Of a stretch of DNA of 64,000 bases, positions 1-64,000 are shown piece after piece. The stretch's first letter is position 1. Every line of letters begins with the position of its first letter. The notes under the pieces are model-generated. The model was not told the origin of the DNA. It did not search any database and worked only from the letters and a program-made list of their open reading frames with translations. The stretch comes from Halapricum salinum (GTDB taxonomy: Archaea > Halobacteriota > Halobacteria > Halobacteriales > Haloarculaceae), in NCBI RefSeq assembly GCF_004799665.1, contig NZ_CP031310.1, forward strand, positions 426,887-490,886, in the 5' to 3' direction. The position numbers were made by a program, and so were the translations under genes.

Positions 1-768
1 CCGGCCCTGCAGGGTGTTCACGACTGTTTCGCGCGTCTGGCCCGTCACGCCAGCCTGGACGTCGCTGGCCTGGACGTCTACTCCGGCCGACTGGAGCGCG
101 CTCGCAAACTCGGACTTGCCGACGTCGCCGTCGTAGACCTCGACGACGCCATCGCGGGGCCGTACCTGCACGTCGATCTCGTCGACGCCCAGATCGTCGG
201 ACAGATTACTGGCGAGTTGGGGCTGGTCGCCGATATCGAGATCCGTGACGTGCAGCCCCGTGATGGGAGCACGGATGCGCGTCCCGCCGGAGAGATCCAG
301 TCCGTACTGGAGGTTCGTCAGTCCGCCATCCTGCTGGCGCTCGACCGAGAGTTCGACGCTCGAATTGTCGGTGCGAAGCGTCGCCTCCCCGGAGACGGCG
401 ATCGAGTTGTTCGTGGCGGTGATCGCCGAGGTGTTCTTCGGGCTGACGACCGAACCGCCGGTGACGTCGATCGTCCCGTTCGTGACGACCGCCGAGGTGT
501 CGGTCACGTTCGACACGTCACCGTCGATCTCGATCTCGGCGTCACTGGCGACGATCTCGTTCGTCGACTCGTTGGTCGTCTCCAGCGTGGTGTTCTCGAG
601 GAAGAACGTGCTCTCGCTGACGGAAACCGTGTTCTCGTCCTCGGAGAGGGTGACGAGTTCCGTCTGAACCGTCGTCCCGGTGCCGATCGGACCGAACAGC
701 GCGAACGTACTCGCCAGGACGATGACGACCAGCGCGGCGATCCGCCAGTTCTCGCGGATGGCTCCCAT
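1..768 (-). CDS. secD: Preprotein translocase subunit SecD (C-terminal part beyond window)
   Basis: SecD works with SecF at the Sec translocon to drive late protein export using the ion gradient. The visible N-terminal 256 residues begin with a membrane segment (about residues 9-26), followed by a Ser/Thr/Asn-rich extracytoplasmic stretch and the SecD hallmark YGLDLSGGTRIR near residue 180. The start ATG overlaps the secF stop by one base (TAATG), so the two are translationally coupled in the order secF-secD. The C-terminal membrane domain lies outside the window. The long open frames on the opposite strand here are shadows. Confidence 0.93.
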   Translation of the reverse strand, partial: MGAIRENWRIAALVVIVLASTFALFGPIGTGTTVQTELVTLSEDENTVSVSESTFFLENTTLETTNESTNEIVASDAEIEIDGDVSNVTDTSAVVTNGTIDVTGGSVVSPKNTSAITATNNSIAVSGEATLRTDNSSVELSVERQQDGGLTNLQYGLDLSGGTRIRAPITGLHVTDLDIGDQPQLASNLSDDLGVDEIDVQVRPRDGVVEVYDGDVGKSEFASALQSAGVDVQASDVQAGVTGQTRETVVNTLQGR

Positions 769-1661
769 TATCGAGCCACCCCCTCGAACTTGTACCAGCG
801 AAGCAGACTCAAGTTGAGCATGTAGGTGTTCATCAGGTCAGCGGCCAGCCCGAGCACCAGGATCAATCCGATGTCGGGCAGCAGGTCGATCGCGAAAAAG
901 AGCGCGACGAGCGTCATCGTGATCATCGCGACGATCGACGTGAGCGTCATCGTCACACCGGTCTGCATCGCCCGGTAGGTCGACTCGTAGAAACTCCCTC
1001 GGCGTCGCAGGATGTGGTTGTTGAGCAGGATGTCCGAGTCGACGGAGTACCCGATCAACATCAGCAGCGCTGCGACCGTCCCGAGGGTCATCTTGATCTC
1101 GATCAGCCCAGTCAGCGCCAGGAGATTGACGACCCCGATCGGGATCATGATGTCCGAGAACGCCGAGATGACGACCGCGATCGACGGCACGAACGATCGG
1201 AAGAGCACGAAGATGAGCGCGCTCATCCCGACGAACGCGACCGCGAGGCCGAACAGCGCGTTCTGGGTGTTCGTACTGCCGAACGCGGGCGAGCGCGTCG
1301 TCTCGGACTGAATGTCGAACCCGGCCGACCCGGCGGCGTCCCGGATCGCCTGGAGCTCCCCGGAGTTCTGCGTCAGGAACGTGACGATGTAATCGCCAGT
1401 CCCGGTCTGTCGAATTGATTCGATCTCCACGTCGACTCCCTGACCGAACGCCTCCTGGACGGCTGTCCGGCTGGAGGCGTCCGCGAGTCGTATTTCGGTG
1501 CCGCCGGTGAAATCGAACCCGAGCGGCGCGGGCGTCCCGTTGAGGAATAGGTAAACACTGATCAGCAGCAACGAAACCCCCAGGACTATCAGGGGGGGTA
1601 TCGCGAGCTGACGATTTGAGTACCGGTCGTAATCGATCTCCGGTACCTCGAACTCGACCAT
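768..1661 (-). CDS. secF: Preprotein translocase subunit SecF
   Basis: A 297-residue SecF, the partner of SecD in the export accessory complex. An N-terminal transmembrane helix (about 20-40) is followed by the conserved GFDFTGGTEIRL loop near residue 50, then an external domain and five more predicted helices ending in a short cytoplasmic tail. Length matches archaeal SecF. The start ATG at 1661 has a TATA-like AAAACTTATTC about 27 nt upstream, suggesting a leaderless message. It is the first gene of the secF-secD operon. Confidence 0.96.
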   Translation of the reverse strand: MVEFEVPEIDYDRYSNRQLAIPPLIVLGVSLLLISVYLFLNGTPAPLGFDFTGGTEIRLADASSRTAVQEAFGQGVDVEIESIRQTGTGDYIVTFLTQNSGELQAIRDAAGSAGFDIQSETTRSPAFGSTNTQNALFGLAVAFVGMSALIFVLFRSFVPSIAVVISAFSDIMIPIGVVNLLALTGLIEIKMTLGTVAALLMLIGYSVDSDILLNNHILRRRGSFYESTYRAMQTGVTMTLTSIVAMITMTLVALFFAIDLLPDIGLILVLGLAADLMNTYMLNLSLLRWYKFEGVAR

Positions 1662-1770
1662 GGGCGTGGGTGTGAGACGCCCGTGAATAAGTTTTCCTAA
1701 GTCAGTCTCCCGACCGCACGCCCCGAGAGCCCGGCGTGAGCGCTTTCACCGTCGAGGACCTACGATCGGT

Positions 1771-2085
1771 ATGACCCGGCCAGCGACCCGGCTCGTCTGC
1801 TCGTATCCCGCGGATCTGAGTGACTGGGGCCGTCACCACGTCGAGTCGTCGTCGTTCCGAGCCTACCTGCGGAAGGCCCACGATACCGCGACCGAGGGCG
1901 ATATCTGGCCGGAGTTCGTCGGCGTCGGTTGCTGTGGCGACTCTCTGGACGTCCCGATCACGGTCGAGCGCGTCGAGGGTGGCGACCGGCTCGGCCCCGA
2001 GACGGCCATCGAGTTCACAGTCAGGGAGGCCTGCGGTCTGGACGGTGGCTGGCGCGTCCAGAGTGCGGGCGGGCCGCGGGCCTGA
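1771..2085 (+). CDS. Small conserved haloarchaeal protein (DUF7968-like)
   Basis: A 104-residue acidic cytosolic protein without membrane segment or signal. It has a VGCCGDSLDVPI stretch near residue 50 and a second Cys (REACG) near residue 87, so a metal- or redox-related role is possible but unproven. I recall similar short proteins throughout haloarchaea, probably the DUF7968 group; the family number is from memory. It stands alone between divergent secF and the convergent gene that ends at 2089. Confidence 0.7.
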   Translation: MTRPATRLVCSYPADLSDWGRHHVESSSFRAYLRKAHDTATEGDIWPEFVGVGCCGDSLDVPITVERVEGGDRLGPETAIEFTVREACGLDGGWRVQSAGGPRA

Positions 2086-2088
2086 TCG

Positions 2089-2562
2089 CTAGTTCGGCAG
2101 GTAGCGAACGCTCAACACGCTGCCTTCGGCACGGATCTCGACGCGGTCGACGCCGAGCCGGGCGGCCCGGGCCACGGTCTGGGGATCGTCCAGCACGTCC
2201 CCGACGGCCTGGTCGGTCCGGTCGTCCGGGATGGTCAGGACGTGGATCTCGCCCTCGCCAGCGCGGGGCTCGCGGGTCAACTCCCCCACCGATTGGTCGG
2301 CCGCGATCTCTCGCTCCTGTTTGGTCGGTGACTCCGAACTCCGCTCGACGGGGATCGTCCGCCGGTCGTCGAGTTCCTCGATCGTGTAGGCGACGGTCAT
2401 CGGCGGTTCTGCGACGAGTGTCCCGACGACGACCTCGCCCTGTTCGAGCGGCGGGTCGGGCTGTTCTGCGAGCGTGTGGACCTGGCCGTCGGCGACGTCG
2501 GTGAGGATCGCCGAGTCGGCGTCGGCCTCGGTGACGAAAAAAGTCCCATCGGTGCGTTCCAT
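2089..2562 (-). CDS. Conserved haloarchaeal protein (DUF5812-like)
   Basis: A 157-residue soluble, very acidic protein starting MERTDGTFFVTEAD. The N-terminal half looks like a small beta domain (lines such as GQVHTLAEQPD, EQGEVVVGTLV, MTVAYTIEEL). The C-terminal half carries a short alpha/beta region ending VEIRAEGSVLSVRYLPN. This resembles the DUF5812 family of haloarchaea as I remember it; no function is known. It is convergent with the preceding gene, with only 3 nt between stop codons. Confidence 0.72.
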   Translation of the reverse strand: MERTDGTFFVTEADADSAILTDVADGQVHTLAEQPDPPLEQGEVVVGTLVAEPPMTVAYTIEELDDRRTIPVERSSESPTKQEREIAADQSVGELTREPRAGEGEIHVLTIPDDRTDQAVGDVLDDPQTVARAARLGVDRVEIRAEGSVLSVRYLPN

Positions 2563-2632
2563 ACTCCCGGATTGTCGAGTCTCGTTGTTGGCCCTTTCGG
2601 GTGCGATCCCACCATGAGACGCCGTCGCAGGA

Positions 2633-3202
2633 TCAGCCCAGCCAGCGGTGGACGAGATAGATGAGCGTCGCCGCTAGCAGTGGCAGAATCAGTCCGGAGG
2701 TTGCCGGCAGGTCATAGAGAAATTCGATCGCTGGTGCGGCCACGTCGTAATTACTCGCCGACCTCCGCGAGCCCGGCGGCATCGAAATCACGGCCATGGC
2801 GTACAGCGACAGGAAGAAAACGTAGCCACTGGCAGCCATCGCGCGGTCGTACCGCAGATCGGCCGTTCCGTAGCGGTGGTGGCGCGCGACGAAGAGAACG
2901 GGCGCCATGAGCGGTGCGATCACGAACAGTGCGACGACGATGTAGAAGCTGCGGGAGAAAGTGAACACCCCTGCCTGGGCACCGAAGGAGCCGCCGATCA
3001 AGTATATCAGTGCAAGTAGGAACAGGAGCGCGAGGACCACCGTCGCCAGTCCGCCGAGAACGACGTACGAGCGGAGCAGGCGGGACTCGCTCTCGCGATA
3101 GGCGTATGGAAAGGTGCCGAGGACGCCGCCGTAGGTACGCTCGTCGGTACTATCGCCCGAATCCGACTCACTCGTTCCATCGGCGAGGCCGGCGTCTGTC
3201 AT
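2633..3202 (-). CDS. Four-helix membrane protein of unknown function
   Basis: An integral membrane protein of 189 residues with an acidic cytoplasmic N-terminus and about four hydrophobic helices (roughly 45-70, 82-105, 120-140 and 165-185). I place the start at the ATG at 3202 rather than the in-frame ATG at 3223, because a TATA-like TTTAATT (3226-3232) lies 27 nt before 3202 and overlaps the longer start. No enzymatic motif is visible. It is divergent from the CPBP protease gene at 3291. Confidence 0.75.
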   Translation of the reverse strand: MTDAGLADGTSESDSGDSTDERTYGGVLGTFPYAYRESESRLLRSYVVLGGLATVVLALLFLLALIYLIGGSFGAQAGVFTFSRSFYIVVALFVIAPLMAPVLFVARHHRYGTADLRYDRAMAASGYVFFLSLYAMAVISMPPGSRRSASNYDVAAPAIEFLYDLPATSGLILPLLAATLIYLVHRWLG

Positions 3203-3290
3203 CGCTTGTCCTTCGGCCGACACCGAATTAAACGGCGTGGTTGCGCGACGAAACGTAGCTCATAACAACGATTCGAACCCGAGAGGAGAT

Positions 3291-4076
3291 ATGGACGCGG
3301 CCACGGTGGACGACGGGGCAGATCCGATCGAGCGCCTCCGGGTGTTCAGTGAACTACTACTCGTGGCGTTGTCCGGGCTCCTCCTGGGATCGCTCCTGTA
3401 CAGTTTGCTCGTCTCGATCGCCGCCGATCTCGGTCTCGTCGGACTGACAGCCGAGGGCCAGGTCGACACCACGCTCACCCTCCAGTTCACGGCCGTCATC
3501 GTGTTCTCCGGGATCGGGCTCCTGCTCACGACGCTCGGATACCTGCACTTCTCGGGGAAAGACGGCACGTTCATCGACCTCGACACGCCCGAGCTCCGTG
3601 ACATCGGCTACATTCTCGCGGGGACGGTCGGGCTGTTCGTCCTGCTGACGACGATCAGTGTCGTCTACCAGCAACTGGGCATCCCATCCGCACCCAGCGG
3701 GATCGAACAGCGCGTCAGAGACGCCGGCGAGACGGACGCGCTGCTCACGCTCGCACCGCTGTCGATACTCATCATCGGTCCGGGTGAAGAACTCGTCTAC
3801 CGAAACATCATCCAGAAACGACTCTACGACCTGTTTCCGCGACTGCAGTCGATCCTTCTCGCGAGCGTCATCTTCGCCGCCGTTCACCTGCTGCAGTATC
3901 AGAGCGCCGACCCGCTACAGACTGCGAGTTCGCTGTTCGTCGTGTTCGTCCTCGCGCTCGTGCTGGGGGGCCTCTACGAACGGACTGGCAAACTGATCGT
4001 CCCCGCCGTCGTCCACGGGTTGTTCAACGCGATCCAGTTTCTCCTGTTGTACGCGGAGATCGCCTACAATCTCTAG
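3291..4076 (+). CDS. CPBP-family intramembrane metalloprotease
   Basis: A polytopic membrane protein of 261 residues with the CPBP (CAAX protease and bacteriocin-processing) signatures. Motif 1 is GEELVYRNIIQKRL with the Glu-Glu-x3-Arg core, motif 2 is the His in FAAVHLLQY, and motif 3 is HGLFNAIQF with His and Asn. These residues form the intramembrane metal/catalytic site in this family. The ATG at 3291 follows GAGAGGAGAT, a good Shine-Dalgarno, and is preferred over a longer in-frame start at 3237. The substrate cannot be inferred from context. Confidence 0.85.
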   Translation: MDAATVDDGADPIERLRVFSELLLVALSGLLLGSLLYSLLVSIAADLGLVGLTAEGQVDTTLTLQFTAVIVFSGIGLLLTTLGYLHFSGKDGTFIDLDTPELRDIGYILAGTVGLFVLLTTISVVYQQLGIPSAPSGIEQRVRDAGETDALLTLAPLSILIIGPGEELVYRNIIQKRLYDLFPRLQSILLASVIFAAVHLLQYQSADPLQTASSLFVVFVLALVLGGLYERTGKLIVPAVVHGLFNAIQFLLLYAEIAYNL

Positions 4077-4127
4077 ACGCCCGATGTCTGACGGGGTTTT
4101 ATGCTGTGGTATTGACTACCAACCACT

Positions 4128-4283
4128 ATGCCAACCCGGTACACGGTCGTCTGTGACGACGATCTGTCGCGGGAGATCCAGCGCCTGGCACACGAGAACG
4201 GCCTGACCGAGGAGGAAGTCCTCCATCAGTTGCTCGACCTCGGGCTGGACGCGCTGGAAGCCGAACGTGCGGAGTCGCCCTAG
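4128..4283 (+). CDS. 51-residue CopG/RHH-like small protein
   Basis: A small leaderless gene: TATA-like GGTTTTATGC (about 4096-4103) sits 28 nt before the ATG. The product starts MPTRYTVVCDDDLSREIQRL and continues with two amphipathic helices (HENGLTEEEVLHQLLDLGLDALE). This beta-helix-helix layout is typical of ribbon-helix-helix DNA-binding proteins. Its stop overlaps the nob1 stop in a shared CTAG, so the two genes are tail-to-tail. Assignment as a DNA-binding protein is inferred from layout only. Confidence 0.65.
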   Translation: MPTRYTVVCDDDLSREIQRLAHENGLTEEEVLHQLLDLGLDALEAERAESP

Positions 4284-4738
4284 GCTGGATTCTTCCGGGA
4301 GAGGGCGCTCCCGCAGATCGGACAGCGGTCGTGATTCTCGTCGAACTCCCGGCCGCAGCCCTGACACTGAAAACGCCACTCGCGCTGTTCGTCGATGCCC
4401 TCCTGGGCGATCACGTCGACGTCGACGTCCAGTTTCTCGGCGACGTTCTGCATCGCGTAGTCGTCGGTGACGAGCGTCCCGTCGAGTTCGAACGTCGCGG
4501 CGATCAGGCGGATGTCCGTCCGGGACAGTTCCGCGAGGTCGCCGGTCTCGCGAGCGGCGCGTTCGATTTGCTCGACGGTCTCGGTGTCAGGGATGTGCAG
4601 ATGCATACCCGAGCCTTCGAGCGCGTCGAAGCGATAAGCGCTCTCGTCTTCGAGTTCCTCGCGGACGAGCGGGATACTTGCTATCTTGGCGTCTGTGTGA
4701 TACTCGTTGATGAACGCCGAGGAATCGAGAACGTACAT
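4280..4738 (-). CDS. nob1: NOB1-type rRNA maturation endonuclease (PIN + zinc ribbon)
   Basis: A 152-residue protein with an N-terminal PIN nuclease domain (MYVLDSSAFINEY with Asp5, then TDIRLIAATFEL and LVTDDYAMQNVA) and a C-terminal zinc ribbon (CQGCGREF then CPICGSAL). This is the archaeal NOB1 arrangement; NOB1 cleaves the 3' end of pre-16S rRNA. It abuts the PRC-barrel gene with no gap, so the two are co-transcribed. PRC-barrel proteins are associated with ribosome maturation in archaea, which fits the pairing. Confidence 0.92.
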   Translation of the reverse strand: MYVLDSSAFINEYHTDAKIASIPLVREELEDESAYRFDALEGSGMHLHIPDTETVEQIERAARETGDLAELSRTDIRLIAATFELDGTLVTDDYAMQNVAEKLDVDVDVIAQEGIDEQREWRFQCQGCGREFDENHDRCPICGSALSRKNPA

Positions 4739-4978
4739 TTAGCGGTCGATGATCATGTGGTCTTTGACGGCCTGGACGCGATTGACCGGGACCAGAATGC
4801 GGCCCTGGTCGTCGTAATCGAACTCGACGTCCGTGACGTGTTCGTCCGGTTCGACGACGAGGTTGACGAGTCGCCCCGAGTCGATGTCCATCGTGATGTT
4901 GTACAGCATTCCGAGTTCGGCTCCGTCCGTCCCCATGACGGCCTTGCCGGAGAGGTTCTCGGCGAGTATCTCGGCCAT
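4739..4978 (-). CDS. PRC-barrel domain protein
   Basis: A 79-residue single-domain PRC-barrel protein, with the conserved pattern LSGKAVMGTDGAELGMLYNI followed by beta strands ending KDHMIIDR. The PRC barrel is an RNA/protein-binding fold shared with RimM. A TATA box CATTTAAATA (5001-5010) lies 27 nt upstream, giving a leaderless start at 4978. The gene is immediately followed by nob1, so a joint role in small-subunit maturation is likely, although this is inference from linkage. Confidence 0.88.
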   Translation of the reverse strand: MAEILAENLSGKAVMGTDGAELGMLYNITMDIDSGRLVNLVVEPDEHVTDVEFDYDDQGRILVPVNRVQAVKDHMIIDR

Positions 4979-5146
4979 GTGGAGGTTTACCGAGCGCCGT
5001 TATTTAAATGACACGGGGTACGTCAGACGCGTGTCGGCTGGGCCAGCACTCCCGAGACAGACGAATTAGCCCGGGCGGACGGCATACGATACCCTTAACT
5101 GCCGCACTCGATTTCCTTGAAATACGAATTTTCGAGGGTGGAACCC

Positions 5147-6964
5147 ATGTCTGACTCACAACCCGACCCCGACGCACAATCCCAGCCGACCGGACAGTTA
5201 CGCACACCGATCGTCGCCGTACTCGGCCACGTCGACCACGGCAAGACCACACTTCTAGACACGATTCGCGGCTCCGCCGTCACCGAGGGCGAAGCCGGCG
5301 CGATCACCCAGCACATCGGCTCGACGGCCGTGCCGCTCTCGGTAATCTCAGACATCGCGGGCAAGCTCGTCGATCCCGACGACTTCGACCTCCCGGGTCT
5401 GCTCTTCATCGACACGCCCGGCCACCACAGCTTCTCGACGTTGCGCTCGCGTGGCGGGGCGCTGGCGGACATCGCCATCCTCGTCGTGGACGTCAACGAC
5501 GGCTTCCAGCCCCAGACCCTGGAAGCGCTTGACATCCTCAAACGGACCCAGACGCCCTTCGTCGTCGCCGCGAACAAAGCCGACACCGTTCCCGGCTGGA
5601 ACCCCGGTGACACCGAGCCGATCCAGCAGGCCATCGAGCGCCAGAACGACCGCGTCGAGTCCGATTTGAACGAGAAGCTCTACGAGATCATCGGCAAGCT
5701 CAGCGACAACGGATTCTCAGCTGATATGTACTGGCGCGTCCAGAACTTCCAGAACAACATCGGCGTCGTCCCCCTCTCGGCGATGACCGGCGAGGGAATC
5801 CCGGACCTTCTGACCGTGTTGATGGGGCTCTCCCAGCGCTTCCTCAAAGCGGAGATGTCGATCGACGTCGGTGGTCCCGGCGCTGGCACAGTGCTGGAGG
5901 TCACCGAAGAGCGCGGATTCGGCACGACGCTCGACGCCATCATCTACGACGGGACGATCCGCGAGGACGACCAGATCGTCGTCGGTGGCGTCAACGAGCC
6001 GATCGTCACCGAGGTTCGCGCCCTCCTGAAACCCAAGCCGCTCTCGGAAATTCGCACCGAGAAGGAGTTCGAGACGGTCGAGGAGATCGCCGCGGCGGAC
6101 GGCGTGAAGATCGCCGCGCCGGATCTGGACGACGCGATGGCCGGCGCGCCCATCCGCGTGGTCCGTGACCAGGATCTAGACGACGTCATCGCAGACGTCC
6201 GAAAAGAACTCGCCGAGATCGAAGTCCAGACTGAAGAGGAAGGCGTCACCGTGAAAGCCGACACGCTGGGCTCGCTCGAAGCGATCTCGGGCACGCTCGA
6301 AGACGAAGAGATCCCGATCATGCACGCCGAGGTCGGCGACGTCGCGCCGCGAGACGTTCGGATGGCCGCGACCGCCGACGACCCCAAACATCAGGCGATC
6401 CTGGCCTTCGGCGTGGACATCCTCGACGACGCGCGCCGCCTGGCCGAGCAGGAGGACGTCGACATCTTCGAGGACGACGTCATCTACCAGCTCGTCGAAG
6501 ACTACGACGAACACGTTACCGCCATCGAGACGGCCCAGCAGGACCAGATCCTCGAAAACATCACTCGCCCGGCGCGCTTCGAAATCCTGCCCGACCACAC
6601 CTTCCGCCAGTCCGACCCAGCGGTCGTCGGCGTCGAAGTGCTCGGCGGGAAACTCCGCCGGAACGTCAACGTCGGCCGCTTCGAGAACGGCGAGTTCGAG
6701 CGCGTCGGCCACCTCAAGACGATCCAGGACGAGGGCGAGGACGTCGACGAGTCGACCCGGGGCGACCGCGTCGCCGTCTCGATCGAGGGCCCCACCGTGG
6801 GCCGCCAGATCAAGGAAGGCGAGACGCTGTGGGTCGAGATTCCCGAAAAGCACGCCAAGATCCTCGAACAGGAGTTGAAAGAGGATATTACTGGTGGCGA
6901 GCGCGAGGTCCTCAAGCAGTACCTCGACACGCACCGCAAGCGCGACCCCTTCTGGGGCAAGTAG
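5147..6964 (+). CDS. infB: Translation initiation factor aIF5B (IF-2)
   Basis: A GTPase of 605 residues that promotes initiator-tRNA binding and ribosomal subunit joining. Visible motifs: G1 GHVDHGKT at about residue 27, switch [10 protein letters not shown] near 89, and G4 NKAD near 143. Domains II-IV follow, ending in the archaeal C-terminal helix region (KRDPFWGK). The ATG at 5147 follows GAGGGTGG and is preferred over a TTG at 5117. No partner gene is in the same operon. Confidence 0.97.
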
Positions 6965-6988
6965 GCGATCGCGGTCCGCAACTCCTTC

Positions 6989-7070
6989 CTCACAACCGCT
7001 GAACGCCGACGGAGTACGCCGGATTCGAACTCCAGCGGCGTTCGAACGCCGTCGCAAAGGAGAAGTCGAC
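6989..7070 (-). pseudogene. Relic copy of the methyltransferase C-terminus
   Basis: Read on the minus strand, this stretch encodes VDFSFATAFERRWSSNPAYS then VGVQRL and a TGA stop. It aligns without gaps to the last 26 codons of the methyltransferase gene ending at 7860, which read VEFAFETSFERRWSSNPAYF then VGVRRV. About 12 of 81 bases differ. No upstream portion of the gene is present: the homology ends near 7070, where the vapBC region begins. It is a duplicated or displaced gene end that no longer belongs to a complete reading frame. Confidence 0.85.
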
Positions 7071-7096
7071 CGCGTTGAGTGGCCCGTACATCTAAG

Positions 7097-7115
7097 GTAA
7101 TACAGGAGGTATTAC
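7097..7115. promoter_or_regulatory. Inverted repeat enclosing the vapB ribosome-binding site
   Basis: GTAATAC-AGGAG-GTATTAC is a perfect 7-bp inverted repeat ending 4 nt before the antitoxin ATG at 7120, and the Shine-Dalgarno GGAGG spans the spacer. As DNA it looks like an operator for a dimeric AbrB-type repressor. As RNA it would present the ribosome-binding site in a hairpin loop. Confidence 0.7.
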
Positions 7116-7119
7116 AGGT

Positions 7120-7380
7120 ATGAACAAGTCCACGCGCGTTACCGAAAAAGGGCAAGCGACGATTCCGAAAGAGCTCCGCGAGAAGTACGACTTAGAGCCC
7201 GGTGACGAGGTTATCTGGATGGACACTGACGAGGGAATCGTCGTCAAGAAGCGTACTCGTACCAGGGGGCGCGGAATGTTAGTTCCAGACGATACGTCCG
7301 AGGAGAAACGCGAGGAGATCGCCGAAGAGTTGGAGCAGCGCATTCGCGACCGCCGCGACCGCAACTACGAGGAACGCTGA
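7120..7380 (+). CDS. vapB: AbrB/SpoVT-family VapB-type antitoxin
   Basis: An 86-residue protein with an N-terminal swapped-hairpin AbrB DNA-binding domain (TRVTEKGQATIPKELREKY, LEPGDEVIWMDTDEGIVVKK). Its charged helical tail is rich in Arg and Glu, typical of the toxin-wrapping region of VapB antitoxins. The strong Shine-Dalgarno GGAGG lies inside an inverted repeat that probably serves autoregulation. One base separates its stop from the PIN-domain gene, so the pair is an operon. Confidence 0.88.
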   Translation: MNKSTRVTEKGQATIPKELREKYDLEPGDEVIWMDTDEGIVVKKRTRTRGRGMLVPDDTSEEKREEIAEELEQRIRDRRDRNYEER

Positions 7381-7381
7381 G

Positions 7382-7789
7382 ATGGCGACGTACACTGCTG
7401 ATGCCGTCTCACTGTTGGTCTATCTCGTCGATTCGCTCCCGGAGCGGGCGGACCGAGTGTTCGCCGAAGCCGAAGCCGGGGAAACAGTCATCCAGGTACC
7501 CAGCACAGCCCTCGCTGAGGTTCTGTATTCGGTTTCTCGCGACAAGGATGTCCGTGGTGTCACTCTCACCGGAACGCCAGAGAACACTCGCCAGGCACTG
7601 GTCGGAAACGGCCCTGTTTCGGTCGCGCCAGTCGATGACGCCGACCTCGCCGAGTACGCACAGGTGGTCGATGACTTCAGTATCCACGACGGCCTGATCG
7701 TTGCCAGCCACCGAGCGCGAGACACGGACGCAATCATTACGACTGACAGCACTATCACCGACGCCGGCTACGAAACACTCTGGAAGTGA
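7382..7789 (+). CDS. vapC: PIN-domain VapC-type toxin
   Basis: A 135-residue PIN-domain protein; VapC toxins are Mg-dependent ribonucleases that cut tRNA or rRNA. The acidic active-site series is visible: Asp7 (TADAVSLLVYL), Glu in STALAEVLYS, Asp in SIHDGLIVASH and Asp in AIITTDSTI. It follows the AbrB-type antitoxin by one base. The module sits between a relic of a methyltransferase tail and the intact methyltransferase gene, suggesting it arrived by recombination there. Confidence 0.88.
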   Translation: MATYTADAVSLLVYLVDSLPERADRVFAEAEAGETVIQVPSTALAEVLYSVSRDKDVRGVTLTGTPENTRQALVGNGPVSVAPVDDADLAEYAQVVDDFSIHDGLIVASHRARDTDAIITTDSTITDAGYETLWK

Positions 7790-7859
7790 AGTGGTCGGTC
7801 CCACATCGTGGCCGCTATCGGTCTGTTTCTGATCGATCGCAACACCTGCAGCCACGTTC

Positions 7860-8474
7860 TCACACCCGCCGGACGCCGACGAAGTACGCCGGATTCGAAC
7901 TCCAGCGGCGCTCGAAGCTCGTCTCGAAGGCGAACTCGACCTCCCAGCCGTCGACCTCGCGGAACCGCCGACGAATCTCCCCAGGGGTGATCCCGTAGAC
8001 GTCAGACTCGCTGCGCCGGGCGTCACCGAGGACACAGTACAGTCCGCCCTGCGGAACGACCGCACCGAGTCCATCGACGAAGCGGTCGCGCTCGCGCTCG
8101 CCGAGAATGTGCAACATCGCCGAGTCGACGACGGTGCGAAAGGAGAGGCCCGCCGCGGCGAGTCGGTCGAGCGCGAGCGCGTCCCAGACGAGGAACTCCG
8201 CGTCGATCCGCCGCCAGCGCGCTTTCTCCCTGGCCTGCGTGATCGCCAGTTCCGAGAGATCGATTCCCAGCACGCGGTGGTCGTACCGGGCCAGAAACAT
8301 CGCGAGTTCGCCCGTGCCACAGCCGACGTCGAGCACGGGACTCTCGACCAGTCCCGCGTCGAGCAGCTGGACGAACGCTCGCTGTGGCCGACCGATGTCC
8401 CAGTTCGGGACGCCCGCATAGGCCGCGTCGTAGACGTGTCGCATGGGTCGTTCCCGGAACGACACTCCACTCAT
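7860..8474 (-). CDS. Class I SAM-dependent methyltransferase
   Basis: A soluble methyltransferase with a Rossmann fold: motif I VLDVGCGTGELAMFL, the acidic loop VLGIDLSELAI, and motif II/III DALALDRL then RTVVDSAMLHIL. The substrate is unknown. The start is uncertain: I choose ATG at 8474 (204 residues, beginning MSGVSFRERPMRHVYD), since an earlier in-frame ATG at 8573 would run through the AT-rich shared promoter; ATG at 8444 is also possible. The last 26 codons are duplicated as a relic at 6989-7070. Confidence 0.87.
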   Translation of the reverse strand: MSGVSFRERPMRHVYDAAYAGVPNWDIGRPQRAFVQLLDAGLVESPVLDVGCGTGELAMFLARYDHRVLGIDLSELAITQAREKARWRRIDAEFLVWDALALDRLAAAGLSFRTVVDSAMLHILGERERDRFVDGLGAVVPQGGLYCVLGDARRSESDVYGITPGEIRRRFREVDGWEVEFAFETSFERRWSSNPAYFVGVRRV

Positions 8475-8544
8475 CGATCGCTCGGTCCCATGGACTGCTC
8501 TTCCGGCCGTGTCCACGTAGGCATTCCCCACACAGTTGACCGAG

Positions 8545-8566
8545 TAATAATATTTAATTATCGGGC
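8545..8566. promoter_or_regulatory. AT-rich bidirectional promoter region
   Basis: The stretch GTAATAATATTTAATTATCG stands out from the GC-rich background between the divergent methyltransferase gene and the small membrane protein gene. It contains TATA-like elements for both directions; the plus-strand start lies about 28 nt downstream. Confidence 0.6.
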
Positions 8567-8582
8567 GACACACGCTCCATCC

Positions 8583-8759
8583 ATGCCCGAGGTGTCCCCG
8601 TCGTTGGCCGACTGGTTGCTCGCACTGATTCCAGTGCCGCTGGTACTGGGCACTGTCGCAGGCGTCCTCTCGCCGCTGTCGCTGGCGGTCGCGGTCGGCG
8701 CGGGCTCAGTGCCGGCGTCGGGACTGGTCGGCTACGCGATGTTGCAGGTCGAGAACTAG
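8583..8759 (+). CDS. 58-residue two-helix membrane protein
   Basis: A short hydrophobic protein, beginning MPEVSPSLADWLLALIPVPL, with two transmembrane stretches (about 12-34 and 36-54) separated by a tight turn. It lies downstream of a clear AT-rich promoter and has haloarchaeal codon use. Its stop is directly adjacent to the stop of the convergent gene at 8760. No function can be assigned; similar tiny helical-hairpin proteins are common in haloarchaea. Confidence 0.65.
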   Translation: MPEVSPSLADWLLALIPVPLVLGTVAGVLSPLSLAVAVGAGSVPASGLVGYAMLQVEN

Positions 8760-9122
8760 TTACTGTGCGGCGGGCGACTCGTCGTCCGGGAAGGACTGTT
8801 TGACCTGAAGCGCGGCGCTCGCGGCCAGCCCCATCGCGAGGTCTTCACGCTCGTCGTCTGCGATCGAGACGTCCTCGTCTTCACCCGTGGGAGCGTAGCC
8901 TGCGCTGACGATCGAGCCGACCGGCGGCTGGACCGCGATAGTCGCTTCGAGACCGCTGGTCCCCGACCGGAGTTCAGAACCGACGACGAAGTCCCCAGGG
9001 AGGAGTTCGCGGGTCCGCGCGGCGACGCTCGCGAGGTCGCGGCGGAGTTCCCGACGCTGGTCGGGCGTCAGTGCCGGTTCGTCCGACGTGACGCCGTTAC
9101 CACCCGACAGATTACCGTACAT
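8760..9122 (-). CDS. Conserved haloarchaeal protein (DUF5811-like)
   Basis: A soluble acidic protein of 120 residues if started at ATG 9122 (MYGNLSGGNG). The core TPDQRRELRRDLASVAARTRELLPGDFVVGSE and the end GLAASAALQVKQSFPDD match what I recall of the DUF5811 group. An ATG at 9149 is in frame, but a TATA-like TTTTTTAAC (about 9154-9162) places the transcription start near 9130, and GAGGGA precedes 9122, favouring the shorter form. Function unknown. Confidence 0.75.
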   Translation of the reverse strand: MYGNLSGGNGVTSDEPALTPDQRRELRRDLASVAARTRELLPGDFVVGSELRSGTSGLEATIAVQPPVGSIVSAGYAPTGEDEDVSIADDEREDLAMGLAASAALQVKQSFPDDESPAAQ

Positions 9123-9248
9123 GAACTGGTCCCTCTGTAGGCGAGGCATGGTTAAAAAAGCGCTGGTACGCGCGAACCGTTCACAACCATTGCTCACGGT
9201 CACGGACCGTACACGCGGTCGCAGTCGTTGCTCGCAATCGACCCTCGA

Positions 9249-9731
9249 TCAGACGAGCGGCTCGCTCTCGCCGTAGGCCGCGACGACGACCGCAGTTGCG
9301 TACTCGTCGGGTTCGGAATCGGCTGTTTCGATCTGAACGGTGGGTTCGTCCTCGAACGCCCAGTCGCGGAGCTCGCGGCCGGCAGCCAGTCCATCGCGGA
9401 TCGCCGTCTCGACGTCCGCGCGGTTGGTCCCGGAGACCTCGTAGAAGATACCGCGGCCCGACTCGCTGCGTAGCCAGCCCAGACCTGCAACGGCCGGATT
9501 CTCACTACCCGGCTCGACAGTCTCGTGACTCTGGACGACGGTCAATCCCTGGCCGGCGGGCCCGAGATCCGGCGCGGTCCCGACGCGTTCGACCGGCGGC
9601 TCGGCAGGGATAACCGACGACAGCGTGATCAGATTGTAGTTGTGGACGTTTGCTTCCGCGAGTGCTGCGTCGAACGAAGACAGGGCTGTCGGTGCCGTGG
9701 CGTGGCCCCACGCAACCCGGATGACGCTCAT
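9249..9731 (-). CDS. pdaD: Pyruvoyl-dependent arginine decarboxylase
   Basis: Converts arginine to agmatine, the first step of archaeal polyamine and agmatidine synthesis. The 160-residue proenzyme shows the self-cleavage site in NYNLITLSSVIPAE: cleavage between Ser38 and Ser39 would create the pyruvoyl group on the large chain. The PvlArgDC-type C-terminal region (GRGIFYEVSG and AVVVAAYGESEPLV) is present. The ATG at 9731 is chosen over in-frame upstream codons because the latter overlap the divergent gene. Agmatine could feed agmatidine modification of tRNA-Ile. Confidence 0.93.
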   Translation of the reverse strand: MSVIRVAWGHATAPTALSSFDAALAEANVHNYNLITLSSVIPAEPPVERVGTAPDLGPAGQGLTVVQSHETVEPGSENPAVAGLGWLRSESGRGIFYEVSGTNRADVETAIRDGLAAGRELRDWAFEDEPTVQIETADSEPDEYATAVVVAAYGESEPLV

Positions 9732-9821
9732 ACCCCCATTTCGACGACTCGGACAAGAAGGCGTTTCGTTTTCGGGGCAGCCGTGTGCCAGTCGGCGGCG
9801 TGTCGTACTGCCGGATCGTGC

Positions 9822-9853
9822 CGCAAATATATGAACTGGTTGCGCAAATTTAT
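9822..9853 (+). promoter_or_regulatory. Paired CGCAAAT-TAT direct repeats at the HTH-gene promoter
   Basis: CGCAAATATAT (9822-9832) and CGCAAATTTAT (9843-9853) differ at one base and start 21 bp apart, two helical turns. The second overlaps the TATA-like element about 29 nt before the ATG at 9880. The arrangement fits an operator for the HTH protein encoded immediately downstream. Confidence 0.55.
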
Positions 9854-9879
9854 TCAGCATGCAAGACAAACCGTGTCGT

Positions 9880-10467
9880 ATGAGTGAGGACTCCGACCCG
9901 CCGGCGTCGAATCCGATGGCAGGGCTCGCCGATTCCTGGCGAGAATCGCGAGAGGGACGATCGAAACTCGATCGCCTCATCGAGGTCGGGACCACGTTGG
10001 AAGAGCCGACGCGAATCAGCACGGTCGCCGACCGAGTCGGGTGTTCGCGAAACTTCGCAAGTGACAAACTAGAACTGTTGGCGACCCTGGGAGTGCTAGA
10101 GAGGGTGTCGACGAATCCGAAAACCTATCGTCGCGATGAGGCGCATTTCCGTCGTCTTCGGAGCAAGGCACTTCGAGAGGAACACGGCGGTGATCTGGAA
10201 GCGATCGTCGAACAGTACCAGGAACGCGACCGGGAGCTGAAAGCGCACTTCGGCGTCGAGTCGCCGGCTGCAGTCACGTACGAGCACTTCGAGGCGATCG
10301 ACGACCCGGACGCGCTTGCCGACGAGCGTGACGCGCTGTCGACGTGGCAGACGGTTCGGGATCGGCTCCTCGACCTGCAGCGGGCGCAGGCACTCGACGA
10401 AGTGACTCGACAGGACCACTCGTCGGGCGACCGTTTCGACGACGGTGAACTGCTTTCGGAATTGTGA
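9880..10467 (+). CDS. Winged-HTH protein, candidate antitoxin (DUF7342-like)
   Basis: A 195-residue soluble protein with a helix-turn-helix domain at about 30-95 (TRISTVADRVGCSRNFASDKLELLATLGVLE) and a C-terminal helical region that could bind a partner. It resembles the DUF7342 regulators of haloarchaea as I recall them. A TATA element 29 nt upstream makes the ATG at 9880 a leaderless start; an in-frame ATG at 9859 lies too close to the TATA box. Its stop overlaps the next gene's GTG start (GTGA), as in toxin-antitoxin pairs. Confidence 0.75.
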   Translation: MSEDSDPPASNPMAGLADSWRESREGRSKLDRLIEVGTTLEEPTRISTVADRVGCSRNFASDKLELLATLGVLERVSTNPKTYRRDEAHFRRLRSKALREEHGGDLEAIVEQYQERDRELKAHFGVESPAAVTYEHFEAIDDPDALADERDALSTWQTVRDRLLDLQRAQALDEVTRQDHSSGDRFDDGELLSEL

Positions 10468-10952
10468 CTATGGGTGGAGAACGCCAGATCAACGAGGCGC
10501 TACTGCGTTCGATCGCGTCACAGTGGGGAACACACCAGTCGCAGTATTTCGATCGGATCGACGTCTTTCCGGCCGGAAAAGAGGACCGGGTGATCGGGTA
10601 CTTTGCCGAGGACCACTATCCGGACCTCGTCACGACGACGCGGATCGAACTGCGGATCCGCGTCAACGGCGATCTGAATCTCGAATACGTCGAACGCTGG
10701 GACGGAGCGGACTGGCGGTGTCGGTGGGATCGACACGAGAATCCACACAACACATACGAGCACTTCCACGTTCCACCGTCGATCAGGACCGACGACGCAG
10801 TCGACGTCGAGTATCACGACCCGCCGTTCGGCGTGATCGAAGTCGCGTTCGAATTCGTCGAGGACCGCGTCGGTGCGCTGTGGGACGAGCCGAGATACCC
10901 GGACGAAGATGACTTTTCGTGGGAGTACGGCCCCGACATCCGACAGGGCTGA
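10464..10952 (+). CDS. Putative TumE-like (DUF6516-type) protein, candidate toxin
   Basis: A 162-residue protein whose middle carries a chain of aromatic and charged residues: RIELRIRVNGDLNLEYVERW, then WRCRWDRH and HNTYEHFHVPP. The Arg-Trp-Asp-His plus His-x-His pattern is reminiscent of the TumE/DUF6516 toxin family, but the match is remembered, not computed. Start is GTG 10464 overlapping the HTH gene stop, or ATG 10470. The four-base overlap with a DNA-binding partner supports a two-component toxin-antitoxin role. Confidence 0.6.
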   Translation: MTMGGERQINEALLRSIASQWGTHQSQYFDRIDVFPAGKEDRVIGYFAEDHYPDLVTTTRIELRIRVNGDLNLEYVERWDGADWRCRWDRHENPHNTYEHFHVPPSIRTDDAVDVEYHDPPFGVIEVAFEFVEDRVGALWDEPRYPDEDDFSWEYGPDIRQG

Positions 10953-10962
10953 CACCGACGCG

Positions 10963-12798
10963 CTAGCGACCGTGTTTGGTCACACAGGTCGACAGCCCGA
11001 TCAACTCGACCGGCTCGGAGTTGTCCGGCGAGTAGACGACCATCTGGCCTTTCTCCATGTACGGCACTTTGGATTCGAGATTACTGGGGATGTTCACTGC
11101 AGAGATGGCGTCTTCGTCACCGAGATTGAGCACCACAGTGGTATTGATCTGCTTGAACACCGGGTCGGCGATATCCTGGGGGTCCTGGGTGATGAGGAAG
11201 AGCCCCAGTCGCTCCTTGCGGCCCTGTTTTGCGGCGTCGGTGAACTTGCCGATGACCTTCTGGGCCTGGACGGTGTCGGCGTCGGTCAGGAAGTTGTGGG
11301 CCTCGTCCATCCCAAGAATCAGGGGCGTCTCCTCGATCCGATCGAACTGGGGATCGTTCGAGAGCTTCTCGTCGACGATGAGCGAGGCCAGCGCGAGCAC
11401 GACCGTCTCGGTCGCCCGCGAGTCGTTGATGTGGTAGGTCGGGACCACAGTGATCCCGCCGGGGCGGACGAACTCGTGGACGATCTCGGTGATCGGGCGG
11501 GCGTCCTGATCGAAGACGCCACCGAAGCCGAGCGCGCGACGCCGGACGGCGTCGAAGGTCGCCTCGTGAACTTTCCCAGACTCGTCGAGTTCCTCGCGCA
11601 GCGCGGGGTCGTCGAGGAACGTGGTGAACTGGTCGTAGGTTCCGCTGCGGCCGTACTCCTGTTTGAATCGTTTGAGCAGGACGTTCACCAGCGCACTGTA
11701 CTGGTTGTCGTTGAGGCCGCTGCCGGCGATCAGCCAGGGATTGTCGTAGACCATCGAGAAGGGGATGGTGAAGGGGACCTGCTCGGCGCGGTGGTGGTCC
11801 GCAGCGTAGGAGGCGCCCGCCACGTCGGGGACGAACGCGACCGTATCGTCGACGCCCCCGCAGGCGATTCCCTCGCGCTCGCAGCGACGCTGGAACTCCT
11901 GGGGGAGGTCGCCGTCGTCGTGCATCTGCGAATATTCGTCCTGCGGGTCGAAGACGACCAAGGCGGGCGAGATGTCGCGGTCGCTGCCGGACTCGACGGG
12001 ATACGTTCGTTGCTCGTCGAGATACTGACGGAGCATGTTCTTCGCGCCGTGGGTCTTCCCCGAGCCAGTGCCGCCGGCGACGAGCGTGTGCCGGAAGACG
12101 AGCGGGTCGCCGTCGGTATAGTCGTCTTTCAGCCGGTAGTCGATCGTCGGCGGTTGGGCAGCGGTGCGGACCTTCTCGCCGCCGACAGAGAGGTGGCCCA
12201 GGAAGACGCCGTCTTCGGGAATTTTCAATCCTGTTTTGATCTCGCTGGGATCGTCGGCCTGCCGGACCACGGTCTCTGGTTTGGGGACGCGGTCGGTCAT
12301 CCGGCGTTTGAGGTCGCCGTCCTCTTGGTAGAGCACCGCGACGGGTTCGAGCGTCGCCATGAACTTGAAGTCCTCTTCGTCGATCTCACGGGAGTTCATC
12401 GCGCGCTGGGCGTGAATCTCGGTGGCGTCGTCGGCCCGGAATTCGGGAGCGTACTCCAGGGCGGTGATCCGGCAGAACAGCCGCTCGCCGTCGGGGTAGG
12501 GTATCAGGAGATACTTCCCGATTCGAACGGCCGAGCGGTTGCGTACGGTGACGTACGCCCGGAGATGGGTGTCATCAGCGTCCTCGCTGATGGTCAACCC
12601 CTCCGCGGCCGAGAGGACGCCCAGGCCCTCGTCGGTGCTGACGGGGTCGACCGCCACTTCTTCGAAGCGGTCGTCGGTCTGGTCGCTGCTGGCGTCCGTC
12701 GCCGAGTCGTCGAGCACCTCGGCGTCGTCGGTCGTCTCTGTGGGCGGGTCGTCGTCATCGTCGCCGTCGAATTCGGTGAAATCCCCGAGGTCGGACAT
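10963..12798 (-). CDS. HerA-like hexameric ATPase (DUF87 domain)
   Basis: A 611-residue ATPase of the HerA/FtsK superfamily. The order is an acidic disordered N-terminus (1-60), a HAS-barrel-like beta region (about 65-215), Walker A AGGTGSGKTH at 241-250, VVFDPQDEYSQM, then Walker B with LILGMDEAHNFL and the sensor stretch GLFLITQDPQDI. HerA proteins translocate DNA; the chromosomal HerA is usually linked to nurA/mre11/rad50, which are absent here. This is therefore one of the stand-alone haloarchaeal paralogues. Confidence 0.87.
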   Translation of the reverse strand: MSDLGDFTEFDGDDDDDPPTETTDDAEVLDDSATDASSDQTDDRFEEVAVDPVSTDEGLGVLSAAEGLTISEDADDTHLRAYVTVRNRSAVRIGKYLLIPYPDGERLFCRITALEYAPEFRADDATEIHAQRAMNSREIDEEDFKFMATLEPVAVLYQEDGDLKRRMTDRVPKPETVVRQADDPSEIKTGLKIPEDGVFLGHLSVGGEKVRTAAQPPTIDYRLKDDYTDGDPLVFRHTLVAGGTGSGKTHGAKNMLRQYLDEQRTYPVESGSDRDISPALVVFDPQDEYSQMHDDGDLPQEFQRRCEREGIACGGVDDTVAFVPDVAGASYAADHHRAEQVPFTIPFSMVYDNPWLIAGSGLNDNQYSALVNVLLKRFKQEYGRSGTYDQFTTFLDDPALREELDESGKVHEATFDAVRRRALGFGGVFDQDARPITEIVHEFVRPGGITVVPTYHINDSRATETVVLALASLIVDEKLSNDPQFDRIEETPLILGMDEAHNFLTDADTVQAQKVIGKFTDAAKQGRKERLGLFLITQDPQDIADPVFKQINTTVVLNLGDEDAISAVNIPSNLESKVPYMEKGQMVVYSPDNSEPVELIGLSTCVTKHGR

Positions 12799-12822
12799 AC
12801 ACGGGCCAACGGCGGGTGAGAA

Positions 12823-13791
12823 CTAAGTATTTCGGCCGCTGTCTCGACCCGACCGGGTCGCGTCTGAAGGCAGGGGAAAGGTCGTCGTGAATCGACGCGG
12901 CAGTCCCAGGAGATATCGATCCAGTTCGCTCGTGTCGAAGGCTGTCGTCGCCGTCACTTCTCGGTCGTCCGTCTCGACAGAAACACTGTCGACACGATAG
13001 TCTTCGAGTGCACGACGAACCGTCGTGACCGTCTCGTCGCCGGGGACGCTGTCGAGTCGGGCGACGAGCGTGAACGAGGTCCGGTCGCCCTCGACTGCGA
13101 GCGACTCCCCGATGGCATGCGTCTCGTTCGGGAGTGGAGCCGAGAGGTCCCTCGGACTGTCGAAACTCTGGACGCGGATCGAAGTCCCGTTACCGAGCGT
13201 ATCTAGCATCGCACTGAAGTCGTCGTCTGTCGAGACAGCGCGGTCGGTCTCGCCACGAAACGTGTCGATCACGGTCTCGGCATTCGCACGGTCAGGCACG
13301 CCCCGGACGATGGCGTTCGAGCCGAGAGCCCAGATGCGAGCAGATCTGGTGACCAGCTCGTACTCCTGGTAGGTGCCTGCCCGTTCGTAAAACTGTGTGT
13401 CGGCCATCTCCTCGGCCATGGCCGAAGGATCGAACGAGCCGTGGACGACAGTTGCCGGCAACACGTACGTGACGCCTGACGCGTCCGAGAGCGACGCACT
13501 ATCCAGTTGATCGATCACTGGAACGATTCTCGTGGCGTACTGCTCGTACTCGAACGAGAGTTCGGATTCGTTGGTGCGTGCGTCATCGAGGCCCAGATAC
13601 TTCGCGTTGATCGACCCCTCGTGCGGGAACGCTCCCCGACGCGGAATCCACGATCCCGAGGGGTGCGACCCGTCCGACGAGGCGCCATTCCCACCGCTAC
13701 TCACACACCCACTCAACCCGCCCATTGCCGCCATCCCACCGACCCCAGCGGCTCCGAGGAATCGCCGCCGGGACCACGACTGTCGTGACAT
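12823..13791 (-). CDS. Tat-exported lipoprotein of unknown function
   Basis: A 322-residue secreted protein. The N-terminus has a twin-arginine signal (SRRRFLGAAG) and a lipobox ending in Cys (LSGC), so it is probably Tat-exported and lipid-anchored. The mature part begins with a Gly/Ser-rich linker, then a mixed alpha/beta domain with two stretches resembling each other around SFDSPRDLSA and DTVRRALEDY-like helices. No catalytic motif is recognised. It ends 24 nt after the divergent-strand HerA start, in the same direction as HerA. Confidence 0.8.
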   Translation of the reverse strand: MSRQSWSRRRFLGAAGVGGMAAMGGLSGCVSSGGNGASSDGSHPSGSWIPRRGAFPHEGSINAKYLGLDDARTNESELSFEYEQYATRIVPVIDQLDSASLSDASGVTYVLPATVVHGSFDPSAMAEEMADTQFYERAGTYQEYELVTRSARIWALGSNAIVRGVPDRANAETVIDTFRGETDRAVSTDDDFSAMLDTLGNGTSIRVQSFDSPRDLSAPLPNETHAIGESLAVEGDRTSFTLVARLDSVPGDETVTTVRRALEDYRVDSVSVETDDREVTATTAFDTSELDRYLLGLPRRFTTTFPLPSDATRSGRDSGRNT

Positions 13792-13889
13792 ACAGACGGA
13801 ATATCGGAGCCCCTATTTGGGTATTTCCCTTCGAACGGGCCAGGCCGCTTCCCAAACAGACACCAAGGAGGGCCCCGAAGGGGGAGACG

Positions 13890-14690
13890 ATGACCGCGTG
13901 GTTCCGCGTCATGACGTACAACGTCCGGTATGACAACCCGGACGACGGCGAACACCGCTGGGAGTACCGCCGCGAGGCGGTCGCGAACACGATCCGGTTT
14001 CGCGAACCGGCGCTACTGGGCCTGCAGGAGCCGCTTGGCCACCAACTCGACTACCTCAAGCGCCACCTCCCCGACTACGAGTGGGTCGGTCGCCCTCGCG
14101 TCGACGGGGATGAAGAAGGCGAATACTCGCCGATCGGCTTCGACGAGAAACGGTTCGCTCTCGAAGAGACCGACACCTTCTGGCTCTCCGAAACCCCGGA
14201 GGAGCCCGGCAGCATCGGCTGGGACGCCCGCCACCCCCGGATCGTCACCTGGGCGCGCCTGCGCGACCGCCGCAGCGACGACACCTTCGTCCACGCCAAC
14301 ACCCACTTCTCCCACGACGGTCCCGAAGCGCGGCGCGAAAGCGCGCGCCTCCTTCGCCAGCGGTTGGACGAGATCACCGACGACGACCCGGCGCTCGTCA
14401 CGGGCGACTTCAACTGCGTCGCCGGTGAACCACCACACGACACGATCGTTGACCCCGACGCGGGCGAACGGACATTCCAGAACGCCCGCGAGGTCTCCGA
14501 ACATGGCCACTACGGCCCGCCCACGTCGGTCACTGACTTCGAGCACCTCGTCCCCAATCGCAAAATCGACCACGTCTTCGTCGCCGAAGACCTCGAGGTT
14601 CGCCAGCACGGCGTCTGTACCGATCTCTACGCGGAGGATCGCTATCCATCCGACCACTTCCCCGTTCTCGGGCAAGTCAGAATCGAGTGA
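13890..14690 (+). CDS. Endonuclease/exonuclease/phosphatase (EEP) family hydrolase
   Basis: A 266-residue EEP-fold metal-dependent phosphohydrolase. Characteristic motifs are MTYNVRYD (metal-binding Asn), GLQEPLGHQ (metal-binding Glu), HANTHFSHDG, VTGDFNCVAGE (catalytic Asp-Asn) and the C-terminal SDHFPVL (catalytic Asp-His). The substrate could be a nucleic acid, phospholipid or other phosphodiester. The ATG at 13890 follows GGGGGAGA and is preferred over upstream in-frame codons that would overlap the lipoprotein promoter. Confidence 0.9.
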   Translation: MTAWFRVMTYNVRYDNPDDGEHRWEYRREAVANTIRFREPALLGLQEPLGHQLDYLKRHLPDYEWVGRPRVDGDEEGEYSPIGFDEKRFALEETDTFWLSETPEEPGSIGWDARHPRIVTWARLRDRRSDDTFVHANTHFSHDGPEARRESARLLRQRLDEITDDDPALVTGDFNCVAGEPPHDTIVDPDAGERTFQNAREVSEHGHYGPPTSVTDFEHLVPNRKIDHVFVAEDLEVRQHGVCTDLYAEDRYPSDHFPVLGQVRIE

Positions 14691-14751
14691 TCGACCGACG
14701 ATCCGCAAGCGCTCCGGCGGCTTTTTGCCACTTGCCACCGTATCGTGTGAT

Positions 14752-15084
14752 ATGTTACTCATCCGCGGGACCGCCGGTGGGACGGCCCTGACGGGCACGC
14801 TATACGAGCCCGGCGACGAGCCGCCGAACTACCGAGGGGCCCCCGACGAGGGGGCGCCGTACGTGTGGGTCTGTGACTCGTTCTACGAAGTCGAGAGCGG
14901 CGGCCAACTCCAGAAAGTCGGCGATCGTGAGATCAACGTCGCCTTCGAGTCACCGAGTCCGCGCGGCTTCGAGACGCGAGAGCGAGCGATGGAGGCCGCG
15001 AAAGAACACGTCCGCACGCAGTTTCAGCGCGTCAGCGTCGACGCCTCGACCGTCGCGATCGAAGTCGTCGAAGACGCCGAGTAG
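14752..15084 (+). CDS. Conserved haloarchaeal protein (DUF7113-like)
   Basis: A 110-residue soluble protein starting MLLIRGTAGGTALTGTLYEP, with a conserved APYVWVCDSFYEVESGG segment and a C-terminal helix plus strand. It recalls the DUF7113 family restricted to haloarchaea. The ATG at 14752 lies just after a T-rich TATA-like CTTTTTGCC. It follows the EEP hydrolase by 61 nt and may have its own promoter. No function known. Confidence 0.72.
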   Translation: MLLIRGTAGGTALTGTLYEPGDEPPNYRGAPDEGAPYVWVCDSFYEVESGGQLQKVGDREINVAFESPSPRGFETRERAMEAAKEHVRTQFQRVSVDASTVAIEVVEDAE

Positions 15085-15124
15085 CGATCCGTTCGGTCGA
15101 CTCGGTGAGTCAGGTGATACGTCG

Positions 15125-15697
15125 TCACTCGATCAGGAGGTACATCGCGACGAGCACGCCCGCAAGGACGGCTAGCGACCCCAGCAGGACCACCGTGTTG
15201 TCGATGACCACCGCACCGATGACGGCCAGCAGGAGCGCCGCCGCGCCGAGCGCGAGCACGAGCACGTCCGGACCGAGCGGGAGGTCATTCGAACGCCCCA
15301 TCTGCGTCGTCTGGGTCGGGCGCTCGCGCGGCTGTGGTTTCGAGAGTGACTCGTCGACGGCGACGGGGTTGGCTTCCTCCGGTGGTTCTTCGAGGACGAC
15401 GTCGACGTAGCGGGTCGTCGCGCCGTAAGCGGTGACGACTTTGAGTTTGCCCCGGGCTGGCGGCGAACCGACGACGTCGACGGTGACGCTGCGGGTCGAG
15501 TTGGCCTCGACGTGGTGGTTGTTCGCGTCGAGCCGTGCCACCTCAGAGAGCGCGTCGTCGAGGTGGAGGTGCACGTGGACGGACTCGCCGTGGTTCTGGA
15601 GACGGATCTCGAAAGAGTCGGTCGTCTCGAACTCGTTGGGAACCTCCAGCCCGTGAAGCTCCTCGCGATTGACGTGCACCGGCAGCGTGTCTGGCAC
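15125..15697 (-). CDS. Membrane-anchored protein with N-terminal beta domain (DUF7524-like)
   Basis: A 190-residue protein with no cleavable signal. Residues 1-105 form an immunoglobulin-like beta domain (FEIRLQNHGESVHVHLHLDD, then RSVTVDVVGSPPARGKLKVVTAYG). A charged linker follows, then two C-terminal transmembrane helices (about 143-163 and 166-188). The pattern resembles DUF7524 of haloarchaea. The beta domain looks like those of secreted CARDB-like proteins, but with this topology it may face either side of the membrane. Confidence 0.72.
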   Translation of the reverse strand: MPDTLPVHVNREELHGLEVPNEFETTDSFEIRLQNHGESVHVHLHLDDALSEVARLDANNHHVEANSTRSVTVDVVGSPPARGKLKVVTAYGATTRYVDVVLEEPPEEANPVAVDESLSKPQPRERPTQTTQMGRSNDLPLGPDVLVLALGAAALLLAVIGAVVIDNTVVLLGSLAVLAGVLVAMYLLIE

Positions 15698-15755
15698 GAC
15701 TGGCTGTGCGCAGGCACAGTAGAAAAAGGTTCAGGCCCGAATGGCGGCGCCCATC

Positions 15756-15953
15756 TCACGCCGGCGACTCTTCGCGCATGTCCGGCGGCAGGAGGTTCGG
15801 GATGCCGTCCTCGATGGGATAGACCTCGCCACACTCGGTGCAGGTGAGTGTCCCGGCGATGATCTCGTCGTCCTCGTCGCGCTCTTCGATGTCGAGTTCG
15901 AGGTCGTGTTTGTCCAGCGGGCAGCAGATGATGTCCAGCAGGTCCTCGTTCAT
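15756..15953 (-). CDS. Trm112-like zinc protein
   Basis: A 65-residue protein starting MNEDLLDIICCPLDKHDLEL and containing CTECGEVYPIEDGIPNLLPP, the signature of the Trm112/UPF0434 family. In archaea Trm112 is an activating partner of several RNA and protein methyltransferases. Two Cys pairs can bind zinc. The ATG at 15953 is preferred over an upstream ATG that adds a non-conserved MTTRAGGGC extension. Confidence 0.85.
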   Translation of the reverse strand: MNEDLLDIICCPLDKHDLELDIEERDEDDEIIAGTLTCTECGEVYPIEDGIPNLLPPDMREESPA

Positions 15954-16082
15954 ACACCCTCCTCCGGCCCGGGTCGTCAAAAAGCCCCCGGGACGGGTCG
16001 CCGATCGGCCTCACACGAGGTCCCATAGCAGCGTTCGCGAATCCCGAACACGACTATATCCCTACCCGACGTAGATACGCAC

Positions 16083-16340
16083 ATGTCCAAGACAGTGAAA
16101 CTGAACGAACTACGGGACGAGATCGGCGATATCGACTACCCGGTTTCCAGAGACGCGGCGAGCAAGGAGACGAGTGGAGTGACCCTTCGGTACGCCGACG
16201 GCGAAGAACCGCTGGCTGACGTGATCAGACGTTCGAACGAGACGGAGTTCGGATCGGTCGACGACCTCGAGGCAGAGGTCTACTCCAACCTGCCGACGGA
16301 AGCGGTCGGTGAACCCGGCCAGTCGGAAGGCGAAGAGTAG
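16083..16340 (+). CDS. DUF5789-family small protein
   Basis: An 85-residue acidic soluble protein with the conserved pattern of DUF5789: VKLNELRDEIGDIDYPVSR, ADGEEPLADVI and a C-terminal YSNLPTEAVGEPGQSEGEE. The family is common in haloarchaea and of unknown function. It lies between a Trm112 gene and convergent purA, with only 39 nt to the purA stop. Confidence 0.85.
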   Translation: MSKTVKLNELRDEIGDIDYPVSRDAASKETSGVTLRYADGEEPLADVIRRSNETEFGSVDDLEAEVYSNLPTEAVGEPGQSEGEE

Positions 16341-16379
16341 TTCGACGACGGTCGATGGGCGTCTCGACAGTAACCACTA

Positions 16380-17759
16380 TCAGAATTCCGGCTCTTCGAG
16401 GACGAGTGACTGGTCGCGGCCCGGACCGATACCGACGGCGTAGATCGGTGCGCCGAGTTCGTCGCTGATGTATTCGAGGTACGCGCGGGCGTTCTCGTGC
16501 AGCGCCTCGTAGCCCTCCTCGGCCACTTCGTCCCAGTCCTGTTCGGGCCAGCCCTCGAACGTCCGGAAGTTGGCCTCGCAGCGAGCCCACTCTTCGGTCG
16601 TCGCGGGAATCGTCTCCAGTTCCTCGCCGTCGAGCGTGTAGCTGTGGCCGACCTGTAGTTCGTCGAGACCCGCGAGCGTGTCGACGTGGTTGACCGCGAG
16701 TCCCGTGAAGCCGGAGACACGCGCGGCGTGGCGGAGCATCGGCATATCGAGCCAGGCGACCCGGCGCGGCCGACCCGTGACGGTGCCGTACTCGTCGCCC
16801 TCCTCCCGGATGTACGTCGCCAGTTCCTCGTTGTCGCCTTCGCCCTGTTCTTCGTAGCCCGGTGTGTCGCCGACGACGCCGCCTAATTCGGTGGGCATGG
16901 GTCCGCTACCCACACGGGTCAAGTAGGCCTTGACAATCCCGATTACGTCGCCGGAGCCGACGACACCCGGTGCGAGACCGGTGCCGGTACAGGCCCCGCC
17001 GGCGGTCGGGTTCGATGAGGTGACGTAGGGGTAGTTACCGTGATCGATGTCGATGAGCGTCCCCTGTGCGCCTTCGAGCATGACGTTCTTGCCGTCGGCC
17101 ATCGCCTCGGCGAGGAACGCGCTGGCGTTGACGGTCCGGTCCCCGTCGGCGAGGCGCTGTCCGTACTCGCGGTACTCCTCGAACAGCGCGTCGACGTCGA
17201 AGGCGTCGGGATCGTCGAGGTCCTCGACGGAGAGTCCGTAGACGTCCTCGACGACCGCGCGCTTCTGCGGGACGACGTACTCCAGTTTTTCGCGGAGCAC
17301 GTCGGGATCGAGCAGGTCGCCGATCCGGACCCCGCGGCGGCCGGCCTTGTCCTCGTAGGTCGGGCCGATTCCCCGGCCAGTGGTGCCGACCTCCTGGTCG
17401 TCTTCGCTCTTGACGTCCTCTTCGATCCCGTCCAGCACGCGATGGTAGGGGAGGATCGCGTGTGCACGGCGCGCGACGCGAACGTCCGGATCGAGGTCGC
17501 GCTCGCGCAGCGTGTCGATCTCTTCGAACAGCGTGCGCGGGTTGACGACGCAGCCGTTGCCGAGCACGCCGATCTTGCCCCGGACCGCACCGCTGGGGAC
17601 GAGCGATAGCTTGTACGTCTCGCCGCCCTCGACGACGGTGTGGCCGGCGTTGTCTCCGCCCTGGTAGCGAACGACGAGGTCAGCGTCCTCGCCGTAGAGG
17701 TCGACGACACCGCCTTTCCCCTCGTCTCCGAGCTGGGAGCCGACGATCGTGACAGTCAT
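16380..17759 (-). CDS. purA: Adenylosuccinate synthase
   Basis: Catalyses GTP-dependent joining of IMP and aspartate, the first step from IMP to AMP. The 459-residue protein has the P-loop-like GSQLGDEGKG at the N-terminus, YQGGDNAGHTVV, GNGCVVNP, the IMP-binding GRGIGPTYEDKAGRRGVR and the guanine-recognition region near GPGRDQS. The ATG at 17759 is chosen over an adjacent GTG at 17762. It is transcribed alone, divergent from the winged-helix gene across 190 nt. Confidence 0.97.
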   Translation of the reverse strand: MTVTIVGSQLGDEGKGGVVDLYGEDADLVVRYQGGDNAGHTVVEGGETYKLSLVPSGAVRGKIGVLGNGCVVNPRTLFEEIDTLRERDLDPDVRVARRAHAILPYHRVLDGIEEDVKSEDDQEVGTTGRGIGPTYEDKAGRRGVRIGDLLDPDVLREKLEYVVPQKRAVVEDVYGLSVEDLDDPDAFDVDALFEEYREYGQRLADGDRTVNASAFLAEAMADGKNVMLEGAQGTLIDIDHGNYPYVTSSNPTAGGACTGTGLAPGVVGSGDVIGIVKAYLTRVGSGPMPTELGGVVGDTPGYEEQGEGDNEELATYIREEGDEYGTVTGRPRRVAWLDMPMLRHAARVSGFTGLAVNHVDTLAGLDELQVGHSYTLDGEELETIPATTEEWARCEANFRTFEGWPEQDWDEVAEEGYEALHENARAYLEYISDELGAPIYAVGIGPGRDQSLVLEEPEF

Positions 17760-17918
17760 CACGGCCGAATTCCGCCCACCCGGGTAAACAGATTACGGTC
17801 CGTCCTCCGCTTCAACTGTCATCATATACCATGCCGGATTGCGAGTGAATGTATCACAACGTGTAAATAGGCCGACGCTGTAGTTCGCTACAGCGGTTTC
17901 TGGCCGGAAATACAACAA

Positions 17919-17928
17919 CATTTAAACC
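17919..17928 (+). promoter_or_regulatory. TATA box of the winged-helix regulator gene
   Basis: CATTTAAACC is centred about 30 nt before the ATG at 17954, with upstream AAATACAACAA as a purine-rich BRE-like element. The message is probably leaderless. The rest of the 190-nt divergent region toward purA shows AT-rich patches but no further clear element. Confidence 0.6.
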
Positions 17929-17953
17929 CTGGGCTCACAAGTTAACAAATGCC

Positions 17954-18259
17954 ATGATAGACCGGCTTGAGAAGGAAGTCGACATGCTGGAGCGCCATCT
18001 GCAGGTGTTGCGGATGGTCATCGAGAACGAGCCGATCGGCATCGTCAAGATGTCTAACGAGACCGGCTACCCACATCACAAGGTTCGCTACTCGCTTCGC
18101 GTTCTCGAAGAGGAGAACCTGATCGAGCCCTCGAGCCAGGGTGCGATCACGACCGAGCAGACCGCCGAGTTCGTCGACGACCTCGACGAGAAGATCGATC
18201 ACATCATCGAGAAGCTCGAGGGCATGAAGATCGACGGTGCGGCCGAGATCGAGAACTGA
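17954..18259 (+). CDS. Winged-helix transcriptional regulator
   Basis: A 101-residue protein with a winged-helix domain (LQVLRMVIENEPIGIVKMSN, then GYPHHKVRYSLRVLEEENLIEP) and a C-terminal helical segment likely to dimerise. The sequence is typical of a very conserved haloarchaeal regulator family. It is leaderless from a strong TATA box. Genes on both sides are transcribed away from or toward it, so no target can be inferred from operon structure. Confidence 0.83.
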   Translation: MIDRLEKEVDMLERHLQVLRMVIENEPIGIVKMSNETGYPHHKVRYSLRVLEEENLIEPSSQGAITTEQTAEFVDDLDEKIDHIIEKLEGMKIDGAAEIEN

Positions 18260-18283
18260 GCGATTCCCCGAGTGCCGCCTGTC

Positions 18284-20788
18284 CTACAGTTCCGGGACCG
18301 CGAGGTGAAAGCCGCCGTCTCGTGACTCGACCAGACAGAGGTGGAAGCCGTCTTTTCGCGACAGTCGCACGAAACTCTCGCGTTTGTCACGACTCAAGAT
18401 TCCGCCGCCGGACGCCTCTGCTGCAGTCTCCAGGGCGTCAGGGTCGAAGAAACTCGACGTGACGAAAAAGGCTCCCGCGAGGTGGTCGCTAGACTCGCCG
18501 ACTCGCGTTGCCGCCGTCACGAGATTGGTCATCATCTCGTCGGTCGCGGCCTCACGTGAGTCGTTGAGGTTCGTCACGACCAGCGGGTTGCCCATCCGAT
18601 CGCGTAACACGACGTCGAAGTGTTCCTGTGTTCGTTGCTCTTCGCCTTCCTCGGTGACCGAGACGGTGACGGAACCGTTCAGTTCGGCGCGGTCGATCCG
18701 GGGAAGCGCGTCGTAGAGGTCCGCGAGCGCGTTCTGGTGGCCAGTGTCCCGAATCTCGTACAACAGCGTGCTGACGACCCAGTCGACGAATCGATAGTGG
18801 AGCGTCTCGAAGAGAAACTCCTCGAAAGGGCGGCCGTCAACGGCCGCCTCGTCGGCCTCGAAGCCAGTATGATACTCCAGGTTGAGGTTCGCGTCGACCG
18901 CTTCGGCGTCCACCGAGCCGTCGTGGGCACTCTTCAGCGTCGCGTCGCCCTTCGATTCGTACCTGACGAAGAGATTCGTCCCGTCGATGGCCTGTGCCGG
19001 ACTGAGCGACGTTTCTGCGGCTGGAGCGGTCTCCGAGGGACTCTCGCGCTCGTCGAGTTCCTGGCGGAGTTGCTCGATTTCGGCCTGGAGTTCGTCTCGC
19101 TCGGTGCGCACGCGATCGAGTTCCGCCTGTAACTGGTCGCGTTCTTCGGTGAGTGCGTCACGTTCAGACGCCAGTTCGTCCCGGGTGGCTTCCAGATCCG
19201 CGCGTTCGGTCTCCAGTTCGTCGAGTCGACGCTGGAGATCTTCGATCTCCGCCTGTGCCTCTTCGAGTTCGGCGTTCGTATCCGGCTCTCGACTACCCGG
19301 CGCCGAACGGCGAGTACCCCTCTCGCGTGCCTGCTGGCCCGTCGACTGCGACGGGGGCGCCTGGCTTTGCTCGCTGTCGCTGCCGTCGGGCGTCCACGTT
19401 CGCTCGGGGTCGACCGACGGGATCGTCCGATGTTCGAGTTCAGCCGTCTCCCCCGACGGCGTCTCCTCGGAGATCGCTCGCTCGGCGACCTCGGTCGCTC
19501 TGTCGGTTGCCTCCGATCGCTCGGATCGCCGGTCTCGCCCGCGCTGGTCTCGCTCGGGTTCCCTGCTCTCTGTCACCGGCTCCTGGGACCTCCGTGAGCG
19601 ATTCGCCCCCGATCGGGGACTCTCGTCGACAGGCTGCTGGCGGCGACGGTCCGATGGCTGACCCGTCTCCGATCGTGTTTCGTGGCCCTCGCGGTCGTCG
19701 CGACGGCGCTGGGGTGACTCGCCGTGCGAGGACTGGCGTGGCTCGGTTTCGCGCCGGGGCCGCTCTGATCCGCTGTCCGCCGGCCGCCTCGGCTCGTCCT
19801 CCGGGGAGCGACTGGATTCGCTGCCCGGTCGCTGACTCGACTCGCGATCCGACGAGTTACGCGTCCGCCCAGCAGTCGATTCACCCGACGAGTCCGCTCC
19901 GCGTGAGGGGTCCCGATTGCTCCGCCGAGCGGGTCCGTCCGGGTCCGTGCTGGTGCTCGCCGACTGCTGCTGGGATGTCCGCTCGGGATCGCCCGAACGT
20001 TCACTCCGGCCGGCCCGCTTCTCACTCGGAGCGCCCTCCCGCGTCGAAGGCTCTCCCGCGTCCCTGTCCGCGGTTTCAGCTCCCTCCGTGGTATCCCTCG
20101 TCGCGGCCCCCGAACCAGACTCCGGCGCCGTCCCGGAGGACGCCGACCCGGAGTCGGGCTGTCCGTCAGGTTCCGAGGCGGGTTCGTCAGCCGACTCGTT
20201 CGTGGGCACGGCCGACGCACTACCGTCGTCGTCTGGCGGTTCCGGTTCTGGAATCTCGATCGGGTCGACTGCTGCTGGGCGGACTTCGTAGATGCCGACT
20301 TCCTCGTCAGCCTGTTCGAAGGCTTCCTCGTCGGTGATGAGTCGCTCTGACTCGCCGACGAACGCGACACTCATCGACTTGCCGCCGTGGTAAACCACGT
20401 AGTAGTCGCCGCTGAGGACGTTTTCGGACAGTTCGACGTATCCAGTGAATCCGCCCTCGGAGAGTTGCTGGTCAGCCTCGGCGAGTGCCGTCTCTTCGCT
20501 GTAATATTTCGCGCGTACCTCGTCGCTTCGCTCTTGCATCACAGCAAGCAACGGCAGCGCGGCCGTCGGCGCCTCGTAGACTGTTCCCGTAGCGTCTTCG
20601 AAGTCCTCGATCGATCCGCCGAGGACGCCGACGACTGTGCCGTTGAGCATGTAGAGCGTCGCTCGTCCCGCCGTGATCGCTCCGGAGAACGAACGGTCGG
20701 CCAGTGTGTGCAACTCCTCGTAGCCGTCGGAGAAGGGGCGCGAGTCCCACTCGTCGACACGGTCGGCCGTGCGCGTCGTCATTGTCAT
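18284..20788 (-). CDS. Large coiled-coil protein with disordered Ser/Arg-rich centre (DUF7527-like)
   Basis: An 834-residue protein in four parts. Residues 1-185 form a globular domain (EWDSRPFSDGYEELHTLADR, YYVVYHGGKSMSVAFVG). About 190-480 is a low-complexity Ser/Arg/Glu/Asp/Pro-rich linker. About 485-590 is a heptad-rich coiled coil (AEIEDLQRRLDELETERADL onward). About 600-834 is a second globular domain. I recall the N-terminal region as DUF7527. A TATA box at 20807-20817 makes ATG 20788 leaderless. No enzyme motif; possibly a structural or scaffolding protein. Confidence 0.8.
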   Translation of the reverse strand: MTMTTRTADRVDEWDSRPFSDGYEELHTLADRSFSGAITAGRATLYMLNGTVVGVLGGSIEDFEDATGTVYEAPTAALPLLAVMQERSDEVRAKYYSEETALAEADQQLSEGGFTGYVELSENVLSGDYYVVYHGGKSMSVAFVGESERLITDEEAFEQADEEVGIYEVRPAAVDPIEIPEPEPPDDDGSASAVPTNESADEPASEPDGQPDSGSASSGTAPESGSGAATRDTTEGAETADRDAGEPSTREGAPSEKRAGRSERSGDPERTSQQQSASTSTDPDGPARRSNRDPSRGADSSGESTAGRTRNSSDRESSQRPGSESSRSPEDEPRRPADSGSERPRRETEPRQSSHGESPQRRRDDREGHETRSETGQPSDRRRQQPVDESPRSGANRSRRSQEPVTESREPERDQRGRDRRSERSEATDRATEVAERAISEETPSGETAELEHRTIPSVDPERTWTPDGSDSEQSQAPPSQSTGQQARERGTRRSAPGSREPDTNAELEEAQAEIEDLQRRLDELETERADLEATRDELASERDALTEERDQLQAELDRVRTERDELQAEIEQLRQELDERESPSETAPAAETSLSPAQAIDGTNLFVRYESKGDATLKSAHDGSVDAEAVDANLNLEYHTGFEADEAAVDGRPFEEFLFETLHYRFVDWVVSTLLYEIRDTGHQNALADLYDALPRIDRAELNGSVTVSVTEEGEEQRTQEHFDVVLRDRMGNPLVVTNLNDSREAATDEMMTNLVTAATRVGESSDHLAGAFFVTSSFFDPDALETAAEASGGGILSRDKRESFVRLSRKDGFHLCLVESRDGGFHLAVPEL

Positions 20789-20872
20789 GGACAAGTCGTA
20801 TGTGGGCCAAATACTTTGCGCCGCGTCAGACACAATCGGTGCGCCTTTTTCCGTGGACGCCCAAACGGGGAT

Positions 20873-21283
20873 ATGAACGAGAAACCGGGAGTCAGCGATC
20901 GCTACCGGATGGCCAGTCCGTGGCCGCTGTTTGTCGCACTCGGATTCGCACTATCTGAAGTCGGGATCGTACTCGGCGTCTTCCCGATCGCCGTCGGGGG
21001 CGTGCTCCTGTTCGGTGGCAGCGTCGCCGGAATTCTCACCGAGTCGGGGTACGCATCACATCTCTGGAAGACGGCGATGGCGGTCGGTGGTGGACTCCTG
21101 GTCGTCGCACTGGTGCTGGCCATCATCCAGGGACAGTTCGAGGCCGCTGCGGTGTCTGGTGCGATCGAGACACCGAACGAACCCGGCTATCGACTCCTCA
21201 GCCGTGGCGTCGCCATCGCGGTCGCAGGCGTTCTTCTCGGGGCCTTGGGCCTCTCGCAGATGGGGCGCTACGCCGGTCGGTAG
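20873..21283 (+). CDS. Cox-cluster membrane protein
   Basis: A 136-residue protein with four predicted helices. The segment SPWPLFVALGFALSEVGIVL, then GVFPIAVGGVLLFGGSVAGI, is typical of the proteins called cox cluster protein in haloarchaea, always found near terminal oxidase genes. Transcription probably starts from the T-rich TATA element at 20844-20850, about 26 nt before the ATG. It precedes the DUF6684 gene and coxA on the same strand, supporting an accessory role in oxidase assembly. Confidence 0.83.
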   Translation: MNEKPGVSDRYRMASPWPLFVALGFALSEVGIVLGVFPIAVGGVLLFGGSVAGILTESGYASHLWKTAMAVGGGLLVVALVLAIIQGQFEAAAVSGAIETPNEPGYRLLSRGVAIAVAGVLLGALGLSQMGRYAGR

Positions 21284-21340
21284 GGACCACCACGGACGCG
21301 AACCAACAGCCTATTTACTCGCCTCTGCTATGGCTGGCAT

Positions 21341-21637
21341 ATGGACAGGTCAATCTTCGATCGGGACACGTTGCTCGACCTGACGGTCAACGTCATCCCC
21401 CTCGGTATCCTGGCGTTCTTCCTCGTCGTATTCCTGGTGTACGCACCTGGACCGTTCGCGTTCGATTCGGTGTTCACGACTGTCCAGCTGGCGATCGTCT
21501 TCACCACGTTCGTCTTGCTGGCTGTGCTGACCTACTACGCCGGGAAGGCAATCGCTGGCGCGGAGAAGGAACTGGGGACCCACGCCGAGACCACGACGAT
21601 CGAACCCGACGGCGCAGCCTCCGACGACGAACCATAA
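21341..21637 (+). CDS. DUF6684-family cox-cluster membrane protein
   Basis: A 98-residue protein with two transmembrane helices (about 14-34 and 45-68) and an acidic cytoplasmic tail ending DGAASDDEP. It begins MDRSIFDRDTLLDLTVNVIP, which matches my memory of DUF6684, a family linked to haloarchaeal cytochrome oxidase genes. It lies 84 nt before coxA and is probably co-expressed with it. The molecular role is unknown. Confidence 0.82.
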   Translation: MDRSIFDRDTLLDLTVNVIPLGILAFFLVVFLVYAPGPFAFDSVFTTVQLAIVFTTFVLLAVLTYYAGKAIAGAEKELGTHAETTTIEPDGAASDDEP

Positions 21638-21721
21638 AGTGCCCCCGTTATCACGGGTCGAACTGAAACCATTGCCGATCGATCCAATCCTTTCTTTACC
21701 CCCCGGTCCTGAGAGGCCCAT

Positions 21722-23500
21722 ATGGCAAGCGGACAGCTCGCGATAACTGTGCTGATGGGGCTACTCCTCATCGTCGTCGCCGCCGTTCTCACCCGGATCG
21801 AGAACTGGCGGTCGTACACGCCACTGGCGGGCGGCGGCGGGGGCCTCATCGGCGAGGACAGCGGGTATGGACACGCAGAGAAACCAGCGGGGATCACACG
21901 CTGGCTCACGACGGTCGACCACAAGGACATCGGCCTCCTCTACGGCCTCTACGCGCTGATCGCGTTCGCCGTCGGCGGGATCATGGTCATGCTGATGCGG
22001 GTCGAGCTCCTGTGGCCGGGCGTCGACATCCTCGAGACGCAGACGTACAACGCCTTCCTGACTAGCCACGGGATCACTATGCTGTTCCTGTTCGGGACGC
22101 CGATCATCGCCGCGTTCGGGAACTACTTCATCCCGCTTCTGATCGGGGCGGACGACATGGCGTTCCCGCGGATCAACGCCATCGCCTTCTGGCTACTCCC
22201 GCCCGGGGCACTCCTGATCTGGGGCGGCTTCCTCATCCCGGGTATCGCACCCGCGCAGACGTCCTGGACGATGTACGCGCCGTTGTCGGCAGGAGCCGGG
22301 ACGGAGTCGGTCGGCGGCGTCGGCGCGGACATGATGTTGCTTGGACTGCACCTCACCGGCGTCTCGGCGACGATGGGGGCGATCAACTTCATCGCGACCA
22401 TCTTCACCGAGCGTGACGACGACGTGACCTGGGCGAATCTGGACATCTTCTCCTGGACGATGCTCACCCAGTCGGGGCTAATTCTGTTCGCATTCCCGCT
22501 GCTGGGCAGCGCGCTGGTCATGCTGCTGATGGACCGTAATCTCGGGACGACCTTCTTCGCTGTCGAGGGCGGTGGGGCACTGCTGTGGCAACACCTGTTC
22601 TGGTTCTTCGGCCACCCCGAAGTGTACATACTGGTGTTACCCCCGATGGGGCTGGTCAGTTACATAATCCCGCGCTTTTCGGGGCGGAAGCTGTTCGGGT
22701 TCAAGTTCGTCGTCTACTCGACGCTGGCGATCGGTGTGCTCAGCTTCGGCGTCTGGGCACACCACATGTTCTCGACGGGAATGGACCCGCGCCTGCAGGC
22801 CTCGTTCATGGCTGTCTCGTTGGCGATCGCGATACCATCCGCAGTCAAGACGTTCAACTGGATCACGACGATGTGGAACGGGAAGATCAAGCTGACGACG
22901 CCGATGCTGTTCTGTATCGGCTTCGTCGCGAACTTCATCATCGGCGGTGTGACCGGCGTGTTCCTCGCCGCAGTGCCCGTCGACTCGATGCTGCTGCACG
23001 ACACCTACTACGTCGTGGGCCACTTCCACTACGTGATCATGGGTGCGATCGCCTTTGCGATCTTCGCGGGCGTCTACTACTGGTTCCCGATCTACACGGG
23101 TCGGATGTACCAGAAGACCCTGGGCAAGTGGCACTTCTGGCTGACGATGGTCGGGACGAACATCACGTTCTTCGGGATGCTCATCCTGGGCTACCTGGGA
23201 ATGCCGCGCCGGTACGCGACGTACAACTTCGCGATCGGTCCGACCGACGTCTTCAGCATCCTCCATCAGTCGGCCACGGTCGGCGCGTTCCTGCTGCTGA
23301 TCGGCCAGCTGATCTTCGTCTGGAACGTCGTCTCCTCCTGGAAGGAGGGCCAGCGGATCACCGACGGCGATCCGTGGAACCTCAAGGAGGACGACCTCTA
23401 CAGTCGCGAGTTCCGCTGGTTCGAACGCCGCCGTGAGGACGATATCGCCCTGGCGGACGGGGGCGAGGAATCCGCGGATGCGGATTCCGAGCAACGGTAG
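21722..23500 (+). CDS. coxA: Cytochrome c oxidase-type terminal oxidase subunit I
   Basis: The heme-copper catalytic subunit of an A1-type oxidase, 592 residues with 12 or more helices. Heme a ligand SHGITMLF, D-channel entrance IGADDMAFPRIN, the CuB/Tyr crosslink motif FGHPEVYI with the channel Glu, the CuB histidines in VWAHHMFSTG, K-channel Lys in SAVKTFNW, and heme ligands in YVVGHFHYV are all present. An N-terminal extra helix precedes the conserved TTVDHKDIG. No subunit II or III gene is found within the window. Confidence 0.96.
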   Translation: MASGQLAITVLMGLLLIVVAAVLTRIENWRSYTPLAGGGGGLIGEDSGYGHAEKPAGITRWLTTVDHKDIGLLYGLYALIAFAVGGIMVMLMRVELLWPGVDILETQTYNAFLTSHGITMLFLFGTPIIAAFGNYFIPLLIGADDMAFPRINAIAFWLLPPGALLIWGGFLIPGIAPAQTSWTMYAPLSAGAGTESVGGVGADMMLLGLHLTGVSATMGAINFIATIFTERDDDVTWANLDIFSWTMLTQSGLILFAFPLLGSALVMLLMDRNLGTTFFAVEGGGALLWQHLFWFFGHPEVYILVLPPMGLVSYIIPRFSGRKLFGFKFVVYSTLAIGVLSFGVWAHHMFSTGMDPRLQASFMAVSLAIAIPSAVKTFNWITTMWNGKIKLTTPMLFCIGFVANFIIGGVTGVFLAAVPVDSMLLHDTYYVVGHFHYVIMGAIAFAIFAGVYYWFPIYTGRMYQKTLGKWHFWLTMVGTNITFFGMLILGYLGMPRRYATYNFAIGPTDVFSILHQSATVGAFLLLIGQLIFVWNVVSSWKEGQRITDGDPWNLKEDDLYSREFRWFERRREDDIALADGGEESADADSEQR

Positions 23501-23543
23501 ATCTACGATCTACCGGCAGTCCAAAATTGCGGGTTGATTTTGG
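23495..23543. terminator. Paired hairpins between convergent coxA and lipoprotein genes
   Basis: CGGTAGATC-TAC-GATCTACCG (23495-23515) is a perfect 9-bp stem that includes the coxA stop codon. CCAAAAT and ATTTTGG (23521-23543) form a second, T-flanked stem. The lipoprotein gene on the other strand ends at 23553. The two elements probably act as a bidirectional terminator or 3' stabiliser. Confidence 0.65.
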
Positions 23544-23552
23544 AGCGACCGA

Positions 23553-24134
23553 CTATTCTTCGACCACGATCGACGACTCTGCAGTGACGACGACAGTGAA
23601 CCCCCACGTGAACGACGTGTCGCCGTCGAACGTCGTTTCGTCGTCGGGATCGAGGGCGTACTCCTGCGAAAATTCGTACGAGTCGTTGGGCCAGCAGGCA
23701 GTGTTAGAGTCGTGATTTAGCACGGCATACTCTTTCGAGACCGTCTCACGAGGCTCGAATCGATGGCCCGCTATCGCCGGCAAGACAGTCGGGATCGTGC
23801 GCCAGCAGTCGTCTTCTCGCCTCGGCGGGGGCGTGGAGTCGAGCACCAGCGCCGAACCGTCGGCCCTCGCCTGTGGGGTCGGGAACGGAAAGTCGTCGTT
23901 CGGGGTCGTGAGGACGTGCGTCGTGTCGTCGGTGTTCGTTACCGCGAGGTCGATCACTGGAGGCCGAGAGACAGTCGGTTCGGCGGCCACGACGCTCGCT
24001 TGGAACTGGAACGGGTGCTGGCCCGACGCTGTCTGTGTCGTCGTGGTCGACTGCCCCTCCGGGCGAGAGACACAGCCAGCGAGGGCGAGTCCCCCGACCA
24101 GCGACGTCTCAGCGAGGAAGCGACGGCGGTCCAT
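23553..24134 (-). CDS. Tat-exported lipoprotein of unknown function
   Basis: A 193-residue secreted protein with a twin-arginine signal (MDRRRFLAETSL) and lipobox LAGC. The mature part, after a Thr-rich linker, is an all-beta domain of the type that recognises or stabilises extracellular ligands (IDLAVTNTDDTTHVLTTPND). Cys residues near 119 and 156 could form a disulfide. It faces coxA from the opposite strand. No specific function is recognised. Confidence 0.8.
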   Translation of the reverse strand: MDRRRFLAETSLVGGLALAGCVSRPEGQSTTTTQTASGQHPFQFQASVVAAEPTVSRPPVIDLAVTNTDDTTHVLTTPNDDFPFPTPQARADGSALVLDSTPPPRREDDCWRTIPTVLPAIAGHRFEPRETVSKEYAVLNHDSNTACWPNDSYEFSQEYALDPDDETTFDGDTSFTWGFTVVVTAESSIVVEE

Positions 24135-24191
24135 ACAGGCGGCTTCTGGAAAGAGCAGTAAATGCTTTGGGCGCGTGACAATGGCGAGTGG

Positions 24192-24665
24192 CTACGAGTC
24201 AGTGGGGCTGTCCGCACGCGTCACGTACAGCAATGCTGCGAAGACGAGGATAGCAGCCACCTCGACGACGATCGCGCCAAGTTCTGCCGGCCCGGCCAGA
24301 AGATGGTCCAGGAACCACTGGACAGAGACCGTCTCGTTCGCTGCTCGTTGCTCGCCAAAGAGGATGAACTCCCGATGGCCGAGCAAGTGCCAGAGGTAGT
24401 AGCCGACAACGTACCCAGCCATCAGGAGGGTGCCGGCGGCGTAGAACGGGCGACGATTCTCGCGTGTGTGAGCGTAGGCGATGCCGCCGAGCAGTACGAT
24501 CCCAGAGACGATGAGTAGCGGATAGCGAGCGCCCGCCCGGAGGGGGATTCCGGCCTCGAACCAACTCGACCAGCCCAGCACGCCGACGACGACGTGGATC
24601 ATCGCCGCGACGACGACGAGCTGGACGGCGAGGAACTCCAGCACGAAGATTCGATCGTCGGTCAT
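24192..24665 (-). CDS. Four-helix membrane protein with conserved-looking histidines
   Basis: A 157-residue integral membrane protein with about four helices (8-28, 45-65, 78-97, 130-150). His residues sit in or next to helices: AAMIHVVVG, YYLWHLLGHRE and FLDHLLAG. This arrangement invites a heme- or metal-related role, especially beside oxidase genes, but no known family was identified with confidence. It is transcribed away from coxA. Confidence 0.72.
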   Translation of the reverse strand: MTDDRIFVLEFLAVQLVVVAAMIHVVVGVLGWSSWFEAGIPLRAGARYPLLIVSGIVLLGGIAYAHTRENRRPFYAAGTLLMAGYVVGYYLWHLLGHREFILFGEQRAANETVSVQWFLDHLLAGPAELGAIVVEVAAILVFAALLYVTRADSPTDS

Positions 24666-24734
24666 TGCTCGAACTCAGGCACGGGTGGATTTAATCTCCC
24701 CGTCTCGGGACGCTCGGGCGCCGCCGGCACACGA

Positions 24735-24821
24735 TCACCCCGCGATGAGCGCGACCCCGGCGACGAACATCATGAACGCGATCAGCGCGAGGACGATGAA
24801 CAGCAGATCCTTGTCGGACAT
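24735..24821 (-). CDS. 28-residue single-helix membrane microprotein
   Basis: An ATG preceded by AAAGGGAGAGAT, a strong Shine-Dalgarno, starts MSDKDLLFIVLALIAFMMFV and ends AGVALIAG before TGA. The whole peptide after the first five residues is one hydrophobic helix. Its position in the cox neighbourhood resembles the tiny single-helix subunits of ba3-type and other heme-copper oxidases. Expression is inferred from the ribosome-binding site and the clean hydrophobic reading. Confidence 0.65.
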   Translation of the reverse strand: MSDKDLLFIVLALIAFMMFVAGVALIAG

Positions 24822-24879
24822 ATCTCTCCCTTTGGACTCGAAGTGAAAAGACTAATCGCTCTCGGCCCGAACGACCGAT

Positions 24880-25152
24880 GTGACAGAATCTACCGCCTCG
24901 CGGTGGCAGGGCCGGCGCGTCCTCTACGTCGTCTACGCCACGGTCGTCACCATCGCCGCGCTCATGGGGTTCATCATTGGAACGATCAACCCCGACGGGC
25001 TGAATCCCGTGCTCTTCGGCGTTATCGAGCTTCCGCCGACACCTGTCGGGATGGTCGTCTTCGGCGTCATCTACGTGAGTATCGGCCTCGGTGCGCTCAT
25101 GCTCACCGTCGAGTTCGTCGCCGAGCGCTTCGACGACAAGCGCGTGGAGTGA
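24880..25152 (+). CDS. Cox-cluster two-helix membrane protein (DUF7520-like)
   Basis: A 90-residue protein with two to three transmembrane helices (about 14-36 and 56-78) starting from GTG, since the overlapping ATG is followed at once by a stop. The segment VLFGVIELPPTPVGMVVFGV matches my memory of DUF7520, which occurs near haloarchaeal oxidase genes. It ends 54 nt before the 2H phosphoesterase gene. Function unknown. Confidence 0.75.
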   Translation: MTESTASRWQGRRVLYVVYATVVTIAALMGFIIGTINPDGLNPVLFGVIELPPTPVGMVVFGVIYVSIGLGALMLTVEFVAERFDDKRVE

Positions 25153-25206
25153 CAGACACGCGCTGGCGGAAGCCTTTTGCTCGTGGCTGGGCCAGCCCGG
25201 AGCACG

Positions 25207-25740
25207 ATGATCATCGTCGGACCGACCCTACCGGAACCCTATCACAGCGATGTCGAATCCGTCTGGAACGAAATCGCAGAGGAGTTCGGCACGAACGGTA
25301 TCTCGAACCCTATTCCGCATTTCACGCTCTACGGACTCGACGGCGACAGCGATATCGACGCGCTCGAGAGGGCGCTCGAAACCGCCCTCGGGGACTGGGA
25401 CCCCTTCGAGGTTCGAACTGACGGGTTCGGGATCTTTCCGGGTGATCACGTCTGGATCCCGGTCGCGAAGTCGCCCCGGCTCACGAGTCTGCATCAAGAC
25501 GTGGTCGAAGTTGCACGAGAGTGTGGGACTGCGCCCACCCCCTATTACGAACCACATCGGTGGTTCCCGCACGTCGCGCTCGCGCTCGGCTTCGATAGCG
25601 AGCGAGTCGGCGACATCGTCCGGTTCCTGCGCACCTCAGACTACGATTTCGAGCGAGAGCTTACCGTCGGCAACGTCGAGATAACGTATCGACCAGAGGG
25701 CGCAGAAGAGTTCGAGCGCGTCGCTTCGATTCCGTTGTGA
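25207..25740 (+). CDS. 2H phosphoesterase / 2'-5' RNA ligase-like protein
   Basis: A 177-residue protein of the LigT/2H superfamily, which hydrolyse or ligate cyclic or 2'-5' phosphodiesters in RNA and nucleotides. The first motif is NPIPHFTLYG (His-x-Thr-x); the second is WFPHVALAL (His-x-Ala-x, with Ala replacing the usual Thr/Ser). The changed second motif may alter activity. The ATG at 25207 gives MIIVGPTLPEP as start. It is convergent with the acetyl-CoA synthetase gene, 4 nt apart. Confidence 0.8.
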   Translation: MIIVGPTLPEPYHSDVESVWNEIAEEFGTNGISNPIPHFTLYGLDGDSDIDALERALETALGDWDPFEVRTDGFGIFPGDHVWIPVAKSPRLTSLHQDVVEVARECGTAPTPYYEPHRWFPHVALALGFDSERVGDIVRFLRTSDYDFERELTVGNVEITYRPEGAEEFERVASIPL

Positions 25741-25744
25741 GAGC

Positions 25745-27733
<1,989 letters not shown>

Positions 27734-27837
27734 CGTAGTTCGGAGTTCACGCGAGGGTACAAAGAAAGTATCCCCTGCTGCAATCGCGTGCCGAGAGCGG
27801 TGTTTGCCGATGAGTGGCGTCTGCTGGTGTGCAGTCC

Positions 27838-29541
27838 TCAATCTGCGACGCCCGTGCCCTCGCGATACGTCCCGTAGTGCCCCTCGAAGACGCGCATGAC
27901 CTCGCCCATCGTCGCCTGGGCTTTCACTGCGTCGACGATCGCGGGCATCGTGTTGTCCGCCCGCTCGATCGCGGCCTCGATCTCCGCCAGTGCGTCACGG
28001 ACAGCATCATCGTCGCGCTCGTCTTTGACCCGCGAGAGGCGTTCACGTTGGCGCTCCTGCACCGACTCGTCGACTGTGAGAATCTCGGTGTCTTCGTCGC
28101 CATCCGTGGTGTAGGCGTTGACGCCGACGACGGTCTCCGCTCCCTCCTCGACGCGCTGCTGGTACTCGTAGGAGGCGTCCTGGATCTCCCGCTGGAAAAA
28201 GCCCTGCTCGATTCCCCGAAGGACGCCCTCGCGCATCGAGCCATCTCCTTTCTCGCGGATCTCCTCGATGTAGTCCATCGCCTCTCGTTCGACCTCGTCG
28301 GTCAGTTTCTCGACGGCGAAACTCCCGCCCAGCGGGTCGACGATGTCGGCCGCGCCCGACTCCTCGGCGATGATCTGCTGAGTGCGAAGCGCGACGCGGA
28401 CGGCGTCCTCGCTCGGCAGTGCCAGCGCCTCGTCGTAGCTGTTGGTGTGAAGACTCTGGGTCCCGCCCAGCACGCCAGCCAGTGCCTGTAACGTGACGCG
28501 GACGACATTGTTTAGCGGCTGCTGTGCGGTCAGGCTCTGCCCCGCAGTCTGGGTGTGGAACTTGAGCTTGCGGCTCTGCTCGCGGTCGGCGTCGTACCAC
28601 TCGTCCATGACCCGGGCGTAGATCCGCCGTGCGGCCCGGAACTTGGCTACCTCTTCGAAGATCGAGTTGTGGCTGTTGAAGAAAAACGAGAGTTGCGGGG
28701 CGAACTCGTCGACGTCCAGCCCGCGGTCGATACAGTCCTCGACGTAGGCGAAGCCGTCTGCCAGAGTAAAGGCCAGTTCCTGGATCGCAGTCGACCCGGC
28801 TTCCCGGATGTGATAGCCCGAGATCGAGACGGGCTTGAACTTCGGTGTCTCCCCTACCGAAAATTCGATCACGTCGGTAACGAGCTTCAGCGACGGCTCT
28901 GGCGGGATGACCCACTCTTTCTGCGCGATGAACTCCTTGAACATGTCGTTCTGGAGGGTCCCTCGAAGCTGTTCGCGGGGGACACCGCGCTGGTCGGCCA
29001 ACGCGACGTACATCGCGTAGATCACCGGTGCAGAGGGATTGATCGTGAAGGAGGTCGAGACGTCCGCGAGGTCGATCCCGTCGAAGAGGATCTCCATGTC
29101 CGCGAGCGTGTCGACGGCGACGCCCTCGCGTCCGACTTCCCCCTCTGCCATGACGTCGTCCGAATCGATCCCCATCAGCGTCGGCATGTCGAACGCCGTC
29201 GAGAGGCCGGTCTGACCCTCCTCGATCAGGTAGTGAAAGCGCTCGTTGGTCTCCTCGACCGTGCCGAAGCCAGCGAACTGGCGCATCGTCCAGGTTCGCC
29301 CGCGATACATCGTCGGATAGACGCCCCGGGTGTACGGTGGCTCGCCTGGGAAGCCGAGGTGGTCGTCGTAGTCGAGATCCGCGATGTCTGCCGGGGTGTA
29401 CAGACGGTCGACCTCGTGGTTGGAGACGGTCGCGAAGCGGTCTGCCCGCTCGCCGTAGGAGTCGAGCACGGGATCGAGCGTCTCCTCGTCCCACTCGCGC
29501 TTTGCCTCGCGAATCCGCGACAACTCCGCCTCGTCGAACAT
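27838..29541 (-). CDS. Methylmalonyl-CoA mutase large (catalytic) subunit
   Basis: Catalyses interconversion of methylmalonyl-CoA and succinyl-CoA with adenosylcobalamin. The 567-residue protein carries the substrate-binding signatures YTRGVYPTMYRGRTWTMRQF, FDMPTLMGIDSDD, SGYHIREAGSTAIQELAFTL and HTQTAGQSLT. It ends before any cobalamin-binding domain, so the B12 subunit must be encoded elsewhere. This split architecture is normal in archaea. It precedes acsA on the same strand with 104 nt between, consistent with propionate metabolism. Confidence 0.95.
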   Translation of the reverse strand: MFDEAELSRIREAKREWDEETLDPVLDSYGERADRFATVSNHEVDRLYTPADIADLDYDDHLGFPGEPPYTRGVYPTMYRGRTWTMRQFAGFGTVEETNERFHYLIEEGQTGLSTAFDMPTLMGIDSDDVMAEGEVGREGVAVDTLADMEILFDGIDLADVSTSFTINPSAPVIYAMYVALADQRGVPREQLRGTLQNDMFKEFIAQKEWVIPPEPSLKLVTDVIEFSVGETPKFKPVSISGYHIREAGSTAIQELAFTLADGFAYVEDCIDRGLDVDEFAPQLSFFFNSHNSIFEEVAKFRAARRIYARVMDEWYDADREQSRKLKFHTQTAGQSLTAQQPLNNVVRVTLQALAGVLGGTQSLHTNSYDEALALPSEDAVRVALRTQQIIAEESGAADIVDPLGGSFAVEKLTDEVEREAMDYIEEIREKGDGSMREGVLRGIEQGFFQREIQDASYEYQQRVEEGAETVVGVNAYTTDGDEDTEILTVDESVQERQRERLSRVKDERDDDAVRDALAEIEAAIERADNTMPAIVDAVKAQATMGEVMRVFEGHYGTYREGTGVAD

Positions 29542-29833
29542 AGCCCGAGTTTATCGTGAAAAGCCATTAAGGATTGGGTGTGTCCCGACGTAGCTGCTGT
29601 GTCGAGCTGTCCGAAACGAAGAGAGGGGGCACAGGGGGGCCCGATCACCATGTCAGAAGCAATCGTTCTCGGGCACAGTGCGAGCCGACGTTTGCTCGCA
29701 TTGTTTACTCAATACCGAGTAATACTTGAATGGTTCTATTTCGGCCACGTTCGCCTATATAGATATACAATTAATATATACTTCTGCCCCCGAGGGGAGG
29801 TTTTTTGATCGTAAAGAAACAACATGGTAGATC
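29542..29833. other. AT-rich intergenic region with inverted repeat, TATA tracts and GC hairpin
   Basis: This 292-nt divergent region is unlike its GC-rich surroundings. TTACTC-AATACC-GAGTAA (29705-29722) is a perfect operator-like inverted repeat. CTATATAGATATAC and TTAATATATAC (29755-29781) are TATA-like tracts. CCCC-CGA-GGGG followed by AGG and six Ts (29787-29806) looks like a small terminator or attenuator stem. A short reading frame from 29650 (MSEAIVLGHSASRRLLALFT) exists, but I see no support for its expression. Confidence 0.55.
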
Positions 29834-30052
29834 ATGAGCGTCAATCGAGCGACAGGCGCGTGTATGTTCTGTGGGGGGAGCGGGGCCGAGAAGACGTGCG
29901 GACACTGCGATGGGGGCTATCACATCGCCTGCGCTCGGAAACGGGGGAATCTGCGCGTCGAGAAACACGGCAATGGGATCGTGAGTTCGGCACGACTCAA
30001 CTACGACTGGGAGTGCCCAAACTGCGGGGAGACGGCCCGCGGCGAGATGTAG
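29834..30052 (+). CDS. 72-residue PHD-finger-like zinc protein
   Basis: A small Cys-rich protein with eight metal-ligand candidates in C4HC3 order: C10-x2-C13, C22-x2-C25, H30-x2-C33, C61-x2-C64. There is an aromatic before the His (GGYHIAC) and Trp59 two residues before the last pair (WECPNC), exactly the hallmarks of eukaryotic PHD fingers. The spacing 8, 4 and 27 also fits. Arg/Lys-rich residues lie between (ARKRGNLRVEKHG). Its stop is next to the tmk stop on the other strand. The fold is inferred; the role is unknown. Confidence 0.75.
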   Translation: MSVNRATGACMFCGGSGAEKTCGHCDGGYHIACARKRGNLRVEKHGNGIVSSARLNYDWECPNCGETARGEM

Positions 30053-30053
30053 T

Positions 30054-30644
30054 TTACAGGCGCTGTCGGAGCTCTTCGACGATCGCCTGCTGGACGTCTT
30101 CCTGTGGTTGTTCGGCGTCGATTCGGACGAAACGGTCGGGTTCAGCTGCGATGAGGCGTTCGTAGTTGTCGGCCACGCGCTGGAGGTACGCGGCCTGTTC
30201 GAACTTGTTGGTCGTGCCGGCGCGCTTCGCGCCCACCTCTGGGTCGACGTCGAGGTAGAGGGTCAGGTCCGGGGGGCGTGTCCACGGTTCGTGAATTCGC
30301 TGGACGAACGAGAGGGCGTCCTCGATCCGTGGATGGTCGGCCAGCGTCGCCCCCTGGTAGGCGTACCGGGAGTCCGAATACCGATCGGAGACGACCAGTT
30401 CACCCTGCTGCAGTGCGGGTCGGATCACCGAAGAGAGGTGGTGGGCGTGATCTGCGGTATATAGGAATAGTTCGGCCAGCGAGTCCGCGCCGTCGTCGCT
30501 GATCGAGCGCGCGACGGCCTCACCGTACCACGAGTCGGTCGGCTCGCGTGTGAACGTCGTCTCCGCGTCGAGAGAGACATCGCCTAACGCCTCCCAGGCG
30601 CTTGTCTTGCCGCTGCCGTCGATCCCCTCCAGTGTGACGAGCAT
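30054..30644 (-). CDS. tmk: Thymidylate kinase
   Basis: Phosphorylates dTMP to dTDP. A 196-residue P-loop kinase starting [20 protein letters not shown] (Walker A at 7-14), with the DRY-type motif [15 protein letters not shown], the TMK substrate region [13 protein letters not shown] and a lid ERL region near the C-terminus. The ATG at 30644 is preferred over an upstream start adding an Arg-rich extension absent from the family. It is divergent from the SDR gene across 116 nt. Confidence 0.95.
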
Positions 30645-30725
30645 ACGCCGACGTCGGGCGGCAACGTTGTAAGACCGTCGTGATCGGTCCGCGACCCGCT
30701 CTCGCTCGCCCAAACTGTTTGCGCG

Positions 30726-30738
30726 CTATTTTTATACC
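30726..30738 (+). promoter_or_regulatory. TATA box of the SDR gene
   Basis: CTATTTTTATACC is centred about 28 nt upstream of the ATG at 30761, implying a leaderless or nearly leaderless transcript. Confidence 0.65.
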
Positions 30739-30760
30739 GTATCCGGCCGTCGAACGGAGT

Positions 30761-31663
30761 ATGCAGGTACTCGTGACCGGTGGCGACGGCTTCGTGGGAC
30801 GGAACCTCTGTGCGGAACTGGCTGAACGCGGCCACGACGTGACCAGCCTCTCCCGAGAGCCGGATCCGTCGGTTCTCCCCGGGGCCGTCGACACGGCCGC
30901 CGGTGACGTCACCAACTACGACTCGATCGAGAACGCGTTCGAAGGCCAGGACGCCGTCGTCAATCTCGTCGCGCTCTCGCCGCTGTTCACGCCCGACGGC
31001 GGCAACGAGATGCACGAGAGAGTCCACCTCGGCGGGACGAAAAACGTCGTCACGGCCGCCGAGGCTCACGACGTCGATCGGATCGTCCAGATGAGCGGCG
31101 TCGACGCCGACCCGAACGGCCCGACTCACTACCTCCGTGCGAAAGGCCGGGCGGAGGAAGTCGTCAAAGAGTCCGGGCTAGAGTGGGTCATCTTCCGGCC
31201 GTCGATCGTCTTCGGCGACGGTGACGAGATCGTCCCCTTCACCAAGCGCCTGAAGAAGCTGTTCGCGCCGGGCCTCCCGCTGTATCCTCTGCCCGGTGGC
31301 GGCAAGAAGACGGTCTTCCAGCCGATCTGGGTCGGCGATCTCGCCGAGATCATGACCGACGCGATCGAGGACGAGAGTGGCGCGGGGCAGATCTACGAGA
31401 TCGGCGGCCCGGAGACACTCACGCTCCGGGACGTGACCGAGATGGTCTACGAGAGCGAGGGCAAATCAGTGAAGATCGTCCCCCTACCCATGGCGCTTGC
31501 AGGTATCGGGCTGACGACGCTCGGGGTCCTCCCCGGATTCCCGATGGACCGCGACCAGTACCACGGCCTGAAAGTCAGCAACATCTCCGAAAACGACGTC
31601 GATCACTTCGACATCGACGAATCGGAGCTGCGGACCTTCGGTGACTACCTGGAGCTGTCCTGA
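30761..31663 (+). CDS. Atypical short-chain dehydrogenase (NDUFA9-like)
   Basis: A 300-residue extended/atypical SDR. The N-terminal nucleotide-binding motif is MQVLVTGGDGFVGRNLCAEL (TGGxGFxG), followed by a Rossmann fold with VVNLVALSPLF and GTKNVVTAA. The usual YxxxK is replaced by HYLRAKGRAE (Tyr-x3-Lys retained as YLRAK). This type resembles complex I NDUFA9 and related quinone-linked proteins; substrate unknown. It is leaderless from a strong TATA box and stands alone between tmk and cetZ. Confidence 0.87.
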   Translation: MQVLVTGGDGFVGRNLCAELAERGHDVTSLSREPDPSVLPGAVDTAAGDVTNYDSIENAFEGQDAVVNLVALSPLFTPDGGNEMHERVHLGGTKNVVTAAEAHDVDRIVQMSGVDADPNGPTHYLRAKGRAEEVVKESGLEWVIFRPSIVFGDGDEIVPFTKRLKKLFAPGLPLYPLPGGGKKTVFQPIWVGDLAEIMTDAIEDESGAGQIYEIGGPETLTLRDVTEMVYESEGKSVKIVPLPMALAGIGLTTLGVLPGFPMDRDQYHGLKVSNISENDVDHFDIDESELRTFGDYLELS

Positions 31664-31793
31664 CAAGATCTGCCACCCGTTCCGAATTCTTGTCGTTTTA
31701 CCATTATTTACAGGCAGTATCTGTTCTTAGAAATGATAGACGGGCACAAGGCTTTTAATGATTATACGTTTCTTTCTACCACGAGAACCACCT

Positions 31794-32972
31794 ATGAAGC
31801 TCGCGATGATCGGCTTCGGGCAGGCCGGCGGGAAAATCGTCGATAAGTTCCTCGAATACGACGAACGGACAGGCAGTGGAATCGTCCGCTCCGCCGTCGC
31901 CGTCAACACCGCCAAGGCAGACCTGCTCGGACTCGAACGTGTTCCGGACGAGAATCGCGTACTCATCGGCCAGGCCCGCGTGAAGGGCCACGGGGTCGGT
32001 GCAGACAACGAACTCGGCGCGGAGATCGCCGAGGAGGACATCGACGAGATCCAGAGCGTCATCGACAACATCCCGGTCCACGAAGTCGACGCGTTCCTGA
32101 TCATCGCGGGCCTGGGCGGCGGGACCGGCTCCGGCGGCTCGCCCGTCCTCGCCAAGCATCTCAAGCGGATCTACACCGAACCCGTCTACGGCCTCGGTAT
32201 CCTCCCCTCCAGTGACGAGGGCGGCATCTACACGCTCAACGCCGCCCGATCCTTCCAGACGTTCGTCCGGGAGGTCGACAACCTCCTGGTGTTCGACAAC
32301 GACGCCTGGCGCAAGACCGGCGAGTCCATGGAGTCGGGCTACGCCGAGATCAACGACGAGATCGTCAAGCGCTTCGGCATCCTCTTCGGCGCGGGCGAGG
32401 TCACCGGCGACGGCGAGGTCGCCGAGAGCGTCGTCGACTCCTCAGAGATCGTCAACACGCTCGCCTCCGGCGGCGTCTCCACAGTGGGATACGCAGCCGA
32501 GGAAGTAGAGAACAGCTCCGACGGCGGACTGCTCTCGCGCTTCAAGAGCGACTCAACCAACGACAGCATGGAGGCCGCGAACACGACCAACCGGATCACC
32601 TCGCTGGTCCGGAAGGCCGCGCTCGGCCGCCTGACGCTGCCCTGTGAGATCGACGGGGCCGAGCGCGCGCTGCTGGTGTTGTCGGGACCACCCAACGAAC
32701 TCAACCGGAAGGGGATCGAGCGCGGCCGGAAGTGGCTCGAAGAGCAGACCGGGAGCATGGAGGTTCGCGGTGGCGACTACCCCGTCTCCGAATCGGCGTA
32801 CGTCGCCTCGGTGATCTTGCTCTCGGGCGTGCACAACGTCCCCCGGATCAAGGAACTCCAGCAAGTGGCGATCGAGGCACAGGAGAATATCGACGAGATC
32901 CGCCAGGAAAGCGAAGAAAACTTAGAGCAGTTGGTCGAAGACGATGAAGATGAGCTTGATCCCCTCTTCTAA
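31794..32972 (+). CDS. cetZ: Tubulin-superfamily cell-shape protein CetZ
   Basis: A 392-residue GTPase of the CetZ family; in haloarchaea CetZ proteins control cell shape and motility. The N-terminal MKLAMIGFGQAGGKIVDKFL and tubulin signature GLGGGTGSGGSPV (about 107-118) bind GTP. The T7 region and the acidic C-terminal tail (EENLEQLVEDDEDELDPLF) are CetZ1-like. TATA-like elements lie at 31752-31768. Its end overlaps the next gene by 29 nt, suggesting coupled translation. Confidence 0.94.
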   Translation: MKLAMIGFGQAGGKIVDKFLEYDERTGSGIVRSAVAVNTAKADLLGLERVPDENRVLIGQARVKGHGVGADNELGAEIAEEDIDEIQSVIDNIPVHEVDAFLIIAGLGGGTGSGGSPVLAKHLKRIYTEPVYGLGILPSSDEGGIYTLNAARSFQTFVREVDNLLVFDNDAWRKTGESMESGYAEINDEIVKRFGILFGAGEVTGDGEVAESVVDSSEIVNTLASGGVSTVGYAAEEVENSSDGGLLSRFKSDSTNDSMEAANTTNRITSLVRKAALGRLTLPCEIDGAERALLVLSGPPNELNRKGIERGRKWLEEQTGSMEVRGGDYPVSESAYVASVILLSGVHNVPRIKELQQVAIEAQENIDEIRQESEENLEQLVEDDEDELDPLF

Positions 32973-33720
32973 AGGCACGACGGCACTGGTAGCGCTCGTG
33001 ATCGCGATGGCGGCAGTCGGTACTGCCGCGGCGGTGACAGCTTCGGACACCTCGGCTCCCGACGAGGCGCAGGTCGGCGAGGAGGTCTCCGTCTCGGTGA
33101 CGCTCTCGAATCTCTACTCGGACAACGACGAGTGGACCCTCCGCGGAACGACCCAGCTGACCAACGTGACTGGCTGGGAAGTGACGAAGGTCCGGCCGGC
33201 CGGAAACACGACCGAGGAGTACACCGGCCAGGACTCCTTCGAGACGGGCATCAGTAACGCTGACAACGTGACCGACGTGGTTGTGACGATCACCGGTGAC
33301 GCTCCGCCAGTCGAGGAGTTCCAGTACGACCCGCCCCAGCGATTCGAAGCCGCGAAACTGTCCCAGGCCGTCGGCCAGGGTGAGAGCACCATCGAGACGG
33401 TGCAAATCCACCACTACACCAACGAGAGCCAACAGGCGTTGAACGCGATCCAGAGCGCCGACGAAGCGGTCAGCGGGACCGACAACGCAGACGCACAGTC
33501 CTACTTGCAGAACGCCATCGACTTCTACGAGACTGGGAACTTCGATCAGGCAATCTCGAACGCCGAACAAGCAGAAGAGACAGCGAACGAGGCCAAAAGC
33601 TCCCAGGACACGATGACGCTGATCCTCTACGGCGTGGGCGCGCTCGTCGTGCTGGCGCTGATCGGTGGCGGCGTCTACTACTACCGTAACCAGCAGGACA
33701 GCTACGACAAACTCCGGTAG
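32944..33720 (+). CDS. Secreted membrane-anchored protein overlapping cetZ
   Basis: A 258-residue protein with an N-terminal Sec signal (TALVALVIAMAAVGTAAA), an extracellular beta domain (VGEEVSVSVTLSNLYSDND), a helical repeat-like stretch (AQSYLQNAIDFYETGNFDQA) and a C-terminal membrane anchor (LILYGVGALVVLALIGGGVY) with basic residues after it. The start is ATG 32944 or 32950, inside the cetZ coding region by 29 or 23 nt. The overlap implies coexpression with CetZ and perhaps a surface or envelope role. Confidence 0.82.
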   Translation: MKMSLIPSSKGTTALVALVIAMAAVGTAAAVTASDTSAPDEAQVGEEVSVSVTLSNLYSDNDEWTLRGTTQLTNVTGWEVTKVRPAGNTTEEYTGQDSFETGISNADNVTDVVVTITGDAPPVEEFQYDPPQRFEAAKLSQAVGQGESTIETVQIHHYTNESQQALNAIQSADEAVSGTDNADAQSYLQNAIDFYETGNFDQAISNAEQAEETANEAKSSQDTMTLILYGVGALVVLALIGGGVYYYRNQQDSYDKLR

Positions 33721-34335
33721 ATGCACGTCGTCGTCCCGTTCGACGCCCGCGATCCGAAAACCCGCCTTGCTCCCGTTCTCGATCCCGACGAGCGACGTGA
33801 CTTCGCTCGGGCCATGCTCGATGACGTCTGTCGCGCCGTCGAGGAGACCGGGCACGAACCAACCGTACTCGCGACGGCCGGGATAGACGTCGAGTGGCCG
33901 GTCGAGGTGGACGACCGTTCGCTCTCAGAGGCGATCAACGCGGTGCTGGCGAGGCGCGACGGACCCGTGACCGTCGTCATGGCCGATCTCGCGCTCACGA
34001 CGCCCGAGGCGCTCGACCGAGTCTTCGAGGCCGAGGGCGAAGTCGTCCTCGTCCCTGGCCGGAGCGGTGGGACGAACGTCGTCCTCGCACGCCACCCCGA
34101 TTTCCGGGTCGACTACCACGGCGTCTCGATCCGCGATCACCGCGAGCGTGCGGCAGTTGCGGGGCGAGAGACGACCAGCGTCGACTCGTTTCGACTCTCG
34201 ACGGATGTCGACGACCCGTCCGACCTCGTGGAGGTACTGCTCCATTCAGAAGGTGCGGCGGCTGCCTGGCTGGTCGACCACGGCTTCGATGTCCACGCTG
34301 AAGACGACGGAGTGACAACTGTCAGACGTGACTGA
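33721..34335 (+). CDS. cofC: 2-phospho-L-lactate guanylyltransferase CofC
   Basis: Makes lactyl-diphospho-guanosine (or the PEP analogue) for the F420 side chain. The 204-residue nucleotidyltransferase begins [20 protein letters not shown] and has the family motifs [24 protein letters not shown] and [11 protein letters not shown]. The ATG directly follows the stop of the previous gene, so it is probably the third gene of the cetZ operon. F420 genes cofG and cofH follow within 6 kb. Confidence 0.93.
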
Positions 34336-34384
34336 CCTGACGTTTTCGGCCTATTTGACCGGATTTTCACTAGCTCCCAACAAG

Positions 34385-34407
34385 TCCTGTCACAGGATAG
34401 GAAGATA
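34385..34407. promoter_or_regulatory. Palindrome and TATA-like element before the GtrA gene
   Basis: TCCTGT-C-ACAGGA (34385-34397) is a perfect 13-nt palindrome, followed by GATATTT (from 34402), a TATA-like sequence about 40 nt before the ATG at 34447. It may be an operator for the GtrA-family gene or the 3' hairpin of cofC. Confidence 0.45.
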
Positions 34408-34446
34408 TTTCCGTTCGGGCAAGGTACTAGCTTGACGAGCGAGCCT

Positions 34447-34884
34447 ATGGAGACGTACGTGCTCCGCGACCGGCTGCGCAGCCTGGTCGCCACGGATCGA
34501 CTCCTGCAGTTCATGGCCGTCGGCACTGTCGGGACGACCGTGGACATGTCGCTGTTGCTGGTGTTTCACGGACTGGCCGGCTGGGCGCTGATCCCCTCGA
34601 AACTGCTCGGCGCGGAGATCTCGTATCTGGTGATGTTCGCGATCAACGAGCGCTGGACCTTTTCGACGTTCGGGAAGACGTCGCTGCGTGCTCGCCTCCG
34701 CCGGCTCGTGACGTCGAACGGCGTGCGGATCGGTGGCCTGCTCACCGCGACGACCGTCCTCGTGATCGTCACCGAGACGACGGACGTCTGGTATCCGCTG
34801 GCCAATCTCGTCGGGATCGGCGTCGGCTTCTTCGTCAACTACACGCTGGAGTCCTGGCTCACCTGGCGCGTCCACCAGAAGTGA
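34447..34884 (+). CDS. GtrA-family membrane protein
   Basis: A 145-residue four-helix membrane protein of the GtrA/DPMS-like flippase family, which moves polyprenyl-linked sugars or supports cell-wall glycosylation. Family hallmarks are LLQFMAVGTVGTTVDMSLLL near the N-terminus, the central FAINERWTFS and the C-terminal GVGFFVNYTLESWLTW. The ATG at 34447 is preferred over a TTG five codons earlier. It has no glycosyltransferase neighbour here; its place between cof genes may be incidental. Confidence 0.88.
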   Translation: METYVLRDRLRSLVATDRLLQFMAVGTVGTTVDMSLLLVFHGLAGWALIPSKLLGAEISYLVMFAINERWTFSTFGKTSLRARLRRLVTSNGVRIGGLLTATTVLVIVTETTDVWYPLANLVGIGVGFFVNYTLESWLTWRVHQK

Positions 34885-35179
34885 TCCCGGACGGATTTCC
34901 GACGGAATAGAGACGAATTTGAGTCGGAGTTTGGACAACGCATTTTATACACGAGCGTCTTCGTTCAGACGCACGGATCCGTGCACACCGCTGGCAGTGG
35001 CCCCTGCTCCCGGGGCCCGACCGGAGATGACCGTTCGGGCGTCTCAACGAGTCCGTCTGGACGCCCCGAAACGGTCACGCCGACTCCCGCAGGGGGATCG
35101 TGTCCCCGCCCGACGCGGCCGACCAAGCCGAGGCAAGAGGAGGGGTATCCTTTTACCCCCGAATCCGCAACTTTCGAGC
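34885..35179 (+). promoter_or_regulatory. Structured 5' region of cofG
   Basis: In this 295-nt gene-free region CATTTTATAC (34941-34950) looks like a TATA box. Near the expected transcription start lies GCGTCT-TCGTTC-AGACGC (34955-34972), overlapping the palindrome GCACGGATCCGTGC (34971-34984). Then 35029-35043 and 35060-35076 pair as a long stem (GACCGTT..GCGTC against GACGCC..AACGGTC) with two bulged bases and a 16-nt loop. A second promoter, TATCCTTTTACC (about 35148-35159), is about 27 nt before the GTG start. Confidence 0.55.
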
Positions 35180-36298
35180 GTGTTTCCGGGCAGCGAGGCG
35201 TACGACATCGAGATCGAAATCGACGAGCGCGACGTCGAGCGGCTGCTGTCGATCACGCCGGATAGCGTCGAGGCCGCCGCCGAACTCACCTTCGCCCGCA
35301 ACGTCTTCGTCCCCCTGACCACGGCCTGCCGATACACCTGTACGTACTGTACCTACTACGACCCGCCCGGACAGGCCAGCCTCCTGTCACCCGAGGCAGT
35401 CCGGGAGATCTGCCGTGACGGCGCGGCGGTCGGCTGTACGGAAGCGCTGTTCACCTTCGGGGACGACCCCGACGACCGCTACACCGAGATCCACGACCAG
35501 CTGGAGGAGTGGGGCCACGACTCGATCCACGAGTACCTCCGGGAGGCCTGCGAGATCGCCCTCGACGAGGGGTTGCTCCCCCATGCCAATCCGGGCGACC
35601 AGACCCGCGAGCAGATGGCGACGGTCGCCGACGTCAACGCCTCGATGGGCGTGATGCTCGAAACGACTGCCGACGTACAGGCTCACGGTGGCCCGCGGGC
35701 GAAATCCCCGGGCCAGCGGCTCAATACCCTTCGAGTCGCGGGCGAACTTGGTATCCCGTTCACGACGGGGATCCTCGTGGGGATCGGCGAGGACTGGCAC
35801 CACAGAGCAGAGAGCCTGCTGGCCATCCGCGAGCTACACGAGCGATACGGCCACATCCAGGAAGTGATCGTCCAGCCCGTCGTCGAGAACGAGCGCTGGA
35901 GCGGTGGCTCTCCCAGTCTGGAGACGATGCGCCGCGTGACGGCGATGGCCCGCGCAGCCCTCCCCCCCGAGGTGAGCGTCCAGTCGCCGCCGAACCTCGC
36001 TCCTGTGAGGGAGTTGCTCGACTGCGGAATCGACGACCTCGGCGGCGTCTCGCCGGTGACAGACGACCACATCAATCCCGAGTACGCCTGGCCGGCCATC
36101 CAGGAACTCGAGGACATCGCCGACGAAGCCGGCGTCCCGCTGCGCGAGCGGCTGCCGGTCTACGAGCACCACTATCGCGACGGCTGGTGTTCCGACCGGA
36201 TCGAAGCCGCCGTCGAAGCGGAGGACGCGGCTGGCGAGCGTCTGCGAGCGGTGCTGGAACGTGGTGAGAATCCTCTGCAGACGGAACACACCGACTAG
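35180..36298 (+). CDS. cofG: 7,8-didemethyl-8-hydroxy-5-deazariboflavin synthase subunit CofG
   Basis: Radical SAM subunit completing the deazaflavin ring (Fo) of F420. The 372-residue protein has the CxxxCxxC cluster motif CRYTCTYC (Cys50, 54, 57), followed by TYYDPPGQASLLSPEAV, EALFTFGDDPDDRY, and the C-terminal substrate region with DDLGGVSPVTDDHINPEYAWP. The start is the GTG at 35180, giving MFPGSEAYDIEIEID; longer in-frame readings have no family similarity. cofH is convergent 2.5 kb away with two unrelated genes between. Confidence 0.94.
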   Translation: MFPGSEAYDIEIEIDERDVERLLSITPDSVEAAAELTFARNVFVPLTTACRYTCTYCTYYDPPGQASLLSPEAVREICRDGAAVGCTEALFTFGDDPDDRYTEIHDQLEEWGHDSIHEYLREACEIALDEGLLPHANPGDQTREQMATVADVNASMGVMLETTADVQAHGGPRAKSPGQRLNTLRVAGELGIPFTTGILVGIGEDWHHRAESLLAIRELHERYGHIQEVIVQPVVENERWSGGSPSLETMRRVTAMARAALPPEVSVQSPPNLAPVRELLDCGIDDLGGVSPVTDDHINPEYAWPAIQELEDIADEAGVPLRERLPVYEHHYRDGWCSDRIEAAVEAEDAAGERLRAVLERGENPLQTEHTD

Positions 36299-36302
36299 CC
36301 GG

Positions 36303-36839
36303 TCACGGGCCAATCGACTCCAGATCAGTCGCGAGTTCGCGGGCGTCTTCGACAGTCTGACCACGAACGACGACGACGCTCTGCCGTCCGTCCAGCGAAG
36401 TGAGACCCAGGAGCGCGGCAAACGAGTGCGTCGGACTCGATCCACCGGCCAGGGTCACCGTTTCTGAGCCGACAGTCGCCTCGACGGTCTCATCGGTCCC
36501 GATAGTCCAGATTCCACGCAGTACCGCGAGGACCACCGCAGGTTCCCCGTTGGTCTGGTCGATCCGGAGCAAGTCGCCATCTGCCGCTGGCTCTGCGACG
36601 ACACGGTTGAAGTACGGATCGTCGACGGTGACGTCGATCGGTTCGTAGTCGAAAGCTACGGGTGCGTAAGGAGTCGTCTGATCAGGGGCGACGTCCGCGA
36701 CAGCAGCGCGCATTTCCGCCGGGGAATCGATACTCGTCGATTCTTGTGAGGAACTATCGAATACACCCGTACTGTATGCTGCTCCGGCACCGACAGCACC
36801 CAGGCCGAGCACCTTCAGAACCGTTCGTCGATCGCTCAT
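36303..36839 (-). CDS. Tat-exported protein in a two-gene cassette between cofG and cofH
   Basis: A 178-residue protein with a twin-arginine-type signal (MSDRRTVLKVLGLGAVGAGA) and no lipobox Cys. The mature domain is mixed alpha/beta with hydrophobic strands (EPAVVLAVLRGIWTIG, RQSVVVVRGQTVEDARELA). Its ATG overlaps the TGA of the upstream beta-propeller gene (ATGA), so the pair is a tightly coupled operon. I do not recognise a family. It ends 4 nt after the cofG stop. Confidence 0.75.
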   Translation of the reverse strand: MSDRRTVLKVLGLGAVGAGAAYSTGVFDSSSQESTSIDSPAEMRAAVADVAPDQTTPYAPVAFDYEPIDVTVDDPYFNRVVAEPAADGDLLRIDQTNGEPAVVLAVLRGIWTIGTDETVEATVGSETVTLAGGSSPTHSFAALLGLTSLDGRQSVVVVRGQTVEDARELATDLESIGP

Positions 36840-38722
36840 GCCGTCTCACGTCCAGTATTGAGTGAATTTTCGAGCCGATTCTCGGCCCGATTCAGACCGT
36901 ATCCCATCATTCGCCACGTCCAGTAGGTCGTCTGCCTGCTCGAGTCGGCCATCTCGCGCGCCTGTCTGGCGTTGGTCTCAGCATTTGCGACTGCGTTCCA
37001 GATTACCCCAGACCAGAGGTCAGACATAGCATCATAGTGTTTGGCGACGATCTCGCCCAGCAGCGCCGTCATCTGATATCGAGCAGCCTTGAGTCGGGTC
37101 AGCGTGACCGCCTCAGCAGGCGTGATAGCGGCGTCTTCCCGCTTCAGTTCGAGTCCGATGATTCGTTCTATCAGTGTCATCTGTGCAACCTCGTGTGCGT
37201 GAGCGGCGGCGGTGATTTTGGCGTTGGCGTCGAGTGCGCCTTCGATTAACTGCGTGACAGTCGTGTCGACGGCGACCCCAACGAAGATCGATGCTGCGGC
37301 CTGTTGTAAACCGTAAGACGTCAGCGAAGCAGTTACCTTTCCCGTGTTCGAAGTCGCCTGGCTCCAAGCAGCGGCGATATTGTCTGCATTGCTAGCGATG
37401 TCGTCAAGCGCGACCGCGAATTCTGCCGTCGCATTCAACCCCTCGTTGAATTCCGACCAAGAAGTTACGTCCTCGGCTAACGCATCGATATTCCGACACT
37501 CAGCGAGTGTTCGAGTCATCTTCCCGAACCCTTCTTCGTACGGGTCGTTGACCTCCGTGTTGACCCAGTTGATCGACTCGAAATAAAGATCGACGGCAGA
37601 TCCGAGTGCGAGTGACGGGTTGACCTGTGCGAGTGCGTACGTCTCGAGTGACTCGACGCCGAGATCGACAGCCTTCGAAAGTAACTCGAGTGCTCTAAAT
37701 TCGCCCGCCCTCCGTCTGGTCGCTGCGAGTTGCTTTTGCCAGTCGATCAACGAGGGGCCGAACGACTTCCAGGATTCGGTGATGAACGCGTCGTGAGCGA
37801 CCTCCGGAGCGACGAGCGAGAAGTCAGTCGTCGTCACCGCCGGTCGTCCGTTCGCGTCCGGAATATCAGTCACGACGTAGTAGTTTCCGTAGCCGACGTC
37901 GACTTCTACCGTCGATCCCGCACGGAAGTCGAGGTCGTCAGGATCGACCGGCGTCTGCGTCGACGGTGGCGTCGAGCCACCACCTCCAACTGGTGTCGCC
38001 GTCTCCGGTGGTGTCGGGGGTTCGACCGTCGTCTGGGGCCAGGGCGCACCGAGGTTCGCCAGGCCGCCAACGGGAACTGGGCCGATCTCGACGCCGACAC
38101 CGGTTTCGAGATCCAGCTTTCGTAGCGTCGTCGTCTCCGGCTCGTCGCCACGCAAGGCGTAGAGGTTTCCGTTCCCAGGAACGAACTCGACGCCGACAGA
38201 ATCGAGATCGACCCCTGTCGTCCCGACCGGAGTGACCGACCCGTCGGTCTTGTCGACGTGGTACAGTCGGTCGGGATCACCGTCGCCTCGGCCACCGACC
38301 GCGTAGAGTTCCTTCGTCTCGAAGTCGACCCCGAGTCCGACGTGGTCGAGATCTCGGCCGAAGCCCCCGACCGTCGTCAACGCACCAGATTCGGGATCGA
38401 CTCGCACCAATCGGTCGTTATCGTTGTCGAGTCCGTAGACGGTATCGCTGTCGACGAATGCCATCCCGGGGAGTGAGGGACCGATCGAGCGTAAGCGCTC
38501 GACTGCGCCGGTTTCCGGATCGATTTCGAAGATGTAATTCCCCGAGCCACTGTTGCCGAGTATGCGCCCGCCTGGACCGAACGCAAGTGCGTTTGGCCCG
38601 AAACGAGATGGGGCGTCGAGGTCGACGACCGGTGTCACCTCCGCCGTCTCGGGACTCAACTTCAAAATTCGTTCGTGGCCTGCGGACGTCTGGATCGTGA
38701 ACAGGCCGTCTAACGTCGCCAT
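36836..38722 (-). CDS. Beta-propeller plus helical-domain protein of unknown function
   Basis: A 628-residue protein. About residues 1-225 are NHL/YVTN-like propeller repeats (NDNDRLVRVDPESGALTTVG, DRLYHVDKTDGSVTPVGTTG, TTLRKLDLETGVGVEIGPVP). A Pro/Thr/Gly-rich linker (about 230-262) follows, then a short beta segment and a long helical region from about 300 to the end. No signal peptide is seen even though the linker looks like those of surface proteins. TATA-like CAATAAAGTA (38748-38757) supports a leaderless start at 38722 rather than 38740. Coupled to the Tat-exported protein downstream. Confidence 0.75.
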   Translation of the reverse strand: MATLDGLFTIQTSAGHERILKLSPETAEVTPVVDLDAPSRFGPNALAFGPGGRILGNSGSGNYIFEIDPETGAVERLRSIGPSLPGMAFVDSDTVYGLDNDNDRLVRVDPESGALTTVGGFGRDLDHVGLGVDFETKELYAVGGRGDGDPDRLYHVDKTDGSVTPVGTTGVDLDSVGVEFVPGNGNLYALRGDEPETTTLRKLDLETGVGVEIGPVPVGGLANLGAPWPQTTVEPPTPPETATPVGGGGSTPPSTQTPVDPDDLDFRAGSTVEVDVGYGNYYVVTDIPDANGRPAVTTTDFSLVAPEVAHDAFITESWKSFGPSLIDWQKQLAATRRRAGEFRALELLSKAVDLGVESLETYALAQVNPSLALGSAVDLYFESINWVNTEVNDPYEEGFGKMTRTLAECRNIDALAEDVTSWSEFNEGLNATAEFAVALDDIASNADNIAAAWSQATSNTGKVTASLTSYGLQQAAASIFVGVAVDTTVTQLIEGALDANAKITAAAHAHEVAQMTLIERIIGLELKREDAAITPAEAVTLTRLKAARYQMTALLGEIVAKHYDAMSDLWSGVIWNAVANAETNARQAREMADSSRQTTYWTWRMMGYGLNRAENRLENSLNTGRETA

Positions 38723-38784
38723 TCGTCCACGTGATGTCACTACATCTACTTTATTGCTCCGGACAGAACTCTCGTGTCGTCCCC

Positions 38785-40131
38785 TCAGACCAGCGGCGTC
38801 CCGTCGGCGTTCGGTCCCAGAACAGGCCCATAGGGCGGCCCCTCGATCCGACGACGCTGTCGGTAGTCGGTCGAGCGCTCGACCGGGATGCGGCCGATCG
38901 ACTCGATCATCTCGACGTACTCCGAGAAGGAGCGATATTCACCGAAGTCCCCGCCGGCGCGCTTGGTGATCTCCTCGCTCAGGATCGTCCCCATGAAGTC
39001 GTCCGCGCCACAGGTCAGCATCTTCAGTCCCTGGGCGTCGCCGTATTTCACCCACGACGACTGGATGTGCTCGACGTTGTCGAGGAAGAGCCGCGAGACG
39101 GCGATCAGCAGTTCGTCCTCGTCGGTGCTCGCGCCACGGTCGACCATCCCGCGCTCGTGCAGCGGGGTGTTCCGGTGGACGAACGAGAGGGGGACGAATT
39201 CAGTGATCGCTCCCGTCCGATCCTGCAACTCGCGGACGCGCTGCAGGTGCAGGGCGCGGTGGGCCTCGTTCTCGACGTGGCCGTACATCATCGTCGCCGT
39301 CGTATCCAGCCCGACCGCGGCGGCCGCTTCGATGGCGTCGAGCCACCCCTGGGTGTCGATCTTGCCCGGACAAATCACGCCCCGGACTTCGTCGACCAGG
39401 ATCTCGGCGGCCGTTCCCGGAACCGAATCGAGGCCGGCCTCGGCCAGTCGCTGGTAGACTTCCTCGTAGTCCCAGTCGGTGCCGCGGCGAGCGTGGGCGG
39501 CCTCCTCGGGCGTCATCGAGTGGACGTGCACGCCGCCGACGTCCATCGCGTCGATCTGCTGGCAGTAGGTTCCGGGATCGGTCTCGTACCGGGACGGAGA
39601 TTTGTAGTTCAGATCCCCGCGATCGCTCGATTCGAGTATCTCGCGGTGCTCGCCATCGAGCGCGAACGCCGGGTGGAGTCCCGAGACAGACGTCACCTCG
39701 TAGATCCCGCGTTCCAGCGCACTCGCGACGATCTCGCGGCTCTGTTCGGGCGTCTTGGTGAATCCGCCGTGGTCGCTGTCGCTCTCTATCAGGAACTGCT
39801 CGGAGCGGTCCTTGAAGTTACAGAACAGACAGCCGGTGTTGCAGGCCGTGGTGACGTTGTTGTTGAGGTTGGCGACGACGGTGACTTCCTCGCCGACAAC
39901 CTCGGCGCGGCGGCGGTCGGCGGCTTCCAGCACCTGCTCTTTGCGCTCTCGGTCGATCCCCGCGCGCTCGGTCCCGGTCGTGAGGAGTGCGATGGCGTCA
40001 GCGACAGACAGTCGAGTGCCGTCGCGAGCCTTCGAAAGCGCGTTCTCGAACGACTGGTCGGTTTCGGGACGGTGGGCAAACTCGAAGCGATTCCGGGGCA
40101 CGTTCGTCCCGGTCGAAGCCCGGTCGGCCAT
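38785..40131 (-). CDS. cofH: 5-amino-6-ribitylaminouracil--tyrosine 4-hydroxyphenyl transferase CofH
   Basis: Radical SAM subunit joining the tyrosine-derived phenol ring to the pyrimidine in Fo synthesis, the first half of the reaction finished by CofG. The 448-residue protein has CNTGCLFC (Cys97, 101, 104), SVSGLHPAFALDGEH, DVGGVHVHSMTPEEAAHA and MMYGHVENEAHRALHL. An N-terminal extension of about 85 residues precedes the barrel. It faces cofG from the other strand, separated by the two-gene cassette. Confidence 0.94.
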   Translation of the reverse strand: MADRASTGTNVPRNRFEFAHRPETDQSFENALSKARDGTRLSVADAIALLTTGTERAGIDRERKEQVLEAADRRRAEVVGEEVTVVANLNNNVTTACNTGCLFCNFKDRSEQFLIESDSDHGGFTKTPEQSREIVASALERGIYEVTSVSGLHPAFALDGEHREILESSDRGDLNYKSPSRYETDPGTYCQQIDAMDVGGVHVHSMTPEEAAHARRGTDWDYEEVYQRLAEAGLDSVPGTAAEILVDEVRGVICPGKIDTQGWLDAIEAAAAVGLDTTATMMYGHVENEAHRALHLQRVRELQDRTGAITEFVPLSFVHRNTPLHERGMVDRGASTDEDELLIAVSRLFLDNVEHIQSSWVKYGDAQGLKMLTCGADDFMGTILSEEITKRAGGDFGEYRSFSEYVEMIESIGRIPVERSTDYRQRRRIEGPPYGPVLGPNADGTPLV

Positions 40132-40189
40132 TGCACGGGACTTGCTCGGGAGCCGTAAAAACGTCGCGGGTCGGCGGCCGTTTCAGCCG

Positions 40190-41212
40190 CTAGTTGGGTA
40201 GGTAGTCGACGACATCACTCACGGTTTCGAGGACGACCCAGGCGACGAAGGCGATATACGACCCGAGCAGCGCGTAGGACTCGACGGTCGAGAGCGCGAG
40301 TCCGGTCCGCAGCACGGTAAACAGGAGGATCGTCGCCAGCGTCAACACGCCGAACATCGGGACGGCCATCGAGAAGTTGATCGGCGTCGGCCCGACGATG
40401 AGCACGCCAACCGGGATCGCCACGAGCAAGTCGAAAGTGTTCGAACCGAGAACGTTCGCCAGCGAGGCGACCCCGCGGCCGTCCCGAGCAGCCCGAAGGC
40501 TGACCAGCGCGTCCGGGAGACTAGTCGCCCCGGCCGCGATCGTCACGCCCATCACGAACTCCGGGACGCCCAGTTCGGTCCCGATGACGTCGATCGAGTG
40601 AACCAGCCGCTCGACCGCGAGCAGGATGACGACCAACCCCGCCAGGAGCAGTCCCCACTGACGCAAGACGTCTACGCCCGCGCCGGCCTCGGGATCGGCC
40701 TCGTGTTCGGCGGTGTCCTGATACTGGATGAACAGATACAGCCCGTAGAGGGCGATCGGGATCATCGCCAGCGGCCGCGTGATCTCTCCGGAGAGGTGCT
40801 CGACCGTCGGAACGCGATAGTAGATCACGGCCATCGCGAAGGTGATCACGAGTACCGACACCGCGAGCATGTAGAACTGGGCTTCCTTGTAGACGAGCGT
40901 CCGATTCGACTCGATGTCGTCTTCGGTCGCGATCCCGGCCAGCGCGGGGATCACGAGGATGTTGAAGATCGCCGAGCCGACGATCGCACCGACGCCGAGT
41001 TCCAGCGAACCCACCGTAACGGCTGCGACGACGACTGTCGCGAGTTCCGGAAAGCTCGATCCGATCGCCGTGACGATCGATCCCTGGACGACCTCGGGGA
41101 GTCCGTAATAGGCCGAGAGCTTCTCACTCGCACCTTCGAGCCACCCACTCCCGAGCCAGATAAAGCCAGTCGTGAGGACGATGATCGTCACGTCGAGCGG
41201 GAGATTCGCCAT
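40190..41212 (-). CDS. Sodium/calcium exchanger family (CaCA) protein
   Basis: A 340-residue membrane protein with about ten helices. Both alpha-repeats of the CaCA family are present: VTAIGSSFPELATVVVAAVT with GAIVGSAIFNIL, and TIAAGATSLPDALVSLRAAR with ANVLGSNTFDLL. These contain the acidic and polar ion ligands (Glu/Asp and Asn/Ser). It exchanges Ca2+ or another cation for Na+ or H+. It is upstream of cofH on the same strand with 58 nt between. Confidence 0.92.
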   Translation of the reverse strand: MANLPLDVTIIVLTTGFIWLGSGWLEGASEKLSAYYGLPEVVQGSIVTAIGSSFPELATVVVAAVTVGSLELGVGAIVGSAIFNILVIPALAGIATEDDIESNRTLVYKEAQFYMLAVSVLVITFAMAVIYYRVPTVEHLSGEITRPLAMIPIALYGLYLFIQYQDTAEHEADPEAGAGVDVLRQWGLLLAGLVVILLAVERLVHSIDVIGTELGVPEFVMGVTIAAGATSLPDALVSLRAARDGRGVASLANVLGSNTFDLLVAIPVGVLIVGPTPINFSMAVPMFGVLTLATILLFTVLRTGLALSTVESYALLGSYIAFVAWVVLETVSDVVDYLPN

Positions 41213-41284
41213 CGCCTGGAGGCTCGATTGGGCCTCACTAAGACGTTCCGGATCCGGCGATCACAGGGACTCAGAACGCACCAC

Positions 41285-42157
41285 TCACTCGGCTTCGTCT
41301 GGACCGTGAACAGTGATCACCGGGACGGGGGCCGAACGGACTGTCTTCTCGGCGACGCTCCCCAGCAGGATGCGCGTGATCCCGCGGCGGCCGGTCGTCC
41401 CCATCACGACCGCGTCGATGTCCTCGCTTTCGATCACGTCGAGGATCGTCTCCGCTGGCGCGCCGTCCTCGACGTGCCGGACGATATCGTCGATCCCCCG
41501 CCGCTGGGCCGCGTTCGCGATTGTGTCGACGGCCTCCTCGGCGGCATCCCGGCCGGCGTTCGTGACGTCCTCGACGTCAGGACCCATCACGGCCGTCTCG
41601 ACGGCCGAGAGCGCGTGGACGGTGGCGTCGAGCGCCGCCGCGAGATCGAGCCCGTGCATGGCCGCGTGCTCTGCTGACTGGCTCCCGTCGGTCGCCAGCA
41701 GGAGTTGCTCGTATGGGAACTCGAACGCGTCGTCGGGGTTCATCCGCGAAGTGAGCACTGGGATCGACGAGAGCCGGACCACTTTCTCGGTGACACTGCC
41801 CAGCAGATACCGCGAGAGGCCCTGGCGGCCCTGGGTCGGCATGACGATCACGTCGTAGTCGTATTTCTCGGCGTACTCGACGATCGTCTCGGCGGGCGCA
41901 CCCTGGACGACGTCCGTCGAGTAGTCGGCCGCCAGCGAGTCGAGGGTCTCGGCTGCGGTCTCCAGGACGTCTTCGCCGTGTTCGACCTGTCCGTCGACGA
42001 CCGTCGACTGGACGCGCGTGGTGCTGTACTCGGTCGTATCGGCGACGTACAGCAGCTGGATCTCGCCGTCGGTCCAGTTGGCAATCTCCGCGGCGTGATG
42101 GAGAGTCTCGGCCGCCCCTTCGCTGCCGTCGAACGGGAAGAGGATGTCCTCGTACAT
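41285..42157 (-). CDS. Tandem-domain universal stress protein (UspA)
   Basis: A 290-residue protein with two UspA domains. The first runs from MYEDILFPFDGSEGAAETLH to GRQGLSRYLLGSVTEKVVRL; the second from LLLATDGSQSAEHAAMHGLD to GTTGRRGITRILLGSVAEKT. Both keep the G-x2-G-x9-G-S/T ATP-binding motif. The start ATG at 42157 is chosen because upstream codons run into the shared promoter with purC. Usp proteins are linked to stress and salt adaptation in haloarchaea. Confidence 0.93.
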   Translation of the reverse strand: MYEDILFPFDGSEGAAETLHHAAEIANWTDGEIQLLYVADTTEYSTTRVQSTVVDGQVEHGEDVLETAAETLDSLAADYSTDVVQGAPAETIVEYAEKYDYDVIVMPTQGRQGLSRYLLGSVTEKVVRLSSIPVLTSRMNPDDAFEFPYEQLLLATDGSQSAEHAAMHGLDLAAALDATVHALSAVETAVMGPDVEDVTNAGRDAAEEAVDTIANAAQRRGIDDIVRHVEDGAPAETILDVIESEDIDAVVMGTTGRRGITRILLGSVAEKTVRSAPVPVITVHGPDEAE

Positions 42158-42197
42158 ACATGAATACTGACCGCGCCGTCTGATAGGTCTTCGGTAG

Positions 42198-42220
42198 CCA
42201 CAGAGTCGATCCGTCTGTGG
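42198..42220. promoter_or_regulatory. Inverted repeat in the uspA-purC divergent promoter
   Basis: CCACAGA-GTCGATCCG-TCTGTGG is a perfect 7-bp inverted repeat with a 9-nt spacer, midway between the divergent starts at 42157 and 42273. Its 16-bp centre-to-centre arm spacing suits a dimeric regulator; which gene it serves is unknown. Confidence 0.5.
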
Positions 42221-42272
42221 TGGCCGCCACGATGTGCAAACCCTTTGGTTGCCGGGGTGGAAGGGTCTGCCA

Positions 42273-43352
42273 ATGACGAGCGTCAAGGACTTTCGAATTC
42301 AAGAGGAACCAACCGCCGAGTCGTTCGGCCGCGGGTCGTTCGTGTTCACCGACGACTACTCGGTGTTCGACTGGGGGAAGATGCCCGACCAGATCCCCGA
42401 GAAAGGCGCGTCGCTGTGTGTGATGGGCGCGTTCAACTTCGAGTTGCTCGGCCAGAACCACATCCCGACCCACTACGAGGGCGTCGTCGAGGGGGAGGCC
42501 CAGCGGACCGCCGGGAACGCGAGCGGCGACCAGCCGCGAGCGAAGGGCGAGCCAATCGATCTCCACGAGGCGCTCGACGCCGGTCACCGCCCCCGTGAGA
42601 TGGCCATCTCGCTCACGCAGGTCCCGGACCTCCCGAACGTGGGAACCGACTACGACTACGACGCCTATCACGACGCGGCGGGCGCGAACTACCTGATCCC
42701 GCTGGAGATCGTCTTCCGAAACACCGTCCCCGTCGGCTCCTCGCTGCGCACGCGAACCGAGCCGAGCGATCACGGCCTCGATGTCGAGACGTGGCCCGAG
42801 GAAGTCGTCGAATTACCCGAACCGGTCGTCGAGTTCTCCACGAAGTACGAGGAGCAGGATCGCTACCTCGACCGCGAGGAAGCCGACCGGATCGCGGGCA
42901 AAGCCGACATCGAGCGCCTGGAGGAACTGGCGCTGTCGGTCAATCACATCCTCAACGAGCGCGCCGCCGATACCGGGTTCGTCCACGAGGACGGAAAGAT
43001 CGAGTGTCTGTATTACAACGGCGAGATTCGCGTCGCCGACGTCGTCGGGACCTTCGACGAGAACCGCTTCGCCTACGACGGCCAGGAGGTTTCCAAGGAG
43101 GTCATCCGCCAGTACCACAAGCGCACCCAGCCAGAGTGGGTCGAGGCCGTCTCCGAAGCGAAAGTCGCTGCCGACGAACAGGATGTCGCCGACTGGAAGT
43201 CGCTGTGTGAGCGCCAGCCAGCGCCACTGGCGGACGATGTGATCCAGGCCGCCCGTGACCTGTACTGTGCCGGCACGAACGCCTACGTGGGACGGGCAGT
43301 CTTCGACGCCCCGTCCATCGAGGAAGCCGTCGAAACCGTCCGTAATCTATAA
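42273..43352 (+). CDS. purC: Phosphoribosylaminoimidazole-succinocarboxamide synthase
   Basis: Makes SAICAR from CAIR and aspartate with ATP in de novo purine synthesis. The 359-residue protein matches the long haloarchaeal Pur[21 protein letters not shown] at the N-terminus, [20 protein letters not shown] in the centre, and [20 protein letters not shown] with [16 protein letters not shown]. Short haloarchaeal insertions explain the length above bacterial PurC. It is divergent from uspA. Confidence 0.93.
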
Positions 43353-43362
43353 TTCTTCCGAC

Positions 43363-43375
43363 GCGAAGCGTCAGG
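43363..43375 (+). terminator. Short hairpin after purC
   Basis: GACGC-GAA-GCGTC follows the purC stop by about 10 nt and is preceded by AATTCTTCC. It may help end purC transcripts before the rhodanese gene at 43407. Confidence 0.4.
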
Positions 43376-43406
43376 TACTCAAGATTCCCCCAGGTAGGAC
43401 AGCGCA

Positions 43407-44105
43407 ATGAAACGACGTGCGTTTCTGGCGAGTGGGGGCGTCGCGGCGGTGGCCGGCTGTCTCGGGGGCGACGACAAAAATCAGTCGTCGTTCGTCGACG
43501 ACTTCGAGACGACGACTACCAACGGCTACGAGGTCCCGCTCGCACCAGTCGAGACGACCTACGAGTGGTTCCAGAACGACGAGGTGCGGTTCGCCGACGC
43601 CCGCGGCCGAACCTCGTACGAAGCGTCCCACGTCGAGGGGGCGGTGTTGAGTACCGCCAGAAGCGATTTCGAAGGCGGTCCAGTCTCCGAATGGCCGAAA
43701 GATACCACGATCGTCGCCTACTGTGGCTGTCCGCACCACCTCTCGTCGATTCGGGCGTCCACGCTGATCGAGAACGGTTTCGAGAACGTCGCCGTCATCG
43801 ACGAGGGGTTCTGGACCTGGTACGACCGGGGCTATCCCGTCGCCGGCAACGACGTGGAAAATCGACCCGCGAGCTACGAGATCCGCGGGCAGACGGCACG
43901 GGAGTACGCCGGCGAGAGCGCCTGGGCCTTCCACGACCCGACGGGTCAGCGCGAGGCCACGCCGATCGAGGGCGACGGTAGCTACACGATGGAGCTCAAA
44001 TTTGCAGATATCTCCGAAGACGCTCCCATTCGCGTCACGACACCCGAATACGAGATCGAGCGCACGCTCGACGATCTCACCGACAGCGTCGTGACTGGAC
44101 AGTGA
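43407..44105 (+). CDS. Rhodanese-domain lipoprotein
   Basis: A 232-residue exported protein with a Tat-like signal (MKRRAFLASGG) and lipobox VAGC at residue about 18. A rhodanese domain follows: FADARGRTSYEASHVEGAVL and the active-site loop VAYCGCPHHLSSIRA with a catalytic Cys. A Cys-Gly-Cys arrangement in the loop is slightly unusual. A C-terminal beta domain (SYTMELKFADISEDAPIRV) may bind a partner. Role in sulfur or redox chemistry at the cell surface is likely. Confidence 0.88.
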   Translation: MKRRAFLASGGVAAVAGCLGGDDKNQSSFVDDFETTTTNGYEVPLAPVETTYEWFQNDEVRFADARGRTSYEASHVEGAVLSTARSDFEGGPVSEWPKDTTIVAYCGCPHHLSSIRASTLIENGFENVAVIDEGFWTWYDRGYPVAGNDVENRPASYEIRGQTAREYAGESAWAFHDPTGQREATPIEGDGSYTMELKFADISEDAPIRVTTPEYEIERTLDDLTDSVVTGQ

Positions 44106-44175
44106 ACCACTGTCATCGATAGACGAAAAATGCAGGAACTGGTGTTCTACAGATCCCTGAACCGTACTCTCGTGC

Positions 44176-45165
44176 TCAGTCGTCCGCCTCGACTTCCTCG
44201 TCGTCTTCCTGGCCTGCGACGAACTCCCCGAGGCCGTCGATCGGCCGATCGGGGTTGATCTGATCCAGCTTCTCGGGCGCGCCGAGCTGGGCGTCGGTGT
44301 CCTCGGGGTCGCGCAGTTTCGTCCGGCCGCGGTGGACCGACACCTCGTCAGTGAGGTGGAGTTTGATCGCTTCGATGAGCGCCTCGGCTTCGAGGGGCTG
44401 GCCGATCTGCTGTAGCTCCTCTTCGGTCGCGTCGTCGGGGACGTTGAACGCCCGCTGAGTGATGATCGGCCCCTGATCGAGGTCGGTCGTCACGTAGTGG
44501 GCGGTGACGCCTGCGATACGGACGCCTTCCTCGATGGCCTGCATATATGCCGACGCGCCCGGGAACGCCGGCAGGAGACTCGGGTGGACGTTGATGATCT
44601 GGCTCTCGTAGCGAAAGACCACGTCCGGCGAGAGTATGCGCATGTACCGCGCGAGCACGACCAGATCGGAGTCGTACTCCTCCAGCAAGTCGAGCAGTTC
44701 CTCCTCGTCGGGCGTGCCCTTCTCGTCACCGATGTCGTGGAACGGGACATCGTACTTCTGGGCGAGCGGCTGCAGATCGGAGTGGTTGCCGATCACGACG
44801 TCGATGTCCGCACCGAGGTCGCCGGAGGCCCAGGCTTCGAAGATGGCCTCCAGGCAATGGGATTCCTTGGTGACCATGACGGCGATCGACTGGGTCTCCC
44901 GGTCTTTCGGGAAGCGAACCTTGATGTCGACCCCGAGGTCGTCGCCGAGGTCGTTCAGGTCGTCGCGGAGCTTCGCCTCCGTACAGACCATCTCGGCAGT
45001 GTCGACGAGCATGGTCATCCGGAAGACGCCCTCGCGAACGGCTTGATCGAGGTCTTCGATGTTGACGCCGCGCTCGAACAACAGCGAGGTAACGTTCGCG
45101 ATCAACCCGGTGTCGTCCTCGCCGACGACCGTGATCTCGGTGTACTTCTCACGCGTCACGAGCAT
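44176..45165 (-). CDS. purU: Formyltetrahydrofolate deformylase PurU
   Basis: Releases formate from 10-formyl-THF, supplying formate for purine synthesis. The protein has two N-terminal ACT-like regulatory segments (ITVVGEDDTGLIANVTSLLF) and the hydrolase core VIGNHSDLQ, INVHPSLLPAFPGA and TTDLDQGPIITQ with the Asn-His-Asp catalytic set. A C-terminal tail of about 50 acidic residues exceeds bacterial PurU. ATG 45165 follows a GTG one codon earlier. Several purine genes lie nearby. Confidence 0.9.
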   Translation of the reverse strand: MLVTREKYTEITVVGEDDTGLIANVTSLLFERGVNIEDLDQAVREGVFRMTMLVDTAEMVCTEAKLRDDLNDLGDDLGVDIKVRFPKDRETQSIAVMVTKESHCLEAIFEAWASGDLGADIDVVIGNHSDLQPLAQKYDVPFHDIGDEKGTPDEEELLDLLEEYDSDLVVLARYMRILSPDVVFRYESQIINVHPSLLPAFPGASAYMQAIEEGVRIAGVTAHYVTTDLDQGPIITQRAFNVPDDATEEELQQIGQPLEAEALIEAIKLHLTDEVSVHRGRTKLRDPEDTDAQLGAPEKLDQINPDRPIDGLGEFVAGQEDDEEVEADD

Positions 45166-45275
45166 CACCCCGCGGGCGGCTGTGGAGAGTCATTGCCTGA
45201 AATGACTTCGTCACCACGCAAAAACGCTTCGCGTTTCCGGTTCGGGACAGCAGAGCTATACGGCTGGGAACGTCA

Positions 45276-46217
45276 ATGAGACCTATGCCGGACGCAGACC
45301 CCGTGTCCGTCCTCTACGTCGATCCCGACGACGACGCCCGGCTGGAGACGGCCACGGACCTCGAAGTCTCGCCGCTCGTCGACGCATCAGTCGAGACGTG
45401 TGCGACGATCGACGAGGCCGTGGACATCCTGGAATCGACTGCCATCGACTGTCTCGTCACCGAGCACGACCTGCCCGACGGGGCCGGCCTCGAACTGGTC
45501 GAGTGGATCCGGGACAACCAGCCCGACCTCTCGTGTATTCTCTATACGAACGCGACGCCGGACGCGATCCGAACCGCAGCGTTCGGCAGCGTCGTCGTCG
45601 AGTACCTCCCCAAGGAGATCCCCGACTCCGTGACGGCCCTGGCACGGTTGATCAGCAACGTCGTCAGCCAGCGCAGCCAACTCGCCTATCCGATCCCCGA
45701 GACCGAAGACGAGCGACTGGCCGCCATCGAGCGCTACGACGTCACCGACCTCGAAGCCGCAGAGACCGTCGATCGACTCAGCGACCTCGTCGCCAGTCAC
45801 TTCGATGTCGCCGTCGCGTTCGCGGGGATCGTCGACGCCCACGAAGAGCGCTTTCTGGCCTGCAAGGGCGCCGACTGGGAGCAGTTAGACCGCGAAGATA
45901 CGATCTGTACCTACACGTTGCTCGAAGACGACCACATGATCGTCGAGAACGTCCAGTCCGACGGTCGATTCGCCGACGTCGACGTCCTCGAAGAACTGGA
46001 CATCCGCTCGTACGCCGGCGTCCCGCTGAAGACTCCCGACGGACTGCCGATCGGCGCGCTCTGTCTCATCCACGACGAGCCGCGATCGTACACCGACAGC
46101 GAAATCGAGGATCTCCGGAAGTTCGCCGACGAGCTGATGGAGCAACTCGAGCTCCGGCGACGGCTCAGAGAGACCGAACGCGCGGTTCCCAAACCGGACC
46201 ACCAGGGGGCGCGATGA
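45276..46217 (+). CDS. Receiver-like plus GAF domain signalling protein
   Basis: A 313-residue cytosolic signalling protein. Residues about 8-125 form a response-regulator receiver-like domain (VSVLYVDPDDDARLE with acidic pocket, TEHDLPDGAGLEL containing the phosphoacceptor-type Asp, YLPKEI with Lys). About 150-300 is a GAF domain (RFLACKGADWEQLDREDTIC, YAGVPLKTPDGLPIGALCLI). No kinase or output domain is seen. ATG 45276 or 45285 may start it. The next gene overlaps its stop by four bases. Confidence 0.85.
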   Translation: MRPMPDADPVSVLYVDPDDDARLETATDLEVSPLVDASVETCATIDEAVDILESTAIDCLVTEHDLPDGAGLELVEWIRDNQPDLSCILYTNATPDAIRTAAFGSVVVEYLPKEIPDSVTALARLISNVVSQRSQLAYPIPETEDERLAAIERYDVTDLEAAETVDRLSDLVASHFDVAVAFAGIVDAHEERFLACKGADWEQLDREDTICTYTLLEDDHMIVENVQSDGRFADVDVLEELDIRSYAGVPLKTPDGLPIGALCLIHDEPRSYTDSEIEDLRKFADELMEQLELRRRLRETERAVPKPDHQGAR

Positions 46218-46864
46218 CGACGAAACTGACCGAAGCGTACGTCTTCGAGCGACTCCCGCTCGAGCCGATCCCGGCCGGGACGAACCTACTCGTGACGGGG
46301 CCGCCACACGGCCGAACACAGGACTTGCTGTACGAACTGTTGGCCGGCGGCGAGGGGGAGGGCATGCTGTTTGTCACTACCGACGACGACGGGATCACCG
46401 TAGCCGAGACCTACGAAGGACTGGGCCACACGTTCGACCCCGGACGGATGTGTCTTATCGACGCGAGCCAGCACGGTCAGGACGCCGAGGACGCCCCGAT
46501 CCGACACGTCGGCAGTCCGAGCGACCTCACGGGAATCGGGATGGAGTTCTCTTCGCTGTACGAGTCGCTGCGCGGCAGTGGGCTGGCCCAGATCCGGGTC
46601 GGTCTCAGTTCGATCTCGACGCTGCTGGTCTACGCCGAGGACTTCCGGGCAGTCTACCGATTCTTGCATACGATCACCAGCCGGATCCGCACGGCGGAGG
46701 GACTCGGCGTCTTCAGCGTCGACCCCGACGCCGTCGAGGACGAGGCCTTCGCGACGATCGCCCAGACGTTCGACGCCCGCCTGGACGTCCGCGAGGACGA
46801 GACCGGGGCGGAGGTCCGGATCCGTGGGCTAGACGACCAGCCGACGGGCTGGCAGTCGCTGTAG
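46214..46864 (+). CDS. RecA/KaiC-like protein with degenerate Walker A (DUF7504-like)
   Basis: A 216-residue protein of the haloarchaeal HTR-like group. The region GTNLLVTGPPHGRTQDLLYE occupies the P-loop position but lacks the GKT/S of an active Walker A, and a RecA-like core follows (MLFVTTDDDGITVAET, LAQIRVGLSSISTLLVY). Overlap with the receiver/GAF gene (ATGA) implies a joint signalling role. Likely a non-hydrolysing sensor or adaptor; this is inference. Confidence 0.8.
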   Translation: MTTKLTEAYVFERLPLEPIPAGTNLLVTGPPHGRTQDLLYELLAGGEGEGMLFVTTDDDGITVAETYEGLGHTFDPGRMCLIDASQHGQDAEDAPIRHVGSPSDLTGIGMEFSSLYESLRGSGLAQIRVGLSSISTLLVYAEDFRAVYRFLHTITSRIRTAEGLGVFSVDPDAVEDEAFATIAQTFDARLDVREDETGAEVRIRGLDDQPTGWQSL

Positions 46865-46935
46865 GAATTGTCGCTCCCGACGCGCTGCCGGCAGTATCAC
46901 AAGCGTTTTGATCGGTCGTCACGGCCGCTTCAGTA

Positions 46936-47187
46936 ATGACGCAGTTCACCGCGACGGTGACGGTTCGCCTGAAAACAGGGGTCCTTGACCCCGAAGCCGA
47001 GACGACCCAGCGCGCGCTCGAACGCCTCGGGTTCGAACTCGAAGACCTGCGGTCGGCCGACCACTTCGAGATCGATCTGGAAGCCGATTCCGTCGACGAC
47101 GCTGCCGAGCGCGTCGAATCGATGGCCGAACGCCTGCTCGCGAACCCGACCATCCACGACTACGAGGTCGAGATCGACCACCGATGA
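46936..47187 (+). CDS. purS: FGAM synthase subunit PurS
   Basis: An 83-residue small subunit of phosphoribosylformylglycinamidine synthase; PurS bridges PurL and PurQ and helps ammonia channelling. The sequence has the PurS pattern FTATVTVRLKTGVLDPEAET, ALERLGFE and VESMAERLLANPTIHDYEVE. Its stop overlaps the purQ start (ATGA). PurL is not in the window. Confidence 0.94.
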   Translation: MTQFTATVTVRLKTGVLDPEAETTQRALERLGFELEDLRSADHFEIDLEADSVDDAAERVESMAERLLANPTIHDYEVEIDHR

Positions 47188-47864
47188 CTATCGCAGTAAT
47201 TCGGTTCGGCGGCAGCAACTGTGACCGCGACGCCGTCCAGGCGCTGGAGTCGATCGGCGTCGACGCCGAACTCGTCTGGCACGAGGACGGCCTCCCCGCC
47301 GAGGTCGAGGGCATCGTCCTCCCCGGCGGGTTCTCCTACGGCGACTATCTGCGAGCCGGCGCGATGGCCGCTCGCTCGCCGATCATGGACGAGGTTCGGG
47401 CGGCCGCGGATGACGGCACGCCCGTGCTGGGTATCTGTAACGGCGCACAGATCGGCTCGGAGTCCTCGCTCACCCCTGGGGCGTTCACGACCAACGAGAG
47501 CGCGCGCTTCCAGTGTGAGCACGTCCACCTCCGCGTCGAGAACGCCGACACGCCCTGGACGGCTGCCTACGAAGAAGGCGACGTCATCGAGCTCCCGATC
47601 GCTCACGGCGAGGGCCGTTTCGAGGTCGACGACGACCGACTCGAACAACTGGAAGCCGACGACCGGATCGTCTTCCGATACTGTGACGCCGAGGGTAACG
47701 TCACCCCCGAGGCCAATCCCAACGGCTCGAAACACAGCGTCGCGGGCGTCACGGGCGACCGCGGCGACCACGTCGCGGTCCTGATGCCCCACCCCGAGCG
47801 CGCCACGCTCGAAGATCTGGGTAACACCGACGGCGCGGGCGTTCTCGAAGGCTTCAGGGCCTGA
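47184..47864 (+). CDS. purQ: FGAM synthase glutaminase subunit PurQ
   Basis: The class I glutamine amidotransferase that supplies ammonia to PurL. The 226-residue protein has the nucleophile in VLGICNGAQIGSE (Cys85) and the His-Glu pair in LMPHPERATLEDL. IVLPGGFSYGDYLRAGAMAA is the oxyanion region. The four-base overlap with purS ensures matched expression. The downstream ABC transporter has its own promoter. Confidence 0.95.
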   Translation: MTIAVIRFGGSNCDRDAVQALESIGVDAELVWHEDGLPAEVEGIVLPGGFSYGDYLRAGAMAARSPIMDEVRAAADDGTPVLGICNGAQIGSESSLTPGAFTTNESARFQCEHVHLRVENADTPWTAAYEEGDVIELPIAHGEGRFEVDDDRLEQLEADDRIVFRYCDAEGNVTPEANPNGSKHSVAGVTGDRGDHVAVLMPHPERATLEDLGNTDGAGVLEGFRA

Positions 47865-47901
47865 TCGGGACGGAGTTTCTGACTCTGAAGTGCGGTGTTC
47901 C

Positions 47902-47909
47902 TTTTTAAG
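47902..47909 (+). promoter_or_regulatory. TATA-like element of the ABC transporter operon
   Basis: TTTTTAAG lies about 32 nt before the ATG at 47938, implying a very short leader. Confidence 0.5.
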
Positions 47910-47937
47910 CCCTCTGCAGCGGTACCGCCGGATAGCA

Positions 47938-48654
47938 ATGAGCGACACTGCAGTACGGGTCGAGGGGTTAGCAAAGCGATTCGGCGACGTCCAGGCGCTG
48001 GGCGATCTTTCGTTTCAGGTTGCGCCGAACGAGATCTTCGGGCTCGTGGGGCCCAACGGTGCTGGTAAGTCGACGACGCTACGGATCATGTCGACGCTGC
48101 TGTCGGCCGACGACGGCGAGGTTTCGGTGTTCGGAGCCGACGTGACGAGCGCCCCAAATGCGGTTCGGGAGGCGATCCGCTACCTACCCGAGGAGGCCGG
48201 AGCCTACGAGAACCTGACCGGGCGCAGGTTCCTGCAATTCGTCGCCGGGTTCTACGCCGACGACCCAGGTGAGTTACTCGAGCGCGGCGTCGAACTCGCG
48301 GACCTGGGCGAGCGGATCACCGACAAGACCAGCGAGTACAGCAAAGGGATGACTCGCCGACTCCTGTTAGCGAGCTCGCTGATGACCGAGCCACAGCTCG
48401 CGATTCTGGACGAGCCGACCTCGGGACTGGACGTTCGCAACGCCCGGGAGGTCCGCGAGGTGATCAAAGACTACCCCAGCCCCGAGCGCAGTGTGATCCT
48501 CTCCTCGCACAACATGCTGGAAGTGGAGTACCTCTGTGACCGCGTGGGGTTGATCAACGAGGGCGAGATCGTCGCCGTCGGATCGCCGACCGAACTGGTC
48601 GCGGAATACGACGTCGAGAATCTCGAGGACGTCTTCATGGAGGTGACGGCATGA
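47938..48654 (+). CDS. ABC transporter ATP-binding protein (NatA-like)
   Basis: A 238-residue ATPase with Walker A LVGPNGAGKSTT, a signature variant EYSKGMTRRLLLA (SKGM instead of SGGQ), Walker B LAILDEPTSGLDVR and the switch His in ILSSHNMLE. The modified signature is usual in the NatA/CcmA-type branch. It pairs with the ABC-2 permease that overlaps its stop by four bases. The substrate is unknown; Na+ or drug export is typical for this type. Confidence 0.92.
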   Translation: MSDTAVRVEGLAKRFGDVQALGDLSFQVAPNEIFGLVGPNGAGKSTTLRIMSTLLSADDGEVSVFGADVTSAPNAVREAIRYLPEEAGAYENLTGRRFLQFVAGFYADDPGELLERGVELADLGERITDKTSEYSKGMTRRLLLASSLMTEPQLAILDEPTSGLDVRNAREVREVIKDYPSPERSVILSSHNMLEVEYLCDRVGLINEGEIVAVGSPTELVAEYDVENLEDVFMEVTA

Positions 48655-49910
48655 GCGACTTCCTCCGACTGGTGCGCAAGGAGGCCCGCGAACTGCTGCG
48701 GCCGCGATACGTCCTGCCGATCCTGTTCATCCCCGTTCTGTTCGTCGGGATGGGGGCCGGCTTCGGCGGCATCCAGGACCAGGCCGACCAGCAGGCGTCG
48801 GTCGGCCTCGTCGTCAACGACAGCGGCCAGTACGCCGACATGCTGGTCGAGACTTACGAGCAACAGACGAACGTCACCTACCGCGAGACCGACGTCTCGA
48901 CCGACCGGGCCGTCCGGGACACCCGAAAGGCGGGCGGCTCGGCAGTGGTCGTGATCCCCGGGAACTTCTCCGAACGGGTCGCGAACGCGTCCGTTCCCGG
49001 ACGCCTCGAAATCTACAGTCTCGTCGACGACGTCGGTCTCGGCGGGATCATCGAAGCGGGCAAGGGAAGCGCGCCGCTCTCGACGGCCAATCAGGCGATC
49101 GCTGCCAACGTCACCGGTGCGACGCCCGCGCAACTGGAGCCGGTCACCAGCGTCGAACGCACCTACGTCAAGGGAGTTCGGATGGATCGCTCGCCAGCGG
49201 TGCTCTCGAACACGATCTCCTCGCAGTTTATCTTCATCCCGATCGCGATCGTGATGGTGATCATCTTCTCCGGGCAGATGGTGATGAACTCGATGGGAAT
49301 CGAAAACGAGAACAAGACCCTCGAAACGCTGCTGACGATGCCCGTCGCACGCCGGACGATCGTCGCAGCCAAGCTCGTGGGCAGTGCGTCTGTCGGGCTG
49401 TTCGGCGCGGGCGTCCTCAGCGTCTCGCTGTGGTACTACCAGTCGTCGCTGTCGCTCGGAGACGGTGGCGCCGGACTCCCCGAGACGTTCGCGCTGGGGC
49501 CGATCGACTACGTCCTGATCGGGGCGGCAGTCTTTTTCGCCATCATCGCGGCGCTGGCGATCGCGCTCTGTCTCGGCATCTTCGCCGGCGACCAGCAAGG
49601 CGCGCAGGTGCTCGTCTTCCCACTCGCGGTGCTGGCCGGCGCACCTGCGATGGTGTCGATGTTCTTCGACGTCACGACGCTGTCGCTGCCGCTGCGTGCG
49701 ATCGTCTACGCGATCCCGTTCAGCTACCCCGCGATGGCACCCAAACAGCTCATGTTCGGTGACTCGACGCTCATCGTCCTCGGCGTCGCCTACGAAGCCG
49801 TCTTCGCGATCGCCATGGTCGCACTCGCGGTCAAACTCTTCAACTCCGACCGCGTCGTCACCGGCGACGCCGGCCGGCTGAGCGACATCTTCTCGTCGCT
49901 CCAGCGATAG
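48651..49910 (+). CDS. ABC-2 type permease (NatB-like)
   Basis: A 419-residue membrane protein with one N-terminal helix (about 25-45), a large extracytoplasmic domain (ASVGLVVNDSGQYADMLVET; AVVVIPGNFSERVANASVPG) and five or six C-terminal helices (from IFIPIAIVMVIIFSGQMVM onward). This is the layout of NatB/YhaP-type exporters. It forms a two-gene operon with the ATPase. Its stop is followed by the tandem hairpin array at 49916-50047. Confidence 0.9.
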   Translation: MSDFLRLVRKEARELLRPRYVLPILFIPVLFVGMGAGFGGIQDQADQQASVGLVVNDSGQYADMLVETYEQQTNVTYRETDVSTDRAVRDTRKAGGSAVVVIPGNFSERVANASVPGRLEIYSLVDDVGLGGIIEAGKGSAPLSTANQAIAANVTGATPAQLEPVTSVERTYVKGVRMDRSPAVLSNTISSQFIFIPIAIVMVIIFSGQMVMNSMGIENENKTLETLLTMPVARRTIVAAKLVGSASVGLFGAGVLSVSLWYYQSSLSLGDGGAGLPETFALGPIDYVLIGAAVFFAIIAALAIALCLGIFAGDQQGAQVLVFPLAVLAGAPAMVSMFFDVTTLSLPLRAIVYAIPFSYPAMAPKQLMFGDSTLIVLGVAYEAVFAIAMVALAVKLFNSDRVVTGDAGRLSDIFSSLQR

Positions 49911-49915
49911 GCTGA

Positions 49916-50047
49916 CTCTACTCGCGCGGAGAATTGCCCCGCGAGCCCCTCTACTCTCGCGGCGAATTGCCCCGCGAGCCCCTCTACTCTCGCGATGTCA
50001 GTATCGCGCGAGCCCCTCTACTCGCGCGGCGAATTGCCCCGCGAGCC
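49916..50047. repeat. Four tandem hairpin-forming repeats, about 33 bp each
   Basis: Units start near 49916, 49949, 49982 and 50016. Each begins CTCTACTC and ends CGCGAGCC. Units 1, 2 and 4 share a core like CGCGGCGAATTGCCCCGCG, which folds into a stem with a single mismatch and GAATT loop. Unit 3 has a different core, CGCGAT-GTCAGT-ATCGCG, that still folds perfectly. There are no unique spacers, so it is not CRISPR. It lies between the convergent ABC permease and hflX genes and may act as a two-way terminator. Confidence 0.85.
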
Positions 50048-50049
50048 AC

Positions 50050-51363
50050 TCACGCCGACGCTTCGACCAATTCACCCGCTTTCGCCCGTGACTGCTCGAC
50101 GATAGCGGGTCGGCCCTCGAACTCGATGACGACCTGCTCGCCGTAGTCGACGTTTTCAACGGAGGCGTGGTCGTGGATCCACGAGACGAGGCTCATCGTC
50201 TCGTCAGTCATCGGGAGCACGAGCCGCTCACGCTGTAGCGCCGGCAACGCCTCGTCGATCCGCTCGCGCAGCCGATCGATGTTGAGCCCCTCTTTCGCAC
50301 TGACTGCGACCGGATTGGGCGCGAGCGCGGCCAACGCCTCGCGCTTTTCCTGTAGTTCCTCGTCGTCAACCGTGTCGATCTTGTTCAGAACAGTGAGGAT
50401 GGGCGCTTCGTTGCGCTCGTAGAGGGTGTCGTGAGAGGTGACGAGCTTCTCGCGAATCTCCTCGACAGACTCGCCGACGTCGACGACCAGCAGGACGAGA
50501 TCGGCCCGGTAGACCGAGTCCAGCGTGGACTTGAACGACTCGACCAGCCAGTGTGGGAGATCGGAGATGAACCCGACGGTGTCGGTCACGAGCGCCTCCC
50601 GGCGGTCGAGGTCGGCCCGGCGGGTAGTGGTTCCAAGCGTCGTGAACAGGCGATCCTGACTCTCGGCCGTCGAGTCCAGGTCGGGGTGGAGACCCTCGTT
50701 CGCGTCGACGTCCAGATCCGCGGCGAGTCGCCGCAACAGCGTCGACTTCCCGGCGTTGGTGTAGCCCGCCAGCGCGACCAGATCGAAGCCCGACTCGCGG
50801 CGCTGCTCACGCCTGTGTTGTTCTGTCTCTTCGATCGAGCGCAGCTCCTCGCGGATGTTTGCGATCTGATTTTTGATGTCCTGCTCGCGCGACTCGTCGT
50901 ACTCCCCCAGCCCCATGAAGCCCGGGCGCTCGTCGCGCTTTGCGAGGCTGGCCTTGGCCTCCGCTCGCGGGAGTTCGTACCGAAGTTCCGCGAGTTCGAC
51001 CTGCAACTGGGCCTTGCGGGTCTGGGCGCGCTGGCCGAAAATTTCGAGGATCAGCCGGAATCGATCGAGGATTCGGACGCCCTGGGGGAGCTTGTTCCCG
51101 AGGTTGTACGTCTGGTAGGGTCCGAGCTGATTGTCGAAGATGACGACCGTCGCCTCGGTTCGGGCGACGACCGCGGCCAGTTCGTCGGCTTTCCCTTCCC
51201 CCAGGTGATAGGCGGGGTCTTCGGTCCGGGTCTGGGTCACCTCGCCGGCGACCTCGTAGCCCGCTGCACGGGCCAGATCCCGTACTTCGGTCGTGTCTGC
51301 GCTGCCGGAGTCGACTCGCTTGACGATCACGGCCGACTCGGCGTGAGTGTCTGTGTCCGTCAC
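50050..51363 (-). CDS. hflX: HflX-family ribosome-associated GTPase
   Basis: A 437-residue GTPase of the HflX family, which binds and splits stalled ribosomes. The N-terminal HflX domain (AAGYEVAGEVTQTRTEDPAY, VVIFDNQLGPYQTYNL) leads through a basic coiled coil (LRSIEETEQHRREQRRESG) into the G domain: G1 ALAGYTNAGKSTLL, G3 VTDTVGFISDLP, G4 LNKID. A C-terminal extension (SWIHDHASVENVDYGEQVVI) is typical of archaeal HflX. It ends at the tandem hairpin array. Confidence 0.95.
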   Translation of the reverse strand: MTDTDTHAESAVIVKRVDSGSADTTEVRDLARAAGYEVAGEVTQTRTEDPAYHLGEGKADELAAVVARTEATVVIFDNQLGPYQTYNLGNKLPQGVRILDRFRLILEIFGQRAQTRKAQLQVELAELRYELPRAEAKASLAKRDERPGFMGLGEYDESREQDIKNQIANIREELRSIEETEQHRREQRRESGFDLVALAGYTNAGKSTLLRRLAADLDVDANEGLHPDLDSTAESQDRLFTTLGTTTRRADLDRREALVTDTVGFISDLPHWLVESFKSTLDSVYRADLVLLVVDVGESVEEIREKLVTSHDTLYERNEAPILTVLNKIDTVDDEELQEKREALAALAPNPVAVSAKEGLNIDRLRERIDEALPALQRERLVLPMTDETMSLVSWIHDHASVENVDYGEQVVIEFEGRPAIVEQSRAKAGELVEASA

Positions 51364-51421
51364 TTACCCCGACGTAGTAGACGACGCTATATAATTTTGT
51401 TTCAGGTCTGCCAGATGGGCC

Positions 51422-52606
51422 TCACTCCTGATCGCGGCGCAGGATCGATTCGTCGAGGTCCCCGACCACGGACTGGCCCGCCAGCCCCAGCGTCAGGTCG
51501 AGGTCGGCCAGGACGTTCGACACCACTGCGTCGACCCCGTCGGCCCCATCGAGTGCGAGCCCGTAGACGTAGGGGCGGCCCAGCAGCACCAGCTCCGCGC
51601 CGAGTGCGAGTGCGATCACGACGTCGGCACCCCGCCGAATCCCGCTGTCGTACAGCACTGCTGCGTCCTCGCCGATGGCCGCGACGACGTCGGGCAGTGC
51701 TTCGAGGGCCGGAATCGCGCGCCCCACCTGCCGGCCGCCGTGGTTCGAGACGACGACGCCGTCTGCGCCCGCGTCGACTGCTGATCGCGCGTCATCGGGA
51801 TGGAGGATCCCCTTGACGATCACGGGCAGGTCGGTCTGCTCGACGAGCCATTCGAGGTCGTCCCAGGTCAGCGACGGATCGCCGAAGATGTCGACGAACT
51901 CTCGGATGGCGGCGAGTTCGTTCGCCTCGGGGTCGACATCGAGGCGGTCGCGAAACGCCGGGTCGTCGAGGTAGTTCGCCAGTCCCTCGCCATCGAGGAA
52001 GGGGAGGTACGCGTCTTCGATGTCGCGCTCGCGCCAGGCGAGCATCGGCGTGTCGACGGTGACCACCAGCGCCTCGTAGCCCGCGTCCTCGGCGCGCTCA
52101 AGCAGGCTCTTCGAGACCTCGCGGTCGGCGCTGGGATAGAGCTGAAACCACCCGGGCGCGTCGAGGTCGGCGGCGACGTCTTCGAGCGCGACCGAGGAGA
52201 CGGTACTCAGGAGCATGGGGACGTCGTGTTCTGAGGCTGCTGCCGCGACTGCCGATTCGGCGTCTTCGTGGACGATCGAGAGCACCCCCACGGGTGCGAG
52301 CGCGACCGGCGTCTCGTAGGTCCGGCCGAACAGTTCGACCGAGAGGTCGCGCTCGGCGACGTCCTGTAACATCCGCGGAACGATCCGATACCGGTCGAAG
52401 GCTTCGCGGTTGCTCGCCATCGTCTCGCCGCCGCCCGCACCGCCAGCGACGTAGCCCGCTGCCTCGTGGTCGAGTGCTTCCAGGGCTGCGGCTTCGAGCT
52501 CCTCGTAGGCGACCGGAACGTCGGGCGTCACGTCGGCCATCCCCTGCATGTAGACGTCGCGCTGGCGACTCGGGCCCGGTCCCTCCCCTGTGCTATCATC
52601 AGTCAT
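51422..52606 (-). CDS. FMN-dependent alpha-hydroxyacid oxidase/dehydrogenase
   Basis: A 394-residue TIM-barrel flavoenzyme of the lactate oxidase/glycolate oxidase family. Motifs: AAGYVAGGAGGGETMASN, PVALAPVGVLSIVHEDAE, the Lys in PVIVKGILHPDDA and the catalytic loop VVVSNHGGRQVG with His and Arg, then YDSGIRRGADVV for FMN phosphate binding. The specific acid (lactate, glycolate or other) is not resolved. A TATA box (52631-52638) is 28 nt before the ATG at 52606, giving a leaderless start. Confidence 0.88.
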   Translation of the reverse strand: MTDDSTGEGPGPSRQRDVYMQGMADVTPDVPVAYEELEAAALEALDHEAAGYVAGGAGGGETMASNREAFDRYRIVPRMLQDVAERDLSVELFGRTYETPVALAPVGVLSIVHEDAESAVAAAASEHDVPMLLSTVSSVALEDVAADLDAPGWFQLYPSADREVSKSLLERAEDAGYEALVVTVDTPMLAWRERDIEDAYLPFLDGEGLANYLDDPAFRDRLDVDPEANELAAIREFVDIFGDPSLTWDDLEWLVEQTDLPVIVKGILHPDDARSAVDAGADGVVVSNHGGRQVGRAIPALEALPDVVAAIGEDAAVLYDSGIRRGADVVIALALGAELVLLGRPYVYGLALDGADGVDAVVSNVLADLDLTLGLAGQSVVGDLDESILRRDQE

Positions 52607-52823
52607 GCGACTGCGTGGTAGCGCCGCACGTATAGAAGTTGACGCCACAGCCAAAGGGAAACGGCGGGAGATGGGTTCCCGCGCGTGTGACACTACGGAG
52701 CCGATATGGCTCCAGGCTAGACTATGAGAGCCAGCCAAATAAGCGCCTAGCGTCGTTTCAGCGCTGATAGCGCGTCGAGCCGTGACTGCTGTGGCGGCGT
52801 TCGGGATTGCCGGGGGGGCGACG
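52607..52823. other. Intergenic region with a hairpin upstream of the oxidase gene
   Basis: Apart from the oxidase TATA box, this 217-nt spacer holds GGAGCC-GATAT-GGCTCC (52697-52713), a perfect 6-bp stem, and AGCGC repeats around 52770. The hairpin lies downstream of the phosphotransacetylase-like gene (stop at 52824) and could terminate that operon. No gene was seen. Confidence 0.5.
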
Positions 52824-53885
52824 CTACTCGTCGAGCAGCGAGTCGACGTCGGCGTGATCGCCGAGCAGTTCCTGCATCCGCTCGACGGTCTTGGGATCGC
52901 GCGTCGGGCCGCTGCGCAGGACGTCCTCGGCGCGGTCGATCACCATCCGGGTATCGGACTGCAACAGCAACACGGGGACGCCCCGTTTCTCTGCCTTGCC
53001 CAGCACGGCGCCGGTCGGCCGGAAGCCGCCGCCGAGGATGATACACTTGATCCCCGAGGCTTCCAGCGCGGCCGTGACGATCTCCGCGCGGTCGCCCCCG
53101 GTGATCATCGCGGCGTTTTGCATCCGGCGGAACTGTGTCAGCGCACCCTCGGCGGACATCGCACCGACAGTAAAGCGCTCGATGAACACGTCCGTCGAGA
53201 CGTCGCTGGTCAGCACTTCCGCACCGAGTCGCTCGGCAAGTTCGCCGACGGACATACCTGCGAGTTCCTTGACCCGCGGGATCACGCCCAGCACCGGAAC
53301 GCCGCGGTTTTCGAGGAACGGCGCGACGTCCTGGGTGAGCTGGTCGAGGGCGCTGTCCGGCACGGCGTTGAACAGCACACCTGCGAGGTTGTCACCGATC
53401 TGGTCGGCAGCGGCGAGAATCTCGTCGACGTCGCCAGGCTCGTCGTAGCGCGAGATGAGGACGACCTTCGCGTCGATCAACTCGGCGATCTCCGGGTCCG
53501 TGAGATCGACGATCCCGCCGGTGGTGAGTTCGTCCGTGCCTTCCAGAACCATCAGATCGCGGCCCTCCGACAGCAGATCGTAGTTTTCGAGGACTCGTTC
53601 ACGGAGTTCGTCGGACTGTTCGCGTCCGCGGATGGCCTCCTCGATGAACGTCGGCGTGTAGACGATCGGTTCGAGTTCGTGCATCTCCGCATCGAGGTCG
53701 AGCAACTCCCGCGCGAGCATAGGGTCCTCGTCGCGGGTCTTGCCAGTCGCACTTTGCAGGCGCGTGCCCTTCGGTTTCATGTAGCCGACGCTGTGGCCGG
53801 CCGCGTCGGCCAGTTTGGCCATCGCGAGGCTGACTGCTGTCTTGCCGGTCGCTTCTTCGGTCGAGGTGACGAGTAGTGGGTCCAT
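52824..53885 (-). CDS. Phosphotransacetylase-like protein (BioD-like + DRTGG domains)
   Basis: A 353-residue protein with an N-terminal BioD-like P-loop domain (PLLVTSTEEATGKTAVSLAM) and a C-terminal DRTGG-type domain (VFIERFTVGAMSAEGALTQF, CIILGGGFRPTGAVLGKAEK). These are the non-catalytic regulatory domains seen N-terminal in some bacterial Pta, here without the transacetylase domain. It is 24 nt downstream of the ADP-forming acetyl-CoA synthetase gene, so a regulatory role in acetyl-CoA metabolism is likely. Confidence 0.85.
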   Translation of the reverse strand: MDPLLVTSTEEATGKTAVSLAMAKLADAAGHSVGYMKPKGTRLQSATGKTRDEDPMLARELLDLDAEMHELEPIVYTPTFIEEAIRGREQSDELRERVLENYDLLSEGRDLMVLEGTDELTTGGIVDLTDPEIAELIDAKVVLISRYDEPGDVDEILAAADQIGDNLAGVLFNAVPDSALDQLTQDVAPFLENRGVPVLGVIPRVKELAGMSVGELAERLGAEVLTSDVSTDVFIERFTVGAMSAEGALTQFRRMQNAAMITGGDRAEIVTAALEASGIKCIILGGGFRPTGAVLGKAEKRGVPVLLLQSDTRMVIDRAEDVLRSGPTRDPKTVERMQELLGDHADVDSLLDE

Positions 53886-53909
53886 AGTGGGTATTGCTCC
53901 TGAATGGTG

Positions 53910-56006
53910 TTATAGTTCTTCGTGGTCGATCGTCGCGCGAATGTCCACCGCCGAGACGCCGTCGGGCGCCGCGACGAGGGGGTTGATGTCCAGTTCGAGT
54001 ATCGCCGGGAAGTCCGTCACGAGCTGTGAGAGGCGCTGGATCGTCTCGACGATCGCGGCCTCGTCGACAGGATCGCGGCCGCGCGCACCCCTGAGCAGCG
54101 GGGCGGAGTCGATCTCGTCGAGCATCTCGGTGGCTTCGGACTCGCTGACGGGCGCGACCCGGAAGGTGGCGTCTTCGAGCACTTCGACGAAGATACCACC
54201 GAGCCCGAACATCACGAGCGGGCCGAACTGCGGGTCGCGGTTCATCCCGACGATCGTCTCGGTTCCCGAATCGAGGTCGAGCATCTCCTGGACCTGCACG
54301 CCGAGGATGGTCGCGTCGGGCTGGTAGTTGCGCGCCCGGCTGATGAGGTCCTCGTAGGTCGAGGCCACTTCCTCGACGGGGACGTTCACCTCGACCCCGC
54401 CGATGTCAGATTTGTGCAGAATGTCCGGGCTGACGATCTTCATCACGACGTTGCCCTCGATGGTCTCGGCGGCCTCGACAGCAGCCTGTTTGTCCGAGAC
54501 GATCTCACCTGTGGGCGTCGGAATGCCGTAGGCGTCGAGCAGATCCATCGCTTCGACGCCGAGTTTGTTCGTCTCACGCTCTTTGGTGCGTTCGAGGATC
54601 TCGCGAGCGCGCTCTCGGTCGACGTCGAACGCTGTGGGTTGGCTGTACTCTGCCTGTTTGACCTCGCTGTACTCCCGGAGCGCGTCGAGGCTCTTGACCC
54701 CGCGTGCGGGATCGAAATAGGAGGGGACGCCGACGTCGTCGAGGATTTCCTCGGCGTCGCGCGCGGAGTCTCCACCCATCAGACTCGCGGCGATCGGCGT
54801 CTCGTACTCCTGCTGTTTCTCGACGATGACCTCCGCCAGGTCCTCGAAGTCCATGACCGCGGTGGGACAGGCGACGACGATCACCGAGCCGACGTTCGGG
54901 TCTTCGAGGACGACGTCGAGCGCGTCGCTGTAGCGCTCGGTCGGGGCGTCCCCGAGGACGTCGACGGGATTGAAGATGTTCGCGGCCTCGGGCATCGTCT
55001 CCTCGAGACGTCCGAGGGTGTCGTCGGCGAACGTCGCCATCGAGAGCCCGGAGTCGCCGACGGCGTCGGTCGACATCACGCCTGGACCCCCGGCGTTGGT
55101 GACGATCGCGATCTCGTCACCGTCTGGCAGGGGCTGGTCTTCGAGGATCGCGGCGTAGTCGAACAGTTCCTGGACGGACTCGGCGCGGATGACGCCCGCC
55201 TGTTCGAGGCCGGCCTCGTAGGCGCGCTCGCTGCCGGCGATCGCCCCGGTGTGAGACGCCGCGGCGGACGCGCCCGCTTCCGTGCGGCCAGATTTGACGA
55301 CGACGATCGGCGTGTCGTTCGTGACCTCGCGCGCGGCGTCGATGAACGCCCGGCCATCGTCGATGTCTTCGAGGTACCCGAGGATGACGTCGGTGTCGGG
55401 GTCGTCGCCCCAGTGGCGGATGAAGTCGCCCTCGTCGAGGACGGCCTTGTTGCCCACCGAGACGACGTTCTCGAAGCCAAGATTGCGGTCGCTGGCCCAG
55501 TCCAGCACGGCGGTGATGAACGCCCCGGACTGGCTCATAAACGAGATCGAGCCTTCCAGGGCGGACTGCGGGCTGAACGTGGCGTTCATCCCCACTGGCG
55601 TGGAGATGATACCCAGGCAGTTCGGCCCGACGAGGTTCATGTCGTACTCTTCGGCGATCGTCTTGAGTTGCTGTTCTCGGGACGCGCCTTCGCTGCCGGA
55701 CTCACCGAAGCCGGCAGTGATGACGACGACGTCCGTGATGCCGGCCTCGCCGGCCTCTTCGATCGCGTCGATCACGATCGAGGGCGGGACGACCACGACG
55801 GCCAGGTCGACGTCGGGCGCGTCCAGGACGCTGTCGTAGGCAGACAGCCCGAATACCTCCTCGGTGTTGGGGTTCACGGGCAGAATCTCGCCTGTGAACC
55901 CAGACTGGAGGTTCTCCATGATGGCGCGCCCGACCGATCCTTCGCTCTCGGTCGCTCCGATCACGGCTACCCGGTCGGGGGAAAACAACGTATTGAGGTT
56001 ACCCAT
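53910..56006 (-). CDS. Acetate--CoA ligase (ADP-forming), fused alpha-beta
   Basis: Converts acetyl-CoA (or other acyl-CoA) plus ADP and phosphate to acid plus ATP, the archaeal energy-conserving route. The 698-residue protein fuses the alpha part (CoA binding VAVIGATESEGSVGRAIM; active-site His in AASHTGAIAGSE) and the beta part with an ATP-grasp domain (NVVMKIVSPDILHKSDIGGV, GMNRDPQFGPLVMFGLGGIF, LELDINPLVAAP). Fused ACDs are usual in haloarchaea. It is co-directional with the Pta-like regulator gene. Confidence 0.94.
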   Translation of the reverse strand: MGNLNTLFSPDRVAVIGATESEGSVGRAIMENLQSGFTGEILPVNPNTEEVFGLSAYDSVLDAPDVDLAVVVVPPSIVIDAIEEAGEAGITDVVVITAGFGESGSEGASREQQLKTIAEEYDMNLVGPNCLGIISTPVGMNATFSPQSALEGSISFMSQSGAFITAVLDWASDRNLGFENVVSVGNKAVLDEGDFIRHWGDDPDTDVILGYLEDIDDGRAFIDAAREVTNDTPIVVVKSGRTEAGASAAASHTGAIAGSERAYEAGLEQAGVIRAESVQELFDYAAILEDQPLPDGDEIAIVTNAGGPGVMSTDAVGDSGLSMATFADDTLGRLEETMPEAANIFNPVDVLGDAPTERYSDALDVVLEDPNVGSVIVVACPTAVMDFEDLAEVIVEKQQEYETPIAASLMGGDSARDAEEILDDVGVPSYFDPARGVKSLDALREYSEVKQAEYSQPTAFDVDRERAREILERTKERETNKLGVEAMDLLDAYGIPTPTGEIVSDKQAAVEAAETIEGNVVMKIVSPDILHKSDIGGVEVNVPVEEVASTYEDLISRARNYQPDATILGVQVQEMLDLDSGTETIVGMNRDPQFGPLVMFGLGGIFVEVLEDATFRVAPVSESEATEMLDEIDSAPLLRGARGRDPVDEAAIVETIQRLSQLVTDFPAILELDINPLVAAPDGVSAVDIRATIDHEEL

Positions 56007-56187
56007 CGTCTCCTCTATGGCTTGCCGGCGAACGCGGAAATACGTGTCTCTCCGTTCCGAGCGCCTGGGAATATACGGGATCGATCGTGAACGTCGCTCC
56101 GCTGGTCCGGGTACGAAGGTGACAGTCGGCAGACGGCTGTCAGACGCCGCCGGAACGCTTTTTTCGGTCCGCAGAGAGTTTCGGACA

Positions 56188-56997
56188 ATGAGCGGTTTCG
56201 AGGACTTTCTGGACCAGTTCGCCGCCGACGTCGACGGAGCGTGTCTGTTCTCTCCAAGTTCGTCGGTCTACGAGTCGTTCGACGATCTCGACCGCCCGGT
56301 GGTCGTCGTCGGGCCGGAGAATACTGTCAGCGCCGACGATTTCGTCGAGTTACCGCTGGAGTTCAGCAACCCCACCGAACGCGTGCGCTTCGGGATCGAA
56401 GGCGCGGTCCAGCAGGGACTGGTCGACGAGGAGATGACCCTGCTATGTGCGCTCAAGAGCTTCGGCGACGACATCGACACCGTGATGCGCGTCCGCGCCG
56501 GCGAGTTCTCCCGGTCGGGCGTCTACGACCTGTTCGTCAACTCCCGGGCCGAATCGTCGGTCGTCCGGAACGTCCTGGAAGTCGCCGTCGAACTCGGCAA
56601 GAAAGGGCAGAAGGGCAAGCCCGTCGGCGCACTCTTCGTCGTCGGTGACGCCGGCAAGGTGATGAACAAGTCCCGGCCGCTGAGCTACAACCCGTTCGAA
56701 AAATCGCACGTCCACGTCGGCGACCCCATCGTGAACGTCATGCTCAAGGAGTTCTCGCGGCTGGACGGCGCGTTCGTCATCTCCGATTCGGGCAAGATCG
56801 TCTCGGCGTATCGCTACCTCGAACCCTCCGCCCAGGGCGTCGACATCCCGAAGGGGCTGGGGACCCGCCACATGGCCGCCGCGGGCGTTACGCGGGATAC
56901 CAACGCCATCGCGATCGTCCTCAGCGAGAGTGACGGCCTCGTCCGGGCGTTCAAGGGCGGTGAACTGATTTTGGAGCTGGATCCGGAGGACTACTGA
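56188..56997 (+). CDS. dacZ: Diadenylate cyclase DacZ
   Basis: Makes cyclic di-AMP from two ATP. The 269-residue protein has an N-terminal DacZ domain and the C-terminal DAC catalytic domain with LDGAFVISDSGKIVSAYRYL (Asp-Gly-Ala at 193-195) and the GTRHMAAAGVTRDTNA loop (225-228). DacZ is the essential archaeal cyclase. A TATA-like CTTTTTTCGG is about 27 nt before the ATG. Its stop overlaps the start of the mechanosensitive channel gene (TGATG). Confidence 0.94.
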   Translation: MSGFEDFLDQFAADVDGACLFSPSSSVYESFDDLDRPVVVVGPENTVSADDFVELPLEFSNPTERVRFGIEGAVQQGLVDEEMTLLCALKSFGDDIDTVMRVRAGEFSRSGVYDLFVNSRAESSVVRNVLEVAVELGKKGQKGKPVGALFVVGDAGKVMNKSRPLSYNPFEKSHVHVGDPIVNVMLKEFSRLDGAFVISDSGKIVSAYRYLEPSAQGVDIPKGLGTRHMAAAGVTRDTNAIAIVLSESDGLVRAFKGGELILELDPEDY

Positions 56998-57815
56998 TGT
57001 CGTCTGGGCATCGGTCGACGTATCCCGCACAGATCGACGCGCCGGGGCTGATCCGGGACCTGTTCTCGGAGAAGGGGGCGGTCGCCATCGCCGTCGTCGT
57101 TCTAGTCATCGGCGCGATCGCGGGCTATCTCGCCTGGCGCGGGACGCGGCGCTTTCTCGTCAGTCAGGGCGTCGACGACGCCGTCGAGGGGACGCTGTTC
57201 GAGCGGACCGTCAACAACGTCGGGCTCTCGACGGTCGGCATCCTCTCACAGCTGATGGCCCTGGCCGTCTACATCGTGAGTGTCATCGTCGCAGTCAACG
57301 TCGCCCAGATCGGCGACCCGCAGCTCTTCTGGACGCGCTTCGTCGACCTCCTCCCGCGGCTGTTCATCGCCGCACTCGCGATCATCCTCGGACTCATCGT
57401 CGGCGACAAAGCCGAACTCGTCGTCAACGAACGCCTCAAGAGCGTCAAATTACCGGAGGCGAGTCTCCTCGCCGAAGTCGTCAAGTACAGCATCTACTAC
57501 ATCGCAGCGCTCGTCGCACTCGGCCAACTGGGCGTCGCGACCGCCGCGCTGTTGATCCTGCTCGCCGTCTACGCCTTCGGGCTCGTGTTCCTGAGTGGGC
57601 TGGCCCTGAAGGACCTGCTCGCTGCCGGTGCTGCGGGGATGTACCTGCTGTTGACCCAGCCCTACAGCATCGGCGACGAGGTCAAGATCGACGGCACGCG
57701 CGGGATCGTCCAGGAGATCAACGTCTTCGTCACCCACGTCGAGAGCGACGGCGAGGAGTATATCATCCCCAACCAGCGCGTGTTCAAAAGCGGGATCGTT
57801 CGGATTCGGGGCTAG
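56997..57815 (+). CDS. MscS-family mechanosensitive channel
   Basis: A 272-residue membrane protein with about four to five helices. The pore region GLALKDLLAAGAAGMYLLLT is Gly/Ala-rich as in MscS, and the beta domain follows (YSIGDEVKIDGTRGIVQEIN, EYIIPNQRVFKSGIVRIRG). The long C-terminal vestibule of bacterial MscS is absent. Translation is coupled to dacZ by a one-base overlap. c-di-AMP commonly controls osmolyte transport, so this channel is a plausible target or partner. Confidence 0.9.
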   Translation: MSSGHRSTYPAQIDAPGLIRDLFSEKGAVAIAVVVLVIGAIAGYLAWRGTRRFLVSQGVDDAVEGTLFERTVNNVGLSTVGILSQLMALAVYIVSVIVAVNVAQIGDPQLFWTRFVDLLPRLFIAALAIILGLIVGDKAELVVNERLKSVKLPEASLLAEVVKYSIYYIAALVALGQLGVATAALLILLAVYAFGLVFLSGLALKDLLAAGAAGMYLLLTQPYSIGDEVKIDGTRGIVQEINVFVTHVESDGEEYIIPNQRVFKSGIVRIRG

Positions 57816-58251
57816 GTTTCTCTGGTTCTCTCTCGACTCGCTGGCTAGAAACCAATGACTGCCACCCTAACAACTCAGGAAAGCCCTCGACTCGCTGGCG
57901 GTCGCTGAGCGGGATATCTTCACTCACTGCGTTCGTTCAGATAGAGCCCCCTCAGCGACGCTCTTCACTCCGTTCAGCGCCAGACGAGTCTCACGGGTCG
58001 TACCTCCCCGTTCGACCTTCGTGGCCCTCCCTTCGGTCGCGCCACGCGAGTCTCGCCCTTTCGATCCACCAGGCACCGCACCACAGCACAGCGCCACACC
58101 CTCCCCAACCGATTCGCTCGCCAAAGGCTCGCTCATCCCTCGCACGACGCCGTTCTGCGGGCGACCCATGAGTCGCCCGCAGGGCCAGCGAGACCTCCGG
58201 TCTCGCCCCGACTCGCGATGAAACGCGAGCCGGCGCGCGCCTGACCGGATC
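57816..58251. other. Gene-free region with a row of perfect inverted repeats
   Basis: No credible gene was found in these 436 bases. The plus strand is rich in C and T with phrases like CTCACTGCGTTCGTTC. Four stems are visible: CGTGGC/GCCACG (58019-58046), TGCGGGCGAC-CCATGA-GTCGCCCGCA (58156-58181, 10-bp perfect), GCGAGACC-TCC-GGTCTCGC (58188-58206, 8-bp) and CTCGCG-ATGAAA-CGCGAG (58212-58229). They lie between convergent mscS and acyltransferase genes, so terminators or a structured RNA are possible. Confidence 0.65.
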
Positions 58252-58785
58252 TCACTCTTCTTCGGAGTCCTCGCCGTCGTTTGGTCGATCCACCACTTCC
58301 GCGGGCACACCCGCGACGGTCGCACCCTCGGGGACGTCTTGATCCACGAGCGAGTTGGCGGCGACCTGGGCGTCCGCGCCGACGTGGACGCCGGGGAGGA
58401 TGATCGCACCCGCGCCGATCATCGCGCGCTCGCCGATGACGACCTCGCCGGTGCGGAACTCGTTCTGGAGGTACTCGTGACAGAGGATCGTCGCGTCGTA
58501 GCCGACGATGGCGTCGTCCTCGACAGTGATGAGGTCGGGCCAGAACACGTCAGGGGTGGCCGTCAGCGCCCACGCGACCCCGACTCCGACGTTCGCGCCG
58601 AGTCGTCGGAGGAGCCAGTTCTTGAGTTTCAGACTGGGGGAGTAGCGGGCGATCCAGACGACGATGAAGTTCAGCGTCACCCGAAGCGGGTGGCGCGTCT
58701 CGGGCCAGTGCATCAGGGAGTTACGCGGCCCCGGCGTGGCCTGTCTGGAGAGCCGATCGTAACGGGACGGTTCCTCGTCGGACAC
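58252..58785 (-). CDS. Left-handed beta-helix (hexapeptide) acyltransferase
   Basis: A 177-residue acyltransferase of the maltose/galactoside O-acetyltransferase type. Hexapeptide repeats run from GANVGVGVAW through ITVEDDAIVGYDATILCHEY, GEVVIGERAMIGAGAIILPG to VHVGADAQVAANSLVDQDVP and the family ending VAGVPAEVV. The His in ILCHEYL probably is the catalytic base. The acceptor is unknown. It is upstream of the stem-loop-rich spacer and follows purD on the minus strand with 62 nt between. Confidence 0.88.
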   Translation of the reverse strand: MSDEEPSRYDRLSRQATPGPRNSLMHWPETRHPLRVTLNFIVVWIARYSPSLKLKNWLLRRLGANVGVGVAWALTATPDVFWPDLITVEDDAIVGYDATILCHEYLQNEFRTGEVVIGERAMIGAGAIILPGVHVGADAQVAANSLVDQDVPEGATVAGVPAEVVDRPNDGEDSEEE

Positions 58786-58847
58786 GCTCGGCGATTGGAG
58801 GTCCCCGAATAAGAAGCCGCCGGCTCTGTCCGACCGAAGTCGAGCGT

Positions 58848-60158
58848 CTATCGCAGTTCCTGCATGTGGTCGATCCGCTTTTGCACCAGATCGGGTTTGC
58901 CGATGTCGTGGCGCATCCGCAGGCCCTCCTCGCCCGCCTCAGAGAGCACCGCTTCGGCGATCTCCTCGGCCTCGGTGATCGTGTCGGCGACGCCGACGAC
59001 GGCGAAGGATCGCGACGTGGTGGTGTAGATCCCGTCCTCGCGGTCGTCGACGCTTGCGTAGAAGAGGATGGCCTCGCCGTCGTACTCGCTGGCGATCTCG
59101 CGAGCGCCTTCCTCGTCGACGGTGACTTTCGCGCCGGCTTCAGGGTCGGTCGGGTAGCCATCGGGGACGGCGTACTTACAGACTGTGGCTTTCGGGGCGA
59201 AGGAGAGTTGCGGGAGCGTCTCGCCGTCGCGCGCCGCGGTCAGTACGTCGAGGAAGTCCGTGTTGAGCACGGGGAGAGTGTTCATCGCCTCGGGGTCGCC
59301 GAAGCGGGCGTTGAACTCGACGACCTTCGGACCCTCGGTCGTGAGCATGAACTGCCCGTAGAGGACGCCCTTGTACCCATCGAGGGCGTCGACGGTCGCC
59401 TCGATGACCTCGACGGCGGCCATGTAATCGTCGCGATCCATGAACGGGAGTTCGAGCGTCGCGTCGCTGTAACTTCCCATTCCGCCCGTGTTGGGACCTT
59501 CGTCGCCCTCGTAGGCGCGTTTGTGATCCTGCACGGCGGGCGTGACGCGAACCTCGCCGTTGGCGACGAGTGCCTGCACGGTGAACTCCTCGCCGACGAG
59601 TCGCTCTTCGAGAACGACCCGGTCGTAGTCGGATTTGCGGAGGTATGCTTTGGCCTCCTCGGCGTCGATCTGGTCGCCCATGACCCGAACGCCCTTGCCG
59701 CCAGTGAGGCCGGCGGGTTTGATCGCGAGGTCGCCGTCGTAGGAGTCGATGTACTCGCAGGCGGCCTCCATGTCCTCGAACGTCTCGAAGTCCGGGCAGC
59801 CGGGGATGTCGTGCTGGTTCATGAAGCGGCGCTGGAAGGCCTTGTCCGTCTCGATGCGGGCCTCGGCTTCCTGGGGGCCGAACGCGTAGATACCCGCCTC
59901 GTCGAGCGCGTCAGCCACGCCCGCGGCGAGTGGCGCTTCCGGGCCGATCACGGCGAGGTCGGCGTCGACGCTCTCGGCGTAGGTCGTCACGGCCTTGGGG
60001 TGGGTGGTATCGAGCGTCTCGAAGCCCGCGGCGATCTGGGTGATACCGGGGTTCTTGTTGCCGGCACAGGCGTACAGTTCACAGTCCGAATCGGCGAGCG
60101 CGCGAGCGACGGCGTGTTCGCGACCCCCGCCGCCGATGAGCAGCACGGTCTCTGTCAT
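58848..60158 (-). CDS. purD: Phosphoribosylamine--glycine ligase
   Basis: Makes GAR from phosphoribosylamine and glycine with ATP. The 436-residue ATP-grasp enzyme begins VLLIGGGGREHAVARALADS and has LAVIGPEAPLAAGVADAL, KPAGLTGGKGVRVMGD, QDHKRAYEGDEGPNTGGMGS and VEFNARFGDPEAMNTLPVL, the standard PurD motifs. It is upstream of the acyltransferase on the same strand, with 49 nt to the divergent direction of the protease gene stop. Confidence 0.95.
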   Translation of the reverse strand: MTETVLLIGGGGREHAVARALADSDCELYACAGNKNPGITQIAAGFETLDTTHPKAVTTYAESVDADLAVIGPEAPLAAGVADALDEAGIYAFGPQEAEARIETDKAFQRRFMNQHDIPGCPDFETFEDMEAACEYIDSYDGDLAIKPAGLTGGKGVRVMGDQIDAEEAKAYLRKSDYDRVVLEERLVGEEFTVQALVANGEVRVTPAVQDHKRAYEGDEGPNTGGMGSYSDATLELPFMDRDDYMAAVEVIEATVDALDGYKGVLYGQFMLTTEGPKVVEFNARFGDPEAMNTLPVLNTDFLDVLTAARDGETLPQLSFAPKATVCKYAVPDGYPTDPEAGAKVTVDEEGAREIASEYDGEAILFYASVDDREDGIYTTTSRSFAVVGVADTITEAEEIAEAVLSEAGEEGLRMRHDIGKPDLVQKRIDHMQELR

Positions 60159-60207
60159 ACCTGAGAGGCCGCAGCACTGTCAGTAAAGGGTTGCTGTTCG
60201 TCCCAGC

Positions 60208-61311
60208 CTACCCAGTGAAGACGATCGGAACGGGCGTGAAACAGAGCGCACCGAGCACCAGCGTCAGCAGGCCCACGGCTTTGCGCTGCCAGCCGACGTC
60301 GGAGCGATCGATGGGTGTCGCGCTCCCGACGCGGCTGAACACGAGCGCCAGGACCGCCCAGACGAGCCAGATTCCGACTGCGCGGCTGTCCCCGAAGAGG
60401 AAGACGCCGATCGCGAGTGCGAACAGCCCGGCGGGAACGACGAACTGGAATCGCTCGAAGCGCTCGCCGACCAGTGCACGCGTGACGTGCGCGCCGTCGA
60501 GTTGCCCGACCGGCAGGAGGTTCAGGAACGTGACGAACGCGCCGACCCATCCGCCGATCACGACCGGATTGACCATCAGCGAAGGGTCGGCGTAGGTCAG
60601 CGGCTCACCCAGGAACGAGGCGATCAGATGGATCAGTGGGGGATACCCCAGTTCGACCTCCCGCACGATCGCGTCCGGTCCGACCGTGACCGGCGGCAGC
60701 GAGACGCCGATTGCGGTGACGAGAACTGTGACGACCAGACCCGCTAGCGGCCCGGCGACGCCGATGTCGAACAGCGCCTTGCGACTCGGGAGGTGGTCTT
60801 TCATCCGGATCACCGCCCCGAAAGTCCCCAGCAGGTTCGGAATGGGGATGAAGTAGGGTAGACTCGCCTGTACGTCGTGATAGCGACTCGTGAGGTAGTG
60901 GCCGAACTCGTGGACGGCCAGCACGCCCAGGACGGCGGCGGTGAACGGCCAGGCCTGGAGTATCGACGCCGGGTCCGACTCGATCGAGAGGTCGTACCAC
61001 TGCGAACCGGCGTATAGCGTCGTCGCGACGGTCGCGAGGAACAGGCCGATGTTCGTCCACGGGACGCCGTCGACGCCCGGGGATCGCTCCTCGGCGACGA
61101 GCACGTGTTCGCCTGTCTCGTACCGGATCGAGACGTGGTAACCCGCCTCGCGAAACAGCGGCGCGATCCGGTCGACGAGCCCGTCTTTCTGGACCAGCGG
61201 CTCGCCGTAGTACCGGACGGTGTCTCCGTCCGGTTCGACCTCGTAGACGTGGAACGCGTCGGCCAGGGCGTCCGGCTCTGGATAGTCCACTGGCGGCGTC
61301 GAAGTACCCAC
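60208..61311 (-). CDS. Site-2 protease family metalloprotease (M50)
   Basis: A 367-residue intramembrane metalloprotease. The zinc motif [15 protein letters not shown] (HExxH) and the third ligand region [17 protein letters not shown] (Asp) are present, in a protein with about six helices. An N-terminal soluble domain of about 90 residues ([20 protein letters not shown]) precedes the membrane part. Family members cut membrane-anchored regulators or signal remnants; the substrate is unknown. It is divergent from the DUF255 gene at 61434. Confidence 0.9.
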
Positions 61312-61433
61312 TGCCTCCCGCTATGGACTGGGATCCCATATACCTGTTCGCGGCTGTGTCGGCGGGCGAAAGAACCCGGAACCACGTTGCCGGGGCCGCC
61401 GCTGTTTACCGTCCGAGGACCGAACGTCGGGAC

Positions 61434-63560
61434 ATGAGCGACGACGCCGACCCCCTCGCCAGGAATCGTCTCGACGAGGAGGCCAGTCCCTACCTCCAGC
61501 AGCACGCGGACAACCCCGTCGACTGGCAGCCCTGGGACGAAACTGCCCTCGAGGCCGCTCGCGAGCGAGACAAACCCATCTTCCTCTCGATCGGCTACTC
61601 CTCGTGTCACTGGTGTCACGTCATGGAAGAGGAGAGCTTCGAGGACGAGACGACCGCCCGGAAACTGAACGATCACTTCGTCCCGATCAAGGTGGATCGG
61701 GAGGAGCGCCCGGACGTCGACTCGATCTACCAGACGCTCGCCCAGCTGGTCTCGGGCCGCGGCGGCTGGCCGCTCTCCGTGTGGCTCACGCCCGACCAGA
61801 AACCCTTCTACGTGGGGACGTACTTTCCGCCGGAATCGCGCCGCGGAACGCCCGGCTTCGGCGACCTGCTGGAGAAGCTCAGGAGTTCCTGGCAGAACGA
61901 TCGCGACGAGATCGAAGAGCGGGCGACCCAGTGGACCCAGGCGATCGAGAACGAAGTGGCGTCGACGCCCGACCAACCGGGCGAACTGGGCGACGATCTG
62001 CTGAATTCGGCCGCCAACGCCGCGATGCGGACCGCCGACCGCGAACACGGCGGCTTCGGCTCCTCTGGGCCGAAGTTCCCCCAGACCGGACGGCTGCACG
62101 TCCTCCTCCGGGCGCACGAACGCACAGGTCGAGACGTCCTGCTGGACGTCGTCGAGGAGACGCTCGACGGGATGGCCGACGGCGGCATCTACGACCACCT
62201 CGGGGGTGGGTTCCACCGCTATTCCACGGATCGGGAGTGGGTCGTGCCCCACTTCGAGAAGATGGGCTACGACAACGCCGAGATCCCGCGGGCGTATCTC
62301 GCAGGGTATCAGGCCACCGGGAACGAGCGGTATGCGGAAGTGGTCGAAGAGACCTTCGCGTTCCTGCAACGGGAACTCCAACATCCCGAAGGCGGGTTCT
62401 ACAGCACGCTCGACGCCCGGAGCGCACCGCCGGACGATCCATCCGCCGGGGACGAGGAAGGGGCGTTCTACACCTGGACGCCCGCGGAAGTTCGAGAAGC
62501 GATCGACGACGAGACCACGGCGGAGCTGTTCTGTGATCGCTACGGCGTCACCGAGGCCGGGAACTTCGAGCGGACGACCGTGCTGACTCGCAGCGCGTCG
62601 ATCGCGGAGCTGGCCGAGAGTTACGACCTTCCCGAGAGTGAGGTCGAAGAACGGCTCGAAGACGCTCGCGAGCAAGCCTTCGAGGCTCGGGAAGAGCGGC
62701 CGCGCCCGAACCGAGACGAGAAGGTGCTGGCGAGCTGGAACGGCCTGCTCATCTCGGCACTCGCGGAGGGGGCGATCGTGCTGGAGGAGGACTATGTGGA
62801 CGTGGCGGTCGCGGCGCTGGAGTTCTGTCGTGAGCAGTTGTGGGACGCCGAGGAGGAACGGCTCTCGCGGCGATTCAAGGATAGCGAGGTGAAGATCGAC
62901 GGCTATCTCGAAGACTACGCCTTCCTCGCGCGTGGCGCGTTCGACACCTATCAGGCGAGTGGCGACGCGGCGCATCTCGGGTTCGCACTCGACCTGGCCG
63001 ACGCGCTGGTCGAGCGCTTCTGGGACCCACAGGAGGGAACGCTGTACTTCACCCAGACCGGCGGCGAGAGCCTGATCGCCCGCCCGCAGGAGCTGAACGA
63101 CCAGTCGACGCCCTCCAGTGCTGGCGTGGCCGCCGAGACGCTGCTCGCGCTGTCGCACTTCCGCCTCGATTCGGACTTCGAGGACGTGGCTTCGGGAGTG
63201 CTGTCGACTCACGCCGAGTCGATCGAGGGTAATCCCATTCAGCACGCCTCGCTAACGCTGGCAGCCGATCGCTACCGGAACGGATCGGTCGAGTTGACGG
63301 TGGCTGCGGATGACATGCCTGCCGAGTGGCGCGAGGTGCTGGCGAAGACGTACCTGCCGGCGCGGATTCTGGCCCGTCGGCCGGGAGACGATGGCGGGCT
63401 GGACGAGTGGCTGGTGGGGCTTGAGCTGGATGACGCACCGCCGATCTGGGCCGAGCGAGACGCGCGAGATAGCGAGCCAACCGTGTACGCCTGTCGGGAC
63501 TTCGCGTGTTCGCCGCCGCAGCACGATCTCGATGCAGCGATCGAGTGGCTTCGAGAGTGA
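61434..63560 (+). CDS. DUF255 thioredoxin-domain protein (YyaL/SSP411-like)
   Basis: A 708-residue protein with an N-terminal DUF255 thioredoxin-like domain ([34 protein letters not shown] with Cys58 and Cys61, [19 protein letters not shown]) and a C-terminal (alpha/alpha)6-barrel glycosidase-like region ([40 protein letters not shown]). Members are widespread and poorly understood. The ATG at 61434 is preferred over an upstream start in the divergent promoter. Confidence 0.9.
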
Positions 63561-63563
63561 GTG

Positions 63564-63590
63564 TCCTAACGAGTTAGGAACTATCGATAG
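63564..63590 (+). promoter_or_regulatory. Two palindromes before the last gene
   Basis: TCCTAAC-GA-GTTAGGA (63564-63579) and CTATCGATAG (63581-63590) are perfect palindromes in the 54-nt space between the DUF255 gene and the next ATG at 63615. They look like operator sites or a terminator stem followed by an operator. Confidence 0.5.
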
Positions 63591-63614
63591 GTCCGCACGC
63601 GAGAAGGTGTTGGT

Positions 63615-64000
63615 ATGTCGAGCACGACAGACATTCCGAATCCGAGCGAGTACGAGTGGTCATTCGAGAAGCGCGGCAGCGTCGGCATCTGGTTCATGGA
63701 GGGCTGGCAGGGTTTTGCCGACGAGGACCTGGAAGCCGCGAGCGATCACTACCGAGAGCGGGGCACGCGTAGCGACATCGAGGGGACGCTGGCAGTTTTC
63801 GGCGACAGTACGAATCTCGCTCGCGAGACCCAGGAGTACATGGGCGAAGCGTGGTCAGAGAACGGTGAGTACACTGGTGTCGACCGGATCGGATTCGTCT
63901 CGGAGGGGACGACCGCGATGGCCGTGAAGGCCGCTGTGGACGTCCCCGGAGCGGAAGTGGCGAGTTTCAGTGACGTGAACGACGCGCTCGAGTGGGCTCA
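63615..64000 (+). CDS. Hypothetical haloarchaeal protein, STAS-like (3' end beyond window)
   Basis: The first 128 codons of a gene cut by the window edge: an acidic soluble protein starting MSSTTDIPNPSEYEWSFEKR. A region EGTLAVFGDSTNLARETQEY then DRIGFVSEGTTAMAVKAAVD has an alternating strand-helix pattern resembling STAS/SpoIIAA-like domains, but I do not recognise the family with confidence. Two palindromes in the upstream spacer suggest it is regulated. Confidence 0.7.
   Translation, partial: MSSTTDIPNPSEYEWSFEKRGSVGIWFMEGWQGFADEDLEAASDHYRERGTRSDIEGTLAVFGDSTNLARETQEYMGEAWSENGEYTGVDRIGFVSEGTTAMAVKAAVDVPGAEVASFSDVNDALEWA

Follow-up and report, generated by a model that had tools for sequence, protein, structure and literature searches.

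A haloarchaeal family of stand-alone C4HC3 micro-proteins, probably two-zinc fingers, with one clade beside cdrL-cdrS-ftsZ2

PHD fingers are regarded as a chromatin module of eukaryotes, and prokaryotes are known to have binuclear treble-clef fingers in the Prok-RING families of Pfam; we wondered what to make of a 72-residue haloarchaeal protein whose cysteines and histidine follow the PHD order. Its gene lies in the window, the 64-kb stretch of Halapricum salinum DNA analysed here (Table 1). The translation, MSVNRATGACMFCGGSGAEKTCGHCDGGYHIACARKRGNLRVEKHGNGIVSSARLNYDWECPNCGETARGEM, carries the ligands C10-x2-C13-x8-C22-x2-C25-x4-H30-x2-C33-x27-C61-x2-C64 around a C-D-x-x-Y-H-x-x-C core, with Y29 preceding H30 and W59 two residues before C61; frame, ligands, Tyr and Trp are exactly as a sequence-only reading of the locus had claimed. 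When all six frames of the 64-kb window were scanned with a generous PHD regular expression, a single match appeared; 60 third-order Markov shuffles of the window gave none. Conservation in other genomes, where a single-sequence query found homologues at E-values down to 1.5e-16, and codon-position GC (0.56/0.56/0.77, against 0.61/0.63/0.59 for an overlapping 113-aa frame) together indicate that the 72-aa ORF is a real protein gene.

Table 1. Features of the finger gene and its surroundings; positions are those of the window.
Feature	Position	Strand	Basis or remark
Methylmalonyl-CoA mutase-like gene, divergent, upstream neighbour	27838..29541	-	Name from sequence reading
AT-rich spacer with TATA-like runs; GC 39%, window as a whole 64%	29690..29833	.	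Putative promoter by sequence reading
72-aa C4HC3 zinc-finger micro-protein gene	29834..30052	+	ATG to TAG; translation, homologues that share its frame and ligands, codon-position GC
C10-x2-C13, first zinc knuckle (predicted site 1)	29861..29872	+	Invariant in 32- and 43-row alignments
C22-x2-C25, second knuckle at turn of predicted beta-hairpin (predicted site 2)	29897..29908	+	Invariant; AF2 strands flank it
H30-x2-C33, start of predicted helix (predicted site 1, treble clef)	29921..29932	+	Invariant; AF2 helix
27-residue linker with predicted beta-hairpin (E40-45/E54-60) and W59	29933..30013	+	AF2 secondary structure
C61-P-N-C64, last knuckle (predicted site 2)	30014..30025	+	Invariant, including Pro62
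Thymidylate kinase-like gene (tmk), convergent, abutting	30054..30647	-	Name from sequence reading; congeners keep this flank but lack the finger gene there
CetZ-like tubulin-family gene, 1.7 kb downstream of the finger gene	31758-32972	+	

Searching 292 Halobacteria genomes with the single sequence gave matches in 23, about 15 of them clearly members; after profile searches the stand-alone family counts 43 distinct members, 65-79 aa long, every one of which (43/43) reads C-x2-C-x(8-15)-C-x2-C-x4-H-x2-C-x(15-28)-C-P-x-C. The eight ligands and one proline are invariant in the 32- and 43-row alignments, an invariance that for the ligands is partly built in, because the 43-member set was chosen with a ligand regular expression; a family profile search that made no ligand requirement did turn up copies missing some ligands. 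The sequence-only reading had proposed a profile search for haloarchaeal homologues, with the His and Trp59 as the residues whose loss would count against it. The homologues exist, with all eight ligands in common, but for the two residues the outcome is divided. The His is invariant. The residue preceding it varies among members and the Trp is not conserved: the position two residues before the last Cys pair (-2) is W in 9/43 members, I or V in 26/43, F in 2/43, and L, T, G or A in the others.

Among the search candidates from outside Halobacteria, no member with all eight ligands was confirmed. The one candidate read there, a possible relative (L167, 452-718 (-)), has Cys in place of the His, giving eight Cys ligands; the sole contig-search match, from Anaerolineales (L075), lacks the His pattern, being a zinc ribbon, and was set down to chance. 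Proteins of about 300 aa with CxxC ribbons (L057-L065) are not family members either; their N-terminal ribbons, together with a likely membrane segment, are conserved across one haloarchaeal family. Three related small proteins (L160:1704-1946 (-), L161:1626-1835 (-) and L162:1654-1941 (+)) read HxxH at the second CxxC, and their H-x2-H-x4-H-x2-C pattern may represent a ligand swap. Plasmid and phage records held no homologue and no viral relative was found, so that a mobile-element gene is unsupported; PADLOC and PHROGs searches returned nothing convincing. The literature searched contains no description of this family or of the division-locus linkage described below, and no paper joining PHD fingers with haloarchaea; the family is apparently undescribed.

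To which known class does it belong? The window protein and its family have the C4HC3 order with PHD spacings. Their His is the fifth ligand, which is not the RING order (C3HC4 or C3H2C3), and they depart from the C1 pattern (H-x12-CxxC...HxxC-x7-C), having no conserved N-terminal His and a CPxC in place of the last single Cys. All 32 members compared with the Pfam PHD profile PF00628 matched it at E<1 (best 1.3e-6), and three of the ten members examined passed its cut-off (L014, L053b and L002, the paralogue in the window's own genome); across 145 haloarchaeal genomes PF00628 rose above its cut-off in five, each time at a family member, and across 14 control genomes in none. Some family members would already be flagged by the Pfam PHD model. 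Against PDB chains, the family profile found PHD fingers first (KMT2D 1.5e-6, UHRF1 3.2e-6, WSTF 5.4e-6), followed by C1 domains and SLX1.

The likeness to PHD fingers (PF00628, and PHD_4, PF16866) extends over the C4HC3 order, the CxxC spacings, the four or five residues before the His, the HxxC and the 12-46 residues before the last CxxC, with profile E-values in the 1e-6 range; in contrast to PHD fingers, the family consists of stand-alone archaeal micro-proteins without a chromatin context, has mostly I or V at -2, and carries a predicted beta-hairpin in its last linker. When the eight ligands were kept and the residues between them shuffled, a rough control of 24 sequences and one shuffle, the best PDB match weakened to 4e-4 (1.5e-6 before shuffling) and 10/24 sequences still matched PHD, compared with 32/32; since this removes most but not all of the signal, the PHD likeness is part spacing and part sequence. 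Judged by sequence, PHD is the best-supported class for the family, from which common descent with eukaryotic PHD fingers does not follow. The earlier description of the window protein as a PHD-type finger stands in its conserved ligand layout and its best sequence match. Calling it a "complete" PHD finger was too strong: the protein falls under every Pfam gathering score (PF00628, 16.6 of 24 bits; PHD_4, 25 of 30.6 bits, E 1.9e-5), and neither the Trp nor the residue before the His is a constant of the family.

Profiles for C1, Prok-RING_1 and SLX1_C match the family similarly well. Prok-RING_1 (PF14446), like the family a prokaryotic binuclear treble-clef class, matches 29/32 members, but the match spans the first three ligand pairs only and lies below the cut-off in the members examined. 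In C1 domains there is a His at the N-terminal side and the last Cys stands alone; with them (PF00130) the family shares the CxxC-xn-CxxC-x4-HxxC core, and one member (L008) passes the C1 cut-off, whereas the final position of the family is a CPxC knuckle. All eight ligands match the C-terminal C4HC3 domain of SLX1 (PF21202; 6seh residues 224-289 to profile positions 5-70, E 0.0013), although SLX1 is eukaryotic and the family members examined stay below the Pfam cut-off; the domain belongs to a nuclease that binds SLX4 (PMC4726241).

The window protein was modelled by AF2 at pLDDT 73 and pTM 0.51 (helix 31-37), and its own-genome paralogue, with 43 sequences, at pLDDT 81 and pTM 0.65 (hairpin 21-23/30-32 around C24/C27, and helix 33-38 right after H32, holding C35); in both, the second CxxC forms the turn of a short hairpin, and a helix from the HxxC, a longer hairpin and the CPxC come after it. 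Treble clefs run from knuckle to hairpin to helix and pair their HxxC with the first CxxC, and the family has this order, with eight paired ligands, in its predicted secondary structure. We infer from the models that HxxC would pair with the first CxxC here too: C10, C13, H30 and C33 would bind one zinc, and C22, C25, C61 and C64 the other. Foldseek returned no match at E<=0.001; the nearest structures were zinc ribbons (Rpp21, RNAP subunits and TFIIS; probability 0.7-0.9, TM about 0.4), with PHDs slightly below. The structure prediction and fold search suggested by the sequence-only reading thus yielded the knuckle-hairpin-helix order but, in Foldseek, no confirmation of the cross-brace.

That ranking leans slightly toward a different architecture of two sequential mononuclear sites, a rubredoxin-like CxxC/CxxC pair and then an HxxC...CxxC zinc ribbon, which would make the protein a double-zinc-ribbon variant with no cross-brace. 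Double zinc ribbons are common in haloarchaea, the DZR profile matches 25/32 members at E<1, and the paralogue's HxxC-x24-CxxC spacing resembles that of TFIIS-type ribbons. However, the HxxC is predicted at a helix start rather than in a knuckle, and PHD, C1 and SLX1 profiles outscore ribbon profiles for the family. Copies with lost ligands also bear on the choice. L016 (genome G037) keeps a full frame, its DNA is 82% identical to that of the intact L009, and 28/41 differences fall at third codon positions, so that it looks to be under selection; its C4 has become Y and its C8 F, with C1, C2, H5 and C6 intact. Joint loss of C4 and C8 would hit one site (C3/C4/C7/C8) in a cross-brace and damage both sites in sequential ribbons, although this is a single case and two random losses would be expected within C3/C4/C7/C8 about one time in five. 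A second copy (L015, G050), which has lost C3 and has its last knuckle out of frame, points more weakly toward the cross-brace as well. Because of the predicted secondary structure and the joint C4/C8 loss in one coding copy, we favour the two-zinc cross-brace and consider sequential ribbons somewhat unlikely.

Whether the sites bind zinc at all is touched by the haloarchaeal CPxCG micro-proteins (HVO_2753, HVO_0758, HVO_0649), which share small size, CPxCG knuckles and occurrence in Halobacteria with the family (PMC11241148). They differ in being described as C(P)XCG Cys fingers, and the family's NCBIfam matches to them are weak; 5 of 14 characterised CPxCG micro-proteins of H. volcanii bound no zinc (PMC11241148), which counts against the zinc-site reading. 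We put at roughly 0.6 the probability that the window gene encodes one of a family of haloarchaeal micro-proteins that stand alone and fold as a two-zinc C4HC3 cross-brace, binuclear treble-clef fingers of the PHD/RING class that would serve as compact protein-binding adaptors. A free-standing archaeal family of PHD class would bear on the origin of binuclear treble-clef fingers.

If the cross-brace fold is right, a zinc-stabilised protein-binding adaptor is the most likely role, at about even odds; such a finger would dock its partner along the hairpin and knuckles. PHD-class fingers usually bind proteins, which weighs against the main alternative role, nucleic-acid binding as a small zinc-finger transcription factor. 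The acidity usual in proteins of halophiles is reduced in the window protein (calculated pI 8.2, net +2), several of its relatives have a pI of 8-9.5, and small haloarchaeal zinc-finger regulators such as Brz are known (PMC2253796), all of which would suit a nucleic-acid binder. The clade linked to cdrL, however, is acidic, with net charges of -5 to -10, and we regard nucleic-acid binding as improbable for the family.

We wondered whether gene neighbourhoods point to a partner. Downstream of the own-genome paralogue (L101:5002-5226; G000:C1:1557004-1557225), and in the same orientation, come CdrL-, CdrS- and FtsZ2-like genes. Its clade (clade A) forms one branch of the tree (support 100/99), and in all 17 of its 17 members the finger gene immediately precedes cdrL-cdrS-ftsZ2 and shares its strand; the arrangement holds at all ten loci read at length, and at one of the 17 (L129) the cdrL start motif differs, with cdrS and ftsZ2 in place. 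The gene names come from comparing sequence motifs by eye with the locus described in the portions of PMC7439475 and PMC8406309 consulted, and those portions mention no finger gene upstream of it. In another genome (G131), a W-type family member is divergent from cdrL. The linkage gives a possible adaptor role a concrete direction: for the cdrL-linked clade, CdrL, CdrS or FtsZ2 would be natural candidate partners, and function is directly testable in haloarchaea, at a locus already shown to control division. It is conceivable, as a speculative extension, that haloarchaea have a stand-alone PHD-class reader lineage in which one clade is a third component of CdrL-CdrS-FtsZ2 division control, with the window copy as a duplicate that has another partner. 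Near clade II members in two genomes, L119:1571-1981 (+) and L120:5637-6191 (-) are similar genes (beginning MEISEQLRCLFSG... and MDIEGQLECLFSA...) and may be a shared neighbour.

Two more specialised roles fare poorly. A part in the archaeal ubiquitin-like (SAMP) system, as an E3-like adaptor of RING type, would fit the Prok-RING_1 matches (best 1.1e-7) and one family member that is convergent to a MoaD/SAMP-like gene, but that neighbour is the only such case, the fifth-ligand His gives the PHD order and not that of RING-HC or H2, and the Prok-RING_1 matches end before the last knuckle; we think it very unlikely. The neighbour itself (L069:4812-5075 (+)) is a ubiquitin-fold gene named from sequence reading. 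Least probable of all is a genuine PHD finger acquired from eukaryotes to read a modified protein tail, of histones or otherwise: the CxxCD-x2-YHxxC core, W(-2) and the PHD_4 E-value of the window protein speak for it, and against it stand the PHD_4 score under its cut-off, the W(-2) shared by few members, the want of a Foldseek fold match or of a confirmed eight-ligand member outside Halobacteria, and haloarchaeal histones that, to our knowledge, have no tails. Nothing on the functional side speaks for tail reading or E3 activity, and the proposal of a "new reader", histone tails included, is unsupported.

The window copy itself sits at a synteny breakpoint. The congeners examined have no finger gene beside tmk and differ in the other flank, and neither the window gene nor the relatives nearest to it showed conserved neighbours; the closest relative in the tree, L139 (weak support, 83/70), lies in an unrelated neighbourhood. 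Most simply, the copy was gained at the breakpoint; the alternative is its loss in the congeners. The window copy may be a laterally gained or relocated paralogue, with an acidic protein or nucleic acid as its possible partner. The CetZ-like gene was dropped as a linked neighbour, because CetZ stays near tmk without a finger gene in two congeners examined. Elsewhere, two family genes form a tandem pair (L053:1270-1470 and 1492-1692 (-)); the 1270-1470 gene, with 15/15 spacing, W(-2) and a score above the PF00628 cut-off, is the member closest to a canonical PHD finger.
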